A stretch of 21,449 nucleotides of DNA, taken from the IMG/VR virus record IMGVR_UViG_3300025289_000138, positions 1 to 21,449 of that record; one strand, 5' to 3'. The position numbers and the translations under genes were made by a program. The stretch is from a virus. The notes below the pieces were generated by a model. It was not told the DNA's origin. It worked only from the letters and a program-made list of their open reading frames with translations, and did no database searches. Shown here in pieces: positions 1 through 21,449 of the stretch (the stretch's first letter is position 1; every line of letters begins with the position of its first letter).

Positions 1-15
1 GATGGATACTGTCAT
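1..15 (-). CDS. 5' end of a gene running off the left edge (partial)
   Basis: An ATG at 15 overlaps the TGA of the gp10-like gene in an ATGA junction, and five codons (MTVSI) are visible before the window ends. AAGGA lies directly before the ATG. Tail completion genes of this kind are often followed by another tail completion or terminator gene, but nothing can be said about this product. The call rests only on the overlap style seen elsewhere in the window. Confidence 0.4.
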
Positions 16-611
16 TCCTTCGACCACGCGTTCAGGATGCGATCCACTGCTGCGTCCATGACTTTGACGATGTAGGTTTGCGATGCCTCAAACGCCTTCG
101 TGAACATGAATGCGCCTTTCGTGCCAACGCGTTTGATTTTTTTCGCGATCGCCCAGGCCAGGCTCCAATCCTCTTTGCGCTGCTGTTCGCGTTTGCCAGT
201 GCGCGCATGCCGTCCGATCTTGCTGGCCGCGACTTTATACGTTCCGGCTAATCCCTTGCGCCGCACCCACAGTGCAATGGCCTCGACCGGCGGCATCTTG
301 CCCGGCTTGCGCCCAAACTCGACTGCATTCACTTTCGGCTCATAATCGCTGCTCGACACGACGCCTTCTAGATCGATGCCACTGATGCTCACTCTCAATC
401 CAGTGATCTCATCATAGATGCTCTCGCGTAGCACGCCGGTGTTCACTGGCACACGTTCGACAACTTGCGCTGCCGTGTAGCCGAGCGCATCGTCTAATCC
501 GATGCGCAACTCACGTTCGGCAATGCGTGGCCCGCTCATTGGAAACTTCGCCACGAAGCGATCCACTTGTGAGGTATCGATCTCGATGGACAACGGATCA
601 GCCATCGTCAC
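12..611 (-). CDS. HK97 gp10-like tail completion / head-tail joining protein
   Basis: A 199-residue protein resembling the HK97 gp10 family, which sits at the head-tail interface. Seen: an N-terminal segment rich in charged residues (residues 8-40), a VERVPVNTGVLRESI stretch (around 51-65) of the type V-P-V-x-T-G-x-L-R-x-S that marks this family, a later AVEFGRKPGKMPP segment, and a C-terminal helix (around 175-199). The start is a GTG that overlaps the stop of the 2H gene (GTGA) and has GGAG seven bases upstream. An ATG at 605 is the alternative. The protein is longer than the usual 110-150 residues because of a basic insertion around 118-160. Its position after the adaptor and 2H genes fits a tail completion role. 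The family assignment is from motif memory, not a search. Confidence 0.75.
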   Translation of the reverse strand: MTMADPLSIEIDTSQVDRFVAKFPMSGPRIAERELRIGLDDALGYTAAQVVERVPVNTGVLRESIYDEITGLRVSISGIDLEGVVSSSDYEPKVNAVEFGRKPGKMPPVEAIALWVRRKGLAGTYKVAASKIGRHARTGKREQQRKEDWSLAWAIAKKIKRVGTKGAFMFTKAFEASQTYIVKVMDAAVDRILNAWSKE

Positions 612-1213
612 AGTTCAACTCCATAAAGTGGAATAGCTGTCTGCCGACCATCTTGTGCTGAAAACATCAGACTATCAATCTGAGCTTCGAGGCCGTTAAA
701 TTCCATCGCTCCAATGTGTGCCCGTCCCATGCCTTTTTTGACGTGGGCTATTGTTGCATGCGGATGATACTCAGGATATGTGTCAGAATTGATGAGCGAG
801 CTTGAGACCAGTCCATTGAGTGCAATCAGACCCTCGCCGGAACATTCGATCATGACTACATCATATTCCGGTGATTCGTCGAAGATATTCACCTCACCTA
901 AACGAATCAAGAATGAAGCAACTCGCTCGTTCTGGATAAGATGCAGAATGTCCAATGGATTGTTTGTGTGCAATCCATATTTTACCGTGACATAAATCTT
1001 ATATTGCCGTCCGAGCGATGAGTCGTCGAGTTTTCGATAAAGCTCCATGTCGGGAACATGGTATTGTCCCCAATCTGCAATGCGATAAGAAATCGGTCTC
1101 AGCAAATCGGCCATGACGCTGCTATATTTGTGTTCCTGTCCTGCCACGGACTGATCAGGTTGAAAATAGCCTGCCAGTGTCAGCATTGCTAGGGTCAGCT
1201 CGCTAAGTGCCAT
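608..1213 (-). CDS. 2H phosphoesterase / 2'-5' RNA ligase-like protein with a changed first motif
   Basis: A 201-residue protein that reads like the phage branch of the 2H (two-histidine) phosphoesterase superfamily, enzymes acting on 2',3'-cyclic or 2'-5' phosphodiester bonds. Seen: the core YVTVKYGLHT (around 74-83), a strand-rich middle with FDESPEYDVVMIE, and the second motif HPHATIAHVKKG (around 150-161). In the family the first motif is normally H-x-T ahead of the K-Y-G-L-H string. Here that His position is Tyr, while the second H-A-T is intact. The N-terminal 55 residues are additional and not recognised. It begins three bases after the adaptor gene's TAG and lies among head-completion genes. 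Loss of one catalytic His suggests a binding role or reduced activity, but this is an inference. Confidence 0.75.
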   Translation of the reverse strand: MALSELTLAMLTLAGYFQPDQSVAGQEHKYSSVMADLLRPISYRIADWGQYHVPDMELYRKLDDSSLGRQYKIYVTVKYGLHTNNPLDILHLIQNERVASFLIRLGEVNIFDESPEYDVVMIECSGEGLIALNGLVSSSLINSDTYPEYHPHATIAHVKKGMGRAHIGAMEFNGLEAQIDSLMFSAQDGRQTAIPLYGVEL

Positions 1214-1216
1214 TCT

Positions 1217-2425
1217 CTATCGCCTGCGTTTCTCGTGATAAATGAAGTCACGCGGCGAGTACGTGCCACGATCGAGATCGCCAAACTTCATCGCGGCAGT
1301 CACTGTAGCTTCCTCACCGATGCCAAGCAGTGCCTCATATTCGCGCAGAAAATTAGCGGCGCGGCTGGCATACACGTCGCTCTGATTGCGCCGATCCGCG
1401 ATGTCGGCAGATAAACCGCTGTCGATGTTCTGCGCGTACTTCGCTGCCAGCCACACGCAGACGTAATGCGCACCGAGTGAGCATGCTGCCTCGAAGTGTC
1501 CCAATGGGATGTCCACTGCTGCCGGTGATCCATTGAATACATAGCGGCCTGGATAATACAGACGGATCGTATCAGTCGATGCAGGTCGATGATTCGGCAG
1601 GTAGAGGTACTCGGTGTCATCGACCAAGATGATCTCAAAGTCCTCGTCCTCCAATAGCTGTGGCACTTCGTCTGCCGAGATCGTCGGTGCCGGGATGTCG
1701 GCATCCTTGATGTTGGAGTCCCGATACGACCAATCAGGCAGTGATGCGATGACCTCGATCACACCGGCGCTGGCTGTGCCATACGCGGTCCACACTGTAC
1801 CGTTATAGGTAAACAGCGTATTGGCCACACTGGACTGATCGACACCCAACACGATCTCGGTTGCGCCATTCGTGTAGCTATAGCTCGATGGCACCAGCAC
1901 CACATAGTACGTGCCGGCTGCCAATGGACGCGGATCGGCGAATTGAAACTCGACCTTACCCGCCTCGAATCCGAGCGGCAGCGCAGTTAATGATGTGAGG
2001 CTGTTGGACGTTTGTAGCGCACTTGATCCGGGCAGGCTCGTTGAGTCGCCGCGAATCTGGCAGGTTATCGTACCGGCTGGACTGCCCGTGCGTCGCAATA
2101 GCACACGCACCGCGTGCACCTGCATCCGGCGCGAGAGAGTAAACTTGATCGCCAACTGTTGATCCGCGCCGCTGCTGGTCACATCGACTGCTGCATCACG
2201 CGTCGTGTCGGCCACATTCACGATCTGACCGTGGAGAATGTAGTACGCGCTGCTGTCACCGGCGAAGTCTACTGTACGGATCCGTGGTTTGTCCTGGCTG
2301 TAACGCGAGAGCGCCGAATCGAGCGCCAGCACTTTATCCGCTGCTGTCACCTGCCGTGCATCGATGCCGCGCAGGATGGCATCGAGTTTATCGGTGAAAT
2401 CGGATTGCAAGATACGGCGTGCCAT
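1217..2425 (-). CDS. Head-tail adaptor (connector)-like protein with an inserted beta-sandwich domain
   Basis: A 402-residue protein. Residues 1-65 and about 228-402 together read as one connector-type protein: an N-terminal helix, a KPRIRTVDFAGDSSAYYIL strand, then later PDWSYRDSNIKDADIPAP, an acidic EDEDFEI loop and C-terminal helices with HFEAACSLGAHYVCVWLAAKYA and an SDVYASRAANFLREYEALL helix. Between them, residues about 85-200 form a separate beta-rich module with LPGSSALQTSN and PLAAGTYYVVLVPSS. Its pattern (small Gly/Ser/Pro loop, then the 'L-x-x-G-T-Y-Y' strand) is typical of jelly-roll or carbohydrate-binding folds. The ATG directly follows the TAG of the upstream 34-residue ORF. 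Inferred role: joining portal to tail, with the extra domain displayed outside. Confidence 0.65.
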   Translation of the reverse strand: MARRILQSDFTDKLDAILRGIDARQVTAADKVLALDSALSRYSQDKPRIRTVDFAGDSSAYYILHGQIVNVADTTRDAAVDVTSSGADQQLAIKFTLSRRMQVHAVRVLLRRTGSPAGTITCQIRGDSTSLPGSSALQTSNSLTSLTALPLGFEAGKVEFQFADPRPLAAGTYYVVLVPSSYSYTNGATEIVLGVDQSSVANTLFTYNGTVWTAYGTASAGVIEVIASLPDWSYRDSNIKDADIPAPTISADEVPQLLEDEDFEIILVDDTEYLYLPNHRPASTDTIRLYYPGRYVFNGSPAAVDIPLGHFEAACSLGAHYVCVWLAAKYAQNIDSGLSADIADRRNQSDVYASRAANFLREYEALLGIGEEATVTAAMKFGDLDRGTYSPRDFIYHEKRRR

Positions 2426-2530
2426 CTACATCAGTCCTATCATCTGCGCGATCTTGAGCAAAGCAATGGTGATCACGATCCACATAGAGAGACCGATCAG
2501 AGTGCCAGTGAACCATACTCTCCTATCCAC
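2426..2530 (-). CDS. 34-residue single-pass membrane protein
   Basis: A tiny ORF filling the gap between two structural genes. It starts at GTG (2530) with GGAG seven bases upstream, the GGAG lying inside the last codons of the previous gene. It ends in TAG immediately before the ATG of the adaptor gene. The peptide has a basic N-terminus (MDRRVW) and one hydrophobic span (LIGLSMWIVITIALLKIAQ), as expected for a small inner-membrane protein with the N-terminus inside. The function is unknown. Exact fit into the gap, the good ribosome binding site and the clear membrane segment argue that it is real. Confidence 0.6.
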   Translation of the reverse strand: MDRRVWFTGTLIGLSMWIVITIALLKIAQMIGLM

Positions 2531-2531
2531 A

Positions 2532-2882
2532 TCAAGGCTCCAGATAGAGGATCAGGCTCGCCGTCTTGGCATCGCCACCGTTGGCGATGGTCAGCGTGAG
2601 CGGGCCGACAACTGGCTGCATGTCTTCTACAGCATTGCCAGCCGAATAGACTAGTGCCACACCCGCTGCATCTTCAACCTGCTTGCGCACTAAGTGCATT
2701 CCTGCTGCAAGTGTAGTTTTAGTGAAGAGCGTGATCGCTTCAGCATTAGCGATCGTCACGTCCACTGCTGCTGCTGTGCCGAGGACGACCGCAACACCGT
2801 AGAGCCTGCCGTTCAGATTCGGCGTCGTCTTGGAGGCTACACCACTGGCGTTCGTTGTGAAGTCCCACCGGAATGTATCCAT
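2532..2882 (-). CDS. Small probable head or decoration protein, unknown family
   Basis: A 116-residue protein starting at ATG 2882 with AGAGGA four bases upstream. The frame is open further upstream, but that part crosses a GC-rich hairpin and is rejected. The sequence alternates short strands and Gly/Ala turns (DFTTNASGVASKT, RLYGVAVVLGTAAAVDV, QPVVGPLTLTIANGGDAKTASLILYLE), suggesting an all-beta fold. I do not recognise the family with certainty. Proteins of this size and position, between capsid and connector genes, are often decoration or head-completion proteins, so that is the inferred role. Confidence 0.7.
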   Translation of the reverse strand: MDTFRWDFTTNASGVASKTTPNLNGRLYGVAVVLGTAAAVDVTIANAEAITLFTKTTLAAGMHLVRKQVEDAAGVALVYSAGNAVEDMQPVVGPLTLTIANGGDAKTASLILYLEP

Positions 2883-2890
2883 CTGATCCT

Positions 2891-2940
2891 CTCTAAAACA
2901 ATGAGCGCGGCGCGCGGGTTCACCGCATCCGCCGCGCTCA
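2891..2940 (-). terminator. Terminator-like hairpin in a leader
   Basis: An 11-bp perfect stem (2902-2912 with 2930-2940) and a 17-base loop are followed on the minus strand by TTGTTTTAGAG. It sits between the 95-residue gene and the gene at 2532-2882. The T tract is broken by a G and the loop is long, so it may only partly terminate, which would set expression levels inside the operon. Confidence 0.45.
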
Positions 2941-2956
2941 ACTGGCTCCATTGAGC

Positions 2957-3244
2957 TTACTTCTTGCTCTTGTGCAGTCGCACGTCCTTCGCTGAGACTT
3001 TGCCACTCTCGCGATGCGCCTCAACGTCTTTCAGATCAACACCCAACTCGGCGGCAGCTTGCCGCGCTTCGTCGGATGCCTTGACTTCCGGTGCCGGTGC
3101 TCCTGTTGGCTCAACTGCTGGCGGCCAAGTGAGCTTCGGCCCGCTGATCAACACGACGACAACGCGATCAGGATACTCATGCCAGGCCAACACGTCGGCA
3201 GCTTTGATATTCAGCCCTTCGAGTGCTTCTTCGAGTTTAGGCAT
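2957..3244 (-). CDS. Small protein with a C-terminal E3-binding (PSBD)-like helical motif
   Basis: A 95-residue protein. Its start overlaps the end of the 119-residue gene by 8 bases. The N-terminal half (residues 1-42) has alternating strands (VLAWHEYPDRVVVVLISG). A Pro/Ala linker (residues 43-56, PPAVEPTGAPAPEV) follows. The last 40 residues read DEARQAAAELGVDLKDVEAH then ESGKVSAKDVR, which matches the pattern of the peripheral subunit-binding domain of 2-oxoacid dehydrogenase E2 chains (A-R-x-x-A-x-E-x-G-[IV]-D-L ... G-x-[VI]-x-x-x-D-V). Similar small helical modules occur in phage head proteins. The function here is unknown; it may bind another virion protein. Confidence 0.65.
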   Translation of the reverse strand: MPKLEEALEGLNIKAADVLAWHEYPDRVVVVLISGPKLTWPPAVEPTGAPAPEVKASDEARQAAAELGVDLKDVEAHRESGKVSAKDVRLHKSKK

Positions 3245-3596
3245 TCTTCGCGCCGAGCAAGCAGGTCATCACGATGCCCACGCGTGTATCGGCTGCCGCG
3301 CTGTTGGCATCAAACGAGATCACGCTGCCAGCGGCAACAGCAACGGGTGTTTGTGCACCGCCGAGATGCGTCGATTTCCACGTGCCCGGTGTGGCCTTCG
3401 TCGCGCAGACGATGCCATCGATGGCCGCCGATCCATTGTCATTGATATCGATGGTCAGACCCGCGTCATCAGCCGATGGCGAACAGGTCACCCCGACGAT
3501 AGTAAACGGGAAGTCGAACGTGAGATACCGAAACAGCGCACCGAGTGTAACACCGACTTCACCTTCGACGAACGAGATGGTAAACAAGTCTCCCAT
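3237..3596 (-). CDS. Probable beta-rich virion protein, unknown family
   Basis: A 119-residue protein starting at ATG 3596 with AAGGAG five bases upstream, one of the clearest ribosome binding sites in the window. It follows the fibre-like gene by 9 bases. The sequence is strand-rich with polar turns (FTISFVEGEVGVTLG, FPFTIVGVTCSPSADDAG, GSVISFDANSAAADTRVGIVMTCLLG) and has no signal peptide or membrane segment. I do not recognise the family. The pattern resembles short jelly-roll or Ig-like decoration proteins, and the neighbourhood directly after capsid genes supports a surface role. This is inference only. Confidence 0.65.
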   Translation of the reverse strand: MGDLFTISFVEGEVGVTLGALFRYLTFDFPFTIVGVTCSPSADDAGLTIDINDNGSAAIDGIVCATKATPGTWKSTHLGGAQTPVAVAAGSVISFDANSAAADTRVGIVMTCLLGAKNA

Positions 3597-3605
3597 GTTA
3601 GCTCC

Positions 3606-4445
3606 TTAACGTGTTGCGATGCAATGCACCGTGAGGTTATCCGTCCAGGCCGCGCCCGTAATATCGAACACACCCAGCGTGACACTCGTTGCGTTCGTCG
3701 CGCTGATATACACCGTCTCAGTGAGCGCGCCCGTGTTGACGATTCCACAGATCACTTCGGTCGGGGTCGTTCCGACACCGTGCGCCAGCAACACATTATT
3801 GCTGACGCTGCCAGTGAAACCGACGAGCGGACCGGTGAACGCGACGCCATCCAACACCAATGAACCGCCCACAGTTATGTTACCGGTGCTGCTGATGGTC
3901 GTGTTCACGTTCAATTCATCATTGATCGTGACCGCGCCTGCACCCGTATTGTTCATCGTTGTCATATCGATGTTGCCAGCGGTGCTGAGGCTATCAAAAT
4001 CGCCATTCGCATCGACATTCATCGCCGCGTTGAAATCCGTTGCACCGTTGAAGGTCGCTGCGCCTGCAATACTTGATGCGCCTCCAACACTCAACGTTCC
4101 AGTTGCTGTGATGTTGCGTCCAGTCAAATCGTTACTACCGACGCTGACACCACCTGTCCAACCGGCCGAGGTGAAGTCACCGACTTTCGACCCACCCGCA
4201 CTGACACCGATGTCATTCGCGCCGACGCGATAAAAGCCCACGTCGGTATCGCCAGTGAAACCCAACGACGGCTCTGATACCGAGCCGTCATCGACATGCA
4301 CTGCACCGAAGTGCGTGACACCGAATGGCTCAACGGTGATCACTTCGCGTCTGTTCAGCAGCGTCACAGACAGAATGAGTGCCACTGCTGCCGCGAGAGT
4401 AACGCCGACAGCTAACCAACCTTTCAGCTCAAAGTTGCTTTTCAT
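3606..4445 (-). CDS. Fibre-like repeat protein with an N-terminal membrane anchor
   Basis: A 279-residue protein starting at ATG 4445, two bases after the capsid stop, with a GGGG ribosome site. Residues 1-8 are polar, about 9-28 are a hydrophobic helix (WLAVGVTLAAAVALILSVTLL) followed by RRE, so it looks like a signal anchor or uncleaved signal peptide. The rest is Gly/Thr/Asn-rich and short-period: GFTGDTDVGFYRVGAND resembles a motif common in phage head and tail fibres ('F-x-G-D-x-D-T-G-x-Y-R'), then many x-G-[SN]-[IL] steps (ITATGTLSVGGASSIAGAAT) that suggest a beta-helix or beta-prism. The C-terminal third (around 215-279) reads as a compact beta domain. A membrane anchor on a fibre-like protein is unusual for a virion component. 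Confidence 0.7.
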   Translation of the reverse strand: MKSNFELKGWLAVGVTLAAAVALILSVTLLNRREVITVEPFGVTHFGAVHVDDGSVSEPSLGFTGDTDVGFYRVGANDIGVSAGGSKVGDFTSAGWTGGVSVGSNDLTGRNITATGTLSVGGASSIAGAATFNGATDFNAAMNVDANGDFDSLSTAGNIDMTTMNNTGAGAVTINDELNVNTTISSTGNITVGGSLVLDGVAFTGPLVGFTGSVSNNVLLAHGVGTTPTEVICGIVNTGALTETVYISATNATSVTLGVFDITGAAWTDNLTVHCIATR

Positions 4446-4447
4446 AG

Positions 4448-6295
4448 CTACCCCGCGACGTTGGACTTGTGCAGCGAGCGCCAATCGGCAACCGGTGCAA
4501 CGCGATAGGTCGATGAGAACTCAAACCCGAATTGCCGCACCTTGTAGCGGATCGCATCGTTGGTCAGCAGCGCACCGGTCTTTTCGTCGGATGCCTCGAA
4601 CAGCTCCGGCGTGCGCTTGCCGCGCAACCAGATCAGCTTGATCGGGCTGACACCACCAGGCTTAGCAACGAGTGCCCAGTCGGTTACATCCGTCCAGACC
4701 GGCACTTCCAGCACTTTGATCTTGCGATAGTAGGGGTTCGGGTCGTTGTCTGCGCTGCCAGGTATTTTCTCAGCGTCGATGATACGTTCGGTTGTCGCAG
4801 TGAGATCGATCGGCACGAGCACATGCGTCGGCATGACATCGAGGCCGAGTCGGCGACCGACACCGAGCGGCTGATCGGTCTGCTTCTTCATGGCGATCAC
4901 GGCAGCATTGATGGCTGCCCAAGACATTGCCGTTGTGAGCAAGTTAGCGTGTCCACCCGCGCTGGTGGCTGCTGTTGCGTTGAACAACGCACCGGTATCC
5001 GAGAGCACTGGGCCGGCCGCGGTGTTCGTTGTGAACACCTGCGCCACACGATCCGCAACGGTGTTGTACCAGCTCTTGCTGAGCCGATCGGGCAACGTGT
5101 TGAGCTTGTTGATCTTGTCGCGCAGGAAAGTTTCGAGGGTGATTTCGATGTAGTTGCCGCGCTTGACGGGTGCAGCCGTCTCTTCCTCGTCTTCCCAATC
5201 AAGCTCGGTGTAAGCATCGCCTTCGGGTACGATCGAGAGAGTCGTTGCACCGAACAGTCGAACGAGAGTCGCGCTGTCATAAGTGTCTACGTCCAATTCC
5301 TCGACAATCTCGTTCCACCACTGCTCCTGCACCGCGTAGTCGGCAGCCAACATGACGTTGACCGCGTTCTTGACTATGCTGGTCAGCGTGCCGGTGTTGA
5401 GGTTGGCTTCGAGTGCACGCGCGCTGAACCGGCCTTCGCCGAAGAAGTCGGCTTGACTGCGATCTCCGCCACCGGTCAAATCCCAATACCACTCGTCCAG
5501 GCCAGAGTAAAGCGGGATCGAACCAATTGAGCCACCGCCTGATTTCCAACCCTCGACCGCGCGCGCTGACAGGCCAAACGATGGATCGGCGATAACTTCT
5601 TGCGCTGCACCGATCACCGGTGCGCCATCCTTCCATTTCATGCCGAACGCGTTGACGAACTTGCGCACGCCATTCGGACCCCACACGCGCCGGACAAAGC
5701 CGAGGACGAATTGATCAGCCTCGTTCATGCCGAGTTTGACGCGCGCACGCGCGCCGCCGTGATCGGTCACACGGCCTGAATCGTCAGCCAGGAATGCCGC
5801 GCGATGCTTCTCGATGGCCGTTTTAATCACGTTGGCCTCGACCGCGCGTCCCTCAAACTGCTCACGGATCAGTTCACGAATCGGCTTTGACAAGCCCGAT
5901 TCGGTCAGCGCCGCTTCGAGTACCTGCCGCGACTGTGCAACACGCGCCGCTTCGAGGATGCGATCGGCAGTAGCATTCGCCTCGGCCAGCTTGCGATCGG
6001 CTTCAGCCAGCTTGCGATCGATGTCGGACAGCGTCGGCTTCGGCTCGACCGGCTTCTGACTGGTTGCTTTGACCACGGCCTCGATCGTGCGCAGCGCATA
6101 CTGCGCCGCCGCGATCTTGGCTTCGGTTGCCTGCTGTTGCGCTTCGGGTGTCACCACTTCGGCAGGCGGCGCGGCACTCAGACCCGCTTTGATCTGCTCC
6201 AGTTGCGCCTTGAGCTGCGCCTTCGCGTCGTCTGGCAACGCGCTGGCCTCCACCGCCGCGATCAGTTGATCGCATTGCTTGATTGCCTCTTCCAT
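4448..6295 (-). CDS. Nested in-frame scaffold - major capsid product
   Basis: An internal ATG at 6295 in the same frame as the protease-capsid fusion is preceded by GGGAGG (6301-6306) with a five-base spacer, better than the site of the full-length start. Translation from here gives 615 residues: an N-terminal helical, Ala/Glu-rich scaffold-like segment (MEEAIKQCDQLIAAVEASAL ..., about residues 1-150) and the Mu gpT-like capsid domain. Lambda uses the same design, with Nu3 scaffold starting inside protease gene C. It would let capsid subunits greatly outnumber the protease. That this start is used is inferred from the ribosome site. Confidence 0.65.
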   Translation of the reverse strand: MEEAIKQCDQLIAAVEASALPDDAKAQLKAQLEQIKAGLSAAPPAEVVTPEAQQQATEAKIAAAQYALRTIEAVVKATSQKPVEPKPTLSDIDRKLAEADRKLAEANATADRILEAARVAQSRQVLEAALTESGLSKPIRELIREQFEGRAVEANVIKTAIEKHRAAFLADDSGRVTDHGGARARVKLGMNEADQFVLGFVRRVWGPNGVRKFVNAFGMKWKDGAPVIGAAQEVIADPSFGLSARAVEGWKSGGGSIGSIPLYSGLDEWYWDLTGGGDRSQADFFGEGRFSARALEANLNTGTLTSIVKNAVNVMLAADYAVQEQWWNEIVEELDVDTYDSATLVRLFGATTLSIVPEGDAYTELDWEDEEETAAPVKRGNYIEITLETFLRDKINKLNTLPDRLSKSWYNTVADRVAQVFTTNTAAGPVLSDTGALFNATAATSAGGHANLLTTAMSWAAINAAVIAMKKQTDQPLGVGRRLGLDVMPTHVLVPIDLTATTERIIDAEKIPGSADNDPNPYYRKIKVLEVPVWTDVTDWALVAKPGGVSPIKLIWLRGKRTPELFEASDEKTGALLTNDAIRYKVRQFGFEFSSTYRVAPVADWRSLHKSNVAG

Positions 6296-7255
6296 GTTTG
6301 CCTCCCGTGCGTGTGGCACGTTTTGAATGGATTCCAGCGCACGCACGAACCGTCCGCCGGCTGCTGGATCGCCGACCGCGTCAACAGAGATGACGCGGGT
6401 GATTTTGTTTACGAGTTCAAAGACAGATTCCCCGATGCGCTTGCGCACGAAATCGCGCAGCACGTCGATGCTCAGCCCGATGGTCTTGAGAACTCCGCCC
6501 TCTTGCGCCCGCACGAGCTTGCGCGCAAAAGCATCATCGACTGTCTTGAACGTCGCGCGCATGCTCTGCGTCGCACGATCCCAACGCACATTCACCAGTG
6601 AGCCGAGCCAATCGCGTCCGGGTGGCCGCATCCCGCCGCGCTGTTGAAACTCTGCATCGGTGAGGTGGTCATCGTAGACTTTTGCGCCCTCGAACATCGG
6701 CACGGCTGATTCGAGTGCGGCAATCGACCAGAGCCGATTGTTCTTCGAGCGGATGTACGGTGTGCCTTCGATGGCCTGTACATCGCCGACCGTCTCGGGG
6801 CCGATGATCACCACTTCCCACGAGCGGCCGGTTTTATCGAGCGGGGATTCAAGATGAATGTCGGAGAGGGTAATACGTCCTGCTTGCGTGAGATTCACAC
6901 TCTCGTGTTCAGCGGGCGTGATACCTGTGATCTTCTTGTGGATCACGGCACATACACGCGCGCGCTGTTCCTCAGTGGGATAGCGATCCTTGTTATCTGG
7001 ATCGTTCATGCACGCAGTGAACAGTCCTGGATCGGCTGTGGCAAATTCCATCCCGCGCAGCTTGGCCTCTAGTGCGAGATCGGCATCAGTGAGTTTCACT
7101 TCATCGCTCATACTTGCCTTCGCGTGTTCGCGCCACATCGAGTGGCAGATCGCGGCTGCCTGGCTACCGTCTTTTGCTGTTCCCTCGTTCAGCACCATCG
7201 GGATGCAGCGGCTAATGTATTCGTCTTGCGTTTCGCCTGAGTGTGGTGTCGGCAT
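4448..7255 (-). CDS. Fused prohead protease - scaffold - major capsid protein (Mu gpT-like)
   Basis: A single 935-residue frame. Residues 1-45 hold a Cys motif (MPTPHSGETQDEYISRC ... AICHSMW) and about 75-110 a second similar Cys motif. About 125-315 look like a prohead protease of the S78/HK97 type: VYDDHLTD (His197), KTIGLSID (Ser262) and VISVDAVGDPA. From Met321 a charged coiled-coil region (DRKLAEADRKLAEANATADR) reads as scaffold. About 500-935 resemble the Mu gpT major head protein. The start chosen is ATG 7255. The frame is open upstream to a TTG at 7339, but that stretch encodes a terminator hairpin. No Shine-Dalgarno sequence precedes 7255. A second start with an excellent site lies at 6295 (separate entry). 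The protein is expected to form the procapsid and to be cut by its own protease domain. Confidence 0.85.
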   Translation of the reverse strand: MPTPHSGETQDEYISRCIPMVLNEGTAKDGSQAAAICHSMWREHAKASMSDEVKLTDADLALEAKLRGMEFATADPGLFTACMNDPDNKDRYPTEEQRARVCAVIHKKITGITPAEHESVNLTQAGRITLSDIHLESPLDKTGRSWEVVIIGPETVGDVQAIEGTPYIRSKNNRLWSIAALESAVPMFEGAKVYDDHLTDAEFQQRGGMRPPGRDWLGSLVNVRWDRATQSMRATFKTVDDAFARKLVRAQEGGVLKTIGLSIDVLRDFVRKRIGESVFELVNKITRVISVDAVGDPAAGGRFVRALESIQNVPHAREANMEEAIKQCDQLIAAVEASALPDDAKAQLKAQLEQIKAGLSAAPPAEVVTPEAQQQATEAKIAAAQYALRTIEAVVKATSQKPVEPKPTLSDIDRKLAEADRKLAEANATADRILEAARVAQSRQVLEAALTESGLSKPIRELIREQFEGRAVEANVIKTAIEKHRAAFLADDSGRVTDHGGARARVKLGMNEADQFVLGFVRRVWGPNGVRKFVNAFGMKWKDGAPVIGAAQEVIADPSFGLSARAVEGWKSGGGSIGSIPLYSGLDEWYWDLTGGGDRSQADFFGEGRFSARALEANLNTGTLTSIVKNAVNVMLAADYAVQEQWWNEIVEELDVDTYDSATLVRLFGATTLSIVPEGDAYTELDWEDEEETAAPVKRGNYIEITLETFLRDKINKLNTLPDRLSKSWYNTVADRVAQVFTTNTAAGPVLSDTGALFNATAATSAGGHANLLTTAMSWAAINAAVIAMKKQTDQPLGVGRRLGLDVMPTHVLVPIDLTATTERIIDAEKIPGSADNDPNPYYRKIKVLEVPVWTDVTDWALVAKPGGVSPIKLIWLRGKRTPELFEASDEKTGALLTNDAIRYKVRQFGFEFSSTYRVAPVADWRSLHKSNVAG

Positions 7256-7259
7256 CAGT

Positions 7260-7294
7260 GAAAACGAAAAGGGCAGCCGACATTCGGCTGCCCT
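7260..7294 (-). terminator. Rho-independent terminator or attenuator before the capsid gene
   Basis: An 11-bp perfect stem (7270-7280 with 7284-7294, core GGGCAGCCGA / TCGGCTGCCC) and a three-base loop are followed on the minus strand by TTTTCGTTTTC. It meets the usual criteria of an intrinsic terminator. It lies downstream of the promoter at 7351-7379 and 15 bases or fewer before the capsid start, so it would stop both upstream read-through and new transcripts unless it is leaky or antiterminated. Confidence 0.75.
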
Positions 7295-7350
7295 AGAGTG
7301 CTCTTGATAGAGTGACCTCGAAGGGTCTTGCTTATTCAATTCGTGCGTTT

Positions 7351-7379
7351 AGAGTACAACAGATTGCCCTAGATGTCAA
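7351..7379 (-). promoter_or_regulatory. Sigma-70-type promoter for the capsid operon
   Basis: On the minus strand TTGACA (7374-7379) and TACTCT (7351-7356) are 17 bases apart. The -35 is perfect. The -10 keeps the most important T, A and final T. The -35 overlaps the TGA of the preceding gene. The spacer end and -10 (AATCTGTTGTACTCT) resemble those of the promoter at 16019-16048. Confidence 0.55.
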
Positions 7380-7558
7380 GACGTTGGTTTTGCGTTGGTT
7401 TTACGCCATTCGACGATCGTCGCCTCCATTGCACGCACTGCAACCTCGGCACGTTCTGATGGCATCCGCACGATCACACGTGCATAACTGATGACCACAC
7501 GTGCTAGATCAGGCGGGATGTCGCGCGGGAATATGGGTCGCACGCGCGGCTCACGCAC
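7376..7558 (-). CDS. Unknown 60-residue protein
   Basis: A small gene after MuF. The GTG at 7558 overlaps the last bases of the MuF gene (stop at 7551-7553). The frame is open further upstream, but only in antiphase to MuF. The protein is a Pro/Arg-rich start (VREPRVRPIFPRDIPPDLAR) followed by one or two helices (VVISYARVIVRMPSERAEVAVRAMEATIVEW). I do not recognise it. Its stop codon is part of the -35 box of the next promoter, making it the last gene of the packaging operon. Confidence 0.55.
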   Translation of the reverse strand: MREPRVRPIFPRDIPPDLARVVISYARVIVRMPSERAEVAVRAMEATIVEWRKTNAKPTS

Positions 7559-8468
7559 GTCTTTCGATCTCCTGCTCGACGCGCTGCGTCGTGCGCGGGA
7601 CGAAATCGCCATAACCTGATCGCCACACAATGTGGCGGCAGCGGCAATTGATCGTGTTTGCGGGTGAGCCGCGCGGATCACGCGGATACATCAGCTTCTC
7701 TCGCGGTGCACCCAACGTTGGTGCAACCTCGAAGTATTCACTGATCTTCACCCGCTGCCCATGCGCTTCGAGATGGCCGCTGCGAGTGCGATGATCCCCC
7801 GTAGCGATCCAGCCCTTCTCAATATCAGGCGCAGTCTCAGCAACCTGGATCATGCGTGCTTGTGTGCTGATTGAGTATACGCGCCCGACCTCGGTGCGGA
7901 AGATCGCTTCCGCGCGTGCTGAGATACCGGTGAGCTCACTCAGTCTGTCCTTCGCGCCGACGATCTCACTGATACGACGCTGCGCCTCGAACGGCGACAT
8001 CAGGCCGAGCATCGATTGTGTAAGTGTGGCATTGATAGATGTGCGAACTTCCTCGGTGATCTTCGTGATGAGGTTGGCGCTGAAACCTTGCAGCACAGCA
8101 ACTATAGCAGGATTCAAACGCGCCGGTGTCAGCGAGATACCTGACACCTTGAGCGGCTCATCCACTGTTCGCGCACCGAGTTCATATGCTGATGTTTGAA
8201 TATCCGAGAATGCAACAGTGACCTGCTCGCGATACCGTTCCAGGATCGCATTGACCTGCTGCTGCAAACTCTCCAGGTTGCTTAGCCGCCAGCCTTCGGC
8301 TGTCAGCACGCGCTGATTGATCTCACGCAGTGCATCCTGCAACAAACGCACAGCGCGCCGCACAGCCTCATCTTCTAGGCGGTTGGCTTGTTTGGCGAGT
8401 GCATCGAGTGTGGCGATATAGTCGCCTTTGCTGCCGCGTTTCGGATCGTCAGCCATATCTGATGTCAC
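7551..8468 (-). CDS. MuF / SPP1 gp7-like minor head morphogenesis protein
   Basis: A 305-residue protein of the phage Mu F family, a minor head protein attached to the portal. The N-terminal 150 residues are helical (RLEDEAVRRAVRLLQDALRE). The C-terminal half carries the family pattern: ARAEAIFRTEVGRVYS, then KGWIATGDHRTRSGHLEAHG (W-x-x-x-x-D-x-R-T-R-x-x-H), a Pro-rich LMYPRDPRGSPA, and NCRCRH. The GTG start at 8468 overlaps the previous stop (GTGA); an in-frame ATG at 8456 is the alternative. Its place between portal-side genes and the capsid gene is typical. Known family members are injected or help package DNA; this role is by analogy. Confidence 0.85.
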   Translation of the reverse strand: MTSDMADDPKRGSKGDYIATLDALAKQANRLEDEAVRRAVRLLQDALREINQRVLTAEGWRLSNLESLQQQVNAILERYREQVTVAFSDIQTSAYELGARTVDEPLKVSGISLTPARLNPAIVAVLQGFSANLITKITEEVRTSINATLTQSMLGLMSPFEAQRRISEIVGAKDRLSELTGISARAEAIFRTEVGRVYSISTQARMIQVAETAPDIEKGWIATGDHRTRSGHLEAHGQRVKISEYFEVAPTLGAPREKLMYPRDPRGSPANTINCRCRHIVWRSGYGDFVPRTTQRVEQEIERRA

Positions 8469-8650
8469 GATTCCAGAATGATAATTTCCTCATCTTCTCT
8501 TTGTAGCCTCTCGATACGACGTCGCTCATCTCTCTTGATGATGGGACGGCTAGGAGCTGGAGGGGCAACAGAAACAGTCGCACTCCCAACTGCAAACGGA
8601 TCGAATAGATTGCCGAAGTTTGTGATCTGCCGTCCGCGCGGTGCAGCCAC
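8465..8650 (-). CDS. Unknown 61-residue acidic-tail protein
   Basis: A small protein from a GTG at 8650 to the GTGA junction with MuF. It has a Pro/Ala-rich middle (SVAPPAPSRPIIK) and a charged helix (RDERRRIERLQREDEEIIILE). No known family is recognised. Another frame over the same DNA (8449-8652, ATG start) gives a peptide that overlaps the MuF start and has no evident fold, so I prefer this one. The charged C-terminal helix suggests an interaction with a neighbouring head protein. Confidence 0.5.
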   Translation of the reverse strand: MAAPRGRQITNFGNLFDPFAVGSATVSVAPPAPSRPIIKRDERRRIERLQREDEEIIILES

Positions 8651-8655
8651 ATTGA

Positions 8656-8883
8656 CTATGCCTCATCGATGACAGGCTTCAACCCTGCGCGTTTCCACCA
8701 CGCGGCGAGACGCTGGCGCCAGCCTTCCATGTTCCATTTGCCGGGTCGGTCGCGGTAACCAGGCATGGTCGGAACACCTTGCATCCGTACCATGACCGGC
8801 TGTCCCGCAAAGAAACCGTGATCGACCTGTCCCATTGGCCCGAAGGCCTGACCCATCGATCCAATCGTTCGTCCGCGCGCCAT
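8656..8883 (-). CDS. 75-residue protein sharing a motif with the surface protein at 10233-10952
   Basis: It starts with a TAATG overlap on the repeat-protein gene. The N-terminal half is Gly/Met-rich (MARGRTIGSMGQAFGPMGQV). Residues 35-51 read QGVPTMPGYRDRPGKWN, nearly the same as the C-terminus of the 239-residue protein two genes upstream in transcription. A helix rich in Trp and Arg follows (MEGWRQRLAAWWKRAG). I do not recognise a family. The shared motif suggests both proteins dock on a common partner, possibly as short surface tags. Confidence 0.6.
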   Translation of the reverse strand: MARGRTIGSMGQAFGPMGQVDHGFFAGQPVMVRMQGVPTMPGYRDRPGKWNMEGWRQRLAAWWKRAGLKPVIDEA

Positions 8884-9797
8884 TACACACCCGCCGTCAG
8901 TTCATCGATGGGCTGATTCGCGGCGTCCGTGGTGACTGTCTGACTCATGTGGAGCGTCACGCCATCGGTACGGTAGGTTTCCAGCGTGCCCGCATTGTCA
9001 CGGATACGACTCACGGCTTTGAGGATTGCCGTCGCCAGTGAATGCAATGCTGCTGTGGCTTCGACCTGATCGATGTCCCGCTTCAGGAGCGCGTCGGCGA
9101 TCTCTAGCGCGGCGTCCGCGGCCAGCGCCGCCGCATCGATCGCGTTCGCCGCGAAGGTCGCTGCGTCGATCGCACCATTCGCAATGGCTGCTGCGTCGAT
9201 TGCCCCCGCCGCAAACGTTGCGGCGTCGATGGCTCCGTTGGCGATCGCGGCTGCATCGATGGCTCCGGCGGCGAAGGTTGCCGCGTCGATGGCGGCATTT
9301 GCAATAGCCGCCGCATCGATCGCACCTGCCGCGAACGTGGCTGCATCGATCGCGCCATTCGCAATAGCGGCAGCATCGATAGCACTGGCTGCAAACGCGG
9401 CAGCCGTGATCGCGCCCGCCTGGAATGAGCCAGTCTCGGCGCCTCCAGATGCATCGATGTCCATTCCACGCCCGCTGATATTCGGGAATGCCAGATCGAC
9501 CAACTGTCGGGTTGCGGTATACATCACGTTCACCGCTGTTTTCGCGCCAGCCGTGCCGGTCTTCGTGATCACCGCCACGATGTCCGCATTCATCTCGGTG
9601 GCAGTGAGCGACAGTGTATACATTCCCGATGAAGTCGCGAGTTCACCTGCCTCATTGGTGCAGTCGGTGAATGTCCCGCCGTCCTTGCTCACCTCACTGT
9701 CGAGCGTCGCGGCGGCAGTCACCAGATCGCCATCCGCATCGTAGATCGGGAAGGTGACTATAAATGCAGCATTCTTCTTGGGTGGCCAGTCTGCCAT
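8883..9797 (-). CDS. Virion protein with ten 10-residue Ala-rich repeats
   Basis: A 304-residue protein starting at ATG 9797 with AGGAG eight bases upstream. Residues 1-100 form a beta domain (FIVTFPIYDADGDLVTAAA, LDSEVSKDGGTF, TSSGMYTLSLTATEMNAD) of a type I recall from phage structural proteins. Residues 129-228 are ten repeats of ten residues alternating AIDAAAIANG and AIDAATFAAG. Residues 229-304 are a helix (ALLKRDIDQVEATAALHSLA) and a small beta domain (RDNAGTLETYRTDGVTLHM). The repeats probably form a rod, either a coiled coil or a left-handed beta-type solenoid. A fibre or tail spike-like role is inferred. Confidence 0.75.
   Translation of the reverse strand: MADWPPKKNAAFIVTFPIYDADGDLVTAAATLDSEVSKDGGTFTDCTNEAGELATSSGMYTLSLTATEMNADIVAVITKTGTAGAKTAVNVMYTATRQLVDLAFPNISGRGMDIDASGGAETGSFQAGAITAAAFAASAIDAAAIANGAIDAATFAAGAIDAAAIANAAIDAATFAAGAIDAAAIANGAIDAATFAAGAIDAAAIANGAIDAATFAANAIDAAALAADAALEIADALLKRDIDQVEATAALHSLATAILKAVSRIRDNAGTLETYRTDGVTLHMSQTVTTDAANQPIDELTAGV
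9114..9413 (-). repeat. Ten 30-bp coding repeats
   Basis: Ten consecutive 30-bp units encode AIDAAAIANG or AIDAATFAAG variants (first unit AITAAAFAAS, last AIDAAALAAD). The even 60-bp alternation shows that the unit duplicated was probably two repeats long. Synonymous differences between copies show they are old and kept by selection at protein level. The array could expand or contract by slippage. Confidence 0.9.
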
Positions 9798-9821
9798 TGT
9801 CTCATCTCCTGACTGTATGTG

Positions 9822-10223
9822 TTAGTGCTTAAGAGAGCCTCTTAATCGGTTCAACCAACTTGGCTTCTTCTCTTTCTCTAGCAGCTTCATCGCCATCTTG
9901 AGAATTTCTGCCTGCTGCACTTCAGGTGGCGGCGCCGAGGGTGGCACATGCACGCGACGCTGCCAATCAGCCGGATCGGTCTCCTCAATGCTGGTTATTA
10001 AGCTGGGCCGGATGTCCCTTATCGCCGTCACCTCGTTGGCCGCGTTGGCGATACGCGCCTGATCCGTGCCAGACCTCACATCGATCTCAAGCCGGAGCAA
10101 GACAGGCTCAGAATCGCCTGGCTCAGTCTCGATCACATCCAGTAGCCTGCCGATAAAATATCCCTTTCGCTGATGATAAATAGAGTAGACCTTGCCGACT
10201 TGCAGGTTCTTCGAAATGCTCAT
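9822..10223 (-). CDS. Unknown 133-residue protein
   Basis: It starts at ATG 10223 with GAGAGGA five bases upstream. The first 90 residues read as a small beta barrel (VGKVYSIYHQRKGYFIGRLLDV, PVLLRLEIDVRSGTDQARIA), a pattern that recalls Sm-like or SH3-like folds. A Pro linker (VHVPPSAPPPEVQQ) leads to a charged C-terminal helix (AEILKMAMKLLEKEKKPSWLNRL). No family recognised. It lies between two probable surface proteins in the packaging operon. Confidence 0.65.
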   Translation of the reverse strand: MSISKNLQVGKVYSIYHQRKGYFIGRLLDVIETEPGDSEPVLLRLEIDVRSGTDQARIANAANEVTAIRDIRPSLITSIEETDPADWQRRVHVPPSAPPPEVQQAEILKMAMKLLEKEKKPSWLNRLRGSLKH

Positions 10224-10232
10224 GTGATCCTC

Positions 10233-10952
10233 TCAATTCCACTTACCTGGCCTGTCTCCACGTCCCGGCGCAGTCGGCACACCCTGAGTACGGATCATTG
10301 CTGGCTGACCAACAGCTGGCGCAGCGGGCCGAATTGCAACAATGGCAGCGCCCCAGCCAGATGCTCCCGACGACTGGAATGTGCTTGGATTGTCACTTGT
10401 GGCGTTAAGATTCCGAGAACACATTGCACCAGAGACTGAGCCTCCCGCACTCGTTTCCGCGTACTCTCGATTATCCGCGTAATTCGTCGGATAGGTTGTG
10501 CCAGCTCCATTTCCATTGATCCCATACCAGGAAATCCACAACGTATCATCAGCGCCCCAAGATGGCGTTAGGTTTGGCGGATCGGGGGTTGTTGTGTCTC
10601 CCGATGCCGTTGCGTACTCAGGTATAGTCGTGCCATGCCAATCCGTGATCCGCCAACTGAATGCAACCGCCTTCTCGCTATCGCTCACAATAGTCATCGA
10701 TGTTCCATCGGAGCCGTTGGCAATGCGATAACCAAACGAGATGGAGGCAGTCGCAGTACCGTTGTTTATTTTAGCTAATCTAGTCCAGGCAGGACTAGTC
10801 GGCCAGGTATGATCGCCTGTGCCATCACATGAAAAAAAGACCATGAGCAGATCACCAGACACAATGCCATCAGGCAGATCAATGACGTGACTCGTCTCAA
10901 CGCCCGAATCTACGTGAGTTGTGCCTTTGGTGCTGACAACCGGGAAAGCCAT
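10233..10952 (-). CDS. Beta-sandwich virion surface or adhesion-like protein
   Basis: A 239-residue protein two bases after the portal stop. Residues 1-208 form one beta-sandwich: SHVIDLPDGIVSGDLLMVFF, SPAWTRLAKI, ASISFGYRIANGSDG and VAFSWRITDWHG are typical of phage adhesion or head-fibre modules ('P-x-G-[IV]-x-x-G-D-L-L' then 'G-W-T-x-L'). A Pro/Ala linker (RPAAPAVGQPA) leads to QGVPTAPGRGDRPGKWN at the very end, repeated in the 75-residue protein at 8656-8883. No signal peptide. Inferred role: a capsid-bound decoration or fibre that may bind cell-surface sugar. Confidence 0.65.
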   Translation of the reverse strand: MAFPVVSTKGTTHVDSGVETSHVIDLPDGIVSGDLLMVFFSCDGTGDHTWPTSPAWTRLAKINNGTATASISFGYRIANGSDGTSMTIVSDSEKAVAFSWRITDWHGTTIPEYATASGDTTTPDPPNLTPSWGADDTLWISWYGINGNGAGTTYPTNYADNREYAETSAGGSVSGAMCSRNLNATSDNPSTFQSSGASGWGAAIVAIRPAAPAVGQPAMIRTQGVPTAPGRGDRPGKWN

Positions 10953-10954
10953 TG

Positions 10955-13348
10955 TTATTCAGGCTCTTCTTTGACTTCCGTGATCAAACCTTGTCGATCA
11001 CGGATCACTCGCTTCGTGACAGGCTTCTGTTCTGGCACTTCTACTGTCACAATTGGCGGCGGCTGTTGAGGTACGTTGATTGTATTGAGTATAACGGGTG
11101 GCGATTGTTCCGGCACAGTGATATTGATGACAGGTTGAACATCACTGGGTTGTGCTGCTTCATTGATTCGACTCAAAAGCTCAACCATCCTGGTGAGTTG
11201 AGCATTGCTCGATTGGTTGCTCGATTCAATGACGCGTTCTAATGCGTTGGCCAGATCGCCCACAGGCACTTCGACGTTCACGACCGGCGCAGGCAGATTG
11301 AGAGTCTTTGCAAGCGTCATCTCTGCGGGATTGAGAGACATATTGATAATCGGCGCAGGCAAGGATTCACTTGATCGTCTAGTATCCTGTGCCAATCGAA
11401 TTGATTCAAGCTCGTGCATCAAAGCATAGAACTGCTGCATAGATAGCATGGAATTATCCTCAGTTGCTCGTCCTTCATCGAGATGTGTCACTCGCATCTC
11501 GATGATCTGCCCATCATTCCCTTTCGATTCTTGCCGCGCGCCTTGATTCATCACCGCCAGCAACGAAGATAGATCGGCGCTTGGCTGCTGTCCGTTGCCA
11601 CCTGGCTGCGCTTTGTCCAGCGCATCAGCTAGGCCTGATGTGTCCGGGCCGGTTTGCAATGCCGCGACGACTTTATCGATCTCGATCTCGACACCGAGCA
11701 GCTCAGCCGCACGCGCTTCCAACTCGACGGCTGTCTGCAACGGTAGCAACTTCATCGAGTACAGACCTGTGACTGCTGTTGCCACTGCCGAGAACGTGGT
11801 TGCTGCTGCCACCGTATCGCGCGGACTGATCTCCGGCATCTGCACATCGAAGCAGTCGCGCGCAAGAACGCGCATCGGCAGACCGAGGCGATCTAGTTTC
11901 GGCTCACCGTTCTCATCCAGTATTTCAACTTCTTCCGGGATGCGCTTCGCCTCTACTGCACAGTCAACTTGGTATTGTAGAATGCGAATCAGCAGCCGGC
12001 GTACCACGCCTTGCCGCGTCTCGAAACCGCGATAGGTTGGGCTGCCTTGTGCTGTGGCTGTTGCCAGATTTGCATCACCGCCTGAGCCGAGCATATAAAC
12101 CGGCAGACGCGCGCCGCCCGCAAGGAAGTTTAGAATCGTGTCGTATAGTGATGACCAATCGGCAGCTTTGAGATCGGGATTGCGATCCGTGAGGACGATC
12201 GATTCGTTGTGTGCGAAGACGCGACCCGCTTGAGATGATGAGGCACGGAACTTCTTGTCTTGCTTATCCAATTCTTTCTCATCTGCTCCATTGACCAGCA
12301 AGTCCCACACGGTGTCCTTCAGCAGCGCCGCGTGTTCAAGAATGTCAAAGAAGAGTTGATCAGTGCGATCCAACCAATCGATGAGTGCAAGACCATCCGG
12401 CCGGCCGCGCATACCGATGCTCGTTTTGTTCACTTGCACAATGAAACATTGGCCATCATATGGCACGCCCTCGATCTCTGCACCGACGCGATCCTGATAC
12501 ATCATGCCACCGTGCGCTTCACTGACACGCCAAGCGCGACCGTAGCACGTCTCAGTGGCACGTGCATTCTCCCAACCCGAATCAAATTTATCTGTTTGAC
12601 GATTCGCCTCGGCGATTCGCCAATGCCGTCGCGATCGTGTGATCACATCATCCGCTGCGTAGCTGTGACTCACTGCAAATTCAGTCGATTTGATGCCATG
12701 CAATCGTCCTGTTTCGGGATCGATGCAGATGACCTTGAGCAATCGCCCGCGCTGTTGTGGCTCGTTTGCTACAGCCTTGAGCTGAACAGCGACGATCTCT
12801 TCGCGGTTATCCGCATCCGTGATAATCCGATCGATCTCGGCAGAATCAATCGCACCGAGTCGGACTTGTCCATCACCTACAACACCATCCCAGCGTACGA
12901 ATGCCTCGATGAATAACTCACCGTACAGCCCTAGATCACGCACGCGCTGCGCGCCTTTGCCTTCCCAGTCGTTCGTGTCGTCGTACCAGTGCGCGTCGAG
13001 AATGGCTTGCACCTCATCATTGTCGGCGGTGATGACTGGGCCATCACCCCACACATAATCTGTTCGCGTATTGGCAATCGCGTAGGCCAACGGGTTGGTA
13101 GCATATTGACGAGAGCTGCGTTCAATAGCCGCTTCCTGACTCGTCGGCGTTTCGTCTCGAATCGTAATGCGACTGCGATAGCCTCGGCGCTGATAGGTGA
13201 TACCGCCCGCTGTCACGGGCGGCTCGTCTTCAGCATCTTGCATACCTGACCAGTAGGCAGCCTTCACGCGTTTCTCTGCATCAGTGCGGAGAGCTTTGAT
13301 AGTGCGGTTGAGATGAGTGCGTGTAACTGTTTGCGTTTTACGTTTCAC
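10955..13348 (-). CDS. Portal protein
   Basis: A 797-residue protein. The chosen GTG at 13348 has GAGGA five bases upstream; a TTG at 13366 is weaker. The core (about residues 55-500) matches portal proteins: YATNPLAYAIANTRTDYVWG, LGLYGELFIEAFVRWDG, FIVQVNKTSIGMRGRPDGLA, the long helix DQLFFDILEHAALLKDTVWD and GARLPVYMLGSGGDANLATA. From about residue 600 a low-complexity tail alternates Val and Pro (PAPVVNVEVP, PPVILNTINVPQQPPPIVTV) and ends in KPVTKRVIRDRQGLITEV, as in many large phage portals. It lies directly downstream of TerL, as usual. It forms the dodecameric ring through which DNA enters and leaves the head. Confidence 0.9.
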   Translation of the reverse strand: MKRKTQTVTRTHLNRTIKALRTDAEKRVKAAYWSGMQDAEDEPPVTAGGITYQRRGYRSRITIRDETPTSQEAAIERSSRQYATNPLAYAIANTRTDYVWGDGPVITADNDEVQAILDAHWYDDTNDWEGKGAQRVRDLGLYGELFIEAFVRWDGVVGDGQVRLGAIDSAEIDRIITDADNREEIVAVQLKAVANEPQQRGRLLKVICIDPETGRLHGIKSTEFAVSHSYAADDVITRSRRHWRIAEANRQTDKFDSGWENARATETCYGRAWRVSEAHGGMMYQDRVGAEIEGVPYDGQCFIVQVNKTSIGMRGRPDGLALIDWLDRTDQLFFDILEHAALLKDTVWDLLVNGADEKELDKQDKKFRASSSQAGRVFAHNESIVLTDRNPDLKAADWSSLYDTILNFLAGGARLPVYMLGSGGDANLATATAQGSPTYRGFETRQGVVRRLLIRILQYQVDCAVEAKRIPEEVEILDENGEPKLDRLGLPMRVLARDCFDVQMPEISPRDTVAAATTFSAVATAVTGLYSMKLLPLQTAVELEARAAELLGVEIEIDKVVAALQTGPDTSGLADALDKAQPGGNGQQPSADLSSLLAVMNQGARQESKGNDGQIIEMRVTHLDEGRATEDNSMLSMQQFYALMHELESIRLAQDTRRSSESLPAPIINMSLNPAEMTLAKTLNLPAPVVNVEVPVGDLANALERVIESSNQSSNAQLTRMVELLSRINEAAQPSDVQPVINITVPEQSPPVILNTINVPQQPPPIVTVEVPEQKPVTKRVIRDRQGLITEVKEEPE

Positions 13349-13350
13349 AT

Positions 13351-14799
13351 CTATCCTCGCTGCCAACTGCTGCGCGATCGGGCTGCATGCACTCGACGCA
13401 GTTCTATATTCGTTCCTGATGCGGGCGCCGGATAACGCGCGAGCTTATTAAACGCGCGCGCAGCAGCTTCGATCTGATCGTCATGTTTGCCCGATGGAAA
13501 ATCGCACGCTTCGGCGATGAATGCCGATGACCACGCGGCACGCTTCACTCGCACGTTGCCAGCCTGTGCTTGTGAGGCCAACGGTTGACACGCGATCTCT
13601 TTGCTGCCCGTCGTCGGTTCGGTGTTCACGGGGTAGCCCGCGAGTAATTGAATGAACGCGCGTGCCGCGTCTTTGCCTGATGCGCCTGGCTCTTGCTCAC
13701 CCCAATAGACGATCGGGCCGTACAGTGCATCCTTCTCAGCCGTATGGCGAATGATCGCATCGCGTTCACCGGCAGCCCACTGTCCACGGAGCACGTCTTC
13801 GATGGTGATGATCCCGTTTGCATAAGCGACGAGCACGCCAGCCGTGAAGTCACCGCCCGCCTCAGTGGCTGCCTGATCCCACCAGCGCACACGCTGCGCT
13901 TGCGCCGGGACTGCATCGACCAATGGCAACCAGTGCTCTTTGAACATGCCACCTTCACGTGCGCTCGGCTGCTGCTGATACAGTGCGTGATAGTCGCGTC
14001 CGAGCGTCATGCGAAAGTCGGCCAATGCGGTCAGATCAAAACGCGCTGGACACAGCGGCTCACCAGTAGTGCGGCCGAGTGGATCACCCGGTTCTGCCTC
14101 AGCGGGTAAGCTGATGATTGTCCAATTCGATCCGTCGTCGCTATCGATAATCCGACCCGCGAGATCGTCCTGATGCCAACGGGTCATAATGAGAATAAAT
14201 GCGCAGTCCGGCCCCTGCCGCGTATACAGATCGTTCGAATACCAATCCCACACGCGATCGCGATACGCTTGCGACTCGGCCTCCTCACGCGATTTCACGG
14301 GATCGTCAATGATAATCAGATCACCACCGATACCCGTCACACCCGATCCGACACCGGCTGCTCGCATGCCACCGCCCGATCGCGTCTCCCAATCGTAAGC
14401 AGCCGTGCGATCTAGGCTGAGTTGCATGCAGTACGACGCGAGTCGGCGTGCTTGCCGCGAGAACTTCTCGGCGAGATACTGGTTATATGCGCCGACGATC
14501 ACGCGCAATTTCGGCTCACGTTGCAAGCGCCACACAGGATAGCGGATCGTTGCCAGCGCGCTCTTACCGTGCTGCGGCGGCATGAAGATCATCAGCTTGT
14601 GAACGTCACCCGATGTGATCCGATCAAGATGATCGCGAACATATCGGATATATGACCAATCCCAATGCAGTTCTGGTGAGATCGCTGGTAACCAGTCAGC
14701 GAATGCGGACTGTTTCGGGATTCGGTTCGTTGGCCTCGACGGCAGCCATCTGTTGATCTGCCGCTCGCGCCTCTCGATTGAACTCAGCAAGTCGAGCAT
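13351..14799 (-). CDS. terL: Terminase large subunit
   Basis: A 482-residue packaging motor. Seen: Walker A MPPQHGKS (73-80), VIVGAYNQYLAEKFSR after it, Walker B LIIIDDP (161-167), the coupling region MTRWHQDDLAGR (around 203-214), then an RNase H-like nuclease with WWDQAATEAGGDFTAG (around 304-319) and the late acidic SGKHDDQIEAAARAF (around 445-460). The ATG at 14799 makes a 104-bp overlap with the TerS gene. No later ATG precedes the conserved HWDWSYIRYVRDHLDR segment, so the overlap is probably real. The family looks like Terminase_6 C-terminal types. It cuts and pumps DNA through the portal. Confidence 0.95.
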   Translation of the reverse strand: MLDLLSSIERRERQINRWLPSRPTNRIPKQSAFADWLPAISPELHWDWSYIRYVRDHLDRITSGDVHKLMIFMPPQHGKSALATIRYPVWRLQREPKLRVIVGAYNQYLAEKFSRQARRLASYCMQLSLDRTAAYDWETRSGGGMRAAGVGSGVTGIGGDLIIIDDPVKSREEAESQAYRDRVWDWYSNDLYTRQGPDCAFILIMTRWHQDDLAGRIIDSDDGSNWTIISLPAEAEPGDPLGRTTGEPLCPARFDLTALADFRMTLGRDYHALYQQQPSAREGGMFKEHWLPLVDAVPAQAQRVRWWDQAATEAGGDFTAGVLVAYANGIITIEDVLRGQWAAGERDAIIRHTAEKDALYGPIVYWGEQEPGASGKDAARAFIQLLAGYPVNTEPTTGSKEIACQPLASQAQAGNVRVKRAAWSSAFIAEACDFPSGKHDDQIEAAARAFNKLARYPAPASGTNIELRRVHAARSRSSWQRG

Positions 14800-15160
14800 C
14801 CAAAATATCCATAGAGGCCCGTACGTCGGCCATGATCTTCAGCGCGCCCGCGATGGAATAGATCACATCGGATTGTGTAGGATCGGCAGATTGTGCAGCG
14901 CGTTTGAGAAAGTCGATTGCAGCGAGAATAGCTGGGATCAGTTCGAGTGACCAATTCGCCTCAGCCTGTTCCTTTTTGCTGCTAAAAATCATTAACAGCT
15001 TGGGATCGGTATTGAGACGATTGCGCCAGTTCCAGATCGAAACTGTGCTCACGCCATGTTTGCGCGCTGCGCCTTCATCGCCTGAGAATAAGGCATCGAC
15101 CAGCGCCATAGCCGCGCGCTCATAATTGAATCCGTTCCTACGCGGATCGCGTGAACTCAT
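14696..15160 (-). CDS. terS: Probable terminase small subunit
   Basis: A 154-residue protein placed directly before TerL. Residues about 15-50 contain a helix-turn-helix-like segment (AARKHGVSTVSIWNWRNRL) suited to recognising the packaging site. The rest is helical with a charged coiled coil (ADVRASMDILDARLAEFNREARAADQQM). The start chosen is ATG 15160, with a G6 run nine bases upstream; ATG 15169 and GTG 15184 are also in frame. Assignment is by HTH, length and position, not by a recognised sequence family. Confidence 0.75.
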   Translation of the reverse strand: MSSRDPRRNGFNYERAAMALVDALFSGDEGAARKHGVSTVSIWNWRNRLNTDPKLLMIFSSKKEQAEANWSLELIPAILAAIDFLKRAAQSADPTQSDVIYSIAGALKIMADVRASMDILDARLAEFNREARAADQQMAAVEANEPNPETVRIR

Positions 15161-15323
15161 CCAGCACATCCCCCCACAGTACACGCAAGCTCACCACGGT
15201 CACACCATTCTGTGGTGAAATGAGCGCTTCGAATGCAGCGCCGAATGCTGTGGTGTACTCGCGCGTGCGCACGCCATTCCACAGCACGCGTATGATGCAG
15301 ACGATCCGATCAGCGGGATTCAT
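15138..15323 (-). CDS. Unknown 61-residue protein before TerS
   Basis: It starts at ATG 15323, overlapping the previous ORF by 14 bases, and ends inside the TerS start region. The sequence has two strand-like stretches (RIVCIIRVLWNGV and NGVTVVSLRVLWGDV) and a helix between (TTAFGAAFEALI). No membrane segment or known motif. No clear ribosome binding site; translation may be coupled to the gene upstream. Confidence 0.45.
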   Translation of the reverse strand: MNPADRIVCIIRVLWNGVRTREYTTAFGAAFEALISPQNGVTVVSLRVLWGDVLDEFTRSA

Positions 15324-15531
15324 ATCTATCGGGTTGCCTCAAGACATGAAACATCTTGAATACATACCACCTGGGATGGATGAGCCGAGTCAGGCGCCAT
15401 CGAAGCGGAGACACCACTTGCTCAATGCGATAATTTCCGCGTCGCATGTTGATGTAGTACAAGTTGGTCTTATAGGTAAATGGCTGATCGATCATTTGAC
15501 ACGCACCCGATGCAACCACCAGGCCAGACAT
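15310..15531 (-). CDS. Unknown 73-residue protein, possible lipoprotein
   Basis: It starts at ATG 15531 (a TTG at 15537 is possible). The N-terminus MSGLVVASGACQ is a short apolar stretch ending in Cys11, which would pass loosely for a lipobox though position -3 is not Leu. The rest is Arg- and Tyr-rich (YKTNLYYINMRRGNYRIEQV). It overlaps the 27-residue ORF in another frame, an arrangement seen in nested spanin pairs downstream of holins. The evidence is thin: no ribosome site and no charged coiled coil. Confidence 0.35.
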   Translation of the reverse strand: MSGLVVASGACQMIDQPFTYKTNLYYINMRRGNYRIEQVVSPLRWRLTRLIHPRWYVFKMFHVLRQPDRYESR

Positions 15532-15575
15532 AGCCAACGCAGACGAATACGCAGACCGACGAGATAGCGGATCAT
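15492..15575 (-). CDS. 27-residue basic amphipathic or membrane peptide
   Basis: A tiny ORF beginning at the ATG right after the TAG of the holin-like gene, with GGGGA three bases before. The peptide MIRYLVGLRIRLRWLCLAWW ... RVK is rich in Leu, Trp and Arg and could lie in or on a membrane. Being placed directly after a holin suggests a lysis accessory peptide. It may also be chance. Confidence 0.3.
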   Translation of the reverse strand: MIRYLVGLRIRLRWLCLAWWLHRVRVK

Positions 15576-15920
15576 CTATCCCCGTGCATGACTGAAGCTG
15601 AACAACGTACCGCGCAGACCGGCGTGCACACCGCGCGAGACGATCAGTTGACCGAGCAGGCCGAGCATTGCGGTCAGCACCGATGCAACTCCAGCTAACA
15701 CCTTGTCGATGCCGGCAACATCGATATTGAATACGTTGGCAATAACGAACAACACGAAACCGATGAGGTTGATGATCAAAGAAGCGGTTGGAGCCGATCC
15801 ATCTGGCAATCCAAACCGCTTAAGAATATCAACGATCACTGATGCGAGTGCAGCGAAGCCGGCTAATGCGATGAACAACTGAAGTAGTTCGTTGAGATCC
15901 GTTGGTGCAAAAGTTAGCAT
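15576..15920 (-). CDS. Holin-like membrane protein
   Basis: A 114-residue protein with three hydrophobic segments: about 12-34 (LLQLFIALAGFAALASVIVD), about 45-66 (ASLIINLIGFVLFVIANVF) and about 72-95 (VLAGVASVLTAMLGLLGQLI). Polar loops and a basic C-terminus (GLRGTLFSFSHARG) follow. Size, topology and composition fit a phage holin, which opens the inner membrane at lysis. The ATG at 15920 has AAGGA nine bases upstream, and a promoter with a hairpin lies just upstream (16019-16048). No endolysin is seen in the window. Confidence 0.6.
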   Translation of the reverse strand: MLTFAPTDLNELLQLFIALAGFAALASVIVDILKRFGLPDGSAPTASLIINLIGFVLFVIANVFNIDVAGIDKVLAGVASVLTAMLGLLGQLIVSRGVHAGLRGTLFSFSHARG

Positions 15921-15943
15921 GTCTCGATCCTTTCGTGTTGAGG

Positions 15944-15974
15944 GGGCAGCGGCCAGGAGGACAAGCCGCTGCCC
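15944..15974 (-). other. Strong GC-rich hairpin in the holin leader
   Basis: A 10-bp perfect stem (15944-15953 with 15965-15974, GGGCAGCGGC / GCCGCTGCCC) and an 11-base loop. No T tract follows, so it is not a classical terminator. It lies about 40 bases after the predicted transcript start and 24 bases before the holin ATG. The minus-strand loop contains TCCTCC, an anti-Shine-Dalgarno-like string. It starts with the same GGGCAGC as the attenuator at 7270-7294. Confidence 0.65.
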
Positions 15975-16018
15975 AAATGTGGACGCGTCGCCACCGTACG
16001 ACGCGCTGGCTCAACAGC

Positions 16019-16048
16019 AGTATACAACGAGATTCCAACAAGTGTCAA
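16019..16048 (-). promoter_or_regulatory. Sigma-70-type promoter for the lysis/packaging operon
   Basis: On the minus strand TTGACA (16043-16048) and TATACT (16019-16024) are separated by 18 bases. Both boxes are near consensus. Transcription would start near 16012, giving a leader of about 90 bases before the holin gene. It would drive holin, TerS, TerL, portal and the following genes. Confidence 0.7.
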
Positions 16049-16201
16049 TGACAGCGCGGCTAGAATGCGATCGGCCTCATCCACCACGCCGGATAAGACC
16101 AATCGATATTCGTCCCGCAGTATGCTCCACTGATTGTGTGATCGCGGAGGTCGTCCATCCTCGGCATAAATTCAGAGCGTGATCGTGGACGCGCTGGAAG
16201 C

Positions 16202-16315
16202 CTACCGATCTATGTGCTGATCTCGCTCGTTCACATCATGCAGCCATCGACCCAGAGCAATACTTATAATGAGACCGGCGATAAACCAGAGTGCGAGACA
16301 ACTCAACACTGTCAT
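16202..16315 (-). CDS. 37-residue single-pass membrane protein
   Basis: An ATG three bases after the TAA of the 70-residue gene opens a 37-residue frame. It has one hydrophobic helix near the N-terminus (LSCLALWFIAGLIISIALG) followed by a charged tail (RWLHDVNERDQHIDR). No strong ribosome site; coupling to the upstream stop is likely. The function is unknown. Small proteins of this shape next to lysis genes may be accessory holins or antiholins. Confidence 0.5.
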   Translation of the reverse strand: MTVLSCLALWFIAGLIISIALGRWLHDVNERDQHIDR

Positions 16316-16318
16316 CGT

Positions 16319-16531
16319 TTAATGCTGGCCTTTCAGCGCGTCGATCTGCGAGCGCGTTCGGCGGAGCAAATGCGAGAGATGACGCGCCTGCCGCGCGAAT
16401 CGGCGTGCCTGCTGTTCTCGATGCGCGTATCGTTCGCTGAGTCCCAACGCGATCGCATGCCAGAACTCAGCGTCAGAGTTGAGTGTCATCTTGCCTGCAT
16501 TACGATAGAGACGATCGGTATCCTCAGACAT
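16319..16531 (-). CDS. Unknown 70-residue basic helical protein
   Basis: It starts at ATG 16531 with GGAGG six bases upstream, the site lying at the end of the previous gene. An acidic N-terminus (MSEDTDRLYRNAG) precedes a long Arg/Gln-rich helix (HREQQARRFARQARHLSHLL) likely to be a coiled coil. No known family. The strong ribosome site supports expression. Confidence 0.6.
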   Translation of the reverse strand: MSEDTDRLYRNAGKMTLNSDAEFWHAIALGLSERYAHREQQARRFARQARHLSHLLRRTRSQIDALKGQH

Positions 16532-16533
16532 AG

Positions 16534-16764
16534 TTAGCCTCCATCACGTGTCCGCTGATACTCCTCACGTGTGATCCGCCGGTACGTGATCTCACCGATA
16601 GTCAGCGGCAAGCACGCCAAATGCTGCCGGAACTCGTCGAGCGTCAGCACCGTCGGATGCCGGTCGCGCTCGAACCGTTCGTCCGAGTGCGGCGTATGTG
16701 CATGATACATCGCCTCGGCGGTGCCGACAATTGTCTGCTGCGGCGAGACTGCCATGATCAGCAT
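16534..16764 (-). CDS. Unknown 76-residue protein
   Basis: It starts at ATG 16764 in a TAATG overlap with the previous gene, with AGGATA just upstream. The protein is polar and His-rich in the middle (MYHAHTPHSDERFERDRH), then HPTVLTLDEFRQHLACLPLT and a Thr/Arg-rich end. No membrane segment or recognised motif. Confidence 0.55.
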   Translation of the reverse strand: MLIMAVSPQQTIVGTAEAMYHAHTPHSDERFERDRHPTVLTLDEFRQHLACLPLTIGEITYRRITREEYQRTRDGG

Positions 16765-17075
16765 TATCCTATCCTTCGTGAACGGAAAGTCAGCTCGTAA
16801 TGCGATTTAAGAATCGGTGAATCGGCCTTGTCGATCAGCGTCCAGCCGCGCGAGGCAAACATCCGATACGTGCTCAACCAGTGCTCCTTCTCGACCTGCT
16901 CGATATGATATTCGGGAGTACCACTGTATGCAGGTGCATCCGGTGCGTACACCGGAACTCGATTGATCGTTGATCGCAGCAGGATGACTACGAGTGCAAA
17001 CGAGATCGTCATCAGGCTGCAACACATGAAGCCCACGAGTGCAAAACCGATGTTCACTGCGTCGATGGATACCAT
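16764..17075 (-). CDS. Unknown membrane-anchored 103-residue protein
   Basis: The N-terminus has a hydrophobic span (residues about 8-34, GFALVGFMCCSLMTISFALV and on) and then a soluble domain (TPEYHIEQVEKEHWLSTYRM, SRGWTLIDKADS) of mixed alpha/beta type. It starts at ATG 17075 just beyond the left GGCNN array. AGGA is only two or three bases before the start. Likely a single-pass inner-membrane protein; function unknown. Confidence 0.55.
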   Translation of the reverse strand: MVSIDAVNIGFALVGFMCCSLMTISFALVVILLRSTINRVPVYAPDAPAYSGTPEYHIEQVEKEHWLSTYRMFASRGWTLIDKADSPILKSHYELTFRSRRIG

Positions 17076-17084
17076 ATCCTAGCT

Positions 17085-17169
17085 TGCCTCACCGAACCGT
17101 GCCTCGCCACGCCTTGCCGCGCCTGGCCCTGCCTCGCCGCGCCGTGCCTCGCCCTGCCTAACCGCGCCT
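17085..17169 (-). repeat. Left pentanucleotide GGCNN array
   Basis: Seventeen successive 5-bp units, all of the form N-[GA]-C-C-N on the plus strand (NGGYN on the transcribed strand), run without a break in phase. The two central C bases are constant and outer bases vary, mostly T/C and A/G/T. It lies just after the end of the 177-residue gene. Reading frames through it (Arg/Gly/Ala-rich) are artefacts of the repeat. Confidence 0.85.
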
Positions 17170-17177
17170 TGACTATC

Positions 17178-17711
17178 TCATTTCCATTCTGTGACCATGA
17201 ACCGCCCGAACGGCCCTTTCTTCTCCGGCCGGAAATCGAGCAGGCCAACACGCGAACCGGCATCATTGACCACAGCACGCAGGTCAGCCTCGTTCAATAG
17301 CTCCGTGTCGTACTCGATGCCGAACGAACATGACCACTCGTCGAACCGTGGCCGATGACGAACAATGCGACCCTTCGTCGCGGCGATCACGACTGGGCGA
17401 GAATCCACCTTGTATTCCCTCACACCGAGCGAGCATCGTTCCGGTGTGACCGTGACACAGGCGGCCACTGGCTTCTGAAGCGATCCGCGTCCTTTGCCCT
17501 TCGAGTACACTGCCGCGCCGACAAGCGCACGCTGAATCGCCAACCCCGGAATATATAGCTCATTCGTATCGGAGTCGCGATATTCTGCGAATGCGGCCTG
17601 CTCCTCCGGCGATGACTTCTCCCATCCCTTCGGCGGCGCAACCATCGGATACGAGTGCATCAGCAACGCCGACGTACCTTTGATCACGACCTTCACACTC
17701 TTGATGGACAT
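17178..17711 (-). CDS. Conserved-looking phage protein, possible RAMP-like fold, flanked by GGCNN arrays
   Basis: A 177-residue protein starting at ATG 17711 with AAGGGGA seven bases upstream. N-terminus: VKVVIKGTSALLMHSYPMV, a strand followed by a short turn. Middle: DTNELYIPGLAIQRALVGAA and a Gly/Lys-rich YSKGKGRGS. Then a beta region (GRIVRHRPRFDEWSCSFGIE) and the C-terminal GLLDFRPEKKGPFGRFMV. The pattern 'strand - I-P-G-x-x-I-x-x-A-L - Gly loop ... G-x-x-x-F-R-P-x-x-x-G-x-F-G-R-F' recalls RAMP/Cas7-type RNA-binding folds, where a Gly-rich loop follows the last helix. This is a pattern-level suggestion. The gene is the only one between two pentanucleotide arrays and follows a VapE gene, so a DNA or RNA role is plausible. 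Confidence 0.6.
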   Translation of the reverse strand: MSIKSVKVVIKGTSALLMHSYPMVAPPKGWEKSSPEEQAAFAEYRDSDTNELYIPGLAIQRALVGAAVYSKGKGRGSLQKPVAACVTVTPERCSLGVREYKVDSRPVVIAATKGRIVRHRPRFDEWSCSFGIEYDTELLNEADLRAVVNDAGSRVGLLDFRPEKKGPFGRFMVTEWK

Positions 17712-17758
17712 CGATTCATCCCCTTTCGGAATGAGGCGAGAATCGCTCGCCGCGTGCT

Positions 17759-17843
17759 ACCCTTGCCCTGCCACACCTGACCAGACCAGACCATACCTCG
17801 CCACGCCGCGCCCAGCCTTGCCTTGCCCGGCCGCGCCTTGCCT
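17759..17843 (-). repeat. Right pentanucleotide GGCNN array
   Basis: Seventeen 5-bp units of the form N-[GAC]-C-C-N on the plus strand, same design as the array at 17085-17169. Units vary (GACCA three times in a row, TGCCT, CGCCG, CGCCT), so this is not a simple slippage tract of one unit. It lies about 50 bases upstream of the 177-residue gene's start. Confidence 0.85.
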
Positions 17844-17870
17844 TGTCATAACACTCACGCCAACTATCGA

Positions 17871-17997
17871 GTGCACCATGTGCACCATCAGTTTCCAGAC
17901 TTCTTATAACCCCAACCAACAACAACAAAGAAACCTAATATACCTGCATGGTGCAGAATTGTAAAAAGTCTCAAAAGTGATGGTGCACATGGTGCAC
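17871..17997. repeat. Long inverted repeat with TGGTGCA units; possible replication origin
   Basis: The arms 17871-17902 and 17966-17997 match at 29 of 32 positions when one is reverse complemented, the first 20 perfectly (GTGCACCATGTGCACCATCA). With seven more inner positions the match is 34 of 39. The spacer is AT-richer. TGGTGCA occurs six times in either orientation (17872, 17881, 17949, 17981, 17990, 18051). Iteron-like units with an AT-rich core next to a replication ATPase gene suggest an origin; an extended RNA hairpin is the alternative. Confidence 0.6.
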
Positions 17998-18009
17998 TTC
18001 CATCACAAG

Positions 18010-18045
18010 GTTTGAATTTCAAACAAACTTTCGCGTTATTGTCAA
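18010..18045 (-). promoter_or_regulatory. Candidate promoter overlapped by a palindrome
   Basis: TTGACA (18040-18045) on the minus strand with TGAAAT (18016-18021) 18 bases on. The -10 is only moderate. A perfect 15-bp palindrome (GTTTGAA-T-TTCAAAC, 18010-18024) covers the -10, as an operator would. It would drive the 177-residue gene. Confidence 0.45.
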
Positions 18046-18060
18046 GTTGTTGGTGCATCA

Positions 18061-19221
18061 TCATGGAATGATCCCCGACACACCAGCCGTCAGCGACCTG
18101 ATACCGGCATATCCCCACACGCGCTTACCCTTCATTTGATGTTGAATGCGGCTCACGCCGAGCCGTGTCATCACTGTACCGAGTGCTGCCGCGTTCATGC
18201 GGTTCAATGCGCTCGCTTGCGTGCCGAACACGTGCAGCATGATCTCGATACTCGTCATCCACCAATCGTCATTGTGTGCGGAATCGATCTCGAAGTCCTG
18301 CACCAGGATACTCTCGATGGGATCGTCAACGTCATAGCGTTCATTGATCTGTGATGCGTGTTGCATTTCAGCAACTGATAGCAGCCACGATTCACCGTTG
18401 AGGAATGCGGCATACGCTTCAGCCCAGATTTGTTGAACGTCAAGCTTGCTGTATGACCAGTTGATCGCATCGATGTGGCACACCAGGAAACGACGTGAGC
18501 CGGTGGGATCGTTCAGCAGTCCACTCTCGTTGTTCACCGTGCCGATCAGTGAGGCCATTGCGGGTCGGTTGAGATCGTGGTGTCCATACGGCGGTCTCAC
18601 TGTGACCTGCCGCATAGTAATGAAGTGCTTCAGTGCCTCGCGATCAGCGCGCTTGATCGTCGCACCGAGTTCAGCCACCTCCCAGATGAACTTACTCGCG
18701 AGCCGTGCATAGCAGTCCTTATCATCCGGGGTGATCGCTGATTCAATAAAATAAGTTGGATCAGTGCACAGCCAGCGCGCAAACTCGCTCTTGCCGATCC
18801 CTTGCGCGCCGTCCAGCACGAGCATCGGGTTCTGCTCAGCGCGAATGACTTTCGCCACTGCACCGATCAACCACTTGCGCAGCCAGGCGGCAAACACGCC
18901 ATCGCTATCTCGTAAGTGTGAAGTGAGCTGTGCAATGTGATCGGCCTTCCCGTTGCTGGCTGCCAAACATCTGCTGAGGTAAGCGCGGATCGGATGATAC
19001 CGGTTGCGATACGCCAACGCAACGAACGTATCAGTGAGCGCACCCATGTTGTGGATGTCGTGCATGCGCGCGGTATACCGCAACTCAGCCTCGATGCCAT
19101 CGTTCATCTGTGAGCCGTTCACCTCGATGGCGTTGGTACACTCGTTGTAAGCGAACTCGAATCCGATCTGCTTCAATTCTGCTGCAATGTCATCTGGTTT
19201 GGTCTTAGTGGTAGTGGGCAC
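18061..19221 (-). CDS. VapE-type replication ATPase (superfamily 3-like helicase)
   Basis: A 386-residue protein of the virulence-associated protein E family, P-loop ATPases that pair with phage or island primases. Seen: Walker A GAQGIGKS (138-145), ITPDDKDCYARLASKFIWEV then an E-x-A-E-L Walker B region, the Asn-bearing SLIGTVNNES, and the arginine-finger GSRRFLVCHID. The C-terminal 80 residues (from DDWWMTSIEIMLHVFG) fit a winged helix. The N-terminal 125 residues are helical and lack primase motifs. It starts at GTG 19221 with AGGAG six bases upstream. Members of this family probably unwind DNA at the origin. No primase or polymerase is in the window. Confidence 0.85.
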   Translation of the reverse strand: MPTTTKTKPDDIAAELKQIGFEFAYNECTNAIEVNGSQMNDGIEAELRYTARMHDIHNMGALTDTFVALAYRNRYHPIRAYLSRCLAASNGKADHIAQLTSHLRDSDGVFAAWLRKWLIGAVAKVIRAEQNPMLVLDGAQGIGKSEFARWLCTDPTYFIESAITPDDKDCYARLASKFIWEVAELGATIKRADREALKHFITMRQVTVRPPYGHHDLNRPAMASLIGTVNNESGLLNDPTGSRRFLVCHIDAINWSYSKLDVQQIWAEAYAAFLNGESWLLSVAEMQHASQINERYDVDDPIESILVQDFEIDSAHNDDWWMTSIEIMLHVFGTQASALNRMNAAALGTVMTRLGVSRIQHQMKGKRVWGYAGIRSLTAGVSGIIP

Positions 19222-19233
19222 AAGAAACTCCTG

Positions 19234-19431
19234 TTATGGCTCTGGTGCACCTTCCGGGATAAAGTCACCCATGAGAAATGCATGCAAAGCATGTCCTTCA
19301 AGCTCGATGGGATCAGCCGTGCTATTCACACGTTTAATGAGTGCCGATGAATAAGGTGGATCTGTCCAAATGATAAATACTCCGCTTGTCTGTGCCACCT
19401 TCTCAGTATCGATCAGATGCTGAATGGCCAA
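19234..19431 (-). CDS. Unknown 65-residue protein after a structured leader
   Basis: The start is a TTG at 19431 without a ribosome site. The frame is open upstream to about 19515, through the structured leader, but contains no ATG, GTG or TTG there. The protein has a hydrophobic strand (GVFIIWTDPPYSSALIKRV) and an acidic/His-rich middle (DPIELEGHALHAFLMGDF). It ends 12 bases before VapE. No family is recognised. The start is uncertain; an ATT at 19437 is another option. Confidence 0.5.
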   Translation of the reverse strand: MAIQHLIDTEKVAQTSGVFIIWTDPPYSSALIKRVNSTADPIELEGHALHAFLMGDFIPEGAPEP

Positions 19432-19438
19432 TGCAATT

Positions 19439-19555
19439 AACGGGAGTAATGCAAAACTCCCGTTCTCTCTGCGAGTGGTCAGGCGGTCAAGGGTTGCGAC
19501 GTGGCTATCGCGTTACCTGTACCACCCGCAGACAAAACGGGAGCACCCCTTGACC
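19439..19555 (-). ncRNA. Structured leader RNA with two exclusive pairings (switch-like)
   Basis: On the minus-strand transcript GGTCAAGGG (19547-19555) pairs perfectly with CCCTTGACC (19485-19493), closing a 71-base domain that contains a CCCG/CGGG hairpin and a GCGA/TCGC hairpin. Downstream AACGGGAG (19457-19464) can pair with CTCCCGTT at 19439-19446 (ten-base loop) or with the identical CTCCCGTT at 19536-19543. The two cannot form together. A promoter lies just upstream (19619-19647). The layout is like a riboswitch or attenuator. No T run follows the final hairpin, so translation control is more likely than termination. The class is not recognised. Confidence 0.55.
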
Positions 19556-19618
19556 TTTTATTCTTCTTGCCGCGCTGTACCCCAACCGGTTGCCAATCGG
19601 TCGCCGCGCCGCATCAAC

Positions 19619-19647
19619 ATTCTACTCTAGATCGCATCGTCTGTCAA
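19619..19647 (-). promoter_or_regulatory. Strong sigma-70-type promoter for the VapE operon
   Basis: TTGACA (19642-19647) and TAGAAT (19619-19624) on the minus strand with a 17-base spacer. The -35 is perfect and the -10 matches five of six. The -35 overlaps the TGA stop of the zinc-ribbon gene. The transcript would begin near 19612 and include the structured leader. Confidence 0.7.
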
Positions 19648-19832
19648 CGCGTGACATGTTGCTTCATCTGCTGACCAGCAACATGCAACGCGATGCGCTC
19701 GGCTGTCCACTGTCGCAGCTCGGCATGACACCGACCCGCATGCACGTAGAGATTGACGTGCCGCGCACCATCGAGCGCTACCGTGCGATAGGCTGCATCA
19801 AGAGGTTTGCTGCATATGGGACAGGTTGTCAT
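19644..19832 (-). CDS. Small zinc-ribbon-like protein
   Basis: A 62-residue protein starting at ATG 19832, one base inside the vWA stop (TAATG). It begins MTTCPICSKPLDAAYRTV, with a C-x-x-C knuckle at 4-7, and has a second pair in HAGRCH (around 36-41), so one zinc ion could be held by Cys4, Cys7, Cys and His. The C-terminal part is a helix (ELRQWTAERIALHVAGQQM). The frame is open further upstream, but those residues overlap the vWA gene and are less likely. Its partner may be the vWA protein. Confidence 0.65.
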   Translation of the reverse strand: MTTCPICSKPLDAAYRTVALDGARHVNLYVHAGRCHAELRQWTAERIALHVAGQQMKQHVTR

Positions 19833-20398
19833 TAACCGCCTCCATTGAGCATGAGACGCACCGGCTCGGCGATCTCGGCTATGTGATCCGATGTGACGAA
19901 CTTGCCACCCGTCGCCGCACACAGTTGGCGCAGGAAGTCACGCCCGCTGCTCTCGCGTTCGGGCCCGATGTGGATCGCGTCGATGCGTGTCTTGAACGTA
20001 CAAGCCACAGCGAGTGCTCTCTGGCGATCATCGGGATCGCCGTCACTCACCACAATGATCCTGATCCCGCAGTCGTCGGCGATCTTCACAAACTGCAACG
20101 CCTGCGCAAGATCAGTTCCGCCGTTCAGCTCGGGATAGTCACCGCCTGGGATGAAGCGCACCGAGTCGCTGAACACAATGACACCCACCCGTCCCGGCAG
20201 CGACGATTGCAACGTGCGCAATTCATCGCGTGCCGCCTGATGCCGCGTGCGACCATTGCTTGCATCTCGGCTGATCATGCTGCCCGAGCTGTCGACGATC
20301 ACGAGCGCATCGCAACTCAGGAACGATTCAGCCAGACTGATGTTGCCGCGCTGTGCTGCATCGAGCAGGCTGCCAGGCACAATGGTCAATGAGTTCAT
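19832..20398 (-). CDS. von Willebrand factor A (vWA) domain protein with complete MIDAS
   Basis: A 188-residue single-domain protein. The metal site is complete: DSSGS (36-40), a Thr in GGTDLAQAL and an Asp in VVSDGDPDD. Strands ALVIVD, VGVIVFSDS, IRIIVVSDG and IDAIHIG alternate with helices as in vWA folds. The start is ATG 20398, overlapping the J-protein stop (ATGA); a GTG at 20410 is also in frame. In bacteria such vWA proteins often work with MoxR-type AAA ATPases or as adaptors, but no such ATPase is seen here. Being coupled to the J-domain gene suggests a shared task such as remodelling a host complex. The function is inferred. Confidence 0.85.
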   Translation of the reverse strand: MNSLTIVPGSLLDAAQRGNISLAESFLSCDALVIVDSSGSMISRDASNGRTRHQAARDELRTLQSSLPGRVGVIVFSDSVRFIPGGDYPELNGGTDLAQALQFVKIADDCGIRIIVVSDGDPDDRQRALAVACTFKTRIDAIHIGPERESSGRDFLRQLCAATGGKFVTSDHIAEIAEPVRLMLNGGG

Positions 20399-21231
20399 GG
20401 CTCCACCCACTTTCGTGTGAACGTATCAGCGCCGATCGGCCACGAGGTGACCAGCACTCGGCCAGTATTGTCAATAATGTCCTGCCACAGCAGAATGCGG
20501 CTGACACTGAACTTGAGTTCCTGTGTGCCTTCGCATGTGATCACGCCGCAGCGCAGTGGCAACTGCCAACGTGACACCTCATTCCATAGATCGCGCCGGC
20601 GCAGCGTCTGCTTCGTTTGCGCTGAGGACTCCAGCGCCAGACCCGCATTGTACTTGCGCCGCAGCAGTGGATCACTCAAGATGCGATTGGCTTCTACGAT
20701 CTGTTTGAATACGTCACCAGCATTCGGCTCGCTGCACACATCAGGATGCCATTGCCGCGCGAGACGGCGATAAGCAGAGCGGATGTCATCGGCACTCGCT
20801 TGCTGCGTGATCATTAGCGTTCCGTACAGTGTGCTGTTCGCTTGTGGCTCATCGCGCTTCGCCTCTTTGAACCACTCACGCAGCACGCGATCGGGGATGA
20901 CTATCGACCAAGACTCGCTGCACCAGCCAAACGAGGAGAACGATCCGTCCGCGCGTTCTTTTGGAGCACTGAGATACTCCACACGCAGCACACGTGTCTC
21001 GCGTTGCGCCTGCATCGGCTGTGCTGCATCGATCCGTGCATCGGGGTAGAACTGTCTCACGATCTGCTCAACGGCGGTTTGCTGCGATGCCGATACGTGC
21101 CACACCTTCGCAGCAGCATCCCAACGCCGATGCTCCGGCGCGATGGACTTCAGTGCCGCAACCAGACCAGCGTTATACGGTGTGTGCAACTCAAGGATGC
21201 TGCCAACGCGCTTAACTGTTGCGCTGCTCAT
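20395..21231 (-). CDS. J-domain protein with an N-terminal HARP-like motif
   Basis: A 278-residue protein. Residues about 14-50 (LHTPYNAGLVAALKSIAPEH, RRWDAAAKVWHVS) match the 'P-Y-N-x-x-L-V-x-x-[IL]-K ... R-x-W-D-x-x-x-K-x-W' pattern of HARP-like DNA-binding modules. Residues about 134-198 are a J domain with QWHPDV (HPD at 162-164) and flanking helices (SADDIRSAYRRLARQ, FKQIVEANRILSDPLLRRKY). The C-terminal 80 residues form a separate beta domain (WQLPLRCGVITCEGTQELKF). Known J domains stimulate the ATPase of host DnaK through HPD. Start at ATG 21231, 20 bases inside the upstream gene. Inferred: brings host Hsp70 to a DNA-bound complex, as lambda replication needs DnaJ. Confidence 0.8.
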   Translation of the reverse strand: MSSATVKRVGSILELHTPYNAGLVAALKSIAPEHRRWDAAAKVWHVSASQQTAVEQIVRQFYPDARIDAAQPMQAQRETRVLRVEYLSAPKERADGSFSSFGWCSESWSIVIPDRVLREWFKEAKRDEPQANSTLYGTLMITQQASADDIRSAYRRLARQWHPDVCSEPNAGDVFKQIVEANRILSDPLLRRKYNAGLALESSAQTKQTLRRRDLWNEVSRWQLPLRCGVITCEGTQELKFSVSRILLWQDIIDNTGRVLVTSWPIGADTFTRKWVEP

Positions 21232-21449
21232 AGTGCTCCACCAGTTTCTGCCATGCGTCAGCGGGGTCCATCTTCATAAGCATGTGAATGTCGCAGGCCA
21301 GCGTGTTGCAGATGTCCGGCGCAGTGATCTGCCAGTTCGAGGCAGCGCGCTGCAATAGTTGTGCGATGCTGGCCGGCGGCATCAACCGTTTGAGATCATT
21401 GAGCTCGGTCTGCTTGCGCTCGCGCTCAGCGAACGCTTGTAGCTCGGCA
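21212..21449 (-). CDS. 3' end of an unknown gene cut by the right edge
   Basis: The last 78 residues are visible, with no start in the window. They are helical and charged (AELQAFAERERKQTELNDLK), then MPPASIAQLLQRAASNWQIT and DPADAWQKLVEHYEQRNS. The stop TAA lies inside the next gene, giving a 20-base overlap that points to translational coupling. No family recognised. Confidence 0.6.
   Translation of the reverse strand, partial: AELQAFAERERKQTELNDLKRLMPPASIAQLLQRAASNWQITAPDICNTLACDIHMLMKMDPADAWQKLVEHYEQRNS

Follow-up and report, generated by a model that had tools for sequence, protein, structure and literature searches.

The window analysed here is a 21,449-base stretch of a virus record, carried on a single metagenomic contig. 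It contains a head module in which genes for the large terminase, the portal and MuF-like head morphogenesis proteins lie upstream of one long gene that joins a maturation protease, a scaffold and the major capsid protein (MCP). The features of this gene and of the region ahead of it are:

4448–7255, minus strand: fused gene for an N-terminal module, maturation protease, scaffold and MCP
6881–7255, minus strand: N-terminal helical module, residues 1–125
6338–6838, minus strand: serine-type prohead protease, residues about 140–306
6301–6306, minus strand: Shine-Dalgarno sequence (SD) GGGAGG of the putative internal start
6293–6295, minus strand: putative internal start ATG (Met321), 20 codons past the protease end motif DPAAGG
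5426–6295, minus strand: putative scaffold region, residues 321 to about 610
4451–5395, minus strand: MCP with the HK97 fold, residues about 621–935
7351–7379, minus strand: promoter-like element TTGACA-N17-TACTCT
7260–7294, minus strand: intrinsic terminator-like hairpin and T run, whose end lies immediately ahead of ATG 7255, the long start

The original prediction described a single stop-free frame of 935 residues covering protease, scaffold and capsid, and the minus-strand open reading frame and the domain matches (PF25209 and phrog_15531) agree on this. The frame runs from the ATG at 7255 to a stop at 4448–4450 (935 codons plus the stop; 966 codons from stop to stop). Its strand, which had not been given, is minus; a plus-strand reading of 4448–7255 is ruled out by many stops. 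Because the window rests on one metagenomic contig, the fusion might have arisen from an assembly or sequencing artefact, such as a missed stop or frameshift. However, two contigs from other samples (L002 and L003) match the window protein at 100%, and the full-length relatives, at 72–87% identity, are all open through the protease–capsid junction. The fusion is therefore not an assembly error: no frameshift or stop between protease and capsid, a caveat attached to the original prediction, appears in these sequences, and the relatives already refute an artefact, whose probability we regard as negligible. Directly after the capsid gene, 3606–4445 (minus strand) encodes a protein with an N-terminal hydrophobic helix and weak tail-fibre-like matches, in an unusual place for such a protein. 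A further minus-strand gene inside the head gene block (8883–9797) contains a repeated AIANGAIDAATFAAGAIDAA-type stretch and has a weak tail fibre match.

The C-terminal domain matched Phage_capsid_4 (PF25209) over residues 621–912 with 88.4 bits, against a curated gathering cut-off of 27. Foldseek returned HK97 and other HK97-fold capsids (E about 1e-7), and a sequence search of the PDB gave only weak MCP matches. The PHROG head maturation protease family phrog_15531 matched residues 181–388 (E 1.9e-7), while Pfam Peptidase_S78 (PF04586) gave no match to the window protein. The protease sequence carries the S78/U35-like signature of a conserved Ser in a GLSxD motif with an upstream His: Ser262 (6472–6470), within GLSID, is invariant among 48 aligned sequences, and His197 (6667–6665) is invariant within the close family. 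By analogy with S78/assemblin-type proteases, His197 and Ser262 are the likely catalytic residues.

An AlphaFold model built on the 48-sequence alignment has a mean pLDDT of 71 and a pTM of 0.41, so its domain packing is unreliable. Along the chain, the model begins with the N-terminal module, which is helical; then come the protease, rich in beta structure (145–306), a low-confidence linker (309–316), long helices to about residue 490 and the capsid domain from about residue 621. The long helices, at 314–490 and following, reach a pLDDT of about 80 over most of residues 320–490. By position and helicity, residues 321 to about 610 are assigned as the putative scaffold, which would form the N-terminal part of a shorter product starting at Met321. 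At the other end of the protein, the N-terminal module matches phrog_6439 weakly (residues 75–121) and is swapped or absent between relatives, and in the alignment its 125 residues have almost nothing in common with L004, L005, L007 and L009; judged from these alignments, the 5′ end of the fused gene is subject to module swapping. The same stretch (7255–6881) contains Cys-containing motifs and differs near-totally from L004, L005, L007, L009 and L010, the rest being more than 80% identical.

The region ahead of the long start is conserved among relatives. A TTGACA box and a TAnnnT box with 17-nt spacing occur in the window and in L004, L005, L007, L009 and L012, although the promoter scan, which required at least four of six matches in each box, did not list the window element. 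In six of seven close-family members, TTGACA-N17-TAnnnT is followed by a leader and, close before the long ATG, by an intrinsic terminator. The terminator stem shows two-sided changes at 5 of its 10 pairs, with 95% of cells paired; this covarying element may represent attenuation, a gene for a short RNA or the close of an upstream unit, and its effect would be to reduce or time the expression of the fused gene as a whole. An Rfam search of the window found nothing. Within this whole upstream region (7260–7379, minus strand), the leader holds ATAAGnAAGnCCCT, which is also seen ahead of the fused gene in L004, L005, L007, L009 and L012.

A second ribosome site, GGGAGG five nucleotides before an ATG at 6295, had been proposed exactly at the protease–scaffold boundary and rated above that of the long start, and both points hold. 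GGGAGG occupies 6306–6301, 5 nt before the ATG, and the AlphaFold model agrees on the place, with Met321 just after the protease fold and the low-confidence linker, where the helical scaffold begins. The SD duplex energy at Met321 is -10.3 kcal/mol, the best among 58 in-frame start codons, compared with +0.7 at ATG 7255, which lacks an SD. Ranking by duplex energy alone is noisy, in that in-frame GTG and TTG sites can score as high, and position-based and synonymous-null tests were therefore used.

In the close family, GCACGGGAGGC is identical, and the longer GCACGGGAGGC(A/G)AA(C/T)ATG is kept, in every fetched contig that extends to this position. The codons before the internal start vary, with insertions and deletions (ESIQNVPH, ESLFQDVPH, ESISQNVSH, ESLQY), and the residues after it vary as well. 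Codon invariance within the close family says little by itself, given five runs of at least three invariant degenerate codons in the gene. Six of seven members have an SD at the internal start and none at the long start. RNA folding predicts a moderately accessible internal SD, whose accessibility does not exceed that of the long start in all relatives.

Fused genes extend well beyond this family. A wider-distance search of viral and bacterial contigs yielded 161 frames that carry both protease and MCP. Relatives were found with an alignment of the family of Microcystis phage Mae-JY22; a first contig scan with the close-family alignment found none, nor did a contig scan with the protein of Silvanigrella phage W8red2. 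For comparison, we used 91 fused genes at less than 70% identity and measured distance from the protease end motif (EPGAGG and similar), past which the linker varies in length and residues. At 12–40 codons past the protease, 84 of the 91 carry an ATG preceded by an SD of 4 nt or more, and counting GTG and TTG, which are the other common start codons, raises this to 90 of 91, the qualifying start being GTG or TTG rather than ATG in six genes. The background, ATG plus SD in other 29-codon windows of the same genes, is 13.1%. At ATG codons +14 to +26, an SD of this length is present in 93 of 124 cases vs. 258 of 1092 elsewhere (Fisher p 1.7e-29, a nominal value since the rows are related). This kinship, which leaves p values non-independent, is addressed in part by the low-identity subsets, where NTG plus SD is kept in 19/19 genes at <50% identity and 11/11 at <45%. 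Weak SDs, GGAG or GGAA, are seen in Mae-JY22 and a small number of other genes.

When codons were resampled synonymously according to the usage of each gene, with the best-start search repeated in each of 1000 trials, 62.6 ± 3.3 genes were expected to have an SD of 4 nt or longer (trial maximum 72), against the 90 observed (z 8.3). For an SD of at least 5 nt, 63 genes were observed and 34.6 ± 3.4 expected. The Glu-rich linker thus accounts for part of the signal, the synonymous null expecting such an SD in 69% of genes. Five control windows (-60, +60, +100, +200 and +300 codons) gave no excess (z -2.4 to -0.3). An excess at the boundary and none at the controls indicates that nucleotides are selected there beyond the amino acids of the linker, and at the level of sequence these comparative tests exclude a chance origin of the internal SD–ATG.

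Conservation of the SD–ATG and its excess over the synonymous null are best explained by dual initiation, and we hold it highly likely that this one gene directs both a long protease–scaffold–MCP protein and a short scaffold–MCP protein. Very probably the inner start lets the phage produce plain shell subunits in large number and protease-tagged ones in smaller number. In the mechanism we infer, initiation at ATG 7255, without an SD, would yield the long polypeptide, probably as the minority species, and initiation at ATG 6295, with its GGGAGG, would yield a protease-free scaffold–MCP that corresponds to HK97 gp5. These two overlapping proteins with a common C-terminus would assemble together by way of the scaffold and MCP domains that they share, and each procapsid would thereby take in protease on a minority of its shell subunits (<1:1). 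After assembly, the protease would remove the scaffolds and itself, leaving a uniform mature shell. This proposal includes initiation at both sites and the ratio between them, as well as co-assembly and the route of cleavage. A rough packing sum assuming T=7, 415 copies and an inner radius of 200 Å has the scaffold and protease of 415 full-length copies filling about 100% of the cavity, and 415 short copies about 48%.

The same frame could be read as a long polyprotein only, with a protease on every subunit; the SD-like motif would then merely reflect the acidic, Glu-rich composition of a linker whose role is self-cleavage or flexibility. The linker is indeed rich in Glu and Asp, its amino acids alone give an SD of 4 nt or longer in 69% of genes under synonymous resampling, and the long frame is stop-free in all relatives. 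Yet a by-product of the linker would not account for the excess over the synonymous null, confined to the boundary, or for the GTG and TTG codons that replace ATG in six genes; the steric load of 415 proteases, by the rough sum above, and a long start without an SD in six of seven close relatives also count against this reading, which we consider quite improbable.

Less remote, though still unlikely in our judgement, is that the internal start is the relic of a once separate scaffold–MCP gene whose upstream stop was lost, the start being in use and the long read-through product derived and perhaps dispensable. According to PMC8508860, HK97 has the same gene order, with the protease first and then scaffold–MCP (gene 4/gene 5), a relative of the window MCP stands alone behind its own SD, and the predicted short product is the same as under dual initiation. 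Against a dispensable long form, the 161 protease–MCP frames come from very divergent genes and are joined without a stop, which argues that selection maintains the long form too, and a search of part of the window identified no protease gene apart from the fused one. Dual initiation remains the reading that we prefer. The stand-alone relative (L256:2893–4083) has an SD-like start, CAAGGgaatcccATG, and both fused and separate states thus occur in this MCP family.

A shell contains several hundred capsid subunits, and tailed phages with a maturation protease need far fewer copies of the enzyme than that, whereas a protease–capsid fusion seems to impose a 1:1 ratio. How this ratio is avoided is not stated in the open-access fusion descriptions consulted, and an internal start is not mentioned in the passages searched of PMC5513430, PMC7302621 and PMC8508860. 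A conserved start that resolves the stoichiometry of such fusions appears to be undescribed in the open-access literature searched. It would answer this puzzle and would supply a simple rule by which the capsid precursor of many phages can be annotated correctly; it also opens protease stoichiometry to testing through one silent change in the SD of a cultured relative.

The three-function fusion itself is already known. Protease, scaffold and capsid share one gene in gp5 of Pseudomonas phage MD8 (PMC8508860), and a "major capsid and protease fusion" is described in actinophages of Arthrobacter, Rhodococcus and Microbacterium (PMC5513430, PMC7302621). NCBIfam has models for such fusions, NF045540 (ClpP-like) and NF045541 (scaf_prot_MCP2). 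The window protein works like the NF045541 fusions, yet lies outside that model, scoring 98.9 bits against a curated cut-off of 525 with the match confined to MCP residues 613–888. MD8 and LESphi2 (NF045540) resemble the window in having one gene for all three functions with a boundary ATG and SD, and LESphi2 also in its PF25209 MCP domain, but their protease has the ClpP fold and the N-terminal 125-residue module is missing. Among these ClpP-type fusions, AAGGAG, CAGGAG or CAGGAA-N9-ATG is present in 17/17 distinct sequences and the ATG is conserved.

The actinophages Arthrobacter Maggie and Gordon, Rhodococcus RRH1 and Microbacterium BurtonThePup and Camille likewise encode protease, scaffold and an HK97-like MCP in one gene, although tblastn with the window protein found none of them. 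Near the boundary, these phages and W8red2 show an ATG preceded by a 4–6 nt SD, which is modest in the actinophages. Each actinophage case says little alone because comparable SD-start matches occur elsewhere in the frame, as they do in Mae-JY22; the boundary starts of the actinophages and of W8red2, whose frame has further SD-like sites too, are weaker evidence but agree in place. Mae-JY22 XAI95674 and its prophage relatives (phrog_29592) share with the window the protease type, the order and the place of the internal ATG, but the phage protein is only about 31% identical, has a weaker SD and is annotated merely as hypothetical. It is conceivable, though we put this forward tentatively, that protease–scaffold–capsid fusions in general rely on nested starts, kept in several separately formed lineages (S78-like, ClpP-like, HK97-type) to set the protease dose per capsid, and that in this phage family the conserved promoter, the terminator and the SD-less long start adjust the dose additionally, ahead of translation.

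In HK97 gp5 the scaffold is the N-terminal domain of the MCP, and the putative short product of the window would be built alike; unlike in the window, the HK97 protease gp4 is encoded by a separate gene, and we know of no nested start in gp5. In herpesvirus UL26/UL26.5, a protease form and a plain form share a C-terminus, with the nested UL26.5 form made from its own transcript and the MCP encoded separately. Two distant relatives (L030:1142–2479 and L031:4560–6032) join a protease to a further C-terminal region in one gene with no MCP in frame, and, much as in lambda C/Nu3, the protease is followed shortly by an ATG. In lambda, the protease–scaffold gene contains an in-frame nested scaffold start, and the MCP (E) is a separate gene. 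The original prediction had likened the locus to C/Nu3 with the capsid protein included, and the comparative evidence strongly supports this. Like C/Nu3, the window has an in-frame internal start with an SD at the protease–scaffold boundary; whereas the nested lambda product is scaffold only, the nested frame of the window continues into and spans an HK97-fold MCP. Since the nested product would include the MCP, the window represents a variant, rather than a member, of the lambda C/Nu3 arrangement.

Follow-up and report, generated by a model that had tools for sequence, protein, structure and literature searches.

The window analysed here, an entire IMG/VR record of 21,449 bases, belongs to a virus that encodes terminase, portal and capsid. 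Adjoining its VapE-type helicase gene is a locus in which two tracts of pentanucleotide repeats lie on either side of a gene of 177 codons, all on the minus strand. The features of the locus are as follows, with names taken from the VIPR systems introduced below.

17870-17909 and 17959-17998, no strand assigned: 40-nt imperfect inverted repeat (88%) and GTGCACCAT iterons, which surround the promoter-like site
17937..17965, minus strand: promoter-like site TTTACA-17-TATATT upstream of tract 1, 10/12 consensus match
17760..17844, minus strand: putative vrRNA repeat tract 1 (upstream), 16 NNGGY units and one NNGGG
17712..17759, minus strand: sequence 3' of tract 1 that may hold a vrRNA tail and the vipr leader
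17178..17711, minus strand: vipr gene, 177 codons, product a 177-aa RAMP-like Vipr (profile, BLASTP, AlphaFold model and Foldseek)
17086..17170, minus strand: putative vrRNA repeat tract 2 (downstream), 17 NNGGY units
17060..17085, minus strand: sequence 3' of tract 2 that contains a small hairpin, GGATA-TGG-TATCC, of putative function

Each unit of the tracts has three constant bases, G, G and a pyrimidine (mostly C, some T), and two bases that vary freely. Tract 1 consists of 16 NNGGY units at 17844-17765 and a 17th unit, AAGGG, at 17764-17760; its variable dinucleotides are AA AA GC CG AA AA TG GC GT GA AT CT CT CA GT AG (AA). Those of tract 2 are AA GC TA AG GA AC GC GA AG CA GC AA GT GA AC TC GA. 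Tract 1 ends about 48-53 nt ahead of the vipr ATG (17711), and tract 2 begins 7 nt past the vipr stop codon (17178). A first-pass annotation made from the sequence alone had placed two arrays of the same orientation at 17085-17169 and 17759-17843, which is correct to within 1 nt. The 17 units that it gave to each are all NNGGY in tract 2, but only 16 of them are in tract 1. It had described the unit as GGCNN with two constant central bases; the alternation of constant and variable positions stands, but the functional unit is NNGGY on the minus strand and the third constant base is a pyrimidine. The arrays do bracket the gene, but with gaps of 7 nt and about 50 nt they frame it loosely, not exactly as the annotation had it.

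An 8-unit GGY/NN pattern had 19 overlapping matches in the window, all inside the two tracts, and none in 100 dinucleotide-preserving shuffles of the window, so a chance origin of the arrays is excluded. No other run of at least 5 units was found anywhere else in the 21 kb. The arrays are not an assembly accident of one contig, because two further contigs of the same virus contain them: a 32-kb contig (G001) that shares 18,722 bases with the window at 100% identity, and another (L232) that is 100% identical across its 6.5 kb compared.

The 177-aa protein was assigned to phrog_4652 and matched no known entry in Pfam, NCBIfam or PADLOC. When a profile of 19 relatives (A1) was searched against all PDB sequences, a single entry was matched, 36pp_D, 'SUSP1 Vipr protein' (E=1.1e-11), and the 36pp sequence is identical to SUSP1 ALH47069. 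BLASTP aligned the window protein with ALH47069 at 38% over 60 aa, including the region of the G-rich loop (GLLDFRPEKKGPFGRF, residues 156-171); overall identity is only about 27% and is low outside the C-terminal 60 residues. The AlphaFold (AF2) model of the protein had a pLDDT of 87. All 50 matches listed by Foldseek against the PDB were chains of CRISPR effector complexes (Csm, Cmr and type VII; best E=1.8e-6), mostly backbone subunits of the Csm3/Cas7 type. The TM-scores lay at about 0.5-0.6 and the rmsd values were large, in keeping with a remote relationship among RAMP proteins. Vipr has been described as a small (~20 kDa) RAMP homologue with an RRM core and a G-loop (PMC13142463). The window protein is a small RAMP homologue, carries the G-loop and is related to the SUSP1 protein; judged by its sequence and model, it is a Vipr with a predicted RAMP-like fold.

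In VIPR (Viral Interference Programmable Repeat) systems, Vipr, a RAMP protein encoded by the phage, acts together with vrRNAs that contain 9-16 YNNGG repeats (PMC13142463). The NN dinucleotides of the vrRNA pair with the DNA target, with one base skipped, usually at the codon wobble position, and the Vipr-vrRNA complex represses transcription in competing elements; this mechanism was published for the systems of SUSP1 and P. fulva (PMC13142463). Like the VIPR locus of Escherichia phage SUSP1 (PMC13142463; 36pp; ALH47069), the window has a phage-encoded, homologous Vipr with same-strand GGY/NN repeats on both sides, and our own reading of the SUSP1 genome agrees with the published map in placing GGY/NN arrays to either side of the gene. 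The window differs in having two vrRNA tracts where SUSP1 has four, 16-17 strict units where SUSP1 has about 11 or fewer by the same rule, and mostly GGC units where those of SUSP1 are mostly GGT; neither a vap1-like gene nor a recognisable SUSP1-type tail was detected in it. Pseudomonas phage LESphi2 (OQ594955) has at P21_9 a Vipr homologue, 32% identical over 97% to the window protein, and a GGY/NN array of 10 units precedes its gene by about 110 nt; a second gene then follows in the vap position, and no homologue of this second gene was found in the window virus. The Csm3/Cas7 RAMP subunits of class 1 CRISPR share with the window Vipr the predicted fold and the G-rich loop and, in the published model of Vipr, the role of a multimeric holder of guide RNA. 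In contrast to class 1 CRISPR, the window has no CRISPR array or cas genes, its guide would be non-contiguous (NN/GGY) and its protein has a single domain.

The linkage of arrays to Vipr was surveyed in two independent directions, by protein alone and by array alone. By protein alone, 20 of 22 Vipr relatives in IMG/VR (a set that includes near-duplicates and two members from the window's own virus) have same-strand arrays of at least 6 units within about 110 nt; one other has an array 1.0 kb off and one has no array. By array alone, at least 120 stretches of IMG/VR matched a pattern of ten GGY/NN units, most of them showing the constant and variable positions of the window. A Vipr homologue is encoded in 85 of the 120 matches listed, and in those 85 stretches all arrays (221/221) share the strand of Vipr, with a median gap of 184 nt. 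Vipr was encoded in 0 of 97 control stretches obtained for unrelated reasons. In GTDB, three of four Vipr relatives, from MAGs titled Chloroflexota, Anaerolineae or Longilinea, have 7-8 arrays downstream of the gene, and the fourth, from a Methanoregula MAG, has one array upstream. The window follows the same arrangement: each tract, with constant GGY and hypervariable NN, lies beside vipr on the same strand. Some of the 35 listed stretches without a detectable Vipr are explained by contig ends and simple-sequence matches; others (the 35 include L029, L036, L053, L055 and L086) could carry divergent Vipr types or orphan vrRNAs.

Two further features were seen in the arrays of relatives. The long arrays beside vipr in L236, L240, L246 and L248 contain in-phase units in which TGY or similar replaces GGY at intervals (for example GGCGA TGCCT GGCTT), and these might delimit staggered vrRNAs. 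In Chloroflexota prophage relatives (L258:3822-4501, L259:3823-4533 and L260:3810-4452), successive vrRNA-like arrays are separated by an element of ~60 nt, CACTCCCTGACGGAGAGTGCC...CAAAGGGCTTTCTGGTCAGGG, present in 17 copies in total, which forms a long hairpin interrupted by an internal loop (-27 to -36 kcal/mol). Hammerhead-interspersed arrays have been reported (PMC13142463); Rfam did not call the present element a hammerhead at E<=1, and its role may be processing of a different kind.

Two other explanations of the repeats were considered. The tandem pentanucleotide period would suit an ordinary microsatellite arising by slippage. Over 33 units, however, GGY is fixed while NN varies freely, 0/100 shuffles match, and strand and gene linkage are conserved; gene linkage and the constant and variable pattern refute slippage, to which we give practically no credence. 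Arrays in the same orientation on either side of one gene could also be recombination sites that move the 177-codon gene as a cassette. Against this, the two arrays have only the GGY scaffold in common and differ in NN content, four relatives (L234, L235, L242 and L245) have arrays on one side only and other relatives have many on one side, neither a recombinase nor an empty site was seen, both further contigs of the virus keep the identical arrangement, and either array by itself is intelligible as a guide RNA. We therefore consider movement as a cassette extremely improbable.

The first-pass annotation was partly supported by these results. It had judged the repeats unlike ordinary slippage, and the fixed GGY, free NN and strand and gene linkage bear this out. 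Its suggestion of phased protein binding or RNA structure appears right in outline, by homology to the SUSP1 VIPR and the linkage across the family, and its tentative mention of similar arrays in other phage genomes agrees with SUSP1, LESphi2 and the IMG/VR stretches. Its cassette proposal found no support, given the differing NN content, the one-sided arrays of relatives and the intelligibility of each array singly. It had further asked whether arrays occur at random places or always beside a homologue of the 177-residue protein: the arrays are tied to that family (85 of the 120 listed stretches, strand agreement throughout, no control with Vipr), but not always, since the other 35 show none.

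When read with the wobble base skipped, guide 1 gives AAN AAN GCN CGN AAN AAN TGN GCN GTN GAN ATN CTN CTN CAN GTN AGN and guide 2 gives AAN GCN TAN AGN GAN ACN GCN GAN AGN CAN GCN AAN GTN GAN ACN TCN GAN. An obligate stop is absent from both, and the predicted targets begin AANAANGCNCGN and AANGCNTANAGN, respectively. Among 287 guides, the entropy at core NN positions is close to its maximum (3.8-3.9 of 4 bits), and the correlation of NN usage with codon composition is strongest for positions 1-2 read in sense (r=0.64), not exceeding 0.51 in any other phase or orientation. The guide of one relative (L022) matches a coding sequence in a phage contig (L130, in the ORF with KDALAQGVDI) at 19 of 20 NN bases, in frame and with the wobble base skipped. 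None of 150 permutations of the unit order of this guide reached 19 NN bases, and with skips of 0, 2 or 3 bases no guide match of at least 0.95 was obtained. The match is supportive but not conclusive, because 301 guides were screened.

For the window guides, no natural target was found in IMG/VR with half-length or core seeds (six patterns, each specifying 16-18 bases with a 1-nt skip), in GTDB with the 22-base core of guide 2, or, at up to 3 mismatches, in 400 genomes from the phylum of L258. The best full-length candidates scored 24/34 for guide 1 and 25/34 for guide 2 and were not accepted, because the stretches had been selected for seed content. No site for self-targeting of the locus promoter was seen. 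Guide 1 also matches the virus's own tail-fibre-like gene (L262:11924-11974) at 23/34 NN bases, in frame, with 4 of 600 permutations equal; this is a weak lead, which may be chance or may hint at a target carried by some related phage.

The position of the tracts, with tract 1 in the probable vipr leader and tract 2 immediately ahead of the next ORF, would also fit a cis-acting leader RNA or DNA platform, with no guide role, on which Vipr or another TRAP-like oligomer regulates the translation or transcription of vipr and the next gene. TRAP is an RNA-binding protein that reads regularly spaced triplets, and the likeness lies in a protein oligomer that reads a triplet every 5 or so nt. To our knowledge TRAP is not homologous to Vipr, and its targets lack hypervariable guide positions. 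Pure cis-regulation leaves the near-maximal NN entropy and the codon-phase composition unexplained, and relatives have 3-10 arrays downstream of the gene. Moreover, the SUSP1 homologue has been demonstrated to use its arrays as guides (PMC13142463). We consider such a platform very improbable, and very probably the two arrays are programmable guide-RNA genes on either side of the gene for their partner protein, the locus being a compact VIPR system.

In type II (SUSP1-like) VIPR systems the repeats are followed by a conserved structured 3' tail, a pseudoknot in the SUSP1 clade (PMC13142463). Types I and III-VII are told apart by the phylogeny of Vipr and by their vap genes. The region 3' of tract 1 has predicted hairpins (GGCGAG/CTCGCC and CTCATTC.../...GGATGAA...) and a predicted ribosome site, AGGGGAT, and its folding together with tract 1 is weak (z=-1.66). 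The region 3' of tract 2, within which a downstream ORF of 103 aa starts (16764-17075), folds no better than shuffles (z=0.6-0.9). Across the clade, a purine-rich AAGG start is all that the arrays have in common in their 3' flanks. Because a conserved 3' tail was not detected, we assign the locus to VIPR but not to type II. Concerning the second gene, vap, no same-strand neighbour family within 2.5 kb is common to the clade, and SUSP1 vap1 had no detectable homologue in this virus. The missing vap is not decisive against VIPR, because VIPR loci are said only 'typically' to hold this gene (PMC13142463).

The inverted repeat and the promoter-like site sit between the helicase gene and tract 1. 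Promoter-like sites numbered 2 in the region against 1.2 expected, and the one listed plausibly drives vrRNA1-vipr-vrRNA2, a reading that is suggestive only. The inverted repeat with its GTGCACCAT iterons is a candidate operator or replication origin. Rfam gave no meaningful family in the window; the top match, MIR2599, is due to the 40-nt inverted repeat and was rejected. Elsewhere in the window, at 9133-9416, degenerate tandem repeats of 30/60 nt lie within a tail-fibre-like ORF (8883-9797, minus strand), consistent with a repetitive structural protein.

By analogy with SUSP1, both vrRNAs and the Vipr protein would be made from the minus strand, on a single transcript or on separate ones. 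The single-domain Vipr would line up on each vrRNA with one copy at every NNGGY unit, gripping the GGY triplets as scaffold and leaving the NN dinucleotides exposed as guide. The exposed dinucleotides would pair with one strand of double-stranded DNA, two bases being read and one skipped, so that a vrRNA of 16-17 units would specify 32-34 bases across about 50 bp. The genes addressed by such guides may belong to a competing phage, prophage or satellite, and with the skip on wobble positions synonymous changes would give the target no escape. As in the published SUSP1 work (PMC13142463), binding would block transcription of the target.

Systems of the VIPR kind are already known, having been described months ago (PMC13142463, bioRxiv 2026) as RNA-guided and DNA-recognising, with a code that is not contiguous, and as systems from which class 1 CRISPR possibly descends, and the present locus is a further example. 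It comes from an environmental phage distant from the enterobacterial and Pseudomonas clades studied so far, and it was recognised from sequence alone. The GGY/NN pattern by itself suffices to find VIPR loci easily, as the IMG/VR stretches indicate, and the survey puts numbers on the linkage between arrays and Vipr. Tentatively, and with some doubt, this virus and its close relatives might represent a minimal VIPR variant, with a lone Vipr, two (or few) vrRNAs, no vap and no structured tail, in which the repeat tract would be the entire guide RNA. Such a clade, in which neither an accessory gene nor a tail was detected, would help to define the minimal VIPR system.

Follow-up and report, generated by a model that had tools for sequence, protein, structure and literature searches.

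What kind of element lies between a promoter and the VapE operon of this uncultivated phage, and could it control entry into replication? The window, that is, the whole stretch of DNA analysed, comprises all 21,449 bases of a complete IMG/VR record, and the genes considered here are on its minus strand (Table 1). A preliminary description of the locus had placed a near-consensus promoter upstream of the element, and this promoter is present on the minus strand. Transcription is predicted from the sequence to start around position 19612. The VapE operon named in the same description was also found downstream of the leader: a 65-aa ORF is followed by a VapE-like protein, which matches PF05272 (E 1.7e-43) and phrog_1313 DNA helicase. 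The 65-aa ORF starts with TTG and, as had been noted, has no ribosome site at the normal distance. Its codon score (0.24) is gene-like compared with the means of real genes (0.22) and of off-frame sequences (-0.17). Family searches with this ORF gave no match, and searches for its relatives gave only the phage itself in the viral_contigs collection and none in the phages collection. The ORF contains a DPPY sequence. The idea that it is a fragment of the longer VapE N-terminus of relatives was dropped, since inspection showed no likeness. Upstream, a 19-nt inverted repeat (84%) at 19645-19695 ends in the -35 box, within the end of the preceding 62-aa ORF; it is a possible operator or terminator-like hairpin.

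Table 1 Features of the leader and its operon in the window
Feature	Position	Strand	Remark
Sigma-70-type promoter, TTGACA-17-TAGAAT	19619..19647	(-)	11/12 consensus matches
Leader 5′ part with G+C-rich hairpin CCGATTGG-CAA-CCGGTTGG inside GCGGC..GCGGC	19565..19612	(-)	predicted fold
S1 5′ strand, GGTCAAGGG	19547..19555	(-)	9-bp Watson-Crick match to 19493-19485
Rod helix 5′ strand, includes first CTCCCGTT (19543-19536)	19515..19544	(-)	MFE fold
Apical hairpin P3, GCGAT-AGCCAC-GTCGC	19496..19511	(-)	in both MFE folds
S1 3′ strand, CCCTTGACC, apical loop of rod	19485..19493	(-)	inside CCCTTGACCGCCTGACC
Rod helix 3′ strand; foot GGGAG (19461-19457) ribosome-site-like, buried	19456..19484	(-)	fold prediction
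Apparent 18-nt insertion, TTGCATT / ACTCCCGTTAA / TTGCATT; contains third CTCCCGTT (19446-19439)	19430..19454	(-)	absent from L034
65-aa ORF, TTG start, first in operon	19234..19431	(-)	gene-like codon usage
VapE-like P-loop replication protein	18061..19221	(-)	GTG start behind AGGAG

The 9-bp long-range stem of the preliminary description, here called S1, was recovered with its 53 enclosed nucleotides, as were the two copies of CTCCCGTT and the complementary AACGGGAG (19464-19457, minus strand). These three are the only occurrences of CTCCCGTT or AACGGGAG in the window, where 0.42 are expected. The pairing of AACGGGAG with the upstream CTCCCGTT exists; it is merely the foot of a much longer helix, which the description did not mention. 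In the minimum-energy fold, this rod comprises 28 pairs (11 bp, a 1x1 mismatch, 12 bp, a 1-nt bulge and 5 bp). When 712 windows of 120 nt from both strands were folded, the leader segment on the minus strand gave the lowest z-score (-6.4), and the rod alone gave -7.65 on the minus strand versus -3.6 on the plus strand. The rod is asymmetric and G-U pairs are among its base pairs. The contiguous match of S1 had a shuffle p of about 0.002; by crude duplex energy, S1 is not exceptional for a G+C-rich sequence. The S1 strands are left unpaired in the rod fold. Because only 3 nt link S1 to the base of the rod, the full rod and S1 can hardly coexist. Neither the rod nor the 3′ hairpin has a terminator-like site; after the rod there is only TTTT and then GCATT. 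Thus, the missing U run after a G+C-rich hairpin rules out an attenuator of the intrinsic-terminator type.

The same RNA is present in a second phage, L034 (IMGVR_UViG_3300018082_000004), which came from a set of VapE, DnaJ and vWA relatives. It is located at L034:2912-3018 and shows 76% identity over 111 columns. The expectation that homologues keep the stems by compensatory changes held for the L034 rod, in a comparison of two sequences only: among the 28 pairs, three have two-sided changes, one is lost by a concerted pair deletion and one is broken. Two rod pairs switch between G-C and G-U, and the single-nucleotide bulge is retained. In the two homologues, 98.2% of the cells in the rod are paired, whereas sliding the partner strand gives 48.1% or less. 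The covariation score of the rod was equalled in 49 of 500 shuffles; this control is weak with two sequences, and therefore the support for the rod is good, not overwhelming. The S1 complementarity in L034 (GGTCATGGGG/CCCCTTGACC) has one U-U mismatch, and its contiguous match of 9/10 (p about 0.01) is not independent of the window test. CCCTTGACCGCCTGACC, which contains the S1 3′ strand, is identical in both phages, and P3 has the counterpart GCGAC-AGCCA-GTCGC. The local similarity begins around the S1 5′ strand; the DNA just 5′ of it is little conserved, and the 5′ part of the leader is hardly similar apart from a TGGCAACC motif in the L034 5′ hairpin. The foot of the rod is CGGGAG in both. 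In L034, this GGGAG is 6 nt upstream of the TTG of a DNA methyltransferase ORF (PF01555), which is a normal ribosome-site distance. The gene order there is RNA, methyltransferase ORF, a further ORF and VapE; thus the surrounding gene order differs from that of the window, yet in both phages VapE closes a run of genes that has the RNA at its head. The methyltransferase ORF and the following 177-aa ORF, which has no family match, are at L034:3021-4684 and may form a restriction-modification pair within this VapE module.

In the preliminary description, AACGGGAG was proposed to choose between the two identical CTCCCGTT copies. This choice is not conserved: L034 has no downstream CTCCCGTT copy, and the downstream copy is specific to the window allele. 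Moreover, both pairings cover the same GGGAG, so that choosing between them would not expose it. The downstream (third) copy is flanked by the 7-nt direct repeats TTGCATT; a 7-mer recurs within 30 nt at 0.7% of positions. Removal of one repeat unit leaves GGGAG-TTTTGCA-TTG, a normal start spacing near that of L034, while the distance from GGGAG to the annotated TTG in the window is 25 nt. The 18-nt insertion, as read from the sequence, has probably shifted the TTG of the ORF away from GGGAG in the window allele. A single insertion would explain why there is a second pairing partner and why the ORF lacks a ribosome site. No allele without the insertion was found. Given the 25-nt distance to the TTG, the role of GGGAG in the window depends on this insertion hypothesis. 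In the window, the S1 and rod folds differ by 6.9 kcal/mol with the insertion, compared with 19.9 kcal/mol when it is removed, and therefore the window allele may sit nearer to bistability. Control may be altered or weakened by the insertion in this allele.

A rod over the start of a gene is also present in a sister phage, L033, so that three related phages have this layout. L033 DNA is 84% identical to the window and diverges at 19639, right behind the shared -35; its promoter keeps TTGACA and has TATGAT as the -10. At the same promoter position (L033:4711-4890) is a rod which is unrelated in sequence (z -8.5) and resembles that of the window in build, with 11 pairs, a 1x1 mismatch and 14 pairs. 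The start region that this rod buries belongs to an AAA_25 replication ATPase (AGG before ATG 4889). A helix over the ribosome site of the gene that follows was thus seen both in L034 (GGGAG-N6-TTG) and in the L033 rod. As a separate observation, the window has a second promoter (TTGACA-18-TATACT) and leader at 16048-15921 on the minus strand, where two G+C-rich hairpins within a GTTGAG/CTCAAC stem are followed by AAAGGA ahead of a 114-aa ORF. This hairpin stretch is nearly unchanged in L033 (94% over 126 nt, promoter included).

The order of folding was then considered by equilibrium folding of prefixes, without kinetic simulation and with the L033 stem chosen by eye. In the window, L034 and L033 alike, the favored early fold is a long-range stem that joins the 5′ leader to the apical segment (p 0.84-1.0). 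The rod takes over after its 3′ strand has emerged, and pairing of the ribosome-site segment is then at least 98% in all three. Computation gives the match to a promoter, the covarying rod, the conserved near-perfect S1 complementarity, the predicted folding order and the burial of GGGAG; we infer that the RNA is produced, that translation is driven by GGGAG and that the switch is used in response to a signal. On balance, our modeling favors a cis-acting 5′ untranslated leader: the segment would precede a phage replication operon and control how its first gene is translated. In the proposed mechanism, S1 (GGUCAAGGG/CCCUUGACC) would pair first in the nascent transcript and keep the 5′ strand of the rod in its loop. 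When the rod 3′ strand emerges, the 28-pair rod would oust S1 and bury GGGAG at its foot. Ribosome binding would then be shut off, making the closed state the default. A factor favoring S1 (ligand, protein or other RNA) would free the ribosome site, as would opening or cutting of the rod, for example by a helicase or RNase III. S1 and the inner rod alone could coexist as a pseudoknot with the foot left open. The rod is more stable than the S1 fold by 13 kcal/mol in L034; because the full rod is so much more stable, S1 may never persist without help. The idea of a switch-like structured leader stands in part: two exclusive folds are found in the window and L034, and the rod covaries and buries GGGAG. 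The switch originally proposed is not conserved.

The preliminary description did not recognise the class of the RNA. Rfam searches with the leader gave nothing, whether at gathering scores or with E values up to 5. A search for tRNA and tmRNA gave none. BLASTN of the leader or its core against phages and plasmids gave no relevant match; a 33-nt match in two Streptomyces plasmids was dismissed as chance. In a pattern scan, the structured candidates inspected among the matches listed, beyond the two known elements, were chance-like and in coding sequence. Of the 25 places given by a further scan, the covariance model retained none besides the known two. The covariance model R1 was applied to about 54 related loci, and also to 40 whole contigs and a further 9 VapE loci; it found the window and L034 alone (a match in contig G001 is a duplicate of the window); about 40 related, more distant contigs have no R1 RNA. 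We conclude that the leader RNA is real, conserved and uncatalogued, with two clear members, and that, as modeled, it probably acts in translational control.

Other explanations were weighed against this translational control. The rod might mainly be an RNase III processing site or a 5′ stabiliser of the operon messenger, with a secondary effect on translation, which we consider unlikely. RNase III acts on rods of this size (>24 pairs with a 1x1 mismatch), so the window rod suits it, and L033 shares the arrangement of 11 bp, a 1x1 mismatch and a long helix in unrelated sequence, as expected if double-stranded length counted for more than the sequence. However, a pure processing site would need less conservation than the apical loop and the S1 strands show, and GGGAG is exactly at the foot, at a ribosome distance from the start codon in L034. 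A translational riboswitch of a new class, with a pseudoknot aptamer for a ligand built from S1, P3 and the inner rod and with the outer rod as the off-state, is less probable still. Its attraction is that two exclusive folds are retained in two phages and that the invariant unpaired stretches AGCCA and TTGACCGCC resemble a binding pocket. Nevertheless, the homologues number only two, the downstream genes (65-aa ORF, methyltransferase and VapE) have no common metabolite, and Rfam gives no match even at E 5. Because there are just two clear members and no ligand is indicated, a riboswitch class is not established.

We give equally little weight to the idea that the product is the RNA, which would then be an antisense RNA of the immunity type, like P4 CI or C4, and would act in trans on matching leaders. 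P4 CI and C4 RNAs require complementary targets on both sides (PMC4825925), and the copies complementary to AACGGGAG that flank it upstream of the VapE gene do resemble seqA and seqC around P4 CI (PMC4825925). Identity with P4 CI/C4 was rejected since L034 lacks the third copy; the Rfam C4 model RF01695 was also unmatched, and no second target was found in the phage sequence searched. It is very improbable that the element acts as DNA, as a replication origin or a protein-binding palindrome. Several VapE relatives do have inverted repeats with iteron-like units near VapE, but the rod is asymmetric, contains G-U pairs and covaries as RNA, and the window has a separate origin-like repeat at 17870-17998, for which reason the leader was rejected as the origin. 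That inverted repeat, downstream of VapE, is a near-perfect 40-nt repeat with GGTGCACATGGTGCACT units, and it folds with equal stability on either strand (z -9.7 and -9.8), as a DNA element should. Its placement matches that in relatives such as L213 and L214, where the stretch from VapE to a primase-polymerase-like gene contains iteron-like inverted repeats; 17870-17998 is a likely replication origin. Finally, we give hardly any credence to a functionless fold left by a decaying insertion or a recombination scar: the element is rare, the cassette boundary with L033 falls in the promoter and the window allele has the apparent insertion, yet compensatory changes and a concerted pair deletion are found across two differing contexts.

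Independently of the leader, arrays of a degenerate 5-base unit (GCCNN) are present at 17076-17174 and 17755-17853 of the window, both non-coding, and an ORF at L004:3720-3974 has a translation that suggests a similar array.

Cis translational control of this kind has parallels in known systems. In the phage lambda cIII and N leaders, the messenger has alternative folds and an RNase III hairpin. Like our element, these leaders belong to a phage early messenger in which the ribosome site lies at a stable hairpin and a second fold is available, whereas genes, sequence and architecture differ. In the leader of the MS2 maturation gene, a transient early fold yields to a stable fold that decides access to the ribosome site (PMC6733600). 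This leader and the metastable messengers of the hok/aapA type are like the phage leader in the exchange of an early for a stable fold at the ribosome site. In contrast, our element is the operon leader of a DNA phage, its off-state is a 28-pair rod, its mechanism is predicted, and it has no known sequence relation to them. P4 CI and C4 (Rfam RF01695) also have flanking complementary segments upstream of a phage replication gene; the window differs in that its downstream copy is not conserved and that neither an Rfam match nor a trans target was found. manA, wcaG and further candidate leader RNAs carried by phages are structured 5′ leaders obtained by comparative analysis of environmental phage sequence (PMC2864571). 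They resemble the window leader in being structured 5′ leaders of environmental phages; they have many members and consensus structures, whereas the window leader has two members and no Rfam match.

With these results, a previously undescribed structured leader RNA, for which one clear homologue exists, joins the elements of uncultivated phages that carry VapE replication modules. Leaders that hide a ribosome site are an already known kind, and this leader is uncatalogued. We also entertain, as a rather doubtful extension, a new phage RNA family that gates replication: a pseudoknot of S1, P3 and the inner rod would sense an infection signal and keep open the ribosome site otherwise buried by the rod, and the rod-on-start design would have evolved or been exchanged with different sequences in related phages. 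The rod-on-start layout with unrelated sequence in L033 suggests selection on architecture rather than on sequence, and sequence-based family searches would miss conservation of architecture only. Our findings suggest that the entry of such phages into replication may be timed by RNA folding.
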